Shown here: one piece after another, positions 1-64,000 of the stretch
How positions within the stretch are numbered: the first letter of the stretch is position 1
Layout of the letters: every line of letters begins with the position of its first letter
NCBI RefSeq assembly: GCF_012676905.1
Contig: NZ_CP051428.1
Coordinates: 3,744,001 to 3,808,000, forward strand
Length of the DNA stretch: 64,000 nt
DNA from: Paenibacillus albicereus
GTDB taxonomy: Bacteria; Bacillota; Bacilli; Paenibacillales; Paenibacillaceae
Direction of reading: 5' to 3'
The notes under the pieces: generated by a model
What the model was told of the DNA's origin: nothing
The model's database searches: none
The model's input: the letters and a program-made list of their open reading frames with translations, nothing else
Translations under genes and position numbers: made by a program

Positions 1-754
1 AGTAGACGTCGGCGAGGAACGTGTCGATGCCCTCCTCGATCGTGAACGTCCGGCAGAACAGCCCGATCGTGCCCTGCTTTTCGCGCGGATCCTGCGCGCG
101 CTTTGCGGCGAGTGCTGGCGCCTTGTCGCCCGCATGCCGCGGCCACGCCATGACGTCCCGCCAATCCGCGTACATCGCCAGCACGGCGTCGACGTCAAGC
201 AGCCCCCCATCGGCAAGATGCAGCTCCGGCTCCGCGTCCTTGGAGCAGCTGGGCAGGTACATGAGCCGGTGGACGTCGAACGTCGTCTTGTCCATGTACT
301 CCATGCCGATCTGCTCCGCTAGCTTGCGGGCGACGGCCGCATACTCGTCGGGCGACAGCGGCCGGCTGCAAGGCGCGATCAGGCGATACTTCGGCGCCGC
401 CGGCCGGTGGCTATGCGTCGAGTAGATGGCGTAGGCCGTGCCGCCGAGCACCAGCTCGACCGAGAAGAGGAAGCTGTCGTCCGCCCGGTCGATGTCAAGC
501 GTGATCAGGCTGCGCGTGTCGACGTTCTCCTTCTTGCGGCGGCCGCCGCGGACGAGCCCGCCCACGAAAGCCGGGCCGTCCTTTACTTTGCCGCGCTCGG
601 CGTTCGACATCTTGTCGTATTGCGCCATCGTCTCCGCCGTCCGGCGGACGCGCTGCAGCCGCTCGACGAACTCGGCCCAGGTCAGGTATTCAGGTTTCCA
701 CGAGACGTCGGCGCGGTGCTTGCCGAAGCTGATATCGAGCTCGATGTCTTGCAT
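1..754 (-). CDS. VapE-type phage primase/helicase, N-terminal part (cut by window edge)
   Basis: The reading frame opens at an ATG at 754 and stays open to the window edge, giving about 251 residues. The sequence resembles the N-terminal domain of phage 'virulence-associated E' proteins, which combine a primase-polymerase-like domain with a C-terminal helicase. Visible hallmarks are the acidic motif LDIDRAD (around residue 85) and the STHSHRP segment (around residue 115), followed by a stretch of the type RLIAPCSRPLSPDEY. The first of these matches the metal-binding DxD expected of archaeo-eukaryotic-type primases. The helicase part is outside the window. The likely role is initiation of prophage DNA replication, fitting the DNA polymerase and ssDNA-binding genes upstream in the same operon. 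Confidence 0.82.
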   Translation of the reverse strand, partial: MQDIELDISFGKHRADVSWKPEYLTWAEFVERLQRVRRTAETMAQYDKMSNAERGKVKDGPAFVGGLVRGGRRKKENVDTRSLITLDIDRADDSFLFSVELVLGGTAYAIYSTHSHRPAAPKYRLIAPCSRPLSPDEYAAVARKLAEQIGMEYMDKTTFDVHRLMYLPSCSKDAEPELHLADGGLLDVDAVLAMYADWRDVMAWPRHAGDKAPALAAKRAQDPREKQGTIGLFCRTFTIEEGIDTFLADVY

Positions 755-766
755 AGGTTCACTTCC

Positions 767-2317
767 TTAGGCCGGTTGTGCGATCTTGATCTTGCTGCGC
801 TTCTTCTTCTCGGTGAGCTTAGCTTTCTCGAACGCCGCGACGAAGGCGGCGACGTCCGGCGGCGGCGGGGCGTTCTTCATCCCTCGGCACTGGACGATCC
901 TTGTGCCGGATACCTCCATCGTATGGTAGGGCTCGTCCAGCGCCGCCGCTCTCCGGATGAGGAGGATCGTCGTCTCGCCCTTGGCGTAGCGATCGGCGTA
1001 CCCGCCGACGCAGTGCGATAGGGCCTTGCCCTCATCGAAGAGCTCGACGCTGCTGACAGCCGGCCGGATGATGAGTCCGTCACGCTCGAAGCCGTAACGC
1101 TTCAGCAGCTCCGGTAGCCGTTCGGCGATCTGCTTGTTGACGCGTTCGTCGTTCACGAGCTTCAGCGCACGACCCGCGAGCTGATGCGCTTCGTGGAGGT
1201 TGTTCGGAAAGAGGACACCGGGCCTGGTGATGTCGCGGCCGAGCTCGCGGCACTCCCGGAGGTAGTCGCGCCAGTCAATCAGCACGGGCGAGCCGGCCGA
1301 GTAGCGGCGCGGATCCCGACGCGCTTGCTTCGCGATATATTTTTTGAGGACAGGCAGCGGCGCGTGTTCGCTCAGCGCCGTCAGTCGCTCTGCATTGAAA
1401 GGGTCGACAAGATCGCAGAGCGTCCGCGCCTCCTCCCAGCTGTAATTGGAACCGTCCTTTTTGGAGATCTGGTACGAGCGGAGCGCGCGCGGCCCGATCG
1501 CGCCGGCCTTGCGCATCTGCTTGATCTCGGCTTTGGTCAGGCGCAGCACGGCCTCAGGCGTCTTGCCGCGCCAGTTGATGGCGCCGTACGTCGAGCCGCC
1601 CGTCAGCTTCGAGACGACAAAGCTGCGGAGCCCGGCCTTGGTGAGGAACTCCATGACGTCGCCGTAGCGCGCCGCCAGGTCGAACGTCTTGACGTAGTCG
1701 TTGACCTCGTAGCTCTCCCACATGCAATACCGAAACGGCGTGCCCTCGACCGCTCGCCGGATGTTGGCTCGGCTGTGGAAGCAGGGCTTGTAGTCCATCG
1801 ACCGCTTCGCCTCCGAAAAGACGCTTGATGTAGCCTGCCAGTTGATGTAGCGGCTCCAGTAGTCGCGGCGCAGCATGCGGCCGCCCTGACCCCACTCGAA
1901 CAGATACATGGCGACGGGCTTGATGACCGTCTCGGTCTCGCGGTAGTTGCCGGAGTAGTCGCGCAGCATGTAAAAGCCACGCGCGATGATCGCCTGCGGG
2001 TCGATGGTCGACTTTTCGTACCAGATCAGGTACGCCCCGTCGATCAGCCTCTTCCGGCCGCGGCCGGACGCCTTGACCCGGCAGGCCGAGCGGCAGAACG
2101 GGCACTCCTCGATCTTGCCGTGCCGGAGCCCGTCGCTGTGGTGCTCGAGCTTGCAGTGCGTGCAGTATGCGATCTGCTGCCTGCCCTCCCGGCTGGTGAA
2201 GAGGTACCGGCTGCTGGCCAGCACCTCGTCCGTGCAGTAATCTCGGATCTCATCGCTGATGTCGGAGGGGAAATGCCGCATGAACTCGTTCTCATAAAAT
2301 CGGTTCTGCTTCGACAT
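767..2317 (-). CDS. PcfJ-like protein
   Basis: This 516-residue protein starts at an ATG preceded by a run of G residues (GTAGGGGGTCATT). The C-terminal segment LSHCVGGYADRY followed by TILLIRR is the typical PcfJ signature found in phages and conjugative elements. The N-terminal part has two Cys pairs (YCTHCK and CPFCRSAC, residues about 50-85) that look like a zinc ribbon. PcfJ proteins have no firmly established biochemical function and are usually found beside PcfK-type genes, as here. It lies between the primase and the PcfK/AcrIIA9-like gene in the early operon. Function in this phage is unknown; a nucleic-acid role is suggested only by the putative zinc ribbon. Confidence 0.8.
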   Translation of the reverse strand: MSKQNRFYENEFMRHFPSDISDEIRDYCTDEVLASSRYLFTSREGRQQIAYCTHCKLEHHSDGLRHGKIEECPFCRSACRVKASGRGRKRLIDGAYLIWYEKSTIDPQAIIARGFYMLRDYSGNYRETETVIKPVAMYLFEWGQGGRMLRRDYWSRYINWQATSSVFSEAKRSMDYKPCFHSRANIRRAVEGTPFRYCMWESYEVNDYVKTFDLAARYGDVMEFLTKAGLRSFVVSKLTGGSTYGAINWRGKTPEAVLRLTKAEIKQMRKAGAIGPRALRSYQISKKDGSNYSWEEARTLCDLVDPFNAERLTALSEHAPLPVLKKYIAKQARRDPRRYSAGSPVLIDWRDYLRECRELGRDITRPGVLFPNNLHEAHQLAGRALKLVNDERVNKQIAERLPELLKRYGFERDGLIIRPAVSSVELFDEGKALSHCVGGYADRYAKGETTILLIRRAAALDEPYHTMEVSGTRIVQCRGMKNAPPPPDVAAFVAAFEKAKLTEKKKRSKIKIAQPA

Positions 2318-2326
2318 AATGACCCC

Positions 2327-2713
2327 CTACCCGAGCAGCGCATCGAAGTCGAAGTCTTCATCCTCTTCGACCTCTGGCGCCGATGGCGTCTCCGGCTTGG
2401 CCTCAGCGGGCGGAGCTGCGGGCGCTGGGGTGGCTGGGGCCGGCACAGGCTCGGCGAAGTACTTGACGACGATCGCAAAGCCATCCGCATCCGAGAGGAC
2501 GGCAACGTTGCCGACCTTCTGCTTTTCGGCGGCCTTGCGCATGCTGTCCAGGCTGCGCGTGATGGACTTGCTCTCGGCCAGGACGTGGACGGCGAAGCTC
2601 GGGTCAGCCTCCAGGTGCTGCAGCAGGAACTCGCCGATGACCTTCACGTAGCCTTCGTTTTTCGCGCTGGCCATCTCGGCCTTGATCTTCTCAATTGCCT
2701 TGTCGAGACTCAT
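2327..2713 (-). CDS. PcfK/AcrIIA9-like small protein (candidate Cas9 inhibitor family)
   Basis: A 128-residue protein with a helical N-terminal domain (residues 1-90) and an Ala/Pro-rich linker ending in a strongly acidic tail (EVEEDEDFDFDALLG). The segments GEFLLQHLEADPSFAV and KKVGN-like KQKVGNVAVLSDADGF fit my recollection of the PF14058 family, named PcfK-like and also annotated as the Cas9 inhibitor AcrIIA9 family. The neighbouring downstream gene encodes PcfJ, the usual partner. Family membership rests on recalled sequence pattern, not a search. If correct, anti-CRISPR activity would still need showing, because many family members are untested. The acidic tail resembles that of the ssDNA-binding protein at 5.7-6.3 kb and could bind a shared partner. 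Confidence 0.6.
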   Translation of the reverse strand: MSLDKAIEKIKAEMASAKNEGYVKVIGEFLLQHLEADPSFAVHVLAESKSITRSLDSMRKAAEKQKVGNVAVLSDADGFAIVVKYFAEPVPAPATPAPAAPPAEAKPETPSAPEVEEDEDFDFDALLG

Positions 2714-2738
2714 TTCTCATCATCCCTTCTATTTGTAT

Positions 2739-3335
2739 TTAGGAGCAGTTTCCGTTCAGGATACAGACATCGGCCGACAGCTTGATGACTGCAGGCAGGT
2801 TCGGATTTACGGGCTCGAAGCCAGTCAGATCAACGCCCAGCTCCTGCAGCTGGCGATATGCCTTGTCGCCGCTGCGGCTGCCTTCTACGATGGCCAGCAC
2901 TTCATCCGAGACCTTGACCAGCGCCTTGTACTCCTTGATCACCGGGGCAATCGAGCTTTCCACGATGCTGTATGCTTCCTCAAGGCCATCATGCAGGCCA
3001 TTGGTTCCGAGATCGAGTAGATTCGTACGCGCCCAAATAGCATTTTCCTGAATAATATCTCGACGCATTGCTGTAAGGTGGCGCCCAATATCTCCGACCA
3101 GCTGCGAGAAATTCCATGCTTTTGCGTACCTCGGATGTCGCTCTTGTACAGCAAGCAGGGCTGTATGCAAGCTGGACGCGCTCCGTTCGATCGGATCGAG
3201 ATCCTTATATAGCTGGTGTATGACCGGCGTAAAAGCGACTTTCAGCGCGTCTAGAACCTCTTTTTTCAATTCCGCCTTCCGTTTCAATGCTTTCGCATTA
3301 ATGAAATCGTATAGATCAGCTTTTCGAATCGCCAC
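2739..3335 (-). CDS. Hypothetical phage protein
   Basis: I do not recognise the family. The frame is open from further upstream, but the best start is a GTG at 3335 with AGGGAGG eight bases before it; this gives 198 residues and avoids overlap with the polymerase gene. The protein is predicted to be mostly helical with no membrane segment, and contains Cys residues only near the C-terminus (VCILNGNCS). It sits between the polymerase and the PcfK-like gene in the early operon and has a lower GC content than both, suggesting a separate acquisition. No function is proposed. Confidence 0.6.
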   Translation of the reverse strand: MAIRKADLYDFINAKALKRKAELKKEVLDALKVAFTPVIHQLYKDLDPIERSASSLHTALLAVQERHPRYAKAWNFSQLVGDIGRHLTAMRRDIIQENAIWARTNLLDLGTNGLHDGLEEAYSIVESSIAPVIKEYKALVKVSDEVLAIVEGSRSGDKAYRQLQELGVDLTGFEPVNPNLPAVIKLSADVCILNGNCS

Positions 3336-3349
3336 AGGAACGGCCTCCC

Positions 3350-5329
3350 TCAGTCTTTTTGATAGAATTCGCACTCGAACCCCGCTGCCGCAAGCGGCAG
3401 CCCAGGCGCCCAGTCGATCGGCTCTCCCATGAGAGCCGTGACCCGCTCCAGCAGCCCGTCGTCGCTATCTGCATCGATGACCACCTCGTCGTGAACGTGC
3501 ATGACGATCTCCAGCCCTGCACGATCAAGCCGCAGCAGCGTCTCCGCCAGGCAGTCCCGCGCGATCGCCTGCACCAGGTTCTCCACCAATCGGCCGCCAT
3601 AGGTCCGCTGCTTCTCCCACTTCTTCTTGACCTGATCCATGCCCCAGAAGCTCAGGCATTCTTTTTGAAACGGCTCTTTGTCCTTCGGCCGAATCGTCTC
3701 CATCTTCACTTCCGGCTGCACGTAGGCGAGGCTGCGACCGCTCGGCAAGTCAGCAAACAGGATGCCGCCGGCGTAGCGATACTGGATGCCGTGCTTCAGT
3801 TTAACCGTGGACTTCGTCCGCACGGCTTCGATCGCCGCCTCCTCCGCCGCATACCACAGCTTCCGGATGTTCGGATTTGCATCGCGCCATTGCCGCACGA
3901 GCCGCGGATACTCCTCTGGATCGATTTCCCTCTTGCTGTCCATAGCCTCGAGCGCGCCGGCGCCGCCCTGGAAGCCGCACGCGAGCTCTGCGACCTTGCC
4001 GAACGGCCGGTATTTGTAGTTGTCATGCCCTTTCACGATCGTCTCGAGCGGAACGCCGAACATACGGGACGCTGTCGCTTCATAGATGCGGCCGTGCGTC
4101 CGGAACACCTCGAGCTTCCACTCCTCGTCCGCGATCCAGGAGATGACGCGGCCCTCAATAGCCGCGAAGTCGTCTACGATGAAGCGCCGCCCTTCCGATG
4201 GAACGAAGGCCGTCCGGATCAACTGGGAGAGGACGAACGGCGGCGGGCCGAAGAGCAACTCCAGCAGCTCGAACTCCCCCGCCCGCAGCAGCTCCCGCGC
4301 CAGGGCGAGATCGGGAATCTTGTTTTGCGGCAGGTTTTGGACTTGGATGAGCCGGCCGGCCCAGCGCCACGTCCGGTTAGCGCCGCAGAACTGCAGCAGC
4401 CCCCGCGCCCGATCGTCGGCGCAGATCGTCCGTGCCATAGCGTTGTACTTGTCGACGCTCGTCTTGCTCATCTCCTGCCGCAGCTCGAGCATCCTACGGG
4501 TCTCGTCGTCCGGAGCCGCGTCCAGCAGCGCTGGCATCTGGTCCTTCGCCATCCCGTTGGGCGTCTCGAGGCCCCGCTCCGCCAGCCAGCCCTTGAGCTG
4601 CGCCAGGCTGTTCGGGTTGTCCAGCCCGGTCAGCTCCTGCGCCTCGGCGATCAGCCTGGCCCCGTACTGCTCGTCGCAGGCAATGGCCTGATGGATGAGC
4701 TCGCGGTCCAGCCGCACGCCTCGATCGTTGATCCGCTGATCGATCGCCCAGAGCTCCCACTCCCGCGCCCGGACCGGGAAGCGCGCCAGCTTACGGCGAA
4801 CCTCTCGCTCGACGACGACGTCCTGCCGGTTGTAGGCGACGTAGTCAGCCCATTTCTCCGGCGCGTGATGGGGCAAATTGCGCTCCCGCCCGCCGTTTGC
4901 TTTCGTCGGCTTGCACGGCACGCTGAAGTACTTGATCAGCGCCTTACCCTTGGCGTCTTTCTTCGCGTCCAGCTTCAGCACGTCGGCCGCACCGTCCAGC
5001 GAGCCAGGCAGCCCGAGCGTCAAGGCCCAAACCGATGTGCATTGCCACTGCTCCGCCGGCATCGGCTGGCCGAACCACTTGGTCAAGCACGTCCGCTCGA
5101 AGGCGGCGTTGAAGGCCGTCTTGGTGACCGCAGGATCCGCCAACGCGGCGAGAACGTCACCCGGCACGTCCTCCATGTCGGTCAGGTCGACGACCTGCAC
5201 CGGCTCGTCATCCCAAGCGTAGGCGAACAGCAGGATCTCGAAGTCCGAGGCCTCGACGTACCGATGGACGCCGGACTTGAGCAGGTCGATCGAGCTGTAC
5301 GTCTCGATGTCGATCTGGAGGATCCGCAT
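3350..5329 (-). CDS. Phage DNA polymerase, family A (3'-5' exonuclease plus polymerase)
   Basis: A 659-residue protein with a proofreading exonuclease domain at the N-terminus (DIETYSS around residue 7, NAAFERTCL around residue 75) and a family A polymerase domain. Polymerase motif A is seen as VDDFAAIEGRVISW, motif B around KVAELACGFQGGAGAL, and motif C as MHVHDEVVIDA with the HDE metal-binding residues. The 5' nuclease domain of bacterial PolI is absent, as is usual for phage replicative enzymes. The gene starts at an ATG at 5329 with GAGG six bases upstream, just after the stop of the small membrane protein gene, so the two are probably translationally coupled. It should carry out replication of the prophage genome. 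Confidence 0.95.
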   Translation of the reverse strand: MRILQIDIETYSSIDLLKSGVHRYVEASDFEILLFAYAWDDEPVQVVDLTDMEDVPGDVLAALADPAVTKTAFNAAFERTCLTKWFGQPMPAEQWQCTSVWALTLGLPGSLDGAADVLKLDAKKDAKGKALIKYFSVPCKPTKANGGRERNLPHHAPEKWADYVAYNRQDVVVEREVRRKLARFPVRAREWELWAIDQRINDRGVRLDRELIHQAIACDEQYGARLIAEAQELTGLDNPNSLAQLKGWLAERGLETPNGMAKDQMPALLDAAPDDETRRMLELRQEMSKTSVDKYNAMARTICADDRARGLLQFCGANRTWRWAGRLIQVQNLPQNKIPDLALARELLRAGEFELLELLFGPPPFVLSQLIRTAFVPSEGRRFIVDDFAAIEGRVISWIADEEWKLEVFRTHGRIYEATASRMFGVPLETIVKGHDNYKYRPFGKVAELACGFQGGAGALEAMDSKREIDPEEYPRLVRQWRDANPNIRKLWYAAEEAAIEAVRTKSTVKLKHGIQYRYAGGILFADLPSGRSLAYVQPEVKMETIRPKDKEPFQKECLSFWGMDQVKKKWEKQRTYGGRLVENLVQAIARDCLAETLLRLDRAGLEIVMHVHDEVVIDADSDDGLLERVTALMGEPIDWAPGLPLAAAGFECEFYQKD

Positions 5330-5332
5330 GCG

Positions 5333-5431
5333 CTACCTCAGCAGCAGGATGGCTACCAGACCGTAGAAAGGCAGAGAGAACATTAAGGCGTAGAGGAAGC
5401 CCCGGAAGACGCTGCCGCCGCGGTTACGCAT
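5333..5431 (-). CDS. Small phage membrane protein, 32 residues
   Basis: An ATG at 5431 overlaps the end of the 65-residue gene by eight bases and opens a 32-codon frame ending in TAG four bases before the polymerase ATG. The product begins with a short basic stretch (MRNRGG) followed by a single hydrophobic helix (FLYALMFSLPFYGLVAILLL), typical of a one-pass membrane peptide. The tight overlaps on both sides argue that it is a real translated gene. I cannot name a family; similar tiny membrane proteins are common in phage early operons. Confidence 0.55.
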   Translation of the reverse strand: MRNRGGSVFRGFLYALMFSLPFYGLVAILLLR

Positions 5432-5621
5432 CAGCCTGACCTCTGCCACGCGGACGCGACTTGGTCGGCTGCTCCGTCACGGCGCGTTCCGGATCCCAGC
5501 CCTCCTTGATGCGGTGCAGCAGCGTATTGGCGAGGATGCCGTTAGCTGCTGCGCGGTCGACTAGGGCCTGGAGCTCCGGGGAGCGCTTGCGACCTGGCTT
5601 CATGCGTGTTTGAGTTGTCAT
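5424..5621 (-). CDS. Small basic phage protein
   Basis: A 65-residue basic protein preceded by a strong ribosome binding site (AGGAGGAACCAAAC before the ATG). The N-terminal region (KPGRKRSPELQALVDRA) and the segment GILANTLLHRIKEGWDPERA look like a compact helical DNA-binding or adaptor protein, but I do not recognise the family. It lies between the ssDNA-binding protein and the small membrane protein in the early operon. Confidence 0.6.
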   Translation of the reverse strand: MTTQTRMKPGRKRSPELQALVDRAAANGILANTLLHRIKEGWDPERAVTEQPTKSRPRGRGQADA

Positions 5622-5681
5622 GTTTGGTTCCTCCTAGAGTTTGGTTTTATGGGAAGGGGCCGCGAAGGCCCCTACGATGGA

Positions 5682-6263
5682 TCAGCTCATGAAGTCGTCA
5701 TCGTCTCCACCGAAATCGTCGTCAAACTCCTCGCCGGCGAAGTCCTCGTTCACGCTGCTGCGGCCAGCCAACGATTCTCCGTCCTGGACCTTGACGATGT
5801 TGTTCAGGCCGACGCCGATGCCCTTGCTCTTGTTGTCGTAGGTGTAGAAGTTGAGGGAGACGCGAGCATAGCAGCCGGAGTAGACTTCCGTCGTGTCTGT
5901 AATCTCGACGAACTTGGTGTTGCCTACCGAATCCTTGCCGGCTGGCTTCGCGATGCCGGGCTTCGTGTTGGCGTAGGCGTTCAGGTAGTAGTGGCCGGCG
6001 TAGTTCTCGTCGTCAGGCTTTTCCTCATCGCCATCATGCAGCGGCAGCTTGAAGTTGGTGGGCAGCTTGCCTTTGTACTTCGCCGCGGCTTCGACTTTCA
6101 ACGCATCGATAATTGCCTTGATCTTGCGGAGCGTCTCCTTGTCAGACTTGGGGATGAGCAGCGCGCAGCTGTATTTGAGCTGGCCTGACTCGTTCTCCTT
6201 GGGCTCCCAGATATTCGCGTAGGAAAGACGTACCTTGCCGGTGACCATTTTCGTTTCTGCCAT
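5682..6263 (-). CDS. Phage ssDNA-binding protein, DUF2815 family
   Basis: This 193-residue protein matches the DUF2815 family, known from phages such as Enc34 to be single-stranded DNA-binding proteins with an OB fold. Recognisable features are the N-terminal TGKVRLSYANIWEPKE, the central GHYYLNAYANTKPG, and the segment YSGCYARVSLNFYTYDNKSK. It ends in a very acidic tail (FDDDFGGDDDDFMS) of the sort that ssDNA-binding proteins use to recruit replication partners. Translation starts at 6263 behind GAGGAGCTCGATCTAAC. It lies upstream of the polymerase and downstream of the DUF2800 nuclease, a common phage replication-recombination layout. Confidence 0.88.
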   Translation of the reverse strand: MAETKMVTGKVRLSYANIWEPKENESGQLKYSCALLIPKSDKETLRKIKAIIDALKVEAAAKYKGKLPTNFKLPLHDGDEEKPDDENYAGHYYLNAYANTKPGIAKPAGKDSVGNTKFVEITDTTEVYSGCYARVSLNFYTYDNKSKGIGVGLNNIVKVQDGESLAGRSSVNEDFAGEEFDDDFGGDDDDFMS

Positions 6264-6299
6264 GTTAGATCGAGCTCCTCGTAATTGGATTGGGGTATG

Positions 6300-6632
6300 T
6301 CAGCCGATCGGCATCGGGCCGAGATCGTTCAGCACGAGCTCGCCGCGTCCGCCGTACCGGGTGGTGTAGGTGATGGTGAGGCTACTGCCAGCGCCGCCAG
6401 CAACCTTGTAGGTCTCAATGTCGATTTTCTGGCCGACCTGCTTCATGAACCGGTCCAGAATCTTCTCATGGACGTGGATGGTCTCGCCGTACTGAGCCGG
6501 GATTTTCGTCCGCGGTCGCGACTTCTGGACGCGCAACCATTCCTTGCGAGCAGCCTCTTCTCGCTTCCGACGGCGCCGCGCCTCGTCCAGGGCTTCACGA
6601 TCGGCGAGCGCTTTTCGGGTCCGATCGTTCAT
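6300..6632 (-). CDS. Hypothetical phage protein
   Basis: A 110-residue protein whose ATG directly follows the stop codon of the DUF2800 gene, indicating coupled translation. The first half is a charged helix rich in Arg, Lys and Glu; the second half contains a beta-rich segment (SSLTITYTTRYGGRGEL). No family is recognised. Position between a nuclease and an ssDNA-binding protein suggests a replication or recombination accessory role, but that is inference only. Confidence 0.6.
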   Translation of the reverse strand: MNDRTRKALADREALDEARRRRKREEAARKEWLRVQKSRPRTKIPAQYGETIHVHEKILDRFMKQVGQKIDIETYKVAGGAGSSLTITYTTRYGGRGELVLNDLGPMPIG

Positions 6633-7826
6633 TCAAAAGTCCTCCCCTTCAAAGTCGCCCTCCACGCTGTTCAGCTCCGGACGCTTGTCCGTCTCCGGAA
6701 CGAGCGCCGGCTTTCCGGGCGGCTTTACAATTAGGCCGCCGAGTATTTCAACCAATTCTTTTTTACCGATGCTGCTTTCTAGCTTTCCGATACCGAGAAT
6801 CTCAGGAGGCTTGAGATACTTCTCCGGGACCAAACCTGCTTCGGAAAAAAGTTGAATTGCCTGATTCTTATCCGTAATCTTCCGGTCGCTTCGGCCCTCG
6901 ACCAGCTTCCAGCCCGGTACCTGCTGGCCGGCCTTGGTCGCCGTGAAGGCGTAGTCGGAGACGTCTTTTGCCCAGGCGGACAACTGCTCCGCGACGTGGA
7001 GGATGGAGCCGATCTCCTCCAGCGAGAGCGTCACCGGGTCGCGGAATTCGTAGGCAAGCGCGGCCATGTTGGCGTCAGCGCGGGCCCGGCAGCTGCCCTT
7101 GATCTTGCACCAGCGGCAGTGATCGCCCGCGGCGAAGTCGCCTTTGCCGGCATGAGCCAGTGCGGCCGCCGGCTTCACGATCCTCTCCGCCCAGTGCAGC
7201 AGCTCGTCGATCGGCAGCGGCTCCGTGCTCACGCTGTCGAGCCGCGGCTGGACGATCGTGCCGTGCACCTCGTGGATGTCGTAGAGGTAGCTGTAGTCGG
7301 ACCAAGCGCCGAGGCCGTACAGCCGTATCTGTGGGTTGCCGATCGCGCTGACCGGTACGCCCTTGCCGTACTTGAGGTCGATGACCTCCATCACGCCGTC
7401 GGCGATGATGACGACGTCGCCAGTGCCATACCCCTCGGGGACCCACTCCGTGAAGTCGAGTCGCGCCTCGAAGAGGATGACGGCGTCGGCGCTCCGAGCC
7501 TTGGCGTCCATGAAGCGCTCCTCGACCACCTCGACGTAGGCAGCGACGGCCGCCCCCATCTCAGCGTTGTAATAGGGCTCTACGGTTTCAAAGGTTTCGA
7601 TCTCACGATCAAGGCGATCGACATCTGCGCCCTCCTGCAATTGCCGGCGAAGGATCAGCTCCGACAGCTCATGCGCCGCCGTCCCCTCATTGGCGAACTC
7701 GCTGCGCGTGTCCGGGATGCCCTCCTGGGCGCGGGCGCTCGGCGGGCAGTTAATCCACTGGCTCGCCTTGGACGCCCCGAGGAGCGCATGCCCGCGCTCG
7801 GCGTGCGCCGGTGTCGTCAGTCCCAT
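6633..7826 (-). CDS. DUF2800 family phage nuclease (PD-(D/E)XK / RecB-Cas4-like)
   Basis: The 397-residue product has the motif order of a RecB-like nuclease: GTAAHELSE (motif I His) near residue 50, then GTGDVVIIADGVMEVIDLKYG (core Asp and Asp-x-Lys) near residues 135-155. It belongs to the DUF2800 group found in phage replication modules. A single Cys near the N-terminus (INCPPSA) and three in the C-terminal CRWCKIKGSC segment reproduce the 1+3 Cys pattern that binds an iron-sulfur cluster in Cas4 and AddB. The gene overlaps the upstream 101-codon gene by ten bases. It probably processes DNA ends during phage recombination together with the DUF2815 protein. Confidence 0.85.
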   Translation of the reverse strand: MGLTTPAHAERGHALLGASKASQWINCPPSARAQEGIPDTRSEFANEGTAAHELSELILRRQLQEGADVDRLDREIETFETVEPYYNAEMGAAVAAYVEVVEERFMDAKARSADAVILFEARLDFTEWVPEGYGTGDVVIIADGVMEVIDLKYGKGVPVSAIGNPQIRLYGLGAWSDYSYLYDIHEVHGTIVQPRLDSVSTEPLPIDELLHWAERIVKPAAALAHAGKGDFAAGDHCRWCKIKGSCRARADANMAALAYEFRDPVTLSLEEIGSILHVAEQLSAWAKDVSDYAFTATKAGQQVPGWKLVEGRSDRKITDKNQAIQLFSEAGLVPEKYLKPPEILGIGKLESSIGKKELVEILGGLIVKPPGKPALVPETDKRPELNSVEGDFEGEDF

Positions 7827-8122
7827 GGGATCCCCCGCCCGTGCATCGCGTCGTGCAGCTGTCGGATCTCCTCCTGCAACTTGTCCACCTGCTCCTCGGC
7901 TGCGATGGCGCGCCGGATCGCATGCGGCCAGCCGACGCGGGCCTGGACGATGAAACGAGCGTCATCAGGATCCAGCCGCCCCTCGCTATGGGCGATATCA
8001 AGAAAGAGCTTGTCGCAGTGGCCGCACATACACGGTTTTGTCCGGATCGGCGCTGGCGCGGCGTATTCGCAAATGGCCAGATCGGCCTCCAGGTCCCTGA
8101 CCTGCTCCAACTGGGCCGCCAC
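7817..8122 (-). CDS. Hypothetical phage protein with CxCxxC motif
   Basis: A 101-residue protein with a possible metal site (CMCGHCDKLF) in the middle and a C-terminal coiled-coil-like helix (EEQVDKLQEEIRQLHDAM). Its stop overlaps the start of the DUF2800 nuclease and its start touches the stop of the next upstream gene, so it is translated as part of the operon. No family is recognised. It may be a small zinc-binding accessory protein. Confidence 0.6.
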   Translation of the reverse strand: MAAQLEQVRDLEADLAICEYAAPAPIRTKPCMCGHCDKLFLDIAHSEGRLDPDDARFIVQARVGWPHAIRRAIAAEEQVDKLQEEIRQLHDAMHGRGIPWD

Positions 8123-8559
8123 TAGATCTGCTCCAGCTCGGCCTTGAACGCGAGGCGCTTGTCGTCCGGGACGCCGGTGATGTTGGCGCTGCCGTACTTG
8201 TCGAGCAGCGCCTTGATGGCCTTCTTGGCCTCGACGCCTTTCTGCCCGGCCCCGGCTGCGATCGTCCTGAGCTCCACGTCCGTCGGGATCGGCTCGGCGG
8301 CGTCGCCGTCGAACTCCGAGTAGTCGCCGCCAGCTTCGGCACCCGTTTCCTCCACAGCTGCCGACTCTTCGGCCGGCTCCTTCACGGCCGCCTTCGGCTC
8401 ATCCGCTTTCGCTGCGCGGCTGCCCCGCAGAGCACGCTCCGCTTTCGGCGCCTCGGCTACGGGAGCTGCTTTGCCCGAAACGAGGCTGGCAGCGAGGACG
8501 GAGAGCTCGGCTACGACTTCTGCGGCGGATTCGCCGTTGATCTGAATTTGAATTGCCAT
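8122..8559 (-). CDS. Hypothetical acidic phage protein
   Basis: The frame is open upstream to 8763, but the supported start is the ATG at 8559, which has AGGAGG ten bases before it; this gives 145 residues. The protein begins with a short beta-type segment (MAIQIQINGESAAEVV), has a long Ala/Glu/Pro-rich disordered linker, and ends in a helical domain (about residues 95-145) containing AGAGQKGVEAKKAIKALL and DKYGSANITGVP. This C-terminal part resembles small phage proteins found with replication genes, but I cannot assign a function. Confidence 0.6.
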   Translation of the reverse strand: MAIQIQINGESAAEVVAELSVLAASLVSGKAAPVAEAPKAERALRGSRAAKADEPKAAVKEPAEESAAVEETGAEAGGDYSEFDGDAAEPIPTDVELRTIAAGAGQKGVEAKKAIKALLDKYGSANITGVPDDKRLAFKAELEQI

Positions 8560-8624
8560 GTGTTGATGGCCTCCTTGTATAAGTAAATGAATGAATGCTA
8601 CAATGGCGGTGATTATGTCTTGCC

Positions 8625-8789
8625 TCAGCCCTGGACGGCTCCTACCCCGTCGAGGGCTTTTTTCATTTTGATCCGGGACGCCATACTGCGGTATTGCAAC
8701 CGGCAGGCCTCGCGCAGCTTGGCCGATCTCGTGGTCTCCATGATCTGCAGCAGATTTCCGCACGAGCGGATGCGCTGTTTTCGATTCAT
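8625..8789 (-). CDS. Small basic phage protein, 54 residues
   Basis: An ATG at 8789 is preceded by a very strong ribosome binding site (GGGGAGGTGAAAGC) and opens a 54-codon frame ending at a TGA at 8625. The product is basic and helical (for example TTRSAKLREACRLQYRSMAS) with two Cys residues. The strong ribosome binding site is the main support. No family recognised. Confidence 0.5.
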   Translation of the reverse strand: MNRKQRIRSCGNLLQIMETTRSAKLREACRLQYRSMASRIKMKKALDGVGAVQG

Positions 8790-8804
8790 GCTTTCACCTC
8801 CCCT

Positions 8805-8918
8805 CTAGTTGGCTTGCCGCGCAGCCCAGCGCTGCTGCGCCTGCGTCGCCTTGATCTGCAGCATCAGCATGCGCTCATCTAAGCTCATCTGCCGCCAGAC
8901 CCATCCGGTAATCTGCAT
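8805..8918 (-). CDS. Small phage ORF, 37 residues
   Basis: The frame is open further upstream, but the ATG at 8918 has AAGGGGTGAGG in front of it and gives a 37-residue product beginning MQITGWVWRQMSLDER. It overlaps the 3' end of the next upstream gene by 44 bases, which lowers confidence. Nothing is known about it. Confidence 0.35.
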   Translation of the reverse strand: MQITGWVWRQMSLDERMLMLQIKATQAQQRWAARQAN

Positions 8919-9108
8919 CGTCCTCACCCCTTTCGATAGAGTCAGGTACGAGTTCATATCTATCCCCTGTGAGCATCGCGGCCATAGCGAGCTTGCAGCG
9001 ATCCGGCAGGCCGGTTGCAGCCGGGTCAATCACTACGACTTCGCCATTGATGACCATTCGGTGCTCAACCACTACAAGCACAGGCCTCTGTTTTTTACTT
9101 TTGTCCAT
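8875..9108 (-). CDS. Hypothetical phage protein, 77 residues
   Basis: Start is either the GTG at 9111 or the ATG at 9108; GAGGTGA lies just upstream of both. The product has a beta-hairpin-like N-terminal half (RPVLVVVEHRMVINGEVVV) followed by a helical, acidic C-terminal half (SIERGEDDADYRM). It is the second gene of the leftward operon after the Cro-like regulator. No family recognised. Confidence 0.5.
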   Translation of the reverse strand: MDKSKKQRPVLVVVEHRMVINGEVVVIDPAATGLPDRCKLAMAAMLTGDRYELVPDSIERGEDDADYRMGLAADELR

Positions 9109-9119
9109 CACCCATCACC

Positions 9120-9395
9120 TCACCCCAAGATATGCGGCTCGGTTTGTCCGACTTGCTGATCCGGAATATTTCCTAAGTTAAACTTAGAGTTTGCTTCAAA
9201 AAAATTTATGTCTCTCACGCTGCAGCCAAGTATTTCAGCAATGCGGGCAGCGTCCCGCATACGGATCTCCTCGGGATTGGCTTCCCATTTCGCGTAAGTG
9301 CTCGCATGGACGCCAATGGCGCCGGCTAAATCCTGCTTGCTCAGCATCCTGTACGCCCGCCATTCACGTAAGGTACGTTTGTCATCCACCACCAT
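9120..9395 (-). CDS. Cro-like XRE-family regulator
   Basis: A 91-residue protein whose residues 5-62 form a helix-turn-helix of the XRE type (SKQDLAGAIGVHASTYAKWE). It starts at 9395 behind AGAAAGGTGGTGA and is the first gene of the leftward early operon, divergent from the CI-like repressor. In lambdoid-type switches this position is held by Cro or an early activator. A perfect copy of the 15-bp operator lies within its own 3' coding region as well as in the shared promoter region, so the gene itself contains a control site. Confidence 0.85.
   Translation of the reverse strand: MVVDDKRTLREWRAYRMLSKQDLAGAIGVHASTYAKWEANPEEIRMRDAARIAEILGCSVRDINFFEANSKFNLGNIPDQQVGQTEPHILG
9173..9187. promoter_or_regulatory. 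Operator palindrome inside the cro-like gene
   Basis: The 15-mer CTAAGTTAAACTTAG is a perfect inverted repeat (7+1+7). The same 15-mer occurs at 9435-9449 in the divergent promoter. It lies in the last third of the cro-like coding sequence. It is probably a secondary binding site for the phage repressor. Confidence 0.65.
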
Positions 9396-9427
9396 TCACC
9401 ACCTTTCTCCAACTTTCGACACGCCAA

Positions 9428-9456
9428 TCTTAACCTAAGTTAAACTTAGATGTCAA
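9428..9456 (-). promoter_or_regulatory. Leftward early promoter with embedded operator
   Basis: On the minus strand TTGACA (9451-9456) and TTAAGA (9428-9433) are separated by exactly 17 bases. The spacer is filled by the perfect 15-bp palindrome CTAAGTTAAACTTAG at 9435-9449. A repressor bound there would block RNA polymerase directly. This promoter drives the cro-like gene and the replication operon. Confidence 0.8.
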
Positions 9457-9508
9457 CGCAAAATGGGAACATTTTTTCGCCTTCATTAATGTTCGATTAG
9501 ATTAGACA

Positions 9509-9537
9509 TTGAAAACTTAGATTTACTGTGCTATAGT
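9509..9537 (+). promoter_or_regulatory. Promoter of the CI-like repressor
   Basis: TTGAAA (9509-9514) and TATAGT (9532-9537) are spaced by 17 bases. A half-operator AACTTAG overlaps the -35 side of the spacer (9514-9520), and a degenerate palindrome (CTAAAAAAACTTAG, 9591-9604) lies early in the repressor gene. This suggests autoregulation of the repressor. Confidence 0.7.
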
Positions 9538-9563
9538 TTAGAAAAACTCTAAGGAGAACCGCC

Positions 9564-10226
9564 GTGAACTCAATCGGATTCTCAGAAAATCTAAAAAAAC
9601 TTAGGATGGCAAAGGGATGGTCTAAATCTGAGTTGGGAAAACGTGTCGGAGTCTCTGACGTAACTATTGGTTACTGGGAGAGCGGTAAAACCGAACCGCG
9701 CATGGGAAAAGTGGAAATGGTTGCTGACGTGCTTGGCGTAACAACCGATGAGCTGCTTTTCAGCGAGCCCGTCGATCTACCGACCCAACCTGCGAAAAAC
9801 ATCACGATGCCGGTAGCCGCCTCGAATAGAGCCCCGTTATACGGATCTGTCGCGGCAGGAATACCGCTGGAGATGCATCCCGTGAATGATTTTGTGGAGA
9901 TTCCGTTGGGGATTGCGACACAATACCCACATGCGTTTTTGTTGCGCATAAATGGCGACAGTATGAATAAGATTGTCCCACACGGAGCCTACGCGTTGAT
10001 TGATCCATGCGAAAACGTCAGCAACGGCGAAATAGCAGCCGTAATAGTTGACAACGATGAAGCAACGCTAAAAAGATTCTTCCGCTTGCAAAACTCAATT
10101 GCTCTTGAGCCGGACAGCTGTAATCCCGATCATAGTGTTAAAATTATTGATGCCAGCAGCGGTTCGTCCGTAAAAATAATCGGGAAACTGGTATGGTTTA
10201 TGGCGGCGCCGAATGTTAAATTTTGA
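9564..10226 (+). CDS. CI-like phage repressor with S24 self-cleavage domain
   Basis: The 220-residue protein starts at a GTG behind AAGGAG. Residues 7-65 form an XRE helix-turn-helix (SKSELGKRVGVSDVTIGYWE). The C-terminal half is a LexA/CI-type peptidase S24 domain: a cleavage-site-like Ala-Gly (GSVAAGIP), the catalytic Ser in NGDSMNK and the catalytic Lys in ATLKRFF. Such repressors cleave themselves in contact with RecA after DNA damage, which would induce the prophage. It is divergent from the cro-like gene and followed 13 bases later by the recombinase gene, so repressor and recombinase are probably co-transcribed in the lysogen. Confidence 0.93.
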   Translation: MNSIGFSENLKKLRMAKGWSKSELGKRVGVSDVTIGYWESGKTEPRMGKVEMVADVLGVTTDELLFSEPVDLPTQPAKNITMPVAASNRAPLYGSVAAGIPLEMHPVNDFVEIPLGIATQYPHAFLLRINGDSMNKIVPHGAYALIDPCENVSNGEIAAVIVDNDEATLKRFFRLQNSIALEPDSCNPDHSVKIIDASSGSSVKIIGKLVWFMAAPNVKF

Positions 10227-10239
10227 GGGGGTCAATTAA

Positions 10240-11700
10240 ATGCGAGTTGCTGCCTATGTGCGCGTCAGTACAGATGAGCAAGCCGACAAGGGAAACTCTC
10301 TGGGCGAACAGCAAGAAAGGCTTGCCGCTTATTGCAAGGCTATGAACTGGGGCGCTCCTAAGTTTTTTATTGATGATGGTTATTCGGCCAAAGACCTGAA
10401 GCGACCAGCCGTAAAAAAGCTTATCCGAGAAGTAGAGGCCCAGAAATTCGACATCGTCTTGACAACAAAACTGGACCGGATGTCGAGAAATCTACTGGAC
10501 ATGCTCCAATTTGTTAAAATGCTTTCCGAAAAGAATTGCAACTATGTTTCTGCTTCGGAGGCTTTTGACACGTCGACAGCTGCAGGCCGGCTGGTCTTAC
10601 AGCTACTTGGTACATTTGCCGAATTTGAACGGGAAAGAATTAGCGAGCGCGTCAAAGAAAATATGCTATCCATAGCGAGAAATTCCGACAAGGCCATAAC
10701 AAACCCTTGCTATGGATATGATATAACAGGCGAAAAATATACTATAAATCCAGAAGAATCCATGAATGTATTATTAATGTTCGACTTAGCTGAACAGGGG
10801 TTAGGGTACCGTGCAATTGCGAAAGCCTTAAACGATACCGGCAGCAAGACCCGGGGTACGGCTAAACGTCCTGCAGTCCCGTGGAGCCCGGCCACGGTTA
10901 AGAAGCTCATGCACAACGAAGCGTTACGCGGCGTCATGATATATAACAAGCGTGAAAACAAAAACGGGAAGCTCGTCCTTCGGCCGAAAGAAGAGTGGAT
11001 AATTCGAGAGAATAATCATCCTGCAATTATCGGCAAAGAGCGGTACGAGGAGGTTAAAAAAATTCTGGACAGCCGAAAGCTGACTAATCGCCATGCAGAC
11101 AGCGAAACCTACCTTTTAACTTCCCTAGTAAGATGTGGCCATTGCGAGGCTCTTATGATCGGAAACACGGCTAGGTATGTCAGAGGACCAAAGCGCTACG
11201 AATACTTTCGATATACCTGCCAGACGTACACCAAACTTTCAGGCTGCTTTTATCATGCAGTGCATAGGGATGACCTTGAAAACAAGATCATTGAGTCGAT
11301 AAAACAACTGGCCTCGAACTCTCTGAAGGATATTCAAAAAATAAAGATAGCGAACTCCTCTTCCAGCAGCGAAGAGTTGGAGGATCTGAAGCGTCAATTG
11401 CAAAAAGTAAATCGGAGGATGCAGAAACAGATCGAGGCGTTCGAAGAGGATTTGATAACGGCGCAAGACCTCAAAATTGCTACCGCTAGAACCGAAAAAG
11501 AGCGATCTGAAATTGCCGCAGCAATAGATCGACTCGAGAGTAAAAAATCGAACGGAGGGGACGTGCAAAACAGAGTGCAGCGAATGCTCGGAGACGTGAC
11601 CAGCATTGATCGTGTAGTGGCAAAGCAAGCTATTCGGCAATTAATTGACTCCATCCAGATAACAAACGGAACTCAGATTTCGATAACGTGGAAATCATGA
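10240..11700 (+). CDS. Large serine recombinase (prophage integrase/excisionase)
   Basis: This 486-residue protein has the resolvase catalytic domain at residues 1-150 with the nucleophilic Ser in YVRVSTDEQ and the Arg-rich motif LTTKLDRMSRN. It is followed by a recombinase domain (about 160-260), a zinc ribbon (RCGHCEALM ... CQTYTKLSGCF, about 300-345) and a long coiled coil (about 370-450), the layout of large serine integrases. Start is an ATG at 10240 behind GAGGGGG. The gene ends 15 bases from the cotJC junction, as expected for an integrase next to its attachment site. Large serine recombinases excise the skin and SPbeta elements during sporulation, and the target here is also a sporulation gene. 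Confidence 0.95.
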   Translation: MRVAAYVRVSTDEQADKGNSLGEQQERLAAYCKAMNWGAPKFFIDDGYSAKDLKRPAVKKLIREVEAQKFDIVLTTKLDRMSRNLLDMLQFVKMLSEKNCNYVSASEAFDTSTAAGRLVLQLLGTFAEFERERISERVKENMLSIARNSDKAITNPCYGYDITGEKYTINPEESMNVLLMFDLAEQGLGYRAIAKALNDTGSKTRGTAKRPAVPWSPATVKKLMHNEALRGVMIYNKRENKNGKLVLRPKEEWIIRENNHPAIIGKERYEEVKKILDSRKLTNRHADSETYLLTSLVRCGHCEALMIGNTARYVRGPKRYEYFRYTCQTYTKLSGCFYHAVHRDDLENKIIESIKQLASNSLKDIQKIKIANSSSSSEELEDLKRQLQKVNRRMQKQIEAFEEDLITAQDLKIATARTEKERSEIAAAIDRLESKKSNGGDVQNRVQRMLGDVTSIDRVVAKQAIRQLIDSIQITNGTQISITWKS

Positions 11701-11715
11701 TTTTGTTTAGTCTCT

Positions 11716-11735
11716 TCAACGAATAGGATCGCCCT
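11716..11735. other. Prophage attachment junction (att half-site) in cotJC
   Basis: On the minus strand cotJC matches its family through the codons for Gly-Asp-Pro-Ile and then reads one Arg codon and a stop. The crossover therefore lies at or just after GGGCGATCC (about 11722-11731). The other hybrid site lies left of the window. Serine recombinases exchange at a central dinucleotide, so the exact core needs the second junction. Confidence 0.75.
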
Positions 11736-12096
11736 TGGCCGCGATATAGGTGGCCGTCCACGGCATGCCGGCCGCGTTGCTGTAGAACAGGTCTCCGCCG
11801 TGATTGACGAAGTCGGCGCCGAGCCCGGCCTCCCGCAGCTGGTCCGGCGTCGCGTCCTTCGTTAGCTTGTAGATCATCATCGCGATCATTTCCAGATGAG
11901 CGAACTCCTCCGTACCGATGTCGTTCAGCACGCCGATCACCTTGTCCGGAATCGTATACCGCTGGTTCAGGTAGCGGAGCGCGGCGGCCAGCTCCCCATC
12001 GGCTCCGCCGTACTGCTCGGTCAGGAACTTCGCCATCATCGGGTCGCATTTGCTCACCTTCACCGGATATTGGAGCTTCTTCTCATAGAGCCACAT
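11716..12096 (-). CDS. cotJC: CotJC spore coat protein (manganese catalase family), 5' two thirds, interrupted by prophage
   Basis: The 126-residue frame starts at 12096 behind AGGGGGGATGAGGG and matches CotJC closely from MWLYEKKLQYPVKVS through AAKGDPI. Intact CotJC is close to 190 residues, and the expected continuation (Ala-Asp-Leu ... Ala-Glu-Glu-Lys) is absent. Instead one Arg codon and a TGA follow, at the prophage boundary. The missing part includes some of the metal ligands of the manganese-catalase fold, so this fragment should not be active on its own. CotJC is a mother-cell-made inner coat component encoded with CotJA and CotJB. Prophage excision in the mother cell would restore the gene. 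Confidence 0.93.
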   Translation of the reverse strand: MWLYEKKLQYPVKVSKCDPMMAKFLTEQYGGADGELAAALRYLNQRYTIPDKVIGVLNDIGTEEFAHLEMIAMMIYKLTKDATPDQLREAGLGADFVNHGGDLFYSNAAGMPWTATYIAAKGDPIR

Positions 12097-12099
12097 CCC

Positions 12100-12354
12100 T
12101 CATCCCCCCTCGCTGACGTCGAATGCCTTCTGCTGCTCCGATCCGTCCACGTCCTGCTCCCGCTCCGCGAGATTCGCCGCGAGCAGCGCGAATCTCGCCG
12201 GGCAAGGACGGGAGCAGGCTCGGCCGCAGCCTGCTCCCGCTCCGACAGCCGCTTCTGCCGCCGTCTCTACGCCGAAGCCGGATCCGGCCCCGGCTTCCAC
12301 CATCCATGGCAGCGGGGCTTCCCGCGCCTCTGCCGACCGTTCCGCTCCGCACAT
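12100..12354 (-). CDS. Small ORF between cotJB and cotJC, uncertain
   Basis: An ATG at 12354 lies two bases after the cotJB stop codon and opens 84 codons ending four bases before cotJC. The product would be Ala/Gly/Glu-rich with a few Cys (for example GCGRACSRPCPARF). Typical cotJ operons have no gene here. The frame fits neatly between its neighbours, which supports translation, but low complexity, GC-driven openness and the two long hairpins within it make a structured spacer equally likely. Confidence 0.35.
   Translation of the reverse strand: MCGAERSAEAREAPLPWMVEAGAGSGFGVETAAEAAVGAGAGCGRACSRPCPARFALLAANLAEREQDVDGSEQQKAFDVSEGG
12167..12239. repeat. Two perfect hairpins in the cotJB-cotJC spacer
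   Basis: An 11-bp perfect inverted repeat (GCGAGATTCGC, arms 12167-12177 and 12188-12198) is followed by a 12-bp perfect inverted repeat (CGGGAGCAGGCT, arms 12209-12220 and 12228-12239). Neither is followed by a T-run on the minus strand, so they are not ordinary terminators. They could modulate cotJC expression or mRNA processing. Confidence 0.6.
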
Positions 12355-12356
12355 CG

Positions 12357-12638
12357 TCACACCTGCCAGGGCCAGGGCATCTCGTTCCACTGCCACGGGT
12401 AGCGGGAGTAGCTGTGGCCGAAGTGGACGAGCGGCCCGTACTGCAGCTCGAACTGCTGCGCCACCGCCTGCCGCTTCTGGGCGAGCTGGTTGAACTGCTG
12501 GATCGCCTGCAGGTCTCCCGGATGCGTGTTCAGGTACAGGTTCAGCTCGACCAGGGCGAAGTCGAGCACCTGCAGCTCCTTCAGCCCCGCGCGGTAGGCC
12601 TCCTGGTCGAACGCCTGCTTCTGCTGCTCCTCGCTCAT
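12357..12638 (-). CDS. cotJB: Spore coat protein CotJB
   Basis: A 93-residue protein matching CotJB: the segment LQVLDFALVELNLYLNTHP and the aromatic C-terminal end (YPWQWNEMPWPWQV) are characteristic. CotJB is a small mother-cell coat protein encoded between cotJA and cotJC. Its start follows the cotJA stop by six bases. It is probably controlled by the mother-cell sigma factor SigE, as in Bacillus subtilis. Confidence 0.92.
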   Translation of the reverse strand: MSEEQQKQAFDQEAYRAGLKELQVLDFALVELNLYLNTHPGDLQAIQQFNQLAQKRQAVAQQFELQYGPLVHFGHSYSRYPWQWNEMPWPWQV

Positions 12639-12644
12639 CGCTCC

Positions 12645-13229
12645 TCAGCTCCTTCCGATTCCACAGCCGGGTTCATAGGGACTGTACAGCGCCGGCCACA
12701 ACGTGCCGAGGCGCAGCGCTTCCTCCAGCGGATACTGCGGCAGTCCCGTCGGCTGATACAGGATGTACTGGTTGGGCGGAACGACATACCGCCTCGCGAC
12801 GATCGGCGGGCACGGGTCGCAAGACCCGCGGTATGGAAACCACTCCCGGTAGCCCGCGCCCGGCACGCCCGGAGGAGGCGTCTCGCCCGCCTCTGCTGCC
12901 TGCGCGGCATATCCATGCTGCTGCCCGTATCCTGGCTGCTGCGCATACCCCGGCTGCTGCGCATACCCGGGCTGCTGCCCATACCCAGACTGCTGCCCAT
13001 ACCCGGGCTGCTGCGCATAGCCCGCCTGCTGCGCGTAGCCCGGCTGCTGCCCGTACGCGGCCGCCGCCGCCAGCTCCGCCTCGCTGCGGTACGGTGCGGC
13101 TGGCGGAGCGGCGCCGTATCCGGGCGCGCCGCCCGCGAATGCCGGAGCGCCCGGCGCTCCGCCGCCGGGCTGGCCGGCATAGCCGCCTTGGCCGCCTCCG
13201 AAAATCCCTCTTGCTGCCTGTAGCCTCAT
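12645..13229 (-). CDS. cotJA: Spore coat protein CotJA with an expanded Tyr/Gln/Gly-rich N-terminal region
   Basis: The start is an ATG at 13229 preceded by CAAGGAGGCAGGAC, giving 194 residues. Only the C-terminal part (about residues 145-190; PPNQYILYQPTGLPQYPLEE then LRLGTLWPALYSPYEP) is the conserved CotJA domain, which normally makes up most of a protein of roughly 80 residues. The preceding region is an imperfect repeat built on GYAQQP and GYGQQP (about residues 60-112), with a Gly/Ala/Pro-rich stretch before it. This low-complexity extension is encoded by near-identical codons and may vary in copy number between strains. Upstream bases CATACGGT (about 13305-13314 on the minus strand) resemble a SigE/SigK -10 box, but no convincing -35 was found. 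Confidence 0.85.
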   Translation of the reverse strand: MRLQAARGIFGGGQGGYAGQPGGGAPGAPAFAGGAPGYGAAPPAAPYRSEAELAAAAAYGQQPGYAQQAGYAQQPGYGQQSGYGQQPGYAQQPGYAQQPGYGQQHGYAAQAAEAGETPPPGVPGAGYREWFPYRGSCDPCPPIVARRYVVPPNQYILYQPTGLPQYPLEEALRLGTLWPALYSPYEPGCGIGRS

Positions 13230-13357
13230 GTCCTGCCTCCTTGCCCGGCCGCGCCTCGTTCCGTCGCTGCAGCGGCTGCAGGCCGGATGCTGTGCTGCTC
13301 CCTTTACCGTATGAGCAGGGGCTTTTCCAACTTGCCACTTTTGTTCCGACGGCAAAG

Positions 13358-13388
13358 AGGCCCGCACGGCTGGATCGCCTGCGGGCCT
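13358..13388 (-). terminator. Probable terminator of the bio operon
   Basis: A 9-bp perfect stem AGGCCCGCA/TGCGGGCCT lies just after the bioC stop codon and is followed on the minus strand by CTTTG. The T-run is short, so strength is uncertain. Confidence 0.5.
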
Positions 13389-13405
13389 TGCGGATGCTGC
13401 ATTCG

Positions 13406-14269
13406 TCAGGAAAGCGGATCGTCTGCGCTCGGCACGCGCAGGCGGCCTCTCGGCTCCGCGAACGCCTCTACCGTCACGACGTCGTAGCTGGCCGCCACGC
13501 CGCCTTCTACGGCGAACCGGGATTCGTACACCTCGAACATGTCGGCGAACAGGCTCCGCATGCCGCCGGCAGCGGGCCGAGCCTGCGTCGCGCTCGCTCC
13601 CGTCGCCTGCACCGAATGAAGGAAGGCTCTCGCGGAAGGATAGGTCTCCCGGTACATGGAACGCTTCATCCTCACGTCGGCAAAGCCGGCCTGCTCCAGC
13701 ATCGCCTTCCACCCGTCGGCCTCGCGGAAGGACAGGCCGTGCCGCTGCGGCTCTAGCCCCCGGGCGAGGTAGGCCGTCCGGAACGACTCGTGCAGCTCGA
13801 AAAACGTGTCCGGCCCGAACGTCGCGAACGCCAGCCCCCCTCCGGGGCGGAGCAGCCTCCGAAGGTGGCGCAGCGTCGCTTCGGGATCGCGCAGCCACTG
13901 GAAGCAGGCGTTGGAGACGATGACATCGCAGCTGGCGGACGGAGCCTCGGCGGCCCATGTTTCGGCATCCGCCTGGATGAAGCAGACCCGCTCCGCCAGC
14001 CCGCAGCGCTGCCGGGCGAGCCGGAGCATCGCCGGAGCCGCGTCCAGCGCGGTCAGCCTCGCCTCCGGCCATCCCTCCGCCAGCCGCGCGGTCAACGCTC
14101 CGGTGCCGCAGCCGATCTCGACGGCATGCGCCTGCTGCGGAACATTCCGCCAGCCGCGCAGCGCCGCCGCCAGCCGGGCCGCCATCCTCCGCTGGACGTC
14201 CGCATGAGCGTCATAACGAGCCGCGTTGCGGTCGAACCGGCGTCCGATCGATTCCATCGAGCTTTCCAT
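13406..14269 (-). CDS. bioC: Malonyl-ACP O-methyltransferase BioC
   Basis: The supported start is the ATG at 14269 (GGAGGAGATGGCGGC upstream), giving 287 residues. It shows the class I methyltransferase glycine motif VEIGCGTGALTARL near residue 50, a post-I acidic residue (LTALDAAP) and motif IV (CDVIVSNACFQWL), the BioC pattern. BioC methylates malonyl-ACP so that fatty acid synthesis can build the pimelate moiety of biotin. It is the last gene of the bio operon and overlaps the preceding hydrolase gene by 59 bases. Pairing with an alpha/beta hydrolase that removes the methyl group is the classical BioC-BioH route. Confidence 0.9.
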   Translation of the reverse strand: MESSMESIGRRFDRNAARYDAHADVQRRMAARLAAALRGWRNVPQQAHAVEIGCGTGALTARLAEGWPEARLTALDAAPAMLRLARQRCGLAERVCFIQADAETWAAEAPSASCDVIVSNACFQWLRDPEATLRHLRRLLRPGGGLAFATFGPDTFFELHESFRTAYLARGLEPQRHGLSFREADGWKAMLEQAGFADVRMKRSMYRETYPSARAFLHSVQATGASATQARPAAGGMRSLFADMFEVYESRFAVEGGVAASYDVVTVEAFAEPRGRLRVPSADDPLS

Positions 14270-15016
14270 GCCGCCATCTCCTCCATTCTTGAGCGACTTG
14301 CTCCTCCCGGCCCAGAAACGGCGCATGACCGCAATCCGCAAGCGAGAGCAGCCTTGCATCGGACATCGCTTCGGCCAGCTCCACGGCGGCCGCATAGGGA
14401 CAGATTCGGTCCTCGGCTCCGTGGACGATCAGCGCCGGCACCTCGATGTCCGGCAGCCGGCATCGAAGGTCTTCCTCCCGCAGGATACGGAGTCCGGCGT
14501 CCAATGCGGCCAGCGGCCACGCTCCGGCGGGAGGCAGCAAGCCGGGGAGGCCCGCTTCCCGTTCCTCCGGCGTGAACATCTGGTCCCGGAAGCGGGCCTC
14601 GGCCCGATCGCGCAACAGACGCTCCCCCATCCGTCTTACGACAGCATCGGACCAGCCTCGGTCCGCCTCCGCCTGCGAGCGGACGAAGCAGGCGGTGCCC
14701 GCCAGCAGCACCAGGCCGTCGCCATGGCCGTCGGCCGCGAGACGCAGCGCCAGCAGCCCGCCGAGCGACCAGCCGGCGAGGACGAGCGGCGCGCGGGAGC
14801 GCCCGCCTCCGCCTCCGGCATCGTCGGCCAAGCGGCATCTTTCTCGCGATACGGCCCCCTGCGCGAGCCGCCACATCGAGGCCTGCGACTCCGCCTGGCC
14901 CAGCTCGACGAGCACATGGCGGCATTCCGGCAGCTGCTCCGTCAGCCGGAGCATGGCCGACGCCGGCATGCTCCAGCCGCCCAGCCACACGATCGTGCCG
15001 CCCGAAGCAGGGGCCG

Positions 15017-15020
<4 letters not shown>
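14211..15020 (-). CDS. Alpha/beta hydrolase, probable pimeloyl-ACP methyl ester esterase
   Basis: A 269-residue alpha/beta hydrolase with the nucleophile elbow GWSLGG near residue 83, an acid in HGAEDRICP and the catalytic His in GHAPFL near the C-terminus. Its ATG overlaps the bioF stop (ATGA). Position between bioF and bioC, and the need for an esterase to free pimeloyl-ACP from its methyl ester, make a BioH-like role likely. Sequence similarity to Escherichia coli BioH itself is limited to the fold motifs, so it may be one of several unrelated BioH replacements. Confidence 0.8.
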
Positions 15021-18289
<3,269 letters not shown>

Positions 18290-18310
18290 CGGCGCTCCCC
18301 CTCCTTTTTT

Positions 18311-18346
18311 AGTTAACTCAACTATAGGTATAAAAGGTTAACAAAT
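18311..18346. promoter_or_regulatory. BirA operator of the bio operon
   Basis: Two GTTAAC cores (18312-18317 and 18337-18342) are separated by 19 bases, with the right arm reading GGTTAACAAAT. This matches the interrupted palindrome bound by biotinyl-BirA in Bacillota. It sits directly upstream of bioA, with a possible -10 (TATAGT on the minus strand) inside it. Confidence 0.85.
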
Positions 18347-18456
18347 TGCTTCGGCTATTCTATCAAACTCTCCTTTTTCTGTAAAGGAGGCTTCTTTCCG
18401 ATCCGGCCGCAGCTGAAAGAAGGGACTGCCGACCCGAGCGGCGAAAGGATCGGGAA

Positions 18457-19227
18457 ATGCGTTCATTCCACAAGAAAGGCGGGTTCAGGATGGTTGACGC
18501 CGACATCGCCGAACGGTTCGTTCCTTACAGCCCCGCCCACCTGCTCAGCCTAGCGCTCATCCTCGCTGCCGTCCTGCTGCTCCTCGCGTTCCGCCGGCCG
18601 CTCTCCAGGCGCCGTCCGGCGGCCGGACGCTATGCGCTCGCCGGCCTGCTTGCCGCTTGCGAGGTGCTGCTGAACGTCTGGTACTTCTCCAGCGGCGTAT
18701 TCCGCCCGTCGTCCACCTTGCCGTTCGAGCTGTGCAGCATCTCGCTCTACCTGTCCGTGCTCATGCTGCTGCTGCGCAGCCGGCTGCTGTTCCAGATCGT
18801 CTATTTCACCGCGATCGGCGGCGCGCTCCAGGCGCTTGCGACGCCGGTGCTCGGCTACGCCTTTCCGCATTTCCGCTTCATCGAGTTTTTCGCCGCCCAC
18901 GGGCTGCTCCTGTTGGCCGCGCTCTACATGGTCTGGGTCGAAGGCTTCCGCCCGACGCTGCGCTCCGTCTTCGTCGCCTGGGGAGCGCTCAACGCGATCG
19001 CCGCCGTCGTGTTCCTCGTCAATCGGCTGACCGGCGCGAACTACATGTTCCTTGCCCGCAAGCCGCCGAGCTCGTCGCTGCTCGACGTTCTCGGTCCGTA
19101 CCCCTGGTACATCCTGTCGCTCGAAGCGGTCGCGCTGCTGCTGTTCCTGCTGCTGTACCTGCCGTTCGCGCGAAGCGAGCGGCGCGCCAAGGCGGTCGCG
19201 GCCGCCCGCAGCGTCCCCTCCTCCTGA
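18457..19227 (+). CDS. YwaF/TIGR02206-type integral membrane protein
   Basis: The frame encodes up to 256 residues with about seven hydrophobic helices, including SLALILAAVLLLLAF and GLLLLAALYMVWVEG. The sequence (LPFELCSISLYL, then GFRPTLRS) fits the YwaF family of uncharacterised Bacillota membrane proteins. Start could be the ATG at 18457 (AAAGGAT upstream) or at 18490 (weak AAAGGCGGG). It is divergent from bioA and ends at a bidirectional terminator. Function unknown. Confidence 0.75.
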   Translation: MRSFHKKGGFRMVDADIAERFVPYSPAHLLSLALILAAVLLLLAFRRPLSRRRPAAGRYALAGLLAACEVLLNVWYFSSGVFRPSSTLPFELCSISLYLSVLMLLLRSRLLFQIVYFTAIGGALQALATPVLGYAFPHFRFIEFFAAHGLLLLAALYMVWVEGFRPTLRSVFVAWGALNAIAAVVFLVNRLTGANYMFLARKPPSSSLLDVLGPYPWYILSLEAVALLLFLLLYLPFARSERRAKAVAAARSVPSS

Positions 19228-19265
19228 GGGCCGACCGGCGGGCGGTATCTTCCCGGCAAGCCAAA

Positions 19266-19304
19266 AAAGCCCGCTTCTCCCGTGGCTCGGGAAAAGCGGG
19301 CTTT
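19266..19304. terminator. Bidirectional terminator
   Basis: A 17-bp stem with one mismatch (AAAGCCCGCTTCTCCCG and its complement) flanked by A-run on the left and T residues on the right separates the convergent YwaF-like and AI-2E-family genes. Confidence 0.85.
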
Positions 19305-19331
19305 CGTCTGGGGCCGCCCGCAGCAAGCGGG

Positions 19332-20369
19332 CTACAGGCGGATTTTGAGCTGGAACAGGCCGGCCTTGCGCGCCGCCATGTAGATGATGACGACGAGCGG
19401 GCCGAGAAAGACGCCGATGACGCCGACGAGCTTGAAGCCGACATACAGGCTGACGAGCGCGGAGATCGCGCCGATGCCGACCGAGTCGCCGAGAATTTTG
19501 GGCTCGATGATGCGCCGCACGATCGTGATGGCGAGAAACAGCAGCACGAGGCCGATCGCGGTGCCGGCGTGGCCGGTCAGCAGCATGTAAGCCGCCCAGG
19601 GCACGAGCACCGAGCCGGTGCCGAGGATCGGCAGGATGTCGACGACGACGACGAGCAGCGCGATCGCCATCGCGTAGTCGATGCCCATGCTGGCCAGGCC
19701 GATCAGCGTCAGCACGTACGTCACGAGGCTGAGCAGCAGCTGCGAGCGGAGAAAGCCGAAGATCGAGTGCTTGAGGTTGTCGAGCACCTGCCCGAGCTGC
19801 GGCCGGGAGTCCTCATGGAACAGCGACAGGAACGACGCCCTCATCGTGTCCAGGCTGAAGCTGAACATATACACCGCGACGAGGAACACGATCGTGAAGA
19901 TGAACATGCCGGGGAGGCCCGAGGCGACGGCGACGACCGAGCCGGAAAGCGCGGTCGCCATGCCGGTCAGCGAGCTGGCGAGCCCGTTCAGCACCTTCTC
20001 CAGCTGTACGGCCGTTTCGGGCGGGATCGTCATGTACACATCCTTGGCATGCTCGAATTTCTCTCTGAAAAAGACGTTCGCATCCGCGACCATGGCCGGC
20101 GCCCGGTTCCAGAACGCGATCAGCTCCGCCGCCAGCTTGAAGCCGATGCCGGCGGCAAGCCCGAGCAGGAGCGCGGTGAACAGCGTGCTGCTCGTCGCGG
20201 CGGCGGCGAGCCGGCTCATGCCGGCCTTGGCCATCAGCAGCCGGTTGAGCGGCTCCAGAAAAATGGCGACGACAAGCGCGAGCAGGAACGGCGCGCCGAC
20301 GGTGAAGCTGAGGTAGAGCAGCAGGAGCAGGACGGCGACGAAAACAAGCGATTTGAGCGGCAAGGCCAT
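19332..20369 (-). CDS. AI-2E family transporter (YtvI/PerM-like permease)
   Basis: A 345-residue membrane protein with hydrophobic segments at both ends and a soluble middle region (about residues 80-150), the arrangement of the AI-2E/PerM family. The C-terminal motif PILGTGSVLVPWAAY then RRIIEPKILGDSVGIGAISA is diagnostic. Members export small molecules or ions, and YtvI relatives are linked to sporulation; the substrate here is unknown. It lies downstream of the CorC-type gene on the same strand with an 87-base gap. Confidence 0.85.
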   Translation of the reverse strand: MALPLKSLVFVAVLLLLLYLSFTVGAPFLLALVVAIFLEPLNRLLMAKAGMSRLAAAATSSTLFTALLLGLAAGIGFKLAAELIAFWNRAPAMVADANVFFREKFEHAKDVYMTIPPETAVQLEKVLNGLASSLTGMATALSGSVVAVASGLPGMFIFTIVFLVAVYMFSFSLDTMRASFLSLFHEDSRPQLGQVLDNLKHSIFGFLRSQLLLSLVTYVLTLIGLASMGIDYAMAIALLVVVVDILPILGTGSVLVPWAAYMLLTGHAGTAIGLVLLFLAITIVRRIIEPKILGDSVGIGAISALVSLYVGFKLVGVIGVFLGPLVVIIYMAARKAGLFQLKIRL

Positions 20370-20456
20370 TCTCCCCGGGGCTGCAGTCCCCGCAGGTCTC
20401 CCTCCGGCGAGGCTGCCCGTCGACCGGCGCTCCGGCGGAATCCGCCCGCGCCCGCG

Positions 20457-21806
20457 CTAGCTCTCCTCGTCCGGCTCGTCCCGATCTGCAGCGGCTTCGG
20501 GATTGCGGTAGATGCGGACGCGCAGCACGCGCAGAGGCTGGCATTCCGCTACCTCGAATGTATATTCGCCATAGTCGATTTTCTTGCCTTTCTCCGGATT
20601 GCCGCCCAATCGGCCGAACATCCAGCCTCCGATGGAGTCGACCTCCTCGTCCTCGAGGTCGAGCTGCAGCATGCGGTTGACGTCGTCGATCAGCATGCGG
20701 CCGTCGACGGTCGTCTCCTCCCCTTGGACCGTGATCGCAGGCGGCGCTTCGTCGAACTCGTCATGGATCTTGCCGACGATCTCCTCCAGGATCAGCTCGG
20801 CCGTCAGCATGCCGGCCGTGCCGCCGTATTCGTCGACGACGACGGCGAGCTGGCTGTGGCGCGCCTGCATGAGCTGCAGCACCTGGCTGATCTCCATCGA
20901 CTCCGGCACGTTCAGCACCGGCCGGATCAGCTTGCGCAGATCCGGCTCGCTGCTCCGGTCTGCGGTGAGCAGGTCGGCGATATGCACGAAGCCGATGATC
21001 TGGTCCTTCTCCTCGATCGCGACCGGGTAGCGGGTATGACGGGTGCGGTAGACCGTCTCGCGGTTCTCCTCGAGCGGGCGCGCCGTGTACAGGCAGTCCA
21101 TGTCCGTCCGCGGCAGCATCACTTCGCGCGCCAGCAGGTCGGCGAAGTCGAATACGTTGTCCACGAGCTTCATCTCGTTGTCGTCGATGATGCCGCTCTG
21201 CGCGCTCTGGCTGACAAGCAGCCGGATCTCCTCCTCCGTGTGGGCGGACTCGTGCTCGCTCGCCGGCTGGACGCCGATGAGCTTCAGCAGGCGGTTCGCC
21301 GCGCCGTTCAGCAGCAGGATCGCCGGCTTGAAGATCGTGTAGAAGAACAGCAGCGGCGCGGCCAGCCAGAGCGACACGCCCTCCGACTTCTGGATCGCCA
21401 GCGACTTGGGCGCCAGCTCGCCGATGACGATATGCAGGAACGTGATGACGAGAAAGCCGATGACGACCGAGACGGTCGTGACGACCGTCTCGTCGGCAAT
21501 GCCGAGCTGATGCAGCAGCGGCTCGACGATCAGATGCGAGATCGCCGGCTCGCCGACCCAGCCGAGGCCGAGCGAGGCGAGCGTAATGCCGAGCTGGGTC
21601 GCGGACAGATAGGCGTCGAGGCGATGCGCGATGCGCAGCGCGTACCCGGCTTTTTTGCTGCCTTCCGAGGCGAGCTGCGTCAGGCGGGTCGTCCGCACCT
21701 TGACGAGGGCGAACTCCGCCGCGACGAAAAAGCCGTTCAGCAGCACGAGCACGACGACGATCAGCAGGTTGAGCGTAATTTCGCCGGGATGGAACTCGGT
21801 TGTCAT
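20457..21806 (-). CDS. CNNM/CorC (hemolysin family) membrane protein with CBS domains
   Basis: A 449-residue protein with the DUF21/CNNM transmembrane domain (residues 5-195; for example LLNGFFVAAEFALVKVR and GWVGEPAISHL), two CBS domains (about 215-340; MLPRTDMDCLY, VVDEYGGTAGMLT) and a C-terminal CorC_HlyC domain (about 355-440). Relatives are divalent-cation (Mg2+, Mn2+ or Co2+) exporters; the older name hemolysin is misleading. It is 30 bases downstream of the YfkAB gene and may be co-transcribed with it. Confidence 0.9.
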   Translation of the reverse strand: MTTEFHPGEITLNLLIVVVLVLLNGFFVAAEFALVKVRTTRLTQLASEGSKKAGYALRIAHRLDAYLSATQLGITLASLGLGWVGEPAISHLIVEPLLHQLGIADETVVTTVSVVIGFLVITFLHIVIGELAPKSLAIQKSEGVSLWLAAPLLFFYTIFKPAILLLNGAANRLLKLIGVQPASEHESAHTEEEIRLLVSQSAQSGIIDDNEMKLVDNVFDFADLLAREVMLPRTDMDCLYTARPLEENRETVYRTRHTRYPVAIEEKDQIIGFVHIADLLTADRSSEPDLRKLIRPVLNVPESMEISQVLQLMQARHSQLAVVVDEYGGTAGMLTAELILEEIVGKIHDEFDEAPPAITVQGEETTVDGRMLIDDVNRMLQLDLEDEEVDSIGGWMFGRLGGNPEKGKKIDYGEYTFEVAECQPLRVLRVRIYRNPEAAADRDEPDEES

Positions 21807-21836
21807 GACGATCCGCCTCCGATTCAGGCAGGGCCG

Positions 21837-22973
21837 CTAAAGCACGGCCTTCTGCTTCATGAAATCGATCTCTTCGTAATACATCTGCTTCACGAGCAGG
21901 TTCGGCCCGCAGCAGGCGGCGGCCGGGCAATGGCAATTGACGCTGCGGCTGAGCGGATGGTCCAGCCAGCGTGAGAACACGTCGTCGAGACGCTCGTCCA
22001 GCACGTTGCCGAAGGCGGGGATGTCGCTGAAGTCGGTCACGAACACCTCGCCCGTGAACAGGTTGACGTTGAGCCGGTTGCGTCCGTCGGGATCGTTGCG
22101 CACGGTGACGCGCGGCTCGCGCCCGAGCCGCGCCAGCAGCTCGCGGTCCGCCGGATCGGAGCTGCAGGCGTAGAACGGCAGCGTGCCGAACAGCATCCAC
22201 AGCTGAGGGTCGCGCGCGTCCAGCAGCTCCGTCACCGCCTCGCGCATCTGCTGCTTGCTCAGCGCGGGCAGATCGCCGGCCCAGGCGCTCGGATACATCG
22301 GATGAACCTCATGGCGCTCGCAGCCCATCTCGCGGATGAGCTGATGGATCTCCGGCATCTTGCGATGCGTCCGGAAGTTGATCATCGACTCGGCGGAGAC
22401 GAGCACGCCCGCCGCGCTCAGCCGACGCGCGTTGTCGATCATCCGCTCGTACATGCGGACCGCGGCTGCGCGCGGCACCGAGTGGCCCGAGCGGGCGAAG
22501 CCGACCTCATGGAAGTCGTCGGCCGAGGTGTAATTGAACGAGATGTGCATGACGTCCAGGTAAGGGGCGATAAGCTCGTAGCGCGAATAGTCGAGCGTGA
22601 CGTTGGAGTTCAGCTGGGAGCGGATGCCGCGGCTGCGGGCGTACTTCAGCAGCGGCACGATATAGTCGCGGACCGTCCGCTCGGAGTAGGACGGCTCGCC
22701 GCCGGTGATGCTGATCGTCTGCAAGTGCTCGACCTCGTCGAGCCGGGAGAGCATCCGCTCGAGCGGCAGCTTGTCCGCTTCGCGCATCGTCAGCGTATCG
22801 CCGACCGCGCAATGCTCGCAGCGCATGTTGCATAGGTTCGTGACCGTGAACTCCACGCTTGTCAGAGCGTGGCGGCCGAAGCGCTCCAAGCTGCCGAGCG
22901 GGTCCCACGGGTCGTTTTGCGGGGACAGCGGCGTCAGCAGCGGTTGAAGCGTCATATCTGGGTTCATGTTCAA
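21837..22973 (-). CDS. yfkAB: Radical SAM/CxCxxxxC protein, YfkAB family
   Basis: A 378-residue radical SAM enzyme with the cluster motif CNMRCEHC near residue 48 and SITGGEPSYSERT following it. The C-terminal motif CHCPAAACCG matches the CxCxxxxC signature that defines the YfkAB family and probably binds a further iron-sulfur cluster. The substrate is unknown. The gene is single or heads an operon with the CorC-type gene. Confidence 0.88.
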   Translation of the reverse strand: MNMNPDMTLQPLLTPLSPQNDPWDPLGSLERFGRHALTSVEFTVTNLCNMRCEHCAVGDTLTMREADKLPLERMLSRLDEVEHLQTISITGGEPSYSERTVRDYIVPLLKYARSRGIRSQLNSNVTLDYSRYELIAPYLDVMHISFNYTSADDFHEVGFARSGHSVPRAAAVRMYERMIDNARRLSAAGVLVSAESMINFRTHRKMPEIHQLIREMGCERHEVHPMYPSAWAGDLPALSKQQMREAVTELLDARDPQLWMLFGTLPFYACSSDPADRELLARLGREPRVTVRNDPDGRNRLNVNLFTGEVFVTDFSDIPAFGNVLDERLDDVFSRWLDHPLSRSVNCHCPAAACCGPNLLVKQMYYEEIDFMKQKAVL

Positions 22974-23064
22974 TCCAGCACCTTATCGTTTATTAATGAA
23001 ACACTCGGCTTTTATTGTACTTCCCCATCCCGGCTGAATCAAACGGCGAAGCCGGCGAAACGCG

Positions 23065-23086
23065 AAAAAGGAGCCCGAAGGCTCCT
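23065..23086 (-). terminator. Terminator of the first HD-GYP gene
   Basis: On the minus strand a 7-bp stem AGGAGCC/GGCTCCT closed by a TTCG tetraloop is followed by five T residues. It lies 31 bases downstream of the HD-GYP stop codon. Confidence 0.85.
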
Positions 23087-23117
23087 GGTGCCGATGCTGG
23101 ATGAAAGGTGAACCCGC

Positions 23118-24239
23118 TCAGGAGGTCGCGCCCGCCAGCTGCGCCTCGGGCAGCTCGTCGTTGACGCCGGCGATCATGCGGGTGAGCTGCAGCGACATGT
23201 CGATCTCGTAAGGAGCGCGCAGCCGCACGCCCTCGTCGTCGCGCAGCACCCGCACGACCGGCCGGTGCGGGCAGTTCGGCCGCACGTCGACGACGACGCC
23301 GACCTCGCCGGTCTTGAGCCGCACGGTCATGCCGACCGGGTAGATGGCGACCTTGTCGCGGAACAGCTGCACCATCGTCTGCTCGTACTGGGTGCCGGTG
23401 CCGGCATACAGCGCCTCGACCGCCTGATGCGGCAGCATCGGCTCCCGGTAGATGCGGTTGGTCGTCATCGCGTCGTAAGAGTCGACCATGCCGATCCATT
23501 TGGAGAACTCGTGGATCTCCCCGCCCTTGAGGCCGAACGGATAGCCGCTGCCGTCGAGCCGCTCGTGATGCTGCAGCGCGCACAGCGCCGCCGCCGCGGG
23601 CACGCCCGCCTCATGGCGGAGCAGCTCGTAGCCGTACTCGGTATGCCGCTTCATCTCGTCGAATTCCTCGCGTGTCAGCATGCCCGGCTTCTTGAGCAGC
23701 TCGACCGGCACCATCGTCTTGCCGACGTCATGCAGCAGCGCCCCCATGCCGAGCACGGTCAGCTCGTCGCGGGAGTAGCCGTGATGGATGCCGAGCATCG
23801 TCGTATAGACGCAGACGTTGAACGAATGCTGATACAGATAATTGTCCACGGAAGCCATGTTCATGAGCATGACGACGGACTCCTTGTGCGCGGACAGATC
23901 GTCGATGACCCGGTTCATGACGTCGCGCAGCTGCGGCCCGACGAACGGGTAGGCCGCTCCGCGCCTGCGCTGCGGCACCTCCATCATCTGCCTGAAGCTC
24001 GCCCGGATCTCCGTCATCGCGACCCGCATCGTATCCTCGCTGATCAGCTCGTTGATCTGGATGTCGTCGGTCGCCTCGTCCTGGATGTAGAGGAAGTTGA
24101 TCTGGCATTCCTCGAGCCGGTCGATGAGCCGGCTCGTCAGCTCGAAGCCTTCGCCAAGCAGGACGAGTCCCTCTCCGGAGAGAACCTTTTTCGCCAGCCT
24201 CATCCCGGGCCGGCACATGCTTAGGGGCATCAGTATCAT
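23118..24239 (-). CDS. HD-GYP domain protein (probable cyclic-di-GMP phosphodiesterase)
   Basis: The frame is open to 24293, but the ATG at 24239 has AGGGAG ten bases upstream and gives 373 residues. The N-terminal part (MCRPGMRLAKKVLSGEG onward) is the short domain common in Paenibacillus HD-GYP proteins. The HD-GYP domain occupies about residues 120-300: HSFNV, the metal-binding HDVGK, and HHERLDGSGYP carrying the GYP motif. These enzymes hydrolyse cyclic-di-GMP. A small C-terminal beta domain (residues 300-350) follows. A second HD-GYP protein of similar layout is encoded at 28.9-30.0 kb. Confidence 0.88.
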   Translation of the reverse strand: MILMPLSMCRPGMRLAKKVLSGEGLVLLGEGFELTSRLIDRLEECQINFLYIQDEATDDIQINELISEDTMRVAMTEIRASFRQMMEVPQRRRGAAYPFVGPQLRDVMNRVIDDLSAHKESVVMLMNMASVDNYLYQHSFNVCVYTTMLGIHHGYSRDELTVLGMGALLHDVGKTMVPVELLKKPGMLTREEFDEMKRHTEYGYELLRHEAGVPAAAALCALQHHERLDGSGYPFGLKGGEIHEFSKWIGMVDSYDAMTTNRIYREPMLPHQAVEALYAGTGTQYEQTMVQLFRDKVAIYPVGMTVRLKTGEVGVVVDVRPNCPHRPVVRVLRDDEGVRLRAPYEIDMSLQLTRMIAGVNDELPEAQLAGATS

Positions 24240-24355
24240 GGACGGGTCGCTCCCTGGGTACGAATAGATTCCTATCCTGTTCTCTATCGACATGCTCGAG
24301 GGAAATCTTTAGTTTCGACAGCGTTTTTCGAGCGCTTGCGCGCAGATTCGACAGC

Positions 24356-25807
24356 TCAGCGGACGAGCCTGAAGCGCGGCTCTGCGCAGCGCCGCAGCGC
24401 CTCGGGCTTGTTCAGCTCGGCAGCGAGCACCTGACGGATGAACTCGGGCAGGAAATAGCGCACGTCCCGCCCCTCCTTGAGCGGCAAATAGCCGGCGCCG
24501 AAGGTGAACATGTCCAGCGTGCCGACGTCGTACTCGCGCTCGTCCTCCAGCTCGCCGCCGGCGGAGCGGATCGAGACGATCCGGCCTCCTCCGTCCGGCG
24601 CCTGCTCCCACTCGACATCCAGCCCGTCGACGGCCAGCGTGCCGAGCACCGTCCCCCGGAAGCCGAAGCCGCGCAGCTCCTTGCCGTAGAACTGCGGCTG
24701 CAGCGACTGCTCCAGCGCTTCGCGGATGCGGCGGCCGGCGAGAAGCATCCGGCAAGGATTGATCGGCGACGGGCACAGCGCATGCAGCAGCCCTTCGCTG
24801 ATCTCGCCGGCCGGCAGTCCGCCGAGCAGCTGGCCCGCGTTGACGATGCCGATCTGCGCTCCGGTCCACTCCCGCACGCCGGCCGCGAGCAGGTTGGCGA
24901 GCGGCGATTCGCGGGAAGGGTCGAGCGCGAGCGGCTGCTCGAGCGTCGCCGCCGGGCGGGACAGCTCCCGCCGGGCCGCCTCGCCGTGCGAGCGCAGCAG
25001 CTCGGCCGACGACTCGTCGATCGGCAGCGAGGCAATCGGCAGCAGGCGGCCCTGCGCCTCGAGGCGGCCGCGCCGCGGATCGAACGCGAGCTCGACGAGC
25101 CCGAGCCGCTCGCCGAACTTGCCGGCTCCGCACAGCAGCGCCCCGCAGACGCGCTCCGGCTCCTCCAACAGATGATGCGTATGTCCGCCCAGGATGACGT
25201 CGATGCCGTCGATCTCCTCCGCGAGGCGACGGTCCATCGGCAAGCCGAGATGGGACAGCACGACGACGGCGTCCGACGCTCCGCGCAGCCGTCTGACCTG
25301 CTCGCGGACCGCTAGGAGCGGATCGGTCACGGTCCAGCCGAGCAGGCTGTAAAAGGCGGGATAAGCCGCGGTCGCGCCGATCAGCGCGACGCGCAGCCCG
25401 TTTTTGACGAGCACCGTCGACGGCAGCAGCCACTCCGGCCGCTCTCCCGTGCGGGCGTCGAGCAGATTGCAGCAAAGCACCGGAAAGCGGGCGCCGGCAT
25501 AGATGCGCTCCAGCTCGTCCCGGGTGAACGTCAGCCCCTCGTTGTTGCCGGGCACGGCCGCCTCGCAGCCCGCCTCGCCCAGCAGGGCGATGTTGACGGA
25601 GCCGGCGGTGCCTTCGGTCTCCTGCCGCATCCGGTCCAGATGGTCGCCGATATCGACGTAGAGAACCCCCTGCTCGCCATGATCCCGGCGGGCCTCCTTG
25701 ACGGCGGCGGCGATCCGCCCCGCCTCCTCGAGACGGCTGTGCACGTCGTTGCTGTGCAGCAGGAGCAGGCGGCGCTTGCGGCCGTCGTGCGGTGTGGTTC
25801 GTTCCAT
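24356..25807 (-). CDS. Bifunctional metallophosphoesterase/5'-nucleotidase (YunD/UshA-like)
   Basis: The supported start is the ATG at 25807 (GGAGGGAGCTCGC upstream), giving 483 residues. The N-terminal metallophosphoesterase domain shows HSNDVHSRL, DIGDHLDR, PGNNEGLTF, and GGHTHHLL. The GNNE in place of the canonical GNHE is as in the YunD branch. The C-terminal 5'-nucleotidase domain (about 290-480) has the substrate-stacking region including NAGQLLGGLP. No signal peptide is visible, so it probably acts in the cytoplasm, on nucleotides or nucleotide sugars. It lies 41 bases downstream of moaA. Confidence 0.85.
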   Translation of the reverse strand: MERTTPHDGRKRRLLLLHSNDVHSRLEEAGRIAAAVKEARRDHGEQGVLYVDIGDHLDRMRQETEGTAGSVNIALLGEAGCEAAVPGNNEGLTFTRDELERIYAGARFPVLCCNLLDARTGERPEWLLPSTVLVKNGLRVALIGATAAYPAFYSLLGWTVTDPLLAVREQVRRLRGASDAVVVLSHLGLPMDRRLAEEIDGIDVILGGHTHHLLEEPERVCGALLCGAGKFGERLGLVELAFDPRRGRLEAQGRLLPIASLPIDESSAELLRSHGEAARRELSRPAATLEQPLALDPSRESPLANLLAAGVREWTGAQIGIVNAGQLLGGLPAGEISEGLLHALCPSPINPCRMLLAGRRIREALEQSLQPQFYGKELRGFGFRGTVLGTLAVDGLDVEWEQAPDGGGRIVSIRSAGGELEDEREYDVGTLDMFTFGAGYLPLKEGRDVRYFLPEFIRQVLAAELNKPEALRRCAEPRFRLVR

Positions 25808-25848
25808 GCGAGCTCCCTCCGTGCCTGTGCTCTTTCTAGCGTTCATGT

Positions 25849-26844
25849 TCAGCCGCCGATCTGCGACATCCTCCGCGACGTCGGCGTATGGCTGATCGCC
25901 TCGTCGTGCAGCTTCGCCGCCATTTCGTGGTTTTCCGGCTTGATGTCGGCCGCCCGCCGGAACAGCGCCTCGAGCGCCTCCCGGCTGCCCAGCGCGGGCT
26001 TGACGTTCAGCTCGTCCACCCAGTACAGGCATGGCTGCAGGCTGCCGTCGGCCGTCAGCCGCAGCCGGTTGCAGCGCGCGCAGAACCGGTCGCTCACCGG
26101 ATGGATCAGTCCGAACGATCCGGAAGCTCCCTCGAACGCCCAGTTTTCCGATGGGCCGTTGCCCTTCATCTCCGCGAGCGGAGCCATCGGCAGGCCGAGC
26201 CCGCGCGCGGCCTCCATGACCGCCGTCAGCGGCAAGTAGTGGCTGCGCCACTGCTCGTCGGCATGGCCGATGGGCATGTATTCGATGAAGCGCACATGCA
26301 GCGGCTGCTCCACGGACAGGCGCAGGAAGCTTTGGATCTCGTCCTCGTTGACGCCCTTCAGCAGCACGCAGTTCAGCTTGATCGGACCGAGCCCGGCCTC
26401 GCCGGCCGCGCGGATGCCCGCGAGCACCTGCTCCAGCCCGCCGCGCCGCGCGATGAAGCGGAAGCGGGCCGAGTCCAGCGTGTCGAGGCTGATGTTCACC
26501 CGGTCGAGGCCCGCCGCCTTCAGCGCGGCCGCCTGCTTGGCCAGCAGCATGCCGTTCGTCGTCAGCGAGATTTCCTCGATGCCGGAGATCGCCTTGAGCC
26601 GGCGGATCAAGCCGTCCAGGCCGGGCCGCACGAGCGGCTCGCCGCCGGTGATGCGCAGCCGCCTGAAGCCGAGGCCGGCCGCGGCCTCGACGACCTCGAC
26701 GATGTCGTCGTAGCTCAGCAGCTCCGACGAGTCGGCGAACTCCATCCCTTCCTCCGGCATGCAGTAGAGGCAGCGCAGGTTGCAGCGGTCCGTCACCGAG
26801 ATGCGCAGATAGTCGTGTATCCTTCCGAATCGGTCCCTCAGCAT
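25849..26844 (-). CDS. moaA: GTP 3',8-cyclase MoaA
   Basis: The start chosen is the ATG at 26844 (CAGGAGGAAACGGG upstream), giving 331 residues. It has the radical SAM cluster motif TDRCNLRCLYC, the SAM-binding GGEPLVRP, and the C-terminal cluster CARCNRLRLTADGSLQPC. The protein ends in Gly-Gly, which is essential in MoaA. It catalyses the first step of molybdopterin synthesis. It is divergent from the moaDE fusion gene with a shared promoter region of about 130 bases; no Moco riboswitch was recognised there. Confidence 0.95.
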   Translation of the reverse strand: MLRDRFGRIHDYLRISVTDRCNLRCLYCMPEEGMEFADSSELLSYDDIVEVVEAAAGLGFRRLRITGGEPLVRPGLDGLIRRLKAISGIEEISLTTNGMLLAKQAAALKAAGLDRVNISLDTLDSARFRFIARRGGLEQVLAGIRAAGEAGLGPIKLNCVLLKGVNEDEIQSFLRLSVEQPLHVRFIEYMPIGHADEQWRSHYLPLTAVMEAARGLGLPMAPLAEMKGNGPSENWAFEGASGSFGLIHPVSDRFCARCNRLRLTADGSLQPCLYWVDELNVKPALGSREALEALFRRAADIKPENHEMAAKLHDEAISHTPTSRRMSQIGG

Positions 26845-26972
26845 CCCGTTTCCTCCTGTGCCTGGCTTCTTGGCGGAAGCCTGCGTTTTCGTGTCTATCA
26901 GTTTATCATTTTTGGCGAACTTATGATATGCTGGAAGCAAAACCCCGACCGGGACAGGTGAGGTTATCTACC

Positions 26973-27785
26973 ATGAGCTACAGCTGGAGCATCGCTTTGT
27001 TCGCCGGCTTGCCGGAGCGTCTCGGGACGCGGCAGGCCGAGCTCGCGACCGACCGGACCGAGATGACCGTCGGCGAGCTGAAGGCCGCGCTGTGCGAGGC
27101 CTATCCCGCGCAGGCCGGCCTGATCTCCGTCTGCTTCGCGGCCCGCAACGAGGCTTACGCCGCAGACGACGAGGTCGTCCGCTGCGACGACACGCTGGCG
27201 CTGCTGCCGCCCGTGTCCGGGGGCGACGGCAGCGGCGCTGCCGCAGCCTCCGATGCCGATGCCGCCTGCCGCATCGGCCCAGAGCCGCTGGACGCGGCCG
27301 CCGTCGCCGCGCTGGTGGAGCATCCCGACCACGGAGCAGTCATCGTCTTCATCGGCACGACGCGCGAGTGGACGGCCGGACAGCGCACCGTCAAGCTGGA
27401 GTATGAAGCCTACGGGCCGATGGCGCTGCGCACGCTGGAGCAGATTCGCCGCGAGCTCGATGAGCGCTGGCCGGGCACGCGCTGCGCCATCCATCACCGC
27501 ATCGGCGTCGTCGGCATCGGCGAGGCGAGCGTCGTCATCGCCGTCTCCGGACCGCATCGGGCGGCCGCGTACGACGCGAGCCGCTACGCGATCGAGCGCC
27601 TCAAGCAGATCGTGCCGATCTGGAAGAAGGAGATCTGGGAGGACGGCTCGGAGTGGAAAGGGCATCAGACGGGACCGTGGAATCCGCTCGCGGAACCGGC
27701 CGGAGCGCCTGCCTCGGCCGGCACGCTCCCGCCAGCGGAGCCCCGCCCTCCTGGAGCCGGCGCCTCGCAGGAGACGCCCGAATGA
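26973..27785 (+). CDS. Molybdopterin synthase MoaD-MoaE fusion
   Basis: The start is the ATG at 26973 behind GGTGAGG, giving 270 residues. Residues 1-80 are a MoaD ubiquitin-like domain (IALFAGLPERLG ... DDTLALLPPVSGG). Residues about 95-225 are MoaE (HGAVIVFIGTTREW, LEYEAYGPMA, VSGPHRAAAY, and IVPIWKKEIWEDG with the catalytic Lys). A Pro/Ala-rich tail follows. The Gly-Gly that must become a thiocarboxylate in MoaD sits inside the chain, at about residue 81, directly before a Gly/Ala/Asp linker. Function therefore requires cleavage after Gly-Gly, as reported for the MoaX fusion of Mycobacterium tuberculosis. moeB follows with an ATGA overlap. Confidence 0.9.
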   Translation: MSYSWSIALFAGLPERLGTRQAELATDRTEMTVGELKAALCEAYPAQAGLISVCFAARNEAYAADDEVVRCDDTLALLPPVSGGDGSGAAAASDADAACRIGPEPLDAAAVAALVEHPDHGAVIVFIGTTREWTAGQRTVKLEYEAYGPMALRTLEQIRRELDERWPGTRCAIHHRIGVVGIGEASVVIAVSGPHRAAAYDASRYAIERLKQIVPIWKKEIWEDGSEWKGHQTGPWNPLAEPAGAPASAGTLPPAEPRPPGAGASQETPE

Positions 27786-28825
27786 GCGGAGCCGGCCGGC
27801 CGCCGGTCCACGACCGCTACGTCCGCCAGACGCGCTTCGCGCCGATCGGCCCGGACGGCCAGCAGCGGCTGGGCGGATCCGTTGCCGCCGTCGTCGGCGT
27901 CGGCGCGCTCGGCTGCGTCATCGCCTCGCATCTGGCGCGCAGCGGCGTCGGCGAGCTGCGGCTCATCGACCGCGACGTCGTGGAGCTCAGCAATCTGCAG
28001 CGGCAGCTGCTGTACGACGAAGAGGATGCCGCCGCCAGCCTCCCCAAGGCGGAAGCCGCTGCGGCGAAGCTCCGGCGGGCCAACGGCAGCATCTCGATCC
28101 GCGCCTATGCGACGGATCTGCATGCCGGCAATGCGGACGAGCTGCTCGGCGGAGCGCAGCTCATCCTCGACGGCACCGACAATTTTCAGACCCGCTACCT
28201 GCTCAACGACTATGCGGTCCGCGCGGGCATCCCTTGGATCTACGGCGGAGCGGTCGGAGGCGGAGGCATGACGATGAGCGTGCTGCCCGGCTCCGGCCCC
28301 TGCTACCGCTGCCTCTTTCCCGAGCCGCCCGCCTCGGGTCTTGCGGACACCTGCGAGACGGCGGGAGTCGTCTCGCCGCTCGTCGACGTGATCGGATCGC
28401 TGCAGGCGATGGAAGCGATCAAGTGGCTCGCCGGCCGTGCCGAGGACATGCGCGGAAGCCTGCTTCAGCTCGATCTTTGGCGCAACTCCTGGATGCCGCT
28501 CGGCGTGGCCGAAGCCAGGCGGGCGGACTGCCCTTGCTGCGGCCGACGCGAGTTCCCTTACCTGGAGCCGGAGCAGGAAGCGGCGGCGGCGCTGTGCGGA
28601 CGCTCCACCGTGCAGGTGCGCCCCGCCATCGCCCGCCCGCTCGATCTGCGCGCTCTCGCGGATCGGCTCTCCTCGGCAGGCGAGGTCCGGCTGACGCCGT
28701 ACTCGCTCCGATACGAGCGGGACGAGCAGGTTTCCGTCGTCTTCTTTCCCGATTCGAGGGCGCTTATCCAAGGCATGGAAGATCCTATTAAAGCAAAAGC
28801 CGTTTATGCCGATATATTAGGATGA
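27782..28825 (+). CDS. moeB: MoaD-adenylating enzyme MoeB (ThiF family)
   Basis: A 347-residue E1-like enzyme with the nucleotide-binding GVGALGCVIASHLARSG, DRDVVELSNLQRQ and LDGTDNFQTRYLLND. Structural zinc Cys pairs are CYRC and CPCC, and the candidate active Cys is in ADTCETAGVVSP. The C-terminal 80 residues do not look like a rhodanese domain, so sulfur delivery probably needs a separate protein. Its start overlaps the stop of the moaDE gene (ATGA), tying it to molybdopterin synthase activation. Confidence 0.92.
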   Translation: MSGAGRPPVHDRYVRQTRFAPIGPDGQQRLGGSVAAVVGVGALGCVIASHLARSGVGELRLIDRDVVELSNLQRQLLYDEEDAAASLPKAEAAAAKLRRANGSISIRAYATDLHAGNADELLGGAQLILDGTDNFQTRYLLNDYAVRAGIPWIYGGAVGGGGMTMSVLPGSGPCYRCLFPEPPASGLADTCETAGVVSPLVDVIGSLQAMEAIKWLAGRAEDMRGSLLQLDLWRNSWMPLGVAEARRADCPCCGRREFPYLEPEQEAAAALCGRSTVQVRPAIARPLDLRALADRLSSAGEVRLTPYSLRYERDEQVSVVFFPDSRALIQGMEDPIKAKAVYADILG

Positions 28826-28922
28826 TTATAGGTCGGAGGTAGGATGCTGCCTGCTTGCCGGTTCCGACGATAGTAGCAGGGCGGCTTTCCGCCGTCCAAG
28901 ACTAACCTTGCCGAGGTGCACC

Positions 28923-29990
28923 ATGAGGGTCCATATTTCCGATCTAAAGGAAGGCGATCTGCTGTCGAGCGACGCCTTCAACCACTATGGCTTGAACGTC
29001 ATGGCCAAAGGAACCCGGCTGACCTCCTACGAGATCGCCAAGCTGTCGCAGCACAATATCGACTACGTGGATGTCGAGATGAATCGGCCCGCAGCCGTTC
29101 ATGCCGGCGCCGGCCATCGGACGATCGAATCCGGGCTGCCGCCGCGCTGGCTGCCGTCCATGAAGCCCCTCTACGAGAACGCCATAACCGGCTGCGAGAA
29201 TCTATTTCGCAAGGCGCTGGAGGAAGGCAAAGTAAGCGAGGAGGACGTGCACGAGTCGTTCGGCCCGCTCATGTCCAGCTTCCAGATGGAGCGGGACGTC
29301 GTCTCGATGCTGCTGCTGCTCGACACGAACGACGATTACACGTACCATCATTCGGTGCAGGTCGGCATGCTGTCCTACTATCTGGCCTCCTGGCTGGGCT
29401 TCTCCGAGGAAGAGTCGGGGCGCATCGGCAAAGCCGGCTTCCTGCACGACATCGGCAAATGCAAAATCCCGAAGGAAATCCTGAACAAGCCGGAAAAGCT
29501 GACGAGCGAGGAGTATCGGGAGGTCAAGCGCCATACGCTCTACGGCGAAGAAATCATCCTCAGCACCTACGACGATCCGTTCCTCTCCAGCGCCGCTCTC
29601 CAGCACCATGAGCGCATGGACGGCACCGGCTATCCCCACGGCATCATGGGAGCGGAGATTTCCCCCATCGCCAAGATCGTCGCCGTCGCCGACGTGTACA
29701 GCGCGATGATCTCCACTCGCACCTACCAGCAGAAACGGGACTTGCTCTACGTACTGCGCGAGCTGTACCGCATGAGCTTCCGCGAGCTGGATCCGCATAC
29801 GACCCACACGTTCATCCGACATATGATTCCGAACTTCATCGGCAAGAGCGTAGAGCTCGACAACGGCCAATCCGGCACGTTCGTCATGACGCATCCGAGC
29901 GAGTTCTTCCGCCCGCTTGTCCAGATCGGGGATCAGTTCATCGACTTGTCCGAGCAGCGGGAGCTGGAGATTACGCAGATTTATATGTAA
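28923..29990 (+). CDS. HD-GYP domain protein (probable cyclic-di-GMP phosphodiesterase)
   Basis: The ATG at 28923 has GAGGTG five bases upstream; product 355 residues. An N-terminal domain (MRVHISDLKEGDLLSSDAF) precedes the HD-GYP domain with HSVQVG, HDIGKCKIP and HHERMDGTGYPHG. Domain order and length mirror the 23.1-24.2 kb protein, so the two are paralogues of one subfamily. It is probably cytoplasmic, since no membrane segment is visible. Confidence 0.9.
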   Translation: MRVHISDLKEGDLLSSDAFNHYGLNVMAKGTRLTSYEIAKLSQHNIDYVDVEMNRPAAVHAGAGHRTIESGLPPRWLPSMKPLYENAITGCENLFRKALEEGKVSEEDVHESFGPLMSSFQMERDVVSMLLLLDTNDDYTYHHSVQVGMLSYYLASWLGFSEEESGRIGKAGFLHDIGKCKIPKEILNKPEKLTSEEYREVKRHTLYGEEIILSTYDDPFLSSAALQHHERMDGTGYPHGIMGAEISPIAKIVAVADVYSAMISTRTYQQKRDLLYVLRELYRMSFRELDPHTTHTFIRHMIPNFIGKSVELDNGQSGTFVMTHPSEFFRPLVQIGDQFIDLSEQRELEITQIYM

Positions 29991-29995
29991 AACTA

Positions 29996-30043
29996 AAAAG
30001 CCCTCCCCTTCCCGCCTGATGAGGCGGAAGAGGAGGGCTTTTG
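29996..30043. terminator. Bidirectional terminator
   Basis: A long stem AAAAGCCCTCC...GGAGGGCTTTT with an inner CTTCCCGCC/GGCGGAAG arm and a TGATGA loop separates the convergent HD-GYP and GRDP-like genes. Confidence 0.88.
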
Positions 30044-30166
30044 ACTGGCAAGGGCCGCGTCTTCCGAGTCGAAGGGAGAGGAGAAATTCGGAGAAACTCG
30101 TCATCCGCTCGAATGGAGCGGCAACGGACTTCCTATGGCACCCGTGAAAGACGCTGCACCGAAGGC

Positions 30167-31246
30167 TCAGTCTCCCCCGCCTCCGCAGCTGCTGGACGAG
30201 CAGCTGCTGCCCGAGGAGCAGCTGCTCGACGAACCTCCGTCGGAGGAGCCGCCTCCGCTTCCGCTATCGGAACGGCCGCTTCCGCCCTCATCGTACGAGC
30301 CGCCGCTCGCGCAACCCGACGCCGAACAGCTGCTTTGAGAGCGTTGCCGCTCCTCTTCCGGCAGATGCTGCTCCATCTGCTCGTCGAACGAACCGCCCAT
30401 CGAGCTCAGGAGCATCGCCCCGCCCAGCATCGCGCCATAGCCGGGATCGGCGTAGCTGCTCGCAGCCGCTGGAGAGGACGAGCGTCCGCGATCGGCGCTT
30501 CGTTCCTCGCGTACTTCGGCAGCCTGACGGCGGAGCTTATCGAGCAGATAGGAGGCGAGCCGTTCGTCCGCCTCGGGACGGATCAGCGCTGAACGCAGCT
30601 CCCGCTCCTCGTCGTCCTGCAGCCGCCGGAGCCGCTCTTCGTCGAGCGGATGACGGAAAAATCCTCCCCAGGCGACAGGAGCGAAGGCGTGAAACCGGAA
30701 CAGCGCCGCGTAGGCCAGATCGAACCAGGCGCGGCCGCCGGGGTCCGGCACGCTTTCGGCCGCCGGCTCGTGATGCAGCGGTCCGCCGGTCAGTTCCCGG
30801 CCGAAGCGCTCGTAGTCGCGGGTATACATCAGCATCTCATGCCAGACTCCGTCCACCTCGTCGCTGAACATCGGCACGCTGCGCAGCAGCGAGCACAGCA
30901 CGAAGTACCGCTTCAGCTCGAGCAGCAGCAGCTCGAACCGCTCCAGCGAGCACTCAGGATGCTCGGTCAAATAGCGCTGCCGCAGCCGATCGACGTAGTC
31001 GGCGGGAAGGGCACGCTCGAGCTTGGCGAGAGTGTCCTGCACCGGAGCGTCCGGCAGCGCCCCGAGACGCTCCCAGCCTTCCGTTTCACGGCCGGCTTCC
31101 GCAACGGGATCCCGACGGATGCTCGCTTGGGAACGTGGAGCCGCGCCGCGCCCGGCTTTTGCTTTGGAGCCGTTCGATTTGGAGACGAAGACGAACACGA
31201 CAAGCAAGAAGGCGATGATGAGCGCCAAAGAAGTACCGGATGACAT
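30167..31246 (-). CDS. Membrane-anchored protein with GRDP-like helical domain and Ser/Gly/Cys-rich tail
   Basis: A 359-residue protein with one N-terminal membrane helix (LALIIAFLLVVFVFV), a soluble helical domain (about residues 75-200) containing FVLCSLLRSVPMFSDEVD followed by WHEMLMYTRDYERF, and a C-terminal tail (about 285-359) made almost only of Ser, Gly and Cys. The domain resembles the glycine-rich domain protein family (DUF1399-like), in which a VDxxWH segment is typical. Tails of this type may be surface-exposed, disulfide-rich or fold-free. Ribosome binding site GGAAAGGAGCCCTCCC is strong. Function unknown. Confidence 0.65.
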   Translation of the reverse strand: MSSGTSLALIIAFLLVVFVFVSKSNGSKAKAGRGAAPRSQASIRRDPVAEAGRETEGWERLGALPDAPVQDTLAKLERALPADYVDRLRQRYLTEHPECSLERFELLLLELKRYFVLCSLLRSVPMFSDEVDGVWHEMLMYTRDYERFGRELTGGPLHHEPAAESVPDPGGRAWFDLAYAALFRFHAFAPVAWGGFFRHPLDEERLRRLQDDEERELRSALIRPEADERLASYLLDKLRRQAAEVREERSADRGRSSSPAAASSYADPGYGAMLGGAMLLSSMGGSFDEQMEQHLPEEERQRSQSSCSASGCASGGSYDEGGSGRSDSGSGGGSSDGGSSSSCSSGSSCSSSSCGGGGD

Positions 31247-31286
31247 GGGAGGGCTCCTTTCCGCGAACCGATTTATGCCGATCTTA

Positions 31287-32288
31287 TCACAAATCGGTCC
31301 CGGTCAGCGGAATTCCCGCACATTTCCGCAGCTCGTCGGCCATACGGGCAAACCGCTCCGGGTTTTCGCCTTTCGCAGCCGCCTTGAACCAGGCGGGCGA
31401 CAGCCAGCCGCTGATGATTTCCTCGGCGTTGCTTCTGAGCAGGCCCTCCCCGTCCGCGCTGCGACGCAGCCGATCCGCCAGCCGCGCGTAGTGGGCCGCC
31501 CCGCTTTCGTCGCCGGCCGCCTTGCGCGCCTGCCATGCCGGCTGGATGTACGAAACGATGAGATGGGCGCACGTATCGGAAGAGAGCCGGGCAACCGGCA
31601 GGGCAAGGCCGGCTTGACTACCTGCCAAGGATGCGGCTCCCCGGCTTGCCGCGGGGCAGGTCGAAGGAGGATCGGACGGCGCAGGCGGACGGATTCCCGT
31701 CTCGGTCGAGCTTGCGGCGTCTTTGCGCCATGCGTCCAGCCTCGCCTCGACGTCCCGGATCAGATGGCGCAGCGTTCGCCCTCCCGTCGCCAGCGCCTGC
31801 TCGCAATCCCGCTTGCGCGCCGGATCGAGCTGGCTATGGCTGACGATATGGGTGGACGGCGATTTGCTCCACTTGGCGCAGCAATAGGCCAAATAAGCGA
31901 CGTATCGGTCATAGGCCGCCTCGAAGCGGATGCCTCCGCCGTAGCACAGCTCGATGCCGAGCGCGGCGTCGTTGGCGTCTGCGCCGAAGCGGCGATTGTC
32001 CTCCGGCGCCTGACGCTGGACATGGTACGCCTTTTCTGCGGGCTCACTGCCGGTGCCGGTCGGGATGATCTCCAGGATGCGCTGGTCGTCGATGAAGACA
32101 TGGGCGGAGGCGTACCGCTCCGTCTGCCGGTCGAAGTAGCGGAAATGCGCCTCCGCCGTCGCGCCGGGGTTCCCGGTATCGTGAGCGACGAAAAAAGCCG
32201 GGCCTCCGGCGGTCAGCCGAAGGCCCGGCCTCGTCTCGGGGCGGATGCGGATGTAGCGGCGCTCGATCGGATAGCCGGGATCAAGCAT
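31287..32288 (-). CDS. N-acetylmuramoyl-L-alanine amidase (endolysin)
   Basis: A 333-residue protein with an Amidase_2-type catalytic domain at residues 20-180: zinc-binding His in FFVAHDTGNPGA, the AHVFIDDQ region, and a His in HIVSHSQLDP. The C-terminal part (about residues 225-333) contains two related helical repeats of roughly 40 residues, each with a segment of the type SPAW or QPAW and ending in ARLADRLRRSA or ARMADELRKCA. These could be a cell-wall-binding module. The start overlaps the holin gene by eight bases. With the holin and XhlA it forms the lysis cassette that would free tail particles. Confidence 0.88.
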   Translation of the reverse strand: MLDPGYPIERRYIRIRPETRPGLRLTAGGPAFFVAHDTGNPGATAEAHFRYFDRQTERYASAHVFIDDQRILEIIPTGTGSEPAEKAYHVQRQAPEDNRRFGADANDAALGIELCYGGGIRFEAAYDRYVAYLAYCCAKWSKSPSTHIVSHSQLDPARKRDCEQALATGGRTLRHLIRDVEARLDAWRKDAASSTETGIRPPAPSDPPSTCPAASRGAASLAGSQAGLALPVARLSSDTCAHLIVSYIQPAWQARKAAGDESGAAHYARLADRLRRSADGEGLLRSNAEEIISGWLSPAWFKAAAKGENPERFARMADELRKCAGIPLTGTDL

Positions 32289-32562
32289 CTTCTCCCTCCT
32301 TGCGGATCGCCTCGGCGGTCTGCTTGACGAGCTGGTTGCCGTAGACGGCGACGGCGCCGCAAAAGATGCCCTGCATCACGCCTTCCGCCGTCCAGCCTGC
32401 GGTGAAGCCGGCGAAGCCAATGCCGTTCGCGGTGACGAGATAGATGATGAGCCAGTCCGGGATGCCGGCCGTCCGTTTGAGGCCGTAGCCGATGATCCAG
32501 CAGACGGCGACGACGCCGGCCAGCTCGGGACGGATCATCGTCTGGATGAGGGTCCAGTCCAT
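32281..32562 (-). CDS. Phage holin
   Basis: The start is the ATG at 32562 (AAAGGAGGCTCGCATCC upstream), giving 93 residues. There are hydrophobic segments at LAGVVAVCWIIGYGL, WLIIYLVTANGIGFAGF and GVMQGIFCGAVAVYG, and the C-terminus is charged. Layout and gene position between XhlA and the amidase fit a holin. Confidence 0.85.
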   Translation of the reverse strand: MDWTLIQTMIRPELAGVVAVCWIIGYGLKRTAGIPDWLIIYLVTANGIGFAGFTAGWTAEGVMQGIFCGAVAVYGNQLVKQTAEAIRKEGEDA

Positions 32563-32587
32563 GGATGCGAGCCTCCTTTGATTACCT

Positions 32588-32902
32588 TTATTCAAGAATC
32601 TTGAAAACAAGGCCCAGCAGCGAGGCCGCCAGGCCGATGAGGGTGAACGAGGTCGTGATGAGCCAGCGCTGGCCCTGCTTGATGCCGTCGATGCTGGCCC
32701 GGATCTCGTCGATCCGGTGATGCGCGGCGCGCGCCCGCTGGGCGGCCTCGCGCGCCGTCTCGTCGCTTTTTTCCAGGCGTTCGATGAGCCGCGTGACTCC
32801 GGAGGCCAACTCGCCGAGAGCCCGAGTATTGACTTCCTGCAGCGTCTCGAGCTTCACCACTTGGGATACGATCGCCTGGAGCTGATTCTCGGGTCTGCTC
32901 AT
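32588..32902 (-). CDS. xhlA: XhlA-like hemolysin/holin-associated protein
   Basis: The start is the ATG at 32902 (AAAGGAGAAACCCGGC upstream), giving 104 residues. A long coiled-coil region is followed by a single C-terminal membrane helix (FTLIGLAASLLGLVFKIL). This is the XhlA architecture; XhlA acts with the XhlB holin in PBSX lysis. Confidence 0.82.
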   Translation of the reverse strand: MSRPENQLQAIVSQVVKLETLQEVNTRALGELASGVTRLIERLEKSDETAREAAQRARAAHHRIDEIRASIDGIKQGQRWLITTSFTLIGLAASLLGLVFKILE

Positions 32903-32942
32903 GCCGGGTTTCTCCTTTCGAACGGTGGGGAGGGGAAAGACG

Positions 32943-33272
32943 CTATAAGACGCTCGCTGGCAGAAGGACCTCATCGGCGTTTTCTTTAGTTTTGATCTTT
33001 TGAGAAAGATATCTTAGAAGCACCGAGTAGTACATCAGAACATTGCTTTCTCCAAGTTTCCTTTGTCCATCCTGATATCCGTCCAAAGAGCTCTTCGATA
33101 GCGTCAACTCTTCAGAAAAGTCGAGCTTCTCATCAACCGGAACGACCATCATGGCGTTGCTGAGCAAGATTGCACCCGATTGAATAATTTGATAATGGAT
33201 TCGGAATTGATTGATATTTCCATCCATATCAAAGTTCTGGGTTACTGCCAGCAATTTAATCTGTTTTTTCAT
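32943..33272 (-). CDS. Hypothetical protein of the fibre cassette
   Basis: A 109-residue protein encoded on clearly lower-GC DNA directly after the fibre gene (23 bases between). No family recognised. Position and shared base composition with the fibre C-terminal part suggest that it travels with it, perhaps as a fibre assembly chaperone; that is inference. Confidence 0.6.
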   Translation of the reverse strand: MKKQIKLLAVTQNFDMDGNINQFRIHYQIIQSGAILLSNAMMVVPVDEKLDFSEELTLSKSSLDGYQDGQRKLGESNVLMYYSVLLRYLSQKIKTKENADEVLLPASVL

Positions 33273-33295
33273 GCTTTAACCTCCTGAAAATGAAT

Positions 33296-34933
33296 CTAGA
33301 ATCCTTGAGCGTGGTTGAAGCGCAAAGAATGATAGCCTCTACGCCATGCCACAATTCGATACATGAACCTGGAATTGGGTTTTCCCTTGACAACAAAACT
33401 GCTTGAATCGCGCACAGGGACGTAAAAGGCGCCTTCGTCCATTCCTTGGATAAAGACTTGGTAGTCTTCCCCCCTGATTTCCACCGATTCAAGGAATATG
33501 CGATCCATGGAAATGACGGATACTCCATCCTCTCCTACAATGGATTCGCCAAAGTCCTCAAAACGGTTTTCTGGCGATTCCACGGCGTAAAGAAGTTGAT
33601 CTCCATAACTTGCGGTTGATACAACAGCAGATTTCGTACCGCCTACGCTGAAGGATTTCACAACTCTGACGCCTGTTGCATCCCAATAAGCGCTCTGCTG
33701 ACTGTTGGCGTACATTGAAATGCTGTTGTCTCCATTCCATAGCAGCCCCGTGTCATGATCGCCGATCGCTAGATCGACGACTGCTTGAGTATTCATATTG
33801 CTTCTGCCTGATCCTCCATTAAAGCCTACCGCCAACGTGCCAGATACTCTGGCGTTGCCCACTCCGGTCACTTTGAAGAAGGGCTGCCACGCATTGGCTC
33901 CAATCGTTCCCACATCTAAAATGGCGCTCGCATCTGCCATATACCGGCTTGCCACAATGAGCCCTACTGCCGCCGGATGGTCTTGCCAGTTTACAATCGA
34001 TGCGGCAGGAGTAATGCCTGCTGGAGGAAACGATGATGCAGAATTGACGGCCTTTGCATGCCCGTGACGTTCAATATGGACGGCCGATTGATTTGAAGAA
34101 GAGGGACCGTTCAACGATAATATTGGAGCCCAATTAAGAGTGTCAAAAAAAGTACCCAAACGAATCGTATTGTTTCCAACCATTCGAATGCCATCTGTAG
34201 AACCTGCTGCGTTTTCGTAGACCGCGTAATGCTTTCCATCTGACGCATTTTGTCCGCGGAAATAGATCGGAGAGTCAGCAAGGTTGAGATTTGAACCGCC
34301 GCCCCCGCCTAGATTCAGCTTGTTGGGGATGGTAACGTTTCCGGTGGATCGAGCTATATCCAGCCCTTTTGTTATAAAGGCTCCGCTGTTGTCATAGGTC
34401 CAGAAGGATAAATTTCCTCCTCCATTTCCTGCGACGCTCGGTCCATCCAATCCGATTGCGCCATAATTATTGCCGTTGTACTTCATCATCAAATGAACCT
34501 GACCACCCGAACTGGTTCCTTGAGTCGTTGTCATCGATTTGAAGCTTGGATTGGCTGCCTTCTGCAGATCTTGATCAAAATGGAACCCATCTGCGGTATC
34601 GGCATTCAAACCTGATCCAGGACCGCCATTCCACAGCCTTCTATCCGACTCCGATACATGGGCGTTTGAATTAGAGCTATGGGAAGCAAGCTGAGCCTTG
34701 GCGTCGTCCACCTCCGCCTTACGCGCGGCGTCGTCCGCGGCCGCCGGGGCGGCCACCTTGACGCGGCCGGCGGCGTCGCGCTGCATGAGCTTGCCGGGCG
34801 AAGCCTGGCTCGTCGCGCCGTGCGCTCCTTCCACGATCGCCGCATGGGCGGACGCCGCATTCACCTCGCCGCCGAGCGCGTTCAGATCCGCCTCGGTGAC
34901 GACATCGTTGAACTTCCAATCCGTTTTTGCCAT
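33296..34933 (-). CDS. Tail fibre / receptor-binding protein
   Basis: A 545-residue protein. The N-terminal 85 residues (DWKFNDVVTEADLNALGGE, GAHGATSQASPGKLMQRDA) are the conserved attachment part of Bacillota tail fibres, encoded by GC-rich DNA. From about residue 86 (position 34680) the DNA becomes low in GC and the protein becomes a Gly/Asn/Ser-rich beta structure (for example TADGFHFDQDLQ, LNLGGGGGSNLNL, then RVSGTLAVGFNGG). The last 100 residues (ISMDRIFLESVEIRGEDYQV onward) look like a fibre tip. The composition step marks a recombination joint that swaps receptor specificity. Confidence 0.82.
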   Translation of the reverse strand: MAKTDWKFNDVVTEADLNALGGEVNAASAHAAIVEGAHGATSQASPGKLMQRDAAGRVKVAAPAAADDAARKAEVDDAKAQLASHSSNSNAHVSESDRRLWNGGPGSGLNADTADGFHFDQDLQKAANPSFKSMTTTQGTSSGGQVHLMMKYNGNNYGAIGLDGPSVAGNGGGNLSFWTYDNSGAFITKGLDIARSTGNVTIPNKLNLGGGGGSNLNLADSPIYFRGQNASDGKHYAVYENAAGSTDGIRMVGNNTIRLGTFFDTLNWAPILSLNGPSSSNQSAVHIERHGHAKAVNSASSFPPAGITPAASIVNWQDHPAAVGLIVASRYMADASAILDVGTIGANAWQPFFKVTGVGNARVSGTLAVGFNGGSGRSNMNTQAVVDLAIGDHDTGLLWNGDNSISMYANSQQSAYWDATGVRVVKSFSVGGTKSAVVSTASYGDQLLYAVESPENRFEDFGESIVGEDGVSVISMDRIFLESVEIRGEDYQVFIQGMDEGAFYVPVRDSSSFVVKGKPNSRFMYRIVAWRRGYHSLRFNHAQGF

Positions 34934-34936
34934 CGT

Positions 34937-35221
34937 CTATCCCTCCTCCACTGTGACCGACTGCAGCATGAGCGTGTCGCTGGTGATCGGAATCTGCACA
35001 TCATTCACACTCAGCGTCTTGCCGGCCGCATCCTGCAGCTCGATCCGGTGCACCGTCCCGACCGCCTCCGCCGGAATGTAATACCTCAGCTCCACGACGC
35101 CCTGCGCCGCCCGCTTGAGCGTGAACTCCGTCAGCAGCACCGCGCCGCCGTTCAGAGAAACGCGCGCGATCCGCCCGTCCACATAAGCGGCTACGTCCTG
35201 AATCAGCGAAGCCTCGATCAT
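34937..35221 (-). CDS. Hypothetical tail-cluster protein
   Basis: A 94-residue beta-rich protein (TLKRAAQGVVELRYYIPAEA) encoded between XkdU and the fibre gene, overlapping the XkdU stop by four bases. Proteins of this size and position are regular in Paenibacillus PBSX-like clusters, but their role is not established; a baseplate-fibre adaptor is possible. Confidence 0.6.
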   Translation of the reverse strand: MIEASLIQDVAAYVDGRIARVSLNGGAVLLTEFTLKRAAQGVVELRYYIPAEAVGTVHRIELQDAAGKTLSVNDVQIPITSDTLMLQSVTVEEG

Positions 35222-35802
35222 CGTACGATCCCCTCTTCCTTCTCTGTCGTGAATCCGGTCGCGCCGAGCTTCCAGCTGCCGAGCGTCGTCTCGCGGGCCA
35301 GCCGGCGATAGCGGATGCCCTCCCTCAGCCGGAGCGTGTCCGCGACCGCCGTCTGCTGCACATAGACGAGATTCGCCGGCTTCAGCGCGGTCACCGTCTG
35401 CTCCACCTCGCGGAACAGCGACGCGTTCTGAATCGCTGCCGAGATCGTCAGCACATGCGCCTCCAGGTCGACCTGCGCCAGCGCGCGTCCCGGTCCGGCC
35501 AGATCGTCCAGCCTCTCTTGCAGGTAGCGCAGCGTAAAAGGCGGCTTCGTCGAATACCGGTTGACGACCCGCATTCGCCGAAACGCCGGCGATTCCTGCG
35601 ATTCATCCGCCCGGATGCCGAGCAGCCGCTCATGGCGGCGTACCGCCTCCACGGATGCGGTCAGTACGAAGCGGTCGTCCAGCAGGCGGGCCAGCGCCTG
35701 CTCCGCCGACGCGACCTCCGCATCCTCCGACCGGAACAGCTCCGTCATCTCGCGGCTCTCCTGATAAAATTCCGGCAGCTTCCCGATCAGCGGCTCAGCC
35801 AT
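35218..35802 (-). CDS. xkdU: XkdU-like baseplate protein (DUF2313/YmfQ)
   Basis: A 194-residue protein with the DUF2313 features GKLPEFYQESREM near the start, RHERLLGIRADE in the middle and LKPANLVYV toward the end. YmfQ/XkdU proteins belong to the baseplate wedge. The gene overlaps xkdT by eight bases. Confidence 0.82.
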   Translation of the reverse strand: MAEPLIGKLPEFYQESREMTELFRSEDAEVASAEQALARLLDDRFVLTASVEAVRRHERLLGIRADESQESPAFRRMRVVNRYSTKPPFTLRYLQERLDDLAGPGRALAQVDLEAHVLTISAAIQNASLFREVEQTVTALKPANLVYVQQTAVADTLRLREGIRYRRLARETTLGSWKLGATGFTTEKEEGIVR

Positions 35803-36871
35803 TCAGCGTCACCGTCCCGAGCACCGGCACCTCGTCGGCTTCCAGCTCCAGATTGGAGGGCGCGCCGTTCAGCGTCGTGCCGCCGATATCCTCGACGCCC
35901 GGCAGCGCGAGCACTCTCGTCTCCAGCTGAGAGATGCGTACGATCAGGCGGCTCTCGCCCGCCCAGACGCGCCGCAGCTCCAGCAAATACGCTCCGGCCG
36001 CCGCCTCGATGTCCCGCTCCAGCTGGACGGCGCTGACGCCGGCGCGCAGCGTGAGCTGCGTGGCGATGTCTACGGGAACCGCGTCCGCCGCTACGATCGT
36101 CACCCGATGGCCGATCGGGGCGAGCCCGATGCCTTGTCCCGCCGACTCGGGATCGATCGCCGCCTGCACGTCCTGCACCAGCGCGGCAGCCGCCGGAGCG
36201 AAGTCGCTGCCGATGACCGTCGCCTTGACGGTCCCGCCGCCGCTCCACGCGGGATGGATCTTGACCCCGCCGACTCCGGCGAGGCCGCCGATCTTGGCCC
36301 GATAATCCGCGATGTTGCCGCCGAACGGCTGCTCGCTGACCGCCTGCCAGAACCGGGCCCGCAGCTCGGCGTCGCCCTCCTCGTCCTCGCCCGGCACGAG
36401 CACGTCCGCCAGCTCGGCGCGAGCCAGGCCGTCGATATAGTCCAGCGGCAGCAGCGCTCCCGCCACCTCGTTGCCGGCCCGCCCGGCCTGCTCGGCTGCG
36501 AGGCGGTACGTTCCCGGCGCGAGCCGTTCCGCCACCTCGTAGGCGATTCCTTCCGCCGCCAGGCGCGAGCGCAGCGGCACCTCCGCCGGGCCGCCGGCCG
36601 CGCCGTAGAACCGTCCGAGCCGCATGGCCCGGCTCGAAGCCTTGCGCCGCACCCCGTGCTCGGCCGCGCGGCGCGTCAAGTACTCCCCGTCCGCCGTATC
36701 GGCGAACGAGAGCGCCAGCTGCACGTCGAGCTCGGCGTACAGCTCGGCCAGCTCGGCCGCCGCGGGCGCGAGCGCGTCGAAGATGACGCTTCCTTCCCTT
36801 TTGTCCAGCTCTTCCGGAATCCGGGCCAGCATGCGGCCCATGATCTCGCGGTACGTCTGATGCTCATACAC
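35795..36871 (-). CDS. xkdT: Baseplate J-like protein XkdT
   Basis: A 358-residue protein with the baseplate J pattern: RIPEELDKREGSVIFDALAP at the N-terminus, YLTRRAAEHGVRRKAS near residue 65, GGNIADYRAKI and GVGGVKIHPAW near residue 200. It forms the baseplate wedge around the tail hub. It overlaps xkdS and xkdU by eight bases on each side. Confidence 0.93.
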   Translation of the reverse strand: MYEHQTYREIMGRMLARIPEELDKREGSVIFDALAPAAAELAELYAELDVQLALSFADTADGEYLTRRAAEHGVRRKASSRAMRLGRFYGAAGGPAEVPLRSRLAAEGIAYEVAERLAPGTYRLAAEQAGRAGNEVAGALLPLDYIDGLARAELADVLVPGEDEEGDAELRARFWQAVSEQPFGGNIADYRAKIGGLAGVGGVKIHPAWSGGGTVKATVIGSDFAPAAAALVQDVQAAIDPESAGQGIGLAPIGHRVTIVAADAVPVDIATQLTLRAGVSAVQLERDIEAAAGAYLLELRRVWAGESRLIVRISQLETRVLALPGVEDIGGTTLNGAPSNLELEADEVPVLGTVTLNG

Positions 36872-37235
36872 CGGACTTCGCCTCCTCCTTGAACGAGCCG
36901 AAGACGGTGCGCACCGTGAACGTCAAGGCCACGCCGTCTCCTTCCCGCTTCGTCTGCATGTCCTCGACCGCCAGCACGCGGCTGTCCGCCAGCAGCGCTT
37001 CCTCGACGGCCGCTTCGATGTCGTAGCTCGACCGCTCCAGCCCGATCTCTCCCGTGTACACCTCATGCTCCCAGCGCACGGTCGACAGCTGCTTGAAGAC
37101 GAACTGGCGCATCGCGGCCAGCCCGTCGATGCGTCCTCCCGTCCGCCCGTCGAGATGAATCGGATAGGTCAAGCTCGGCCGCTCGATCTCTTCGGCCGCC
37201 GTCCAATCCAGTCCCGTCTGCTCCGGCACGCTCAT
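36864..37235 (-). CDS. xkdS: XkdS-like protein (DUF2634, gp25-like)
   Basis: A 123-residue protein with the DUF2634 segment GRIDGLAAMRQFVFKQLSTV and YTGEIGLERSS. It corresponds to XkdS of PBSX and to gp25-type baseplate proteins. Its ATG overlaps the xkdR stop. Confidence 0.88.
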   Translation of the reverse strand: MSVPEQTGLDWTAAEEIERPSLTYPIHLDGRTGGRIDGLAAMRQFVFKQLSTVRWEHEVYTGEIGLERSSYDIEAAVEEALLADSRVLAVEDMQTKREGDGVALTFTVRTVFGSFKEEAKSGV

Positions 37236-37528
37236 GCGTCCACCCTCCCCAGCGCGACGTAGGGGCTGCCGCCCTCCGAGCGCAGCAGGACGAGCCGGTC
37301 GCCGGGCTCAAGGCCGCGCCTCAGCACGACGCGCTCCCCGCCCAGCTCCACCGCCAGCTCCTGCAGATGCTCGGGCACGACGAGCAGCTCCGCCGGCAGC
37401 GTGAAGCGCTGCTCGACGGCCACCTCCAGCGGCGCCAGGCTCGTCACCTTGCCGAACACCGCCTTCGTCAGCTGCTGCGCGTCGAGCGAGCGAGCCAGAA
37501 TCTGCTTGATGGAATCGTTGATGCTCAT
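37232..37528 (-). CDS. xkdR: XkdR-like protein (DUF2577)
   Basis: A 98-residue protein of the DUF2577 type, with VTSLAPLEVAVEQRFTLPAE and LEPGDRLVLLRSEGGSPYVAL. XkdR is a small baseplate component next to the spike/hub. Confidence 0.85.
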   Translation of the reverse strand: MSINDSIKQILARSLDAQQLTKAVFGKVTSLAPLEVAVEQRFTLPAELLVVPEHLQELAVELGGERVVLRRGLEPGDRLVLLRSEGGSPYVALGRVDA

Positions 37529-37532
37529 TCGC

Positions 37533-38525
37533 TCATCCTTCCTTCACCATGCCGTCGATGACGTACAGCTCCAGCTGCATCGTATGGGACCGGCCGGCGT
37601 AATTATGGGTGCATTCCTCCACCAGGAAGTTCCGATTCAGCTCGAGTCGCGGGATCGACACCTGCACGACCGAACCGGCTCGGATCGTCGGATGGCCGAG
37701 CGCCTCCAGGCTGAACTTCCGCTGCTCGCGGTTTTTCAGCTGGAGGAGCTGCTTCAGCATCTCCTTGATCCGCTCCTCGTTGAGGCCCTCGTCTACTTTC
37801 TGATAATATTGCAGCTGCCCCCAGCGGGCGATCGCGGCGCTGTCCTGCTCGATGTAGACGTCCCGCCCGCCGGACTTCTTGTTGTCGCGCACGAGCTTGA
37901 TGCGGTTGTACGTCTCGCTGTCGATGCTGCGGCTGGACGAATAGCCCGTCAGCAGGCTGTTCTCGCCGATGACGACCTTCGCCTTCATGTCGGCCACGTC
38001 GCGCAGCGTCAGCAGGCCCGCATCGTCATAGAAGACGAACAGCCTCCCCTTCGCCAGCAGCGTGTCGTCCAACGCCTTGAAAATCATGTCCAGCCGTTTC
38101 TGCCCGTCCTGGCTGAACTTCGGAATCGGATGGCCCGTGTCGGCGATAGGGCCGAGCCGGGCTTGGATCGCCAGCGCCTGGTCGCGGACGACCTGGGTCG
38201 CCGTCACGTTCGTGCGGACGTACGTGTCCGTTTCCAGCAGGTAGCGGAGCTGGTCCTGCGCCTTCACGCGCACGACCCGGTCCTCGTCTTCCTCCAGGGT
38301 GAACACATAGCCGTAAAACAGCCGCACGCCGTCGTCGCTCACCCGCACGACGTTGCCCGGAGCGATCGGCAGCTGGCTTTGCGCCGCCAGGCTCGGTCCC
38401 CGGATCATCGAAAATTCCAGCGTGCCCGCCTTGCCGATGCGCGACGTCTTCCAGGTCAGCTCGGTTGCCATGCCGGTGATGTCCCACAGCCGTCCGTCGC
38501 GCAGGTCGAGCTCGATCTTCAGCAT
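37533..38525 (-). CDS. xkdQ: XkdQ-like tail hub protein
   Basis: A 330-residue protein with WDITGMATELTWKTSR at the N-terminus, SYNRIKL-type SETYNRIKLVRDNKKSG in the middle, and LEALGHPTIRAGSVVQVSIP near the end. It matches the XkdQ/YqbQ family, which forms the gpD-like hub of contractile tails. Starts four bases after the xkdP stop. Confidence 0.88.
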   Translation of the reverse strand: MLKIELDLRDGRLWDITGMATELTWKTSRIGKAGTLEFSMIRGPSLAAQSQLPIAPGNVVRVSDDGVRLFYGYVFTLEEDEDRVVRVKAQDQLRYLLETDTYVRTNVTATQVVRDQALAIQARLGPIADTGHPIPKFSQDGQKRLDMIFKALDDTLLAKGRLFVFYDDAGLLTLRDVADMKAKVVIGENSLLTGYSSSRSIDSETYNRIKLVRDNKKSGGRDVYIEQDSAAIARWGQLQYYQKVDEGLNEERIKEMLKQLLQLKNREQRKFSLEALGHPTIRAGSVVQVSIPRLELNRNFLVEECTHNYAGRSHTMQLELYVIDGMVKEG

Positions 38526-38529
38526 GCCC

Positions 38530-39267
38530 TCACCCCTTCGGCGGCGGCACCTGAAGCACGCGGCCGATCTGCAGCCGCTTCAGCTCCGAGTTGCCGATTC
38601 CGTTGAGCTTCTGGATCTCCGGCCAGCGGCTGCTGTCGCCGTCGTACAGCTTCATGCTGATGCGGCTGAGCGTATCGCCCTTGACCATCGTGTAGGCTTT
38701 CGGCGGGACCTTGAGGTCCGGCCGCTTGTCCGGCTCCTTCGCCACGGCGGTCGTTCCGGCCGCCGTCTTCACGGCCTGCAGCTTCACCGGCGCGTAGAAC
38801 ACGTACTCCTTCAGCTTGAGGGAGTAGAACACGTCGCCCGGCGAGCCGGCCTCCTCCCAACGGTCGAATCCAGTGATCGTCATCGGAATCTGCAGCGTGT
38901 ACGGATTCTCGAACCGGTCGAAGTGGCGCGCATAGATGAACCGCAGCGGATAGCCGGAGCGCATCCAGCGGCCGATGTCGTCGGCGAACTGCTCCGGCCG
39001 CTTCAGGATGCGCCTTGTCGCGACGTAGGGGCCAGGCTGGCTGGGGAAAAAGCTCTCGAACTCGATTTCCGCTAGTCCCGGCTTCTCGATCGTCGCGATC
39101 GGTCCGGCTCCGAGCAGATTGTAGTCCTTGCCGGAGCCGCTCCTGCGGATCGACAGCTTGGCCGGCAGCACGGGCAGCTCCCAGCCTTCCGTGCCGTGGT
39201 TGAAGTCGAGCCGGATGCCGGAGAACGCCTTGGCCGGCTGAGGGTTGACCCGAATCGGTATGGCCAT
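38530..39267 (-). CDS. xkdP: XkdP-like LysM tail protein
   Basis: A 245-residue protein with a phage-specific N-terminal domain and a C-terminal LysM domain (residues about 192-240; MVKGDTLSRISMKLYDGD and LQIGRVLQVPP). In PBSX the equivalent XkdP links tape measure and hub; LysM may hold the tip to peptidoglycan. Confidence 0.9.
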   Translation of the reverse strand: MAIPIRVNPQPAKAFSGIRLDFNHGTEGWELPVLPAKLSIRRSGSGKDYNLLGAGPIATIEKPGLAEIEFESFFPSQPGPYVATRRILKRPEQFADDIGRWMRSGYPLRFIYARHFDRFENPYTLQIPMTITGFDRWEEAGSPGDVFYSLKLKEYVFYAPVKLQAVKTAAGTTAVAKEPDKRPDLKVPPKAYTMVKGDTLSRISMKLYDGDSSRWPEIQKLNGIGNSELKRLQIGRVLQVPPPKG

Positions 39268-39309
39268 GGCCGACCTCCTTTCCGCGCAATGCTGCGCTTG
39301 GTGGTGAAC

Positions 39310-41577
39310 TTAAATGCGAGCGTACACGCCACCGGCGGACGACTCGATCTCCTGCTCCATGCTGGCGGCGATCTTGCGCACCACGTCGTCGACGTCGACC
39401 TGCTTGTGGATCGGCCCTGTCGTCACCTGCACGGTCGGCGTCAGCGTGACGAAGTTCTGGATCGCCTTCATCTCGGCCAGATCGCGCATCACCTTCAGCT
39501 CCTCGCTGCCGATGTCGACCTCGCTGCCGATGCTGCCGACCTCGTTGACCTTGCCGATGTTGGGGATGGTTCCGCCCGGGGCCGCACCAGCTCCTGCCCC
39601 TCCCATCATGCTGTTCTGCTTGTCGGCCATGCCGCCGCCGCCCTTCCACTTGTCTTTACCTTGGTAAGGGTCTTCGTCAGGATCTTTTTCTTTTTTTGTT
39701 TTTTGAGAGAGGCTATTAAACCAAGCAACGGTCTTGTCCTGCCCGTTTTGAGCGATTTTTGATGAATCCAAAACGTCCATGCGCTTAGCCTCGTAAATGT
39801 CCTTGTCCGAGGTAGGTTCTTCAATTCCATCCAACATCTGCTTCAATGAATCGCTCAAAGCATGGGGATTATTCACGTTCAGCGTCGCGATTCCCGTATA
39901 TTTTTTACCAAACAATTTGGCCATGCCTGCTCCCAATCCGTTTACCAATCCAATGACTCCATTGATGCCCTCAAGAATGATCTGCATGAATCCGCCCGCG
40001 AAGGACTCCGTCATGAGCAGCATTTCATACAAGGCATTGCCGAACATCATCGCCAGATCGTAGAACAGCTTCTGCACGGCGTAGATGGGGTCGATGAAAA
40101 GATTGACGAGGAAATCGGCAAAACTGGCGAACAAATTCCAGACGGTCGCGACAACATTGTAGATTTCGGCTCCTAGCCCCAAAAACAGTCCAACGATAAA
40201 ACCAATGATTTCGCCTGCCGATACTCCCATCTGCAACAGAGCGAACAAGAGCAAGCCAACGATAGCAATGATCAGGAGCAGCGGCCAATTCGCCATGAAA
40301 AAGGCAGCAGCCATCGCTAAAATCGGCGCGACCAAGCTCCACAGCCAGACGGCCAAAAGCGGCAGCAGCACCATCGCCAGAACCGAAAGGATATCTGCCA
40401 CGGTCTGACCATGGGCTAGAAATAGATTGAGCAAGAATAATGCAGCATCGGCGGCTCCTGCCAACAGTTCAGCCATGATGTACAATCCTGTTGAGAGCGC
40501 GTTGAAGAACGGATCCAACTTGCCGGATTCAAAGGCGGCCATGATTTTGTCCATGACCGGCACGAGCGCTTCTAAAGCCGGCATGCCCGCTTCACCAAGC
40601 TTGACCTGAGCCTGCTGCTGGATGCCAGCCATTTTTGATGCTGGCGTTGAAGTAAGTTTGTCGAAGCCCGCATCACTCATGCCTTGCTTGGCAAGCAGAC
40701 CGTCCATCGCGCGCATGAAACCCTCCATGTTGCCCGAGGCGACCGCCTTGTCCGCGCCGCTTTCCTTCAGCTGCTTTTGGGAGATGCCAAGTCCTTTCAG
40801 CAACGCAGTTGAATCGCCATTCATCATCAAGCTCATTGCCCCCGTTGTGTCTTTAAGGCTGCTCGACGGATTGAGCTTCTGCATCCTCATCGCCATTCGA
40901 TTGAGCGCCGTCACTTGAGCGGGGTCGGTTGTCACCTTGAGGAAGGACAGCGCAGACTGCTGTGCTTCGGCCGGATTGACGTTTGCTGCGAGTGCCTGCT
41001 TGCTTACCGCGTCATAAAGAACTTTTCCACCAGCATCGCTGCCAGCTGCTACCGAGTAGCGTGTCATCATTTCCTGCTGGTTAATTGCCTGCCCTAGCGA
41101 TTGCTTGAACATAGGCACGGCAGCTCCAAAAGAAATTGCCAGAGCGGAAGAGACAAGAGCTGCAATTCCAGGCGCCTGAACAGATGCTTTTGCTCCGACT
41201 CCGCCGCTTCCAGGCGATGCGGAGCCTGATTTTACGGAACTGCTGGGTTGCATGTCCCCTATCGCCTTAACTTTCACTTTGAACGGCTCTTCCAGTCTCT
41301 TCTGAATTTGCTTGCGCAGCCGGTTGATGTCTTCCTCCGGAACATTCAAGCGGACCTGCAGGGCGAATCGAGACTGCCGGAGCCGTCCCATTCTTTGCAT
41401 CACGCCATTGATCTCCTGATGCGCGCCGCTCGTCTGCACCGACACCTTGAGCGGCTTCGCCAGCTGGCGCTGCAGCTTGTCGCTGAGCTGGATCGTCCGC
41501 TCCAGCGTCTGATTGACCTGCCGCAGCTCGGCGCTGAAGCGGTCATACAGCCGGATCGTCGCCTGCAATGTCGCCAT
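39310..41577 (-). CDS. xkdO: Tail tape measure protein (XkdO-like)
   Basis: A 755-residue protein with an N-terminal coiled coil (RLYDRFSAELRQVNQTLER), a long helical region, and a membrane-like hydrophobic block at residues 370-460 (LAMVLLPLLAVWLWSLVAPI, LLLIIAIVGLLLFALLQMG). This matches tape measure proteins, whose length sets tail length. The central part is encoded on visibly lower-GC DNA than the two ends, implying internal exchange. It starts behind GGGGGGAGGGAAGCG, 22 bases after the end of the frameshifted chaperone frame. Confidence 0.9.
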   Translation of the reverse strand: MATLQATIRLYDRFSAELRQVNQTLERTIQLSDKLQRQLAKPLKVSVQTSGAHQEINGVMQRMGRLRQSRFALQVRLNVPEEDINRLRKQIQKRLEEPFKVKVKAIGDMQPSSSVKSGSASPGSGGVGAKASVQAPGIAALVSSALAISFGAAVPMFKQSLGQAINQQEMMTRYSVAAGSDAGGKVLYDAVSKQALAANVNPAEAQQSALSFLKVTTDPAQVTALNRMAMRMQKLNPSSSLKDTTGAMSLMMNGDSTALLKGLGISQKQLKESGADKAVASGNMEGFMRAMDGLLAKQGMSDAGFDKLTSTPASKMAGIQQQAQVKLGEAGMPALEALVPVMDKIMAAFESGKLDPFFNALSTGLYIMAELLAGAADAALFLLNLFLAHGQTVADILSVLAMVLLPLLAVWLWSLVAPILAMAAAFFMANWPLLLIIAIVGLLLFALLQMGVSAGEIIGFIVGLFLGLGAEIYNVVATVWNLFASFADFLVNLFIDPIYAVQKLFYDLAMMFGNALYEMLLMTESFAGGFMQIILEGINGVIGLVNGLGAGMAKLFGKKYTGIATLNVNNPHALSDSLKQMLDGIEEPTSDKDIYEAKRMDVLDSSKIAQNGQDKTVAWFNSLSQKTKKEKDPDEDPYQGKDKWKGGGGMADKQNSMMGGAGAGAAPGGTIPNIGKVNEVGSIGSEVDIGSEELKVMRDLAEMKAIQNFVTLTPTVQVTTGPIHKQVDVDDVVRKIAASMEQEIESSAGGVYARI

Positions 41578-41598
41578 CGCTTCCCTCCCCCCTTTCCG

Positions 41599-42203
41599 TC
41601 ATCGGCGCTTGCCGCTCCGCGAGGATTGGAGCCGAGCCTGCTTCTCCGCTTCCAGCCGCACGCGGATCATGCCGATCAGCGCGGCCTTGCGCCGCGTTCC
41701 CAGCTCTGCGAATTCCCATGGCAGCACCCCATATTCATTGAGGGCGAAGTACGCATAATTCCACTCGCCTTCCCCCTCTTCTAGTCGTTTTTTACTTCTT
41801 CCGCCAGCTCGCCGACCTCGCGGTCGAAGCCGTTGATCTCCTGCACCTTGGCCGCCAGATTGGCGAACTCGCCCGCCAGCAGCATCTTGCGAACGACGGC
41901 CGCCGCGCCGCGCACGCCGTACGACTGCTGCAGCTCGGCGTCATTGAGGTCCGGGTGCACGACGCAGGCCGCGACCATGCGGCCAAGGTAGGCGTTGTAG
42001 TCCATCTCCGGCATCGCCTGCCCGCCCTTCCCCTTCGTCCGCTTCATCGAGGCGGAGCGCAGCTCCTCGTTCAGCTCCTCCGAGATGGCGCGCAGCTTCC
42101 AGGCGGCGGGCCGGCCCGACTCGTCGCGGAATCGGTCCGAGACGACGACCTCCTGCGTTTCGGCGGCGACGGCATTCTGGGCAAAAAACAGCTTCATGGA
42201 CAT
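41599..42203 (-). CDS. xkdN: Tail assembly chaperone with -1 frameshift extension (XkdN and extended form)
   Basis: The zero frame runs from the ATG at 42203 (CCAAGGAGGAACTATTC upstream) to a TAG at 41781 and gives 140 residues of the XkdN type (SDRFRDESGRPAAWKLR, AELQQSYGVRGAA, INGFDREVG). The heptamer AAAAAAC at 41793-41787 lies in the frame phase A_AAA_AAC that promotes -1 slippage, two codons before the stop. After slipping, translation would continue to a TGA at 41599, adding 62 residues (starting RLEEGEGEWNYAYFALNEYG and ending SGKRR) and giving about 201 in all. A two-product chaperone from a -1 frameshift is the rule upstream of tape measure genes in long-tailed phages. Confidence 0.9.
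41787..41793 (-). promoter_or_regulatory. -1 frameshift slippery heptamer A_AAA_AAC
   Basis: The plus strand reads GTTTTTT. In the zero frame the codons are GTA AAA AAC GAC TAG, so both tRNAs can re-pair after moving back one base. The downstream -1 frame is open for 62 codons and encodes a sequence related to the C-terminal part of the remnant chaperone at 50.3-50.9 kb. Confidence 0.85.
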
Positions 42204-42345
42204 GAATAGTTCCTCCTTGGAATGGAAAATCGGATGATGAAACAGGAGCGCCCGCATCGGACGCTCCCGGCAATAAGTGCTTGCTAGCCTCGCGGATCGG
42301 CTCGACGATTGCTGCCCGAACCCGCTCCCGGCGGTCCGGTCCGGA

Positions 42346-42813
42346 TCAGCCCAGTCCCTGGATGTCCTTGAACGGCTCGCCAATGTTGACGTCGTGGAAC
42401 GTGAACGGAATTTCCTCGTCGAGCGCATCCGACTCCACGTCGAGCGCGGCCATGACGACCTCGTCGAGGTTGACGCCGATCAGCGTGACGATCTGCTTGC
42501 CGACGGCAGAAGCCGGATCGTCATTGGTCACCTGGATGTCGAAGTAGGTGTCCACGCCGGTCTTGATGTAATCGCGCATCATCTCGCGGAAGCGGGACGT
42601 CACGTAATACAGCGTCATCGTGCCGGTGCCTTCCCAGCCCGCCGCCTTTTTCTGCACGTTGCGGCTGCCGAGCGTCTTGATGTCAGCCTTGTTTTTTTTG
42701 GCGGTCGCCCGCAGGTTCTTCACATAGAACATCTCCACCGTCTGTCCGTCGATCGTGGCATAGGCCGTTCCGGAGTGCCCGGCAATCGTGTCTCCCGCTT
42801 TCATTACGCTCAT
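42346..42813 (-). CDS. xkdM: Tail tube protein XkdM
   Basis: A 155-residue protein of the XkdM family: AGHSGTAYATIDGQTVEMFY near the start, GWEGTGTMTLYYVTSRFREM in the middle, and FTFHDVNIGEPFKDIQG at the end. It builds the inner tube. It directly follows the sheath gene. A broken paralogue is present at 50.9-51.3 kb. Confidence 0.93.
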   Translation of the reverse strand: MSVMKAGDTIAGHSGTAYATIDGQTVEMFYVKNLRATAKKNKADIKTLGSRNVQKKAAGWEGTGTMTLYYVTSRFREMMRDYIKTGVDTYFDIQVTNDDPASAVGKQIVTLIGVNLDEVVMAALDVESDALDEEIPFTFHDVNIGEPFKDIQGLG

Positions 42814-44127
42814 TTAGCTCACCTGTACTTTCATGTAGATTTTTTCGATCGCATCGACCGGCTGCACCGCCACGGATACGACGACCGCATCCGCCTCCGC
42901 GCCTTGCTCCACCGTCAAGTCCTTGGAGGTGTCGAAGTTCTGCAGCGCCCCCAGCTCCTGGTACTGCTCCAGCAGCTTCACGCAGTCCTTGCGGAACAGC
43001 GCGCGGCCGTTCGGATTGTTGCCCACCTTGCCGATGTACAGGCTCTCGAAGGTCGCCTTGAAGTCCGTCGCGATGCCGTCGAGCACGCGCAGAGCGGCAT
43101 TCTTGGCGAAAATGCGGCCCTTCTGCGGGGTCGGGCTGTGGTACGAGTTGACGTCCTGCTCCACGACGACCGAGCCGGAGCGGGCCGTGAAAACGAACTC
43201 GCCGCCGAGCAGCGCCGCCGCCGTCGCCGAGTTCGTCAGCCGCGGGGACGCGTCGCTCGCGCCTTCGTAAACGGCGTAAGTCAGCGATTCGGCCGGACCG
43301 GCCGCTGCTGTCGCCGCCGCGACCCAGACCGCCGCCTGCCCCGGCGTCAGCACCTTGCCGTCCTCCAGCGTGACGCCGTTGCGCACGCTGATGACGCCCT
43401 CATGATTGGCCGTGACGTAGTTTTCCAGCACGACCTGGATCTTGCGCCCCTCCTCCTCGCGCAGTCGGGCGGCGAACGCCGCGAACAGGCTTTTCATCGT
43501 GACATCCGTCCCCGGATACACGGCCACATGGAAGTCCTGCAGCTCGATCGCCTGCAAGAAGCCGGCATAATCCTCGTTCGTCACCGCTCCGTCCGTGCCG
43601 CCAGCAAGCGGAACGCCAGCCGTGGCCTCCAGGGCGCCGGAGCCCGTCCAGACCATCCACGCGTTCGCCTTCAGGCCTTGTCCGTTCAGCACGATCTGGC
43701 GATCGACCTCCGAGCCTCCGGCAAACGTCGCGACCTCCATCTGACCCGGCTTGTCCACGCTCGCCTCGATCGAGACGCGCAGATCATTGCCGCGCACGCC
43801 GGGATAGCGGGCTTCGGCGGTGACGCCGCCAAGCGTCGCCTTGGCCGCCGTGCCTCCGTTGAGGCGGTAGACGAGGAGCTTGCCCGCGCGCTTCGACGCC
43901 TCGCGGACGAGCGTCAGCTCCGGCGCGCTGAGCGCGTAGCCGAGCTTCTCCAGCGGATTCTCGCCGGCCTCCAGCACCGTGATCCGGCGCGGCTCTCCCC
44001 ACGACAGCGGCAGCGGCAGCGCCAGCGTGCCCCTGTCGCCCGTCGTCACCGCCGTGCCTTCCGTCGCAAAATTGATATACACTCCCGGTCGCACCTTGTT
44101 CATCGTCGCAAACATGCCTCCAGCCAT
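42814..44127 (-). CDS. xkdK: Tail sheath protein XkdK
   Basis: A 437-residue sheath protein: RPGVYINFATEGTA at the N-terminus, GDRGTLALPLPLSWGEPR, and the C-terminal VNSYHSPTPQKGRIFAKN. Presence of a sheath shows that the tail is contractile. The adjacent tube gene starts one base after its stop. Confidence 0.93.
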   Translation of the reverse strand: MAGGMFATMNKVRPGVYINFATEGTAVTTGDRGTLALPLPLSWGEPRRITVLEAGENPLEKLGYALSAPELTLVREASKRAGKLLVYRLNGGTAAKATLGGVTAEARYPGVRGNDLRVSIEASVDKPGQMEVATFAGGSEVDRQIVLNGQGLKANAWMVWTGSGALEATAGVPLAGGTDGAVTNEDYAGFLQAIELQDFHVAVYPGTDVTMKSLFAAFAARLREEEGRKIQVVLENYVTANHEGVISVRNGVTLEDGKVLTPGQAAVWVAAATAAAGPAESLTYAVYEGASDASPRLTNSATAAALLGGEFVFTARSGSVVVEQDVNSYHSPTPQKGRIFAKNAALRVLDGIATDFKATFESLYIGKVGNNPNGRALFRKDCVKLLEQYQELGALQNFDTSKDLTVEQGAEADAVVVSVAVQPVDAIEKIYMKVQVS

Positions 44128-44412
44128 CTAGTTGGCCTCCTTTTGTTTGAATGCTTCCATGCGTCGCTCGACTTCCTCCAGCCCGCAGCGCTCTTCGTCG
44201 CCGACCAGCACGGCGATCAGATCCTTGCAGGCGCTGTACCTGCGGCTGCCCAGCAGAGCCGCTTTCGTAAAGCGCGGCTCCGGGCTCGCGGCATCGCTTC
44301 GGTCTGGCTCCGACGGCTTCGACCGCTCGGGCTCCAAGCTCGCCTGCTGCGGCGGCCTGACGTCCGGATGGGACGCCTCGACCGCTTTCCCTGCTTTTTT
44401 CCTAAACGGCAT
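44128..44412 (-). CDS. Small hypothetical tail-cluster protein
   Basis: The start is the ATG at 44412 (GAGGAGGTCGAGCCGA upstream), giving 94 residues. A disordered Pro/Ser/Glu-rich first half precedes a helical half (TKAALLGSRRYSACKDLIAV then EVERRMEAFKQKEA). It sits between the terminator-like gene and the sheath gene, directly abutting the latter. Such small proteins are usual here; function unknown. Confidence 0.65.
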   Translation of the reverse strand: MPFRKKAGKAVEASHPDVRPPQQASLEPERSKPSEPDRSDAASPEPRFTKAALLGSRRYSACKDLIAVLVGDEERCGLEEVERRMEAFKQKEAN

Positions 44413-44815
44413 TCGGCTCGACCTCCTCGCGCAAGCTCCCCATGAGCGGCGGACGCTCCGTCTCATCCGCTCCGTTCAGGCTGACGCTCCATGTAAATAC
44501 GACCTTGCCCTCGGCCAGCTCGCGGCTTACGGCGGATCCCTTGGCGAACCGACCGTCCGCCAGCGGCACCGCCGCCAGCAGCGGCAGCAAGCGCTCCGCG
44601 ACAAGGTCGGCCCGCTCCGCGGACCGGCAAATCACCGCCAGCCGATGCGCTTCGCGCCAGCGGCCGCCGAGCAGCCGCTGCCGTTCGGTCGCCAGCTCCG
44701 CCAGCTCCAGGCTCGGCGGCGCCGGCGGGGGCTCCGACGGGCCAGCGGACACCGCGTAGTCCGGGAACGCTTCTCTCAGCCGGGCCAGCAGCACGTCGAT
44801 CCAGCTTCCGCTCAT
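44402..44815 (-). CDS. Tail terminator-like protein (XkdJ position)
   Basis: A 137-residue protein (SWIDVLLARLREAFPDYAVS, KVVFTWSVSLN). Size, position before the sheath gene and the fold-like pattern fit the phage tail terminator family. Its start overlaps the stop of the gp10-like gene by four bases. Confidence 0.65.
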   Translation of the reverse strand: MSGSWIDVLLARLREAFPDYAVSAGPSEPPPAPPSLELAELATERQRLLGGRWREAHRLAVICRSAERADLVAERLLPLLAAVPLADGRFAKGSAVSRELAEGKVVFTWSVSLNGADETERPPLMGSLREEVEPNAV

Positions 44816-45210
44816 CGGCCTGCTCCTTTCCCGGAGAACAGCGTCTCCAGCACGCTCTCCAGCCGCCGGGGCCAGTCACGCTCCAGCTCCGCCAGCGCGA
44901 GCGCCAGCATGAAGCGCCCCCGCTGACCGCCCTCGCCCTCCGTCCCGTACTCGAGACGGGCGGCTTCCGGCGCCGGGTGGCTGATCTCCACCGACAGCAC
45001 CCGGCTCGCGCGCTTCACAGGTCCCACGCGCCAGCCCTTCGCCAGCTCGCTGCTTCCCGGCGGCATCCGCGCCGCAGCGGATCGAGCCGCCGCTTCCGCC
45101 TGCTCCAGCAGATGCCGCTCCAGCTCGACCGGCGCCCGTTTTTCCAGCTCCCTCAGCTTGCGCAGCAGCTGGTCCGGATCGTCCAGCCTCCAGGCTGCGA
45201 TTCCTCCCAT
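44812..45210 (-). CDS. HK97 gp10-like tail protein (XkdI position)
   Basis: The start is the ATG at 45210 (AAGAAAGGAGGGGCTGGC upstream), giving 132 residues. The segment PPGSSELAKGWRVGPVKRAS, followed by ARLEYGTEG and RGRFML, is typical of HK97 gp10 family proteins that join head and tail. It is the first gene of the tail operon; without a head it may simply cap the tail. Confidence 0.75.
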   Translation of the reverse strand: MGGIAAWRLDDPDQLLRKLRELEKRAPVELERHLLEQAEAAARSAAARMPPGSSELAKGWRVGPVKRASRVLSVEISHPAPEAARLEYGTEGEGGQRGRFMLALALAELERDWPRRLESVLETLFSGKGAGR

Positions 45211-45299
45211 GCCAGCCCCTCCTTTCTTTTCTTGCTTCCCGCCGTTTTCAGATCGGCCCGAACGTCGATGCTCTCGGCCTCTGTTCGTGCAGGCGGGCA

Positions 45300-45355
45300 C
45301 AGGAACGACAAAAGCCGCCCGGTTAGGGGCGGCTCGTCTCTTGTCATCGTTCCTG
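45300..45355 (-). terminator. Hairpin in the leader of the tail operon
   Basis: On the minus strand AGCCGCC...GGCGGCT is followed by TTTTG, a terminator-like structure, within a larger outer inverted repeat AGGAACGA/TCGTTCCT. It lies between the probable late promoter and the first tail gene, so it may attenuate or be read through. Confidence 0.6.
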
Positions 45356-45356
45356 A

Positions 45357-45440
45357 TACTAGCATCTTACCACGGCCAAAACGGCCTCAGCGGCTCAACT
45401 GCGTCTCATGCGCGTCTCGACTCCGTCTCATTGGAGTCTC
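45357..45440 (-). promoter_or_regulatory. Probable late promoter with four phased GAGAC boxes
   Basis: On the minus strand GAGAC occurs at 45436-45440, 45425-45429, 45414-45418 and 45403-45407, exactly 11 bases apart. About 45 bases downstream is GCTAGTATC, a possible -10, without a clear -35. The arrangement looks like an activator array on one face of the helix, upstream of the tail operon. The activator encoded just upstream is the obvious candidate. Confidence 0.6.
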
Positions 45441-45499
45441 ACCGGGGCGAAGGCTGTCTCCACGCGGCGTTTCGGCGCATCGTTTCCGCACATGAAAAA

Positions 45500-45524
45500 G
45501 ACGGAGCGCTTTTGGCGCTCCGTC
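45500..45524. terminator. Bidirectional terminator after the activator gene
   Basis: A perfect 10-bp stem GACGGAGCGC/GCGCTCCGTC with AAAAA before and TTTTT after it. On the minus strand it terminates the activator transcript and so insulates the late promoter downstream. Confidence 0.88.
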
Positions 45525-45567
45525 CTTTTTACAAATCCTATGCTGCCGCCGCTCAGCGGTAGTCTTT

Positions 45568-46269
45568 TCAATCCCGCTGCCATTCCCGAATCCGCAGGAA
45601 CAGCCGGGCCGCCTGCGGCTTCCAGCGGAAGAACGTCGGGCGGGAGATGCAAAGCTCCATCGCGCAAGCCTCGGCCGTCCGCTTCTCGACGTAATACAGC
45701 CGGATCAGGCTGCCGTACCCTTCCTGCTGCTCCTCCGCGAGCCGCATCGTCTCATCCAGCTGCTCCAGCTCGGCCTGCAGCCGCTGCAGCTTCGCCATCC
45801 GCTCCAGCACCGCGTCATAATCGCCGATCCGCCCTGCGCGAGCCTCGATCACCTTCTCCAGCTTGCCCCTCAGCTCCCTCAGCAGCCGGTCGTCCTCCAA
45901 GTCATGCCCTCTTGTCGGGATCGCCGCCAGCTGCGCTTTCGTGCCGAGCGGATGCTTGTCCGGTTCGAGGTACGCATGAGCGACCGTCTCCAGCTTCTGC
46001 TCGCGAGCGCTCAGGTACATATAGGAAGGCATCCCTTTCAGACGGCGGTGCAGGTCCTGCAGCTGGTCCTCCTGATTGAGGCGGCTGACGGTCATCCCGG
46101 CTCCGATCGAATAACTGCCGAGCACCTTGATCTGCATCTTCAGTTCGCGCCAGCGGCGGCATTCGTCGCGGACCAGGCTTTCTACCTGCCGATTGTCCAG
46201 CTCATCCAGCAGCTCGTCCAGCGGCTTCCGCTCCAGCACCGCCGCTGCGCGATTGTCGAGTCGTTCCAT
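45568..46269 (-). CDS. Late transcription activator (Xpf-like, sigma region-4-like HTH)
   Basis: The start is the ATG at 46269 (AAAGGAGCTTGAGCAGG upstream), giving 233 residues. The N-terminal 170 residues are helical and coiled-coil-like; the C-terminal 60 (GYGSLIRLYYVEKRTAEACA then ISRPTFFRWKPQAARLF) form a sigma-factor-type helix-turn-helix. This is the layout of phage late regulators such as Xpf of PBSX. The gene is divergent from the repressor, and a perfect 8+3+8 operator lies 24 bases upstream of its start codon. Confidence 0.75.
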   Translation of the reverse strand: MERLDNRAAAVLERKPLDELLDELDNRQVESLVRDECRRWRELKMQIKVLGSYSIGAGMTVSRLNQEDQLQDLHRRLKGMPSYMYLSAREQKLETVAHAYLEPDKHPLGTKAQLAAIPTRGHDLEDDRLLRELRGKLEKVIEARAGRIGDYDAVLERMAKLQRLQAELEQLDETMRLAEEQQEGYGSLIRLYYVEKRTAEACAMELCISRPTFFRWKPQAARLFLRIREWQRD

Positions 46270-46292
46270 CCTGCTCAAGCTCCTTTCCAGCG

Positions 46293-46311
46293 ACTCAAAT
46301 TTAATTTGAGT
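46293..46311. promoter_or_regulatory. Operator 1 of the tail-cluster switch
   Basis: ACTCAAATTTAATTTGAGT is a perfect palindrome (8+3+8). It lies just upstream of the activator ribosome binding site and shares its arms with operator 2. Confidence 0.8.
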
Positions 46312-46345
46312 TGAAGACAGTCTATTTCCATATTTCAACTGCTTG

Positions 46346-46374
46346 TTGTCGAGAATGCTATTTCAAGGTATAAT
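46346..46374 (+). promoter_or_regulatory. Promoter of the tail-cluster repressor
   Basis: TTGTCG (46346-46351) and a perfect TATAAT (46369-46374) are spaced by 17 bases. Transcription would start near 46381 and cross operator 2 before the repressor gene. Confidence 0.82.
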
Positions 46375-46427
46375 GCTTCCATAAAGACCAATATGCTTTG
46401 AGTGTCTTGGCGGAATACAAGCATAAC

Positions 46428-46446
46428 ACTCAAATCATATTTGAGC
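46428..46446. promoter_or_regulatory. Operator 2 of the tail-cluster switch
   Basis: CTCAAAT-CAT-ATTTGAG is a palindrome with the same arms as operator 1. It lies between the repressor promoter and its ribosome binding site, consistent with autorepression. Confidence 0.78.
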
Positions 46447-46479
46447 AAGAGGCAGATGGAAAAGGGAGGAAAGACCGTC

Positions 46480-46833
46480 ATGTCGCTCGGCAAACGAATA
46501 CGGGAATACCGGGTCAAACGAGGCTTGACTCAAATGCAGCTCGCGTCGAAGCTCCAGATGTCGGAAGCGAACATATCCAGCTACGAACGGGACAAGAGCG
46601 CCCCGCCGAGCGACAAGCTCAGCCAGCTGGCGGAGCTGCTCGGCGTCTCCTCGGACTATCTGCTCGCCGGCTCCGTGGCCGCCTCCCCCAGCCTTCAGGA
46701 GCTGGAGCTGGAGCTGTCGGAGGAGCAGATCCTGACGCTTGCCGCGCACCGGATCGGTCATGAAGGGCCGCTGACCGGCCAGGAGCTGGAGCAGATCAAG
46801 CTCGCGCTGCGCATCGCCTTGGCCAAGCCGTAA
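46480..46833 (+). CDS. XRE-family repressor of the tail cluster (Xre-like)
   Basis: The start is the ATG at 46480 (AAGGGAGGAAAGACCGTC upstream), giving 117 residues. An XRE helix-turn-helix occupies residues 5-60 (TQMQLASKLQMSEANISSYE); the acidic helical C-terminal part probably dimerises. There is no S24 domain, so induction must come from another factor, most simply the ImmA-like peptidase encoded next, as in PBSX-type and ICEBs1-type systems. Confidence 0.9.
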   Translation: MSLGKRIREYRVKRGLTQMQLASKLQMSEANISSYERDKSAPPSDKLSQLAELLGVSSDYLLAGSVAASPSLQELELELSEEQILTLAAHRIGHEGPLTGQELEQIKLALRIALAKP

Positions 46834-46867
46834 CGAACGACACGAGGACCCGTTTAGGAGAGAGGTT

Positions 46868-47341
46868 ATGTCCAAATATGAACGCCTGCTGAAGCAGACG
46901 CCCATCCTACTTCGCGAGGACGCCGACTTGCCTGAACCGATCAAGGGGCTGTACATGGAAACGCGCGCCGTGCAGGCGATCCTGCTCAGCCGCAGCCTGC
47001 GCACGTCGGCCGACAAGGCGTGCATCCTGGCGGAGGAGCTCGGGCACTACCATACGACCGCGGGCGACATCACCGACCAGTCCGTCATCGCCAACCGCAA
47101 GCAGGAGAAGCTCGCTCGCAACTGGGGCTACGAGAAGCTCGTTCCGCTGTCGGAGCTGATCGGCGCCTATCTCGCCGGCTGCCGCAACGCCTTCGAGATC
47201 GCCGACTACCTGGAGGTGACCGAGGCGTTCCTGCAGGAGTCGATCGTCCACTACCAGGAGAAGTACGGCCAGATGGTCGTGCTCGACCGGTTCACGCTTT
47301 ATTTCGATCCGCTCGGCGTCGTGGAGATGTTCGAGCGCTGA
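46868..47341 (+). CDS. ImmA/IrrE-type metallopeptidase (probable anti-repressor)
   Basis: A 157-residue protein starting behind AGGAGAGAGGTT. It has the motif CILAEELGHYHTT, the ImmA form of the zinc peptidase active site, and a downstream NRKQEKLARNWGYEKL segment typical of ImmA partners of phage repressors. ImmA enzymes cleave their cognate XRE repressor after DNA damage. It follows the repressor gene by 34 bases and is ended by a strong terminator. Confidence 0.85.
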   Translation: MSKYERLLKQTPILLREDADLPEPIKGLYMETRAVQAILLSRSLRTSADKACILAEELGHYHTTAGDITDQSVIANRKQEKLARNWGYEKLVPLSELIGAYLAGCRNAFEIADYLEVTEAFLQESIVHYQEKYGQMVVLDRFTLYFDPLGVVEMFER

Positions 47342-47357
47342 TGTCAGCTTGAGAGTG

Positions 47358-47399
47358 AAATTCCCGAGAATCTTCAGACAGATTCTCGGGAATTTTTTT
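47358..47399 (+). terminator. Strong terminator after the ImmA-like gene
   Basis: A perfect 16-bp stem (AAATTCCCGAGAATCT and its complement, loop TCAGAC) followed by a run of seven T residues. Confidence 0.95.
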
Positions 47400-47534
47400 A
47401 CATACTTATCTAGTTGCAGTCAAATAGAGAATCGTTCCGTTCAACTTACGCAGGACCAAGTCGGCAAAACGTCGTCGTCCACCTCTTCGTCAAAAAGACC
47501 CGAGATCGTCCGGAAGCATATCTAAGGCTAAACC

Positions 47535-47891
47535 CTATTCCTTTACAAAAACACCGTTCGCCAAGTTTAACACTTTTGTATGGGCATGAATGCTTTCTTC
47601 GCTTTCAGCTATTTCGGTTGAGGAAAAGGCGGAAAGGTCCTTTTCCTTATCCACTCGTTTGAACGTGCCAAAAGGATCGACAATCATTCCAACCGTATCT
47701 TCGAGTACTTTTAGTTGTTCCGGGGAAGCTTTCTGTTGCACGGTGACATTAAAATTGGCTCCGATGTCTGCCCTGGGATTCTTGTTTTTATCGTCTTCTC
47801 CATTTGCAAAAATAGAGGCCCCGCCAACCAACAAGCATATGCCAAGAGCTGTTGCAGGGACGATCTTGAAAATCCTTTTTATTGTTTTCAC
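47535..47891 (-). CDS. Small secreted protein, unknown
   Basis: A 118-residue protein with an N-terminal signal peptide (basic MKTIKRIFKI, hydrophobic core ALGICLLVGGASIFA) and a mature part of about 90 charged, mostly polar residues. The ribosome binding site AGGAAGGAGGTGAAAACA is strong. The DNA is lower in GC than the core genome. No family recognised. It is convergent with the ImmA-like gene. Confidence 0.65.
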   Translation of the reverse strand: MKTIKRIFKIVPATALGICLLVGGASIFANGEDDKNKNPRADIGANFNVTVQQKASPEQLKVLEDTVGMIVDPFGTFKRVDKEKDLSAFSSTEIAESEESIHAHTKVLNLANGVFVKE

Positions 47892-48046
47892 CTCCTTCCT
47901 AAAGGAAATAGCAGATTAACCACAAACTCATTTACATCCCTTGGAATTTATCCAAGCATCGGTGCTTAATAGACGTTTTAGGCAAAGATTTTGCTTTACA
48001 GCAAGTAAATGGATGAAGAACCGGCCGATGTGGAAGCCGACGCAAA

Positions 48047-48105
48047 TAAAAAAACGTATCCGAGCGCCTTAGCCACGCAAGCGTGGAAGGTCACTCTGGA
48101 TACGT
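48047..48105 (-). terminator. Long structured terminator, probably the original suf operon terminator
   Basis: On the minus strand ACGTATCC (48105-48098) pairs with GGATACGT (48061-48054), with inner pairing GAG/CTC, CCTT/AAGG and CCACGC/GCGTGG, followed by seven T residues. It lies about 120 bases beyond the left copy of the sufB 3' end repeat, where the suf operon terminator would have been before the element inserted. It might also be a short noncoding RNA. Confidence 0.65.
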
Positions 48106-48261
48106 ATGGAACGTTCCGCATTAGATGAGGAACAAAGCTCCAACATCATTGCGGAACGGTCTTTCATTCGTGGGCAAATTGCGGGCAACGGATTGCTTGC
48201 TGCCGAAAAAACCGGCAAACCAAGCTTACCCGATCGAACCTTCCATCTCGACATGAACTAG
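48106..48261 (+). CDS. Short ORF spanning the left att repeat, doubtful
   Basis: A 51-codon frame begins at an ATG at 48106 and ends after the att repeat. It has only a distant GGAAGG as a ribosome binding site and no recognisable homology. The region may be non-coding. Confidence 0.2.
   Translation: MERSALDEEQSSNIIAERSFIRGQIAGNGLLAAEKTGKPSLPDRTFHLDMN
48224..48246. repeat. Left att direct repeat (copy of the sufB 3' end)
   Basis: Twenty-three bases identical to 51972-51994. On the minus strand it encodes Met-Glu-Gly-Ser-Ile-Gly-stop, the C-terminus of SufB, without the rest of the gene. Confidence 0.88.
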
Positions 48262-48403
48262 GCGTAACGAAGTAAGAAAGACGCAAGAATCGCGATTTTT
48301 GCCGTAATACGCACTAGAAATTGCAGTTCTTGCGCTGTTCTTCGCATAAAACGGTATCATTCGTGGTATCAGTGAATTCTCAAATTAAATACTGGGGGTG
48401 AAG

Positions 48404-48553
48404 ATGTTGGGAAGAGAGAAACTGGAGGATTATGAGCGGGAATTTCTAAAGCTTGTGGCTAAAGGCATGAAGATATTACACAAAAAAAAGAGCGGAAAGC
48501 CTATACAGCCCCCGCCCCAATTAAACAATACATTAAAAAATTCCTCCGATTAA
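48404..48553 (+). CDS. Small basic protein, 49 residues
   Basis: An ATG at 48404 behind GGGGGTGAAG opens a 49-codon frame (MLGREKLEDYEREFLKLV, then KKKSGKPIQPPPQL). A hairpin CAGGC/GCCTG with a T-run (48592-48615) follows. The strong ribosome binding site supports expression. No family recognised; it is the leftmost gene of the element. Confidence 0.5.
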   Translation: MLGREKLEDYEREFLKLVAKGMKILHKKKSGKPIQPPPQLNNTLKNSSD

Positions 48554-49257
48554 TAAAACCGGCAGGCTTTAATCTTGTAATAAACCCATGTCAGGCCCCG
48601 CGCCTGGCTCTTTTTACGTCCGCCAGCTCCCTCGCCAGTACCCGCTCCAGCAGCAACGTGCGCGGAGCACGCGCCCCGGTCGTAACCCCTGCAGCCGTCC
48701 CTCGGCGATCGCCCAAATCTTCATGTCGCGCTTGCTGATCGCACCTGGCGCGTCCTAGTAGATGACAGCGACACCGAGCAACATTCGTTCCCCTCATTTT
48801 TTGACCGCTTAAGACTTATCATCTAATTAAACTGAGTTCAATTAGGTATTATATTTGATATTATGGATATTTTAAGGCGCACGTCATAATTAGCTTTAAG
48901 CACTTTGTAATAGTGCTTGCTGCGCTTAATGCTTGCACTCAGATTAGAAGGTTTAATAGATGTTTTTCTCAATCTCCTATGACGACAACCTTCAGGCCTA
49001 TTATCCTAGGGCTTAGAGATTTCCTCATTAATATAGGATAAAATAGCATTAGCTAAGGTTAAATTTTTCTTTAAGAATAACATTTGAATAATTGTCGCAA
49101 CTTGTATTGCTATATTGCAATACAACTACTCTTGATTTTTTGGAGGCTTAAATGGTAAAAAATAAACTGAACTAAAATGTATTGTAATTTCTACCATCGC
49201 ATTTGTTTCCTTAACTGTAATTTATTACATACAAAAAGAAGAAAAACGAATTTAGAA
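48554..49257. other. Gene-poor stretch within the element
   Basis: The first part (48591-48790) is GC-rich on the minus strand and contains what looks like a broken phage ORF: a frame with DAPGAISKRDMKIWAIAEG, with a stop upstream and a frame change downstream. The rest (48800-49250) is AT-rich and largely non-coding. At 49153 GGAGGCTTAA precedes an ATG, and a frameshift would join it to a membrane-helix-like frame (CIVISTIAFVSLTVIYYI); this is probably a dead small membrane protein gene. Confidence 0.5.
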
Positions 49258-49356
49258 TCACATTTTAAAGGAACTATTGGACATACCTTGTTCAAGCTTA
49301 CGGAGATTGCGCGTCATGCGGTCCTGCAGCGCAAACATCGTTGTCAGCTTCGACAT
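49258..49356 (-). pseudogene. N-terminal fragment of a second tape measure gene
   Basis: An ATG at 49356 with GGAGGAACCCAC upstream opens 32 codons beginning MSKLTTMFALQDRMTRNLRK, a typical tape measure N-terminus. The frame runs into AT-rich unrelated DNA and stops. It lies downstream of the remnant chaperone on the same strand, as expected for a tail cluster. Confidence 0.6.
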
Positions 49357-49392
49357 GTGGGTTCCTCCTTTCAGGCTATACAAAATGACCCC

Positions 49393-50220
49393 TCACGGAG
49401 TCATGGATAGAAATGCGTCTTGATATAGCTCTTCTTTTTCCGAATCGTGGATCCACACAACCAAGTACCCCTTTTGAAGGATTAAATCTGCGTATTCACC
49501 TGACCCTAATTCTTTTTCTAGCCGCTCCTTGCACTCTCTTGCTTGTTCTTCATTTTCAAATTCGGCAAGCTCAGCACCATCGATATTTGCAAAGAACTGC
49601 AACCCATTACCATAGAGACTTTGATGCTCAGCGGCGCTCTTTTCTCTTACGCCCCCGAATTCTACTTGTATCTCATCAAGTTTCTCGGCGAATTCCCTGA
49701 TTGTTATCCCTTCTCTATCCGGAGAAACATTAGGAATGAAGAAACTATCGACCACAAGGCTTACGCTCGGGTAGGATGTAGCTTGCTCGGCGTCAAGAAA
49801 GGAAGCTGCACCTGTAGACCCCACAAAGTATCCATATTTGCTATTCCTTTTTTTATCAATAACATGAACTCTAATGCCGTCATGGTTTTTATAATTGTCC
49901 TGAAGATAACGCGCAATCGCCGCGTCCATTTTAATTAAATCGGTTACAAGCAATTTGGCATATCTTATTTTTATCGTTCCAAAATTCTTGTCGTTTTCAC
50001 TTATTACCTCATCATAAATAACATCTTCATGGGGAATTTTTAGCTGTTCAAATACCCAATTTTCCTTGTTTGTTTGAACTGTCGAAGCCGGCGAGGCCGG
50101 CGAGGCCGGCGAGGCGCTGGCAGCCACCTCCTTCGCCGGAGCGTCTTCCCCAGCGGAACAAGCGCTAATGATCAGCGTGAGCAGCACGGGCAGCCATGCC
50201 CATTTCAAAAATCGCGTCAA
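49393..50220 (-). CDS. Lipoprotein of unknown function (probable phage moron)
   Basis: The best start is a TTG at 50220 with GGGAGGG eight bases upstream, giving 275 residues; the frame is open to 50283. A lipoprotein signal is clear (MTRFLKWAWLPVLLTLIISACSAGE, lipobox ISAC). A linker of SPASPASPAS repeats, encoded by a repeated 9-mer, precedes an alpha/beta domain with no recognised relatives. The gene stands between a chaperone remnant and a tape measure fragment and has a lower GC content, so it looks like a cargo gene carried in a tail operon. Such lipoproteins often alter surface susceptibility to phages, but that is not shown here. Confidence 0.7.
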   Translation of the reverse strand: MTRFLKWAWLPVLLTLIISACSAGEDAPAKEVAASASPASPASPASTVQTNKENWVFEQLKIPHEDVIYDEVISENDKNFGTIKIRYAKLLVTDLIKMDAAIARYLQDNYKNHDGIRVHVIDKKRNSKYGYFVGSTGAASFLDAEQATSYPSVSLVVDSFFIPNVSPDREGITIREFAEKLDEIQVEFGGVREKSAAEHQSLYGNGLQFFANIDGAELAEFENEEQARECKERLEKELGSGEYADLILQKGYLVVWIHDSEKEELYQDAFLSMTP

Positions 50221-50260
50221 TATGTATCCCTCCCAAACAAAGGATACGATGTCAGCCCGT

Positions 50261-50875
50261 CTACGGCAACAAGTTTTCGACATTATTTTCCTTTGGGGGC
50301 GGGTTATCCTTCACCCACTGCTCGATGGAGCCGTAGATAAACGCCCGGTGATGCGGATCCATCCCCCACAGGTCCTGCGGCAGAATGCGCAGCTTATGCA
50401 GGGCAAAGTGAGCCATGACGGCATCCCGCTCACCGGACTTAATTAGTTTTTTTGCGTCTTCGACCAGGTCCTCATCTTGCTCGCCGTAGCCGTTGATGCG
50501 GCTGGCCGTCGAAATCCACTCCAGGTACTCGCCGCCTACGGACAACACCGCTCGCGCCGCGTCCGCCGGATCCACGACGCCGTAGGATTACAGCAGTTCC
50601 GGCGATCGGAAGTCCGGGTAGACGGTCGACTCGAGTGCGATGCGCAAGCCCAGGCGCTTCGCGTCGAAGACCTCGTCGACGACCTTGCCCTTTCTGCTCA
50701 CCTTGCGCGTGCAGTCCTCCTGCAGCTCCTCGATTCGCTTTGGCGGCAGGCTGGTGAAAACGAACGGGATCGGCTCGCCCTTGTCATCGAGAAAGCGCTT
50801 CGTGATGGCGACTTCCTCCTGAATTGCCTCGTGCGTCACCTTGCCCTTCATGAAAAACGCCATGTTCTTCGTCAT
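50261..50875 (-). pseudogene. Second XkdN-like tail chaperone with an in-frame stop
   Basis: One frame from the ATG at 50875 (GGAGGAAAAGC upstream) to a TAG at 50261 is broken by a TAA at 50588-50590, inside the conserved segment that reads ELL-stop-SYGVVDPADAA (compare ELQQSYGVRGAA in the intact gene). Downstream it continues through A7 (GCAAAAAAACTA) straight into the part corresponding to the -1 extension (MAHFALHKLRILPQDLWGMD). The extra A fuses the two frames that are separate in the 41.6-42.2 kb chaperone. Confidence 0.75.
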
Positions 50876-50939
50876 GCTTTTCCTCCTGGAAGCCCCACAT
50901 CGTGGGGCTAGTTATTTGGGTTTGTCGTTACGGAGTCGT

Positions 50940-51347
50940 CTACGCGGGCGGAGTCGGCGGAGTCGTGGCCGTGCCGCCGAGCACCGGCTTGGTAAACTGC
51001 TCCGTCAGGTCGACGTCATCAAACGTAAAGGAGACCTCTCTTCTAGCGCCTCGGACTCAGTATCGAGGGACGCCATGACGACGCTGTCGAGGTTGACGCC
51101 GCGCAGGATGACCATCTGCTTTCCTATTGACGAGGACGGATCCTGGTTGGTCACCTGAATCCAGAAATAGGTATCCTTGCCGTTCTTGATGTAGTCGTAC
51201 ATCAACTGACGAAAGCGGGACGTGACGTAGTAGATCGTCATCGTGCCGGTGCCCGTCCAGCCCGTCGCCTTGTGCTGCATGCCGCGGCGGCCGAGCGTCC
51301 GGATCTCCGCCTTCTGCTTCTCGGCGGTCGCCTCGAGGGAGCGGATG
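50940..51347 (-). pseudogene. Second XkdM-like tail tube gene, truncated and frameshifted
   Basis: The reading frame matches XkdM from about its residue 30 (YIRSLEATAEKQKAEIRTLG; GWTGTGTMTIYYVTSRFRQL) but has no start: it is joined to integrase DNA at about 51350. A small indel near 51045 shifts the frame before the conserved end, which is found in another frame (VSFTFDDVDLTEQF) up to a TAG at 50940. Confidence 0.8.
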
Positions 51348-51352
51348 TAATT

Positions 51353-51905
51353 TTATTAAGCGAGATGATTTTGATCGACGTGCCCAGCAACTTGAGCACT
51401 TACACTACAAAGAGCTAGCGCAGTTGCTTTTTTACACCGGCTTACGCATCGGTGAAGCTCTCGGACTTAACTGGAATGATATCGATCTTGAAGTCAATCA
51501 ACTTCGTGTGAACAAAACGCTAGACATCACAACACGGGAAACGACTACGACAAAAACGGCCGGAAGTGTGGGCTATAATCCATTCCCGACTTTCATAAGC
51601 AAGGCGCTTGCGGCAATAAAAAAGAATCCGCAGAAAAGTTCTACGGATTCAACGAAAGTTACTATGTTTTCGGAGGTGCCAATCCCTACCATTATTCGCA
51701 TTTTAGCAAAAAGTACAAACTGGTATTTCCCGAGCTCCGAATACACGATTTAAGACATATTTACGCGTCTCATCTCATTAACAAAGGAAAGGATATCTAC
51801 CTGGTTAAAGAGCTGATGCGCCACGATGATATCAAGCAAACGGCCAACACCTACGGTCATTTATACACCGAACGCAAGCACCAGGCAATGGACGCTTTTG
51901 ACTGA
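51353..51905 (+). pseudogene. Tyrosine recombinase (integrase), N-terminally truncated and frameshifted
   Basis: From about 51353 a frame without start codon reads the catalytic core (ELAQLLFYTGLRIGEALGLN with the first catalytic Arg; DIDLEVNQLRVNKTLD). An indel in an A-run near 51617 shifts the frame; the second half ([35 protein letters not shown] with the HxxR, then [16 protein letters not shown] with the Tyr) ends at a TGA at 51905, 66 bases before the right att repeat. It was probably the integrase of the element and is now inactive. Confidence 0.88.
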
Positions 51906-51971
51906 ACGGTATCACCACGGTATCAGAGCCCCGAAAAACTCCCTGAAATCCCTTTAATTACGCCCCTTACT

Positions 51972-51994
51972 GCTTACCCGATCGAACCTTCCAT
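51972..51994. repeat. Right att direct repeat (sufB 3' end)
   Basis: The partner of the 48224-48246 repeat. It forms the functional end of sufB, so integration did not truncate the gene. Confidence 0.88.
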
Positions 51995-53368
51995 TTCGAA
52001 CTTGATGAGACGGTTCATCTCGACCGCGTACTCCATCGGCAGCTCCTTCGTGAACGGCTCGATGAAGCCCATGACGATCATCTGCGTCGCTTCCGCTTCG
52101 CTCAGGCCGCGGCTCATCAGGTAGAAGAGCTGGTCCTCGGATACCTTGGAGACCGTCGCCTCATGCTCGAGCGTGACATTGTCGTTCTTGATCTCGTTGT
52201 ACGGGATCGTATCCGACGTCGACTGGTTGTCGAGGATGAGCGTGTCGCACTTGATGTTCGCCTTGGCGCCCTCGGCATCGCGGCCGAACGAGCAGAGGCC
52301 GCGGTACGTGACCTTGCCGCCGTGCTTGGAGATCGACTTGGAGACGATCGTCGACGTCGTGTCCGGCGCCAGGTGGACCATCTTCGCGCCCGCGTCCTGG
52401 TGCTGGCCTTTGCCGGCGACGGCGATGGAGAGCACCATGCCCTTGGCGCCGCGTCCGCGCAGGATGACCGCAGGGTACTTCATCGTCAGCTTGGAGCCGA
52501 TGTTGCCGTCGACCCACTCCATCGTCGCGTTCTCGTCGGCGACGGCGCGCTTGGTGACGAGGTTGTAGATGTTCGGCGCCCAGTTCTGGATCGTCGTGTA
52601 GCGCACGCGCGCGTTTTTCTTGACGATGATCTCGACGACGGCGCTATGCAGCGAGTTGGTGCTGTATACCGGAGCGGTGCAGCCCTCGACGTAGTGCACG
52701 AAGCTGTCCTCGTCCGCGATGATGAGCGTGCGCTCGAACTGGCCCATGTTCTCGGAGTTGATCCGGAAGTAAGCCTGCAGCGGAATCTCGCACTTCACGC
52801 CCTTCGGCACGTAGATGAAGCTGCCGCCGGACCAGACCGCGCTGTTGAGCGCCGAGAACTTGTTGTCGGCCGGCGGGATGACCGTGCCGAAGTGCTCGCG
52901 GAAAATTTCCGGATGCTCGCGCAGCGCCGTATCGGTGTCCGTGAAGATGACGCCTTGCTTCTCCAGGTCTTCCTGCATGCTGTGGTAGACGACCTCGGAC
53001 TCGTACTGCGCCGAGACGCCGGCGAGGAACTTCTGCTCCGCCTCCGGGATGCCCAGCTTGTCGAACGTCTCCTTGATCTCCTGCGGCACTTCCTCCCACG
53101 TCTTGCCTTGCTTCTCGGAAGGCTTGACGTAGTACTGGATGTCGTCGAAGTCCAGATCGTCCAGATCGCCGCCCCATTTCGGCATCGGCATCTTGTTGAA
53201 CTGGTCGAGCGACTTGAGGCGGAAGTTCAGCATCCACTCCGGCTCGCCCTTCATTTCCGAGATCGTGCGGACGATTTCCGGCGTCAGGCCTTTGCCCGAC
53301 TGGAAGATCGCCTTGTGCTCGTCGCGGAAGCCATATTTATATTCTTCCATTTCCGGCATCGATTTTGC
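51974..53368 (-). CDS. sufB: Fe-S cluster assembly protein SufB
   Basis: A 464-residue scaffold protein, starting at the ATG at 53368 (AAGGAG eleven bases upstream). Family hallmarks are [50 protein letters not shown] and [20 protein letters not shown] with the conserved Cys. It forms the SufBC2D scaffold that builds Fe-S clusters. It is the last gene of the operon; its C-terminal codons lie in the right att repeat of the decayed element, and its natural terminator is now about 3.9 kb away. Confidence 0.96.
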
Positions 53369-53410
53369 CATCTTGGTCACGCTCCTTGTGGTGGGGCTTG
53401 ATTGGAAAGG

Positions 53411-56362
<2,952 letters not shown>

Positions 56363-56383
56363 CGTATTCCCTCCCGTCTCTTT

Positions 56384-57163
<780 letters not shown>

Positions 57164-57260
57164 AATGAACCTTGCTCCCTTCGACCTATGAGTACTTGCC
57201 GCCGCTGGCGGTCAAGCGGGTATTCGCATGCATCGTCCCCGCGTCCGCGGCGGGGAGGTC

Positions 57261-57295
57261 ATTCTCATTTGATTCTCAATAATAATTTTAGTATA
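57261..57295 (-). promoter_or_regulatory. Upstream region of sufC: -10 box and TGAGAAT direct repeat
   Basis: On the minus strand TATACT (57295-57290) is a probable -10 without a good -35. Just downstream, TGAGAAT occurs at 57278-57272 and 57267-57261, 11 bases apart. The heptamer resembles a half Fur box, so iron control is possible, but no full palindrome is present. Confidence 0.45.
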
Positions 57296-57309
57296 AAACT
57301 CGTTATAAA

Positions 57310-57942
57310 TCAATGTTCGCCAGCTGTTCCCAACCGGCGGCGGATCTCGTCGCTCCTCCGGGCGAACTCGGCGTCGCTCATCGCCGGCACGGCAAGGTCT
57401 CCGGCCATCGGCGGACCGGCGGCGATCCACGACTTGCACCCGGTGAAGGCGGGGTCCATCGGCAGCCGGATCGGCTCCGTCAGCCGATACACCCGCAGCA
57501 GCAGGACATGCAGCGGTTCGCGCTTCTTCCACCTGAGCCGCTCCTCGGCGAACGAATCGGTCCAGATGTGCAGATCGCGGATGCGCAGCAGCGCGTCGGG
57601 GTCGGTCACAAGGATGTCCTCGGCCGCATGGGCGCGGCTGGAGATGGTGATCGACCCCGCTTCCGGCCCGTCCCATTCCCCTAGAACCTCGTCCAGCAGC
57701 CCTTGGGCCTCCGGCTTGAGCAGCTCCCGGCGCTGATGCTCGTAGGCGGGCATTAAATAGAAGTCCGGCGTCTCGAGCCGAAAGCGGCGCGTCTCCTCGG
57801 CGATGCCTCCCTTGCGCAGCACGACGATCTGCCGGCCCTGCTCCAGCGCCCGCACGGTGGCGGCCCATTCCTTGAGGGCGGCCGGTCCTTCCGCAAGCGT
57901 TGCTCCGGCAGTCTGCTCCTCCGCCGCTTCCCGGTTCGTCAA
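57310..57942 (-). CDS. DUF1802 family protein
   Basis: A protein of about 210 residues. The frame opens with a GTG at 57951, but AAGGAG lies only one base before it; the TTG at 57942 has proper spacing and is preferred. The segments LRKGGIAEETRRFRLE, FYLMPAYEHQ and PMDPAFTGCKSWIA match DUF1802, a family of unknown function. It is divergent from mtnK and not part of the suf operon transcript start. Confidence 0.78.
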   Translation of the reverse strand: MTNREAAEEQTAGATLAEGPAALKEWAATVRALEQGRQIVVLRKGGIAEETRRFRLETPDFYLMPAYEHQRRELLKPEAQGLLDEVLGEWDGPEAGSITISSRAHAAEDILVTDPDALLRIRDLHIWTDSFAEERLRWKKREPLHVLLLRVYRLTEPIRLPMDPAFTGCKSWIAAGPPMAGDLAVPAMSDAEFARRSDEIRRRLGTAGEH

Positions 57943-58000
57943 GGTCCTCACGCTCCTTATCCTTCCATGTCTCGTGCCATTATAACAAATCCCCCTATTT

Positions 58001-58026
58001 CAAGTCGAAAAAAGATGGGCTATAAT
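58001..58026 (+). promoter_or_regulatory. Promoter of mtnKA
   Basis: TTCAAG and TATAAT (58021-58026) are about 16 bases apart upstream of mtnK. No SAM riboswitch or S-box was recognised in the short leader. Confidence 0.6.
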
Positions 58027-58071
58027 TGGACAATCCTTATTAAATGGAGCAGGAAAGGCGGTTCAACCATC

Positions 58072-59283
58072 ATGCCAGGTTATCATCCCTACAGCGAAGC
58101 CGAAGCGATCGAGCTGGCACGCTCGTTCCCGGACGTCTTCTCTCCCGAAGCGGAGCTGAGCTGCCGCGAGATCGGCGACGGCAACCTCAACCTCGTCTTT
58201 CATATCACCGAGCCGGCGACGGGCAAAGGCCTCATCATCAAGCAAGCCCTTCCTTATGTCAAGGTATTCGGAGAATCATGGCCGCTGTCGATCGACCGCG
58301 CCCGCATCGAGGGCGAGGCGCTCCGGATCCAGCATGCGCTCGCGCCCGAGCTCGTGCCGCAGGTATTCCTGACGGACCACGAGCAGGCGATCACCGTCAT
58401 GGAGGACTTGAGCGACCACGTCATCCTGCGCAAGGGACTGATGGACCGGACCGTCTACCCGCGCTTCGCGGGCGACATCTCGACGTTCCTGGCGCAGACG
58501 CTGTTCTTCACCTCCGACCTCGGCATGAGCCAGCAGGAGAAGAAGCTCCGCCAGCAGGCGTTCGTCAACGTCGAGCTGTGCCAGATCACGGAAGACCTCA
58601 TCTTCGACGAGCCGTACCGCGAGCATGAGCGCAACAACTACGAGGACGCCATCGCCGACGAGGCGGCCGCCCTCCGCGCAGACGGCGCCCTGCTGACGGA
58701 GATCGCGCTGCTGCGCGAGAAGTTCCTGACGCGCGGCGAGGCGCTGCTGCACGGCGACCTGCATACGGGCAGCATCTTCGCCCTGCCGGAGTCGACCAAG
58801 GTGATCGATCCGGAGTTCGCCTTCTACGGCCCGATGGGCTTCGACATCGGCGCGGTCATCGCCAACCTGCTGCTGAACTATGCCGGCCAGGAGCATTGGA
58901 GCGCGGACGACGCATCCCGCAAGGACTACCGCGAATTCCTGCTCGAGACGGTCCGCGGCACGTGGACGCAGTTCAGCGCCAAGTTCCGCACGCTGTGGGA
59001 CGAGCATGGCCAGGATCCGGTATTCTCGAACGCTCCGGGCTATCAGGACCTGTACCTGGACCGCCTGCTGCAGGATACGATCGGCTTCGCCGGCGCCAAG
59101 ATGGTGCGCCGCGTCGTCGGCTTCGCCCATGTCGCGGATCTCGACGCCATCCCGGACGACGCCGTCCGCGAACGCGCCAAGCGCCTCGCCCTCTCCATCG
59201 GCAAGGAGCTCATCCGCCAGAACCGCTCGTTCCGCTCGATCGAGCAGGCGATCGACATCGCCCTTACCGCAGCCGCGCGCTGA
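58072..59283 (+). CDS. mtnK: S-methyl-5-thioribose kinase MtnK
   Basis: A 403-residue kinase of the aminoglycoside phosphotransferase-like fold, starting at the ATG at 58072 (GGAAAGGCGG upstream). Motifs are EIGDGNLNLVFHI (nucleotide-binding loop), the catalytic LLHGDLHTGSIF and VIDPEFAFYGPMGFDIG. It phosphorylates methylthioribose in methionine salvage. mtnA follows 58 bases later. Confidence 0.95.
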   Translation: MPGYHPYSEAEAIELARSFPDVFSPEAELSCREIGDGNLNLVFHITEPATGKGLIIKQALPYVKVFGESWPLSIDRARIEGEALRIQHALAPELVPQVFLTDHEQAITVMEDLSDHVILRKGLMDRTVYPRFAGDISTFLAQTLFFTSDLGMSQQEKKLRQQAFVNVELCQITEDLIFDEPYREHERNNYEDAIADEAAALRADGALLTEIALLREKFLTRGEALLHGDLHTGSIFALPESTKVIDPEFAFYGPMGFDIGAVIANLLLNYAGQEHWSADDASRKDYREFLLETVRGTWTQFSAKFRTLWDEHGQDPVFSNAPGYQDLYLDRLLQDTIGFAGAKMVRRVVGFAHVADLDAIPDDAVRERAKRLALSIGKELIRQNRSFRSIEQAIDIALTAAAR

Positions 59284-59341
59284 CGTCCGCAGCCTCATGC
59301 CCACCTGACCGCGCGGCGATCCGAAATGGAGGAGATTCAAC

Positions 59342-60433
59342 ATGACTACTGCCAGCACGTACCCCGGCCTCATCTCGCTGATCTGGGCCGGCAGCCAGCT
59401 TCAGCTGCTCGACCAGCGGCTGCTGCCGGAGGAGACCGTCTATCTGCCGCTGACCGACGCCGAAGGCGTCTGGGAAGCGATCCGCCACATGAAGGTGCGC
59501 GGAGCGCCCGCGATCGGCATCGCCGCCGCATACGGCGTCGCGCTCGGCAGCGGCCTGCCCGGCCAGGAAGCGCCGGACGACAGCCTCGGCGCCTGGCTCG
59601 GCCGCGTCCAGGAAAAAGCCGCCTACCTGGCGACGAGCCGCCCGACGGCCGTCAACCTGTTCTGGGCGCTCGACCGCATGAAAGCCCGCGCCGCCGCCCT
59701 CGCCGAAGCGCTCGTCCCGCTGGACGAGGCCAAGCAGGCGCTGCTGGACGAGGCGATCCTCATCCAGAGCGAGGACGAGGCGACGAACCGCCGCATCGGC
59801 GAGCATGCGCTCGAGCTGATGAAGGACGGCATGGGCGTGCTGACGCACTGCAACGCCGGCGGGCTCGCCACGGCCAAGTACGGCACGGCGCTCGCGCCGT
59901 TCTATCTGGCCAAGGAGAAGGGCATGAGCCTGCGCGTGTTCGCCGACGAGACACGCCCCGTGCTCCAGGGCGCGCGCCTGACGGCGTTCGAGCTGCAGCA
60001 GGCCGGCGTCGACGTGACGCTCATCTGCGACAACATGGCCGGCATGGTCATGGGCAAAGGCTGGATCGACGCCGTCATCGTCGGCACCGACCGCGTCGCG
60101 GCGAACGGCGACGTCGCCAACAAGATCGGCACGTACAGCGTGGCGGTGCTCGCCAAGGCGCACGGCATCCCGTTCTACGTCGCCTGTCCGCTGTCGACGA
60201 TCGACATGGGCACGCCGACCGGAGCCGAGATTCCGATCGAGGAGCGCCATGCCGAGGAAGTGACCGAAGGCTTCGGCAAGCGCACCGCGCCGCAGGGCGT
60301 CAAGGTGTTCAATCCGGCGTTCGACGTGACGCCGGCCGAGTACGTCACGGCGATTATCACCGAGAAGGGCGTCATCCGCCCGCCGTACGGCGACAGCCTC
60401 AAGAAGCTGTTCGAAGAGCTGAAGCAAGGCTGA
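59342..60433 (+). CDS. mtnA: Methylthioribose-1-phosphate isomerase MtnA
   Basis: A 363-residue isomerase with [17 protein letters not shown], the catalytic Cys in [16 protein letters not shown] and the catalytic Asp region [19 protein letters not shown]. It converts MTR-1-P to MTRu-1-P. It starts behind AAATGGAGGAGATTCAAC and ends before a strong terminator, so mtnKA is a two-gene unit. Confidence 0.96.
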
Positions 60434-60484
60434 GGCTTGACGGTCAAGGTTCAATAGTAGCGCGACTGATCTGTGAAAGCAGCG

Positions 60485-60528
60485 AAGACCCGAATGGAGC
60501 CGGCCAAACCTGGCTCCGTTCGGGTCTT
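60485..60528 (+). terminator. Terminator of mtnKA
   Basis: A 17-bp stem with one mismatch (AAGACCCGAATGGAGCC against GGCTCCGTTCGGGTCTT), followed by ATTCG. The T-run is short but the stem is very stable. Confidence 0.8.
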
Positions 60529-60663
60529 ATTCGTTCATAGCTGACTCCATTTTATAATTGCGGGTTAGCGGAAAGGGAAAAGCCGTGCTGCCGACGGCCG
60601 GCAATCGCTACGGCTAGCGATGGCGATCCATGTGCCAGGCCATGCATTTGACCGATGTGCTTT

Positions 60664-60871
60664 TAATCCAGGGCACCGTTCTGCCTTGGTTGCTCCGCTC
60701 CGGGCCGTGGAATTCAAATCCAGGGCACAGTTCTGCCTTGGTTGCGCCGCTCCGGGCCATGGAATTCAAATCCAGGGCACATTTCTGCCTTGGTTGCGTC
60801 GCTCCGGGCCATGGAATTCAAATCCAGGGCACATTTCTGACTTGGTTGCTCCGCTCCGGTATGCAAAATAA
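60664..60871. repeat. Minisatellite with 52-bp unit, about four copies
   Basis: The marker CAGGGCAC recurs at 60669, 60721, 60773 and 60825, exactly 52 bases apart; each unit holds CTTGGTTGC, GCTCCGG and GGAATTCAAATC. Units differ at only a few positions. The period is not a multiple of three and no ribosome binding site is present, so the open frames across it are not genes. Confidence 0.92.
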
Positions 60872-60922
60872 AAGGGGTCTATCCTAGGTCATCGTTGACG
60901 ACCTTTTGGACAGACCCCTTTT
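60870..60922. terminator. Bidirectional terminator-like hairpin
   Basis: AAAAGGGGTCT pairs with AGACCCCTTTT, with an inner AGGTC/GACCT stem. On the minus strand it follows the GH81 gene and the 51-bp repeats. Confidence 0.8.
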
Positions 60923-60998
60923 CCTCATTAATGAACGTCGCCTGAACAGGTACGGCACCTGCGCTGGAAGAACAGCGGTCGGGGACTCCATCCTCCCT

Positions 60999-61110
60999 CG
61001 TTCCGCCGAATCGGCCGATCCGCTTCAGCCAGCGAACTTCATACGACTTCGTTCCACCGAATAAGCTGATCCGCTTCAGCCAGCGAACTTCATGCGCCTT
61101 CGTTCGGCCA
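60999..61110. repeat. Minisatellite with 51-bp unit, about 2.2 copies
   Basis: CGTTC starts at 60999, 61050 and 61101; the two full units share a 26-bp identical core beginning GATCCGCTTCAGCCAGCG. It ends just downstream of the GH81 stop codon. Confidence 0.85.
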
Positions 61111-61136
61111 AATGGTCAAGTAGTGTGCTGCTCCGC

Positions 61137-64000
61137 CTAGCTGCCGTACACCTCGAAGCTCCACAGCGAGTAGCCGTAGGCGGTCGCCCTCTCCGTGCCG
61201 AGCATGCGGACGTATCGGGCCGAGCCGCTCACCGTCAGCTCGTCCGTGCCGCCGTCGCCGGTCGTCGTGCTGTACAGATCGGTCCACGTCTGCCCGTCGG
61301 ACGAAGCCTGGAGCTTATACGACTTGGCATAGGCCGTCTCCCAGACGAGCTTGATGCGGCTGAGCGAGCGTGCCGCTCCGAGGTCGACCCGGATCCACTG
61401 CGGGTCCGAGCCGGAAGCCGACGCCCAGCGCGTGCCGCCGTCGCCGTCCACGGCCGATTCCGCGACGAATGGCGCTTCAACCGAGGACGCCAGCACCGGC
61501 TTGCCTCCGGACAGCAGGCCGGAGGTCGGCGCGGTCGGCGCGTACACGCCGAGCTCATGCACGGAGTAGCCGAACGCCGTGCCGCGCACTGTCGCGTACA
61601 GCCTGACGTAGCGGCCGCTGCCGCTGACCGTCAGCGAGTCGACGCCGCCGTCGCCCGCCGCCGTGCTGTACAGGTCGGTCCACGCTTGGCCGTCCGCAGA
61701 CACTTGAATTTTGTACGACTTGGCGTAAGCCGCCTCCCAATCGACGCTTACGCGCCCGATGGATTGGGTGCTGCCGAGATCGACGGTCAGCCACTGCGGC
61801 TGATCGCTGTAAGCGGACGCCCAGCGCGTATCGGTCCGTCCGTCCACCGCCAGCTTCGCTTCGAACGGCCCCTCGACGGAGGAGGCGGTCGCGGCGCGGT
61901 TCAAGGCGAGGTTCGCCGAAGGCGAAGCGCTCGGCGTCGGCGTCGGCGTTGCACTTGGCGTCGGCGTCGCGCTCGGCGTCGGTGTCGCGCTCGGCGTCGG
62001 TGTCGGTGTCGCGCTCGGCGTCGGCGTCGCGCTTGGCGTCGGTGTCGGCGTCGGCTGGCCGATGCCCGGCCACTGGTCGGCCGCGCTTGAGTTGCCGACC
62101 GGGTTGACGACGACGAGCGACTTCGGCCCGATCGTCGCGGTGCCGGTCGTGCCGGCCGCGTTCTTGAAGACGACCGTCACCGCCTGGCTCGTCGGATTCC
62201 ACACCTGCGCCCGGTACTGGCCGTTCTTTTTGTACACGGATGCCGACGTCCAGCCGGTCGCCCAGATGTCCCGCGTCCGCTCGCCGAGCGTCGCCATGCT
62301 GTTCGCGAACCAGTACGTGTTGAAGATCTCGTTCTTCTGCATCGTCGAGGCGTTCCACTTCGCCAGCACCGCTTGCGGGTTGCTGAGCGCCTGGATCGGC
62401 CAGACGATATGCTGCCACGTCGTCTCCGGACCGCCGTTGTCGGCGACGAAGCCGGCGTACAGCCCGGCGGCCTTCGTCTTGTCCAGCCCGTAGCTGGTCA
62501 GGTACTCGGCGGTCGGCAGCCAGTGGATGCCGTAGATATGGACCGGCTCGCCGCTGAAGAACGTGCCGTAGAAGTACGAGCTGCCGTACACCTGTCCGAC
62601 GGACTTATGCGTCCAGCCCGGCAGCCAGTTGTCACCGTCGTAGTTGAACCAGTACTGCTCGATCGCCTTCAGCTCCGTCGTGAAGCCGTAGATCGCCGCG
62701 TCGCGGTTGGCCGCGTCGCCGGTCAGCAGGCTCCACATGTACTGGCCGACCCAGCCGAACAGCGACTCGCCCGCCGCCTCCTGGTTGTTGCCGTCGTTGT
62801 TGTCGGCATAGCCGCCGGCCCACGAATGGCCCTGGTACGGATCGAAGCTGCGGAACCTCGGATACAGCGGATCGCTGTCCGACGGGTTGGCGTAATCGCG
62901 GATCAGATGCTCCACCATCGGGCCGTAGTCGGTGCGGAACTGGCCGTCGAACGTCGCCAGCACCGCCGAGGCGAACACGTAGTAGCCGTAGGTGAAGTGA
63001 TGGTCGGTGATGCCGTAGTTGGCGCCGAACTCGCTCGTCTTGTAGTACGTCGTGCCCCAGTCCTCGTTATAGTAGAGGAAATAGTCCGGCTCTCCATTCG
63101 TGTACGTGTACCAGTCCGTCAGCACCGAACGGATGCGGGAAAGGAACTTGTCGCGCAGCGCCGTCTCGCCCATCTCGTTGGCCGCGAGCACGCCCATCGC
63201 CAGCGGATGCAGCGTCTTGCCCTGCCAGTAGGCGTCGGCGGCCTTGATGTTGCCCGACGTCTCCTGGTCGAGCGTCGTCAGATACTCGAGCATGCGGGCG
63301 CGCGAGTACTCCGGATTGGTCGGCTCCGTGAACTGCGGCACCATGCCGTAGAAGCGGTCGACCGTCGTGAAGCTGCTGCCCTCGCGCACCTTCAGCGTGC
63401 CGCGGATCGACGGATAGGTCTTGTCCGTCAGCGCGGTCGGGGAGACCTTCCACTGATGGGGGTAGAGCGCCAGCATCGTATCGGACGAAAAGCCGCTGCG
63501 CACCGCCTGCGTGCGCGCGTCGAAGCGGGTCGTCACCTGGGACGTCGCCGGATCATAGCTGTACGAGACGTCCGTATCGTTCACGAACGCATAGGCGTGG
63601 CGGTAGTAGAGGTCCAGGTCGGCGATGGCCGGCAGCGTGGCGACCGACAGGTAGTCCGCGCCTCCGCCGAGCGTCAGCTTCAGCTTGGCCCCGGCTTTCT
63701 TGAAGACGGTGCCCGGAGGAGCGAAGACGCCGTAATAGCGCTTGGAGGCGGCGCCTCCGTCCGGGTTGTCGACGAGCAGGCCGATGCGGTCGCCCGTGTA
63801 CGTCGCACCGTCGGTCGTCAGGATCGGCTGGCCGGAGCCGTCGACGATGCCCGTGACGAGCGCGGAGTAGAGCTCCGGCGACGCCGGGTTGGCGAAGCGG
63901 CCATAGACGTAGGGCGAGCCCTTGACCAGCGTGATCTTCATCTTGTCCATCGCGTTGTCGCTGAGCGCGGTCGTGACGTGGAAGTCGCCGTAGCCGCTGA
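61137..64000 (-). CDS. Secreted GH81 endo-beta-1,3-glucanase with two CBM32-like (F5/8C) modules, 5' end outside window
   Basis: The frame is open to the window edge (about 954 residues seen). The N-terminal two thirds are a family GH81 catalytic domain: FGANYGITDHHFTYGYYVFA, SFDPYQGHSWAGGYADNN and NNQEAAGESLFGWVGQYMW with the putative catalytic Glu. A linker of repeated TPTPSA units (about 61925-62050) follows. Two consecutive discoidin/F5-8C modules end the protein, each with LAVDGRTDTRWASA or SAVDGDGGTRWASA and a YAKSYKIQVS- or YAKSYKLQAS-type strand. GH81 enzymes degrade laminarin or fungal glucan; the modules probably bind glycan. Signal peptide is not visible because the start is missing. 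Confidence 0.92.
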   Translation of the reverse strand, partial: SGYGDFHVTTALSDNAMDKMKITLVKGSPYVYGRFANPASPELYSALVTGIVDGSGQPILTTDGATYTGDRIGLLVDNPDGGAASKRYYGVFAPPGTVFKKAGAKLKLTLGGGADYLSVATLPAIADLDLYYRHAYAFVNDTDVSYSYDPATSQVTTRFDARTQAVRSGFSSDTMLALYPHQWKVSPTALTDKTYPSIRGTLKVREGSSFTTVDRFYGMVPQFTEPTNPEYSRARMLEYLTTLDQETSGNIKAADAYWQGKTLHPLAMGVLAANEMGETALRDKFLSRIRSVLTDWYTYTNGEPDYFLYYNEDWGTTYYKTSEFGANYGITDHHFTYGYYVFASAVLATFDGQFRTDYGPMVEHLIRDYANPSDSDPLYPRFRSFDPYQGHSWAGGYADNNDGNNQEAAGESLFGWVGQYMWSLLTGDAANRDAAIYGFTTELKAIEQYWFNYDGDNWLPGWTHKSVGQVYGSSYFYGTFFSGEPVHIYGIHWLPTAEYLTSYGLDKTKAAGLYAGFVADNGGPETTWQHIVWPIQALSNPQAVLAKWNASTMQKNEIFNTYWFANSMATLGERTRDIWATGWTSASVYKKNGQYRAQVWNPTSQAVTVVFKNAAGTTGTATIGPKSLVVVNPVGNSSAADQWPGIGQPTPTPTPSATPTPSATPTPTPSATPTPSATPTPSATPTPTPSASPSANLALNRAATASSVEGPFEAKLAVDGRTDTRWASAYSDQPQWLTVDLGSTQSIGRVSVDWEAAYAKSYKIQVSADGQAWTDLYSTAAGDGGVDSLTVSGSGRYVRLYATVRGTAFGYSVHELGVYAPTAPTSGLLSGGKPVLASSVEAPFVAESAVDGDGGTRWASASGSDPQWIRVDLGAARSLSRIKLVWETAYAKSYKLQASSDGQTWTDLYSTTTGDGGTDELTVSGSARYVRMLGTERATAYGYSLWSFEVYGS

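Follow-up and report, generated by a model that had tools for sequence, protein, structure and literature searches.

In Paenibacillus albicereus, the spore-coat gene cotJC is split by a complete-looking prophage, and joining the two gene flanks via a 13-bp core common to both junctions gives an uninterrupted open reading frame of 189 aa. Judged from sequence comparison, it is likely that this prophage is removed precisely in the mother cell during sporulation in an SPbeta-like manner, rebuilding cotJC.

The two halves of cotJC and their junctions

The window, i.e., the whole stretch of 64,000 nucleotides analyzed here, covers the 5' part of cotJC and the adjoining end of the prophage. The first-pass annotation had placed the end of the CotJC family match at the prophage border next to a large serine recombinase (LSR), and both observations held: the window CotJC departs from the PF05067 family at about residue 125, next to the 13-bp core, and an LSR with three Pfam domains lies beside the break. 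The 3' part, which the annotation had suggested seeking left of the window in the same orientation, was present 27.6 kb left of it, oriented as the 5' part. The features are as follows, with window positions unless C1, the single contig of this genome (G000; 5.17 Mb), is given.

1..11725: part of the prophage inside the window, with replication, regulation, and integration genes
8875..9108, (-) strand: candidate recombination directionality factor (RDF) of 77 aa, conserved with LSR group A
9120..9395, (-) strand: Cro-like HTH protein, whose gene heads the divergent lytic-side operon
9564..10226, (+) strand: CI/LexA-type repressor (HTH_3 and Peptidase_S24), ending 13 bp before the recombinase
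10240..11700, (+) strand: LSR of 486 aa, group A (Resolvase PF00239, Recombinase PF07508, Zn_ribbon_recom PF13408)
11726..11738: att core GGATCGCCCTTGG at the cotJC 5' junction
11726..12096, (-) strand: cotJC 5' part, about 124 codons up to the crossover (PF05067 match 11722-12096)
12357..12638, (-) strand: cotJB (PF12652)
12645..13229, (-) strand: cotJA-like gene, named from its position and C-terminal sequence
C1:3716179-3716390, (-) strand: cotJC 3' part (PF05067 match C1:3716200-3716394)
C1:3716378-3716390: second copy of the direct repeat GGATCGCCCTTGG, at the 3' junction
elsewhere in the genome: intact manganese catalase, open frame of 314 aa (PF05067 match)

PF05067 has three matches in all in the genome; the two cotJC parts score 154.5 and 73.5 bits versus a curated cutoff of 27. 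The coding region, neighbored by cotJB and the cotJA-like gene, is split at codon 123, and the insert measures 39,348 bp from core to core. The joined CotJC of 189 aa has the length of 44 intact relatives, parsed from 45 fetched loci (L194 was missed by the start pattern and left out). Since both breakpoints coincide with the 13-bp repeat and the frame is restored, the split is not a chance arrangement. The crossover dinucleotide is probably the GA at gene nucleotides 367-368, inside the core.

A PHROGs search with 20 of the prophage proteins matched small and large terminase, portal, minor head, scaffold, and major head (capsid) proteins as well as head-tail adaptor, tail terminator, tape measure, tail fiber, holin, and amidase (endolysin), and Pfam added a family-A DNA polymerase and an SNF2-type helicase. 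The structural and lysis genes lie left of the window. Particle genes, which a defective prophage would lack, were thus found, and the insert looks like a complete phage. The spacing of repressor and recombinase suggests that the two genes probably form one operon. In 1,451 records, no named phage had a close recombinase, the identity never exceeding 60%.

cotJC is interrupted repeatedly and at fixed positions

We then surveyed 453 distinct genomes (147 relatives and 394 family members, 88 being in both sets). cotJC was broken up in at least 41 of these 453 genomes of the family and order; genomes were flagged by best match, and a split copy beside an intact one could be missed in 306 genomes, so 41 is a lower bound. 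Four more flagged genomes were set aside, as they held distant paralogues only. Joins were made for 32 of the 41 genomes, comprising 29 two-piece pairs, the three-piece gene of G372, and the genes of G135 and G103, and all 32 read 189 aa without a stop or a frameshift. Within the 394 family genomes, a two-piece split joining in frame was present in 24 and a three-piece split in one. Splits look rare outside this order in a class-wide sample of 398 genomes, for which only best matches were used.

Nine genomes were left unjoined. Two carry an intact cotJC plus an additional 3' piece (G067 and G119), one has a gap in a fragmented assembly (G317), one runs into contig ends (G177), and one has two cotJC pieces together with a group-B recombinase (G418). 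The split copy of G438 is damaged, with no LSR in the 8 kb fetched, and is an example of decay. The remaining three (G162, G201, and G315) have a frameshifted cotJC with no insert; reading these as excision scars found no support, and the shift of G315, near site B, looks like the loss of a single base.

In all 29 pairs, both ends carry the same dinucleotide at the same gene position (the joints of G075 and G329 were placed at the shared dinucleotide), and three sites were distinguished.

Site A: GA at nucleotides 367-368, 9 pairs
Site B: GA at nucleotides 190-191, 16 pairs
Site C: TA at nucleotides 226-227, 4 pairs, with AA at nucleotides 229-230 also common in at least 3 of them

Among the open-access papers listed, no main text was found to report cotJC as an interrupted gene. 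In the consulted passages of a 2024 paper on Clostridioides difficile, a CotJC homologue adjoins the prophage phi027.

Rejoined genes look as constrained as intact ones

Changes at positions that are invariant in intact genes averaged 0.08 per rejoined gene (n = 29), versus 0.32 for intact genes in a leave-one-out reference over the 44 intact genes. The dN/dS to the nearest intact gene ranged from 0 to 0.08, much like that of intact pairs; it was computable in 21 of the 29 rejoined genes, and many dS values exceeded 1. Both halves in the present genome are undamaged, with a dN/dS of about 0.04 to the nearest intact gene. By these measures, rejoined genes look as constrained as intact ones. The low dN/dS and the few changes at invariant sites argue against long decay, and a recent insertion would give the same picture. 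In-frame halves by themselves are weak proof: the gene of G129 joins in frame though no LSR was found in its 7-kb insert, that of G259 does so with only a partial LSR, and fresh insertions would look intact regardless.

Three recombinase groups, each with its own site

The recombinases fall into three groups, A, B, and C, one per cotJC site. A serine recombinase was located no more than about 3.5 kb from the junction, in most cases immediately adjacent to it, at 9/9 site-A, 4/4 site-C, and 15/16 site-B splits; the site-B exceptions are the 7-kb insert of G129, in which none was found, and G259, which has a partial gene only and is counted among the 15. Identity is 45 to 91% within group A (10 sequences), 42 to 86% within group B (13), and 40 to 96% within group C (4), and between groups it is 18 to 35%. 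A search of the 394 family genomes with the group-A alignment gave 10 copies at E < 1e-240. They come from nine genomes, G247 contributing two, and each of the nine has cotJC split at site A. The matches that follow start at 8.8e-176 and lie elsewhere.

Small proteins that accompany recombinase groups A and B

The 77-aa protein encoded near the recombinase belongs to a family, RDF-A, that was detected in nine of 10 site-A elements and otherwise, at E < 0.01 among the loci fetched, only in a second copy of one such record (L078); six of these nine proteins were seeds of the profile that found them. The family is present in 9/9 family genomes with LSR-A versus 8/385 others, one of the eight being a weak match. 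These latter genomes, seven clear and one weak, go against the pairing of RDF-A with LSR-A; in one of them, the gene lies beside what appears by eye to be a tyrosine-recombinase remnant. Among 80 IMG/VR loci, several of which are the same genomes again, RDF-A scored above 50 bits in 13 of the 15 with LSR-A at 670 bits or more and in one with a partial LSR, and none of the remaining 64 loci exceeded 50 bits (two weak matches of 24 and 20 bits). RDF-A was not found in the stretch fetched for G137 or in L252.

No Pfam or PHROG family matched RDF-A at E of 0.01, and its predicted structure, built from a two-sequence alignment, has a mean pLDDT of 68. Site-B elements encode a different small protein in all 15 examined. 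Going by their association with the recombinases, we consider the small proteins travelling with LSR groups A and B to be candidate RDFs (RDF-A and RDF-B).

A promoter-like element before the candidate RDF genes

Two elements of the same layout were recognized in the window.

9127..9155, (-) strand: promoter-like element CAAGTCGGACAA-N9-CATATCTT, directly before the RDF candidate
13306..13334, (-) strand: element CAAGTTGGAAAA-N9-CATACGGT, before cotJA

Upstream of RDF-A genes the element takes the form CAAGTCGGACAA-N9-CATAnnnT or, in other elements, GGnnGTCC-N14-CATAnnnT, the latter being the GGAC box reversed with CATA at its unchanged place. Promoters of SigE and SigK have CATAnnnT as their -10, and the SpoIIID site reads RRACARNY, a motif that the forward boxes fit in 10/10 and the reversed boxes in 10/21 cases. 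SpoIIID is encoded in this genome. For C. difficile, the site KRTAACARK is given for SpoIIID in the passages used (PMC5025042).

In 16 RDF-A upstream regions (9 genomes and 7 further IMG/VR loci), the pattern GT[CT]-N15-[CA]ATA fits 14 (mean of 0.4 and at most 2 in shuffles) and a looser pattern all 16 (mean of 0.5 and at most 3), a comparison that is flattering, the patterns having been drawn partly from the same sequences. In L251, the loose match counted lies 64 nt upstream of the gene, and GTCC-N14-CATA is the better match. Before the seven RDF-A relatives not beside LSR-A, neither the strict nor the loose pattern occurred (0/7 each). The second, GTCC form was found at 15/15 of the site-B small genes against a background of 48 in 2.86 million positions (1.7 per 100 kb). 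At site C, the signature was seen by eye only, in three elements. Reading the element before the RDF candidate as conserved coding sequence was rejected, because on inspection by eye its frame varies between elements and in some it falls outside any gene.

A pattern covering both places in the window has two zero-mismatch sites in the 5.17-Mb genome, one preceding the RDF candidate and the other about 77 bases upstream of the start of cotJA. The cotJ copy is shared by six other species of the genus. Across 50 genomes the pattern matched without mismatch 22 times: 5 of these sites precede RDF candidates, 7 precede cotJ within the genus, and 10 lie elsewhere, the last number equaling the reversed control. 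The common pattern does not qualify as a general promoter of the genome: at up to two mismatches its 15 matches equal the reversed control, and only the two zero-mismatch sites stand out. A scan was also made with a weight matrix derived from phages that belong to other genera; outside phage sites, and apart from one locus recruited by the pattern itself, its best matches were the cotJ regions in two species of the genus. The cotJ element of the present genome was absent from the best 45 matches of that scan, and the exact element was absent before cotJ of other host genera.

It had also been proposed that a SigE or SigK promoter be sought near the recombinase. With the SigE consensus, the best scores before the recombinase or the repressor operon were no better than those of shuffles; what came to light instead is the conserved promoter-like element before the RDF candidate, the recombinase itself lying in the putative repressor operon. 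The same consensus did not rise above shuffles before the RDF candidates either (p of 0.06 to 0.93; 0.48 in this genome), and given this nonsignificant scan the promoter case for the RDF candidates rests on conservation. At sprB of SPBc2, a AGACAAAC box lies upstream of CATACATATAAT (CATA) at another spacing, which the fixed-spacing patterns do not fit.

Proposed mechanism and alternatives

The reading that we favor is that a temperate prophage takes cotJC as its attachment gene. In lysogens, the LSR would be made together with the repressor, and the small protein would act as the RDF, made from the lytic operon on induction. In sporulation, SigE or SigK, the sigma factors of the mother cell, would with the aid of SpoIIID express the RDF candidate from its own promoter, LSR and RDF would recombine attL and attR at GA, and precise excision would rebuild cotJC in the mother cell, the forespore keeping the prophage. 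This is supported by the in-frame rejoining, the recurrence of the splits, the coinheritance of RDF candidate and LSR, the element before both RDF-A and the different RDF-B, and the presence of SpoIIID. It gains further from published parallels, in which the LSR is vegetative and the RDF subject to mother-cell control. In the consulted parts of PMC4191935, the LSR of SPbeta is expressed in vegetative cells and its small RDF, SprB, is made in the mother cell from a promoter with a good -10 and an imperfect -35, sprB also being read from the lytic operon. According to excerpts of PMC5025042, C. difficile skin has a constitutive LSR, CD1231, and an RDF of 72 aa, CD1234, under SigE and SpoIIID. 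On paper, the cotJC element would have the arrangement of these two systems. The low rank of the cotJ element of this genome in the matrix scan and the nonsignificant SigE scan before the RDF candidates lower the case for mother-cell excision slightly.

An ordinary temperate prophage might have come by chance to use a conserved coat gene as attB, leaving on lytic induction only, with lysogens that sporulate without CotJC and tolerate its loss. Packaging, head, tail, holin, endolysin, repressor, and Cro-like genes are all there, and conserved genes frequently host the attB sites of LSRs. The 2024 paper on C. difficile describes lowered catalase activity without a significant coat defect in mutants of two genes of the CotJC type, which would suit such tolerance. 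We nonetheless regard this explanation as rather unlikely: the promoter-like element is common to LSR systems that are only 18 to 35% identical and is similar to what precedes cotJ in the host genus, and the rejoined genes show constraint. An overlapping account, which reads this conserved box as a phage operator or as a site of autoregulation by LSR or RDF and ties excision to the phage cycle only, draws on the position of the element inside the lytic-side operon and on a sigma assignment that rests on the CATA -10 where the SigE scan is nonsignificant. It seems unlikely to us, too, as the element is shared by elements whose repressors differ to the eye and by the divergent LSR groups, and it matches a host promoter region in the genus. 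A AGACAAAC box followed by CATA, at another spacing, is likewise present ahead of sprB in SPbeta, and the mother-cell expression of sprB is published (PMC4191935, as far as the part consulted goes).

That the insertion is fixed and decaying, cotJC being dead and its halves remnants, is very improbable here. The damaged split copy of G438, the partial LSR of G259, and the missing one in the insert of G129 are what decay would leave, but the present genome has a full-length LSR with all its three domains, intact att cores, and two undamaged halves with their low dN/dS. We return, then, to mother-cell excision as the preferred reading. The first-pass annotation had called the insert a candidate skin-like, sporulation-excised element; the junction LSR, the conserved small RDF candidate, and the mother-cell-like promoter element are in keeping with sporulation-linked excision, and "skin-like" gives way to SPbeta-like, the insert being a complete-looking prophage.

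Relation to known systems and significance

cotJC would not be the third such case, as had been suggested, since sigK, spsM, spoVFB, spoVR, gerE, and yabG have already been reported in the sources consulted in part. Closest is SPbeta in spsM of Bacillus subtilis, likewise a prophage in a spore-surface gene with a small RDF (SprB, 58 aa; PMC4191935, in the parts used); SPbeta differs in its target gene and in size (134 kb versus 39 kb), and for the cotJC element recombination is predicted from sequence. The skin of C. difficile, as described in the consulted portion of PMC5025042, interrupts the sigma-factor gene sigK and has 19 genes, whereas cotJC is a structural coat gene and its insert a complete-looking phage. 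In Bacillus cereus, gerE holds gin, a nonphage island that carries LSRs together with restriction genes and in this resembles the small elements at site C of cotJC in related species; gin has three recombinases, while the site-A element described here is a phage (PMC5595907, from the passages used). The elements yin in yabG of Clostridium botulinum, vfbin in spoVFB, and vrin in spoVR are likewise prophage-like or intervening elements in sporulation genes; they occupy other target genes, and repeated insertion at multiple sites by multiple recombinases is not described in the portions consulted.

Whether cotJC in the Paenibacillus-type order is more broadly a hub of developmental recombination we regard as an even call. 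On that view, at least three distant LSR lineages, carried by prophages and by small defense islands, would each have a site and an RDF of their own. The same signature of host mother-cell promoters, a SpoIIID-like GGAC box with a CATA -10, would drive each RDF, and all these elements would quit the genome of the mother cell once the coat gene is required.

The few sporulation genes known to be interrupted, and perhaps given back, by mobile DNA are joined here by a gene of the spore coat, and the counts indicate that such insertions are common within one lineage. Candidate RDFs are named for two recombinase clades, and the sequence signature before them makes the mother-cell hypothesis directly testable. 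The cotJC elements offer a comparative handle on why mobile elements pick genes needed only in a dying cell and how distant ones may reach the same control.

Multiple insertions and surplus pieces in cotJC

Besides cotJC genes split by one element, we found cotJC loci with two insertions or with surplus gene pieces. In genome G372, the gene lies in three pieces (loci L035, L036, and L037), cut by insertions at both site B and site A, and joining these pieces yields a product of 189 aa; only part of the site-B recombinase was seen. A diverged, intact cotJC copy is also present elsewhere in that genome. Furthermore, an extra cotJC 3′ piece follows an intact cotJC in G119 (L050) and G067 (L051), and G426 carries one 5′ piece and three 3′ pieces (contigs C17 and C10). 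The surplus 3′ pieces in these three genomes are traces left either by insertions that occurred more than once or by elements bringing along a gene end.

Two group-A large serine recombinase genes with equal scores were detected in G247 (C1:5651961 and C1:5688444), lying 36.5 kb apart inside a single 73-kb insert, and this pair reflects either tandem prophages or an assembly artefact.

In the window genome, further prophage genes were recorded, including two small ORFs on opposite strands just within the far prophage end, beside the cotJC 3′ part (locus L004, left of the window):

L004:8400-8612, (-), small HTH-like ORF, weak match
L004:8585-8899, (+), small HTH-like ORF, weak match
window 767-2317, (-), PcfJ-like protein (Pfam PF14284), prophage replication region

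According to an excerpt of a published study (PMC11222575), the CotJC homologue CDR20291_1465 adjoins prophage phi027 in Clostridioides difficile R20291, a distant spore-former.

Site-C islands in cotJC

Two of the site-C inserts in cotJC are small islands:

L063 (G290), ~14.5 kb
L062 (G172), ~13.4 kb

Their hosts represent two genera, and their recombinases are 96% identical. The cargo differs: one island encodes a type I restriction system together with PrrC, the other a full-length Avs4. This is a defence island that exchanges its cargo within the coat gene.
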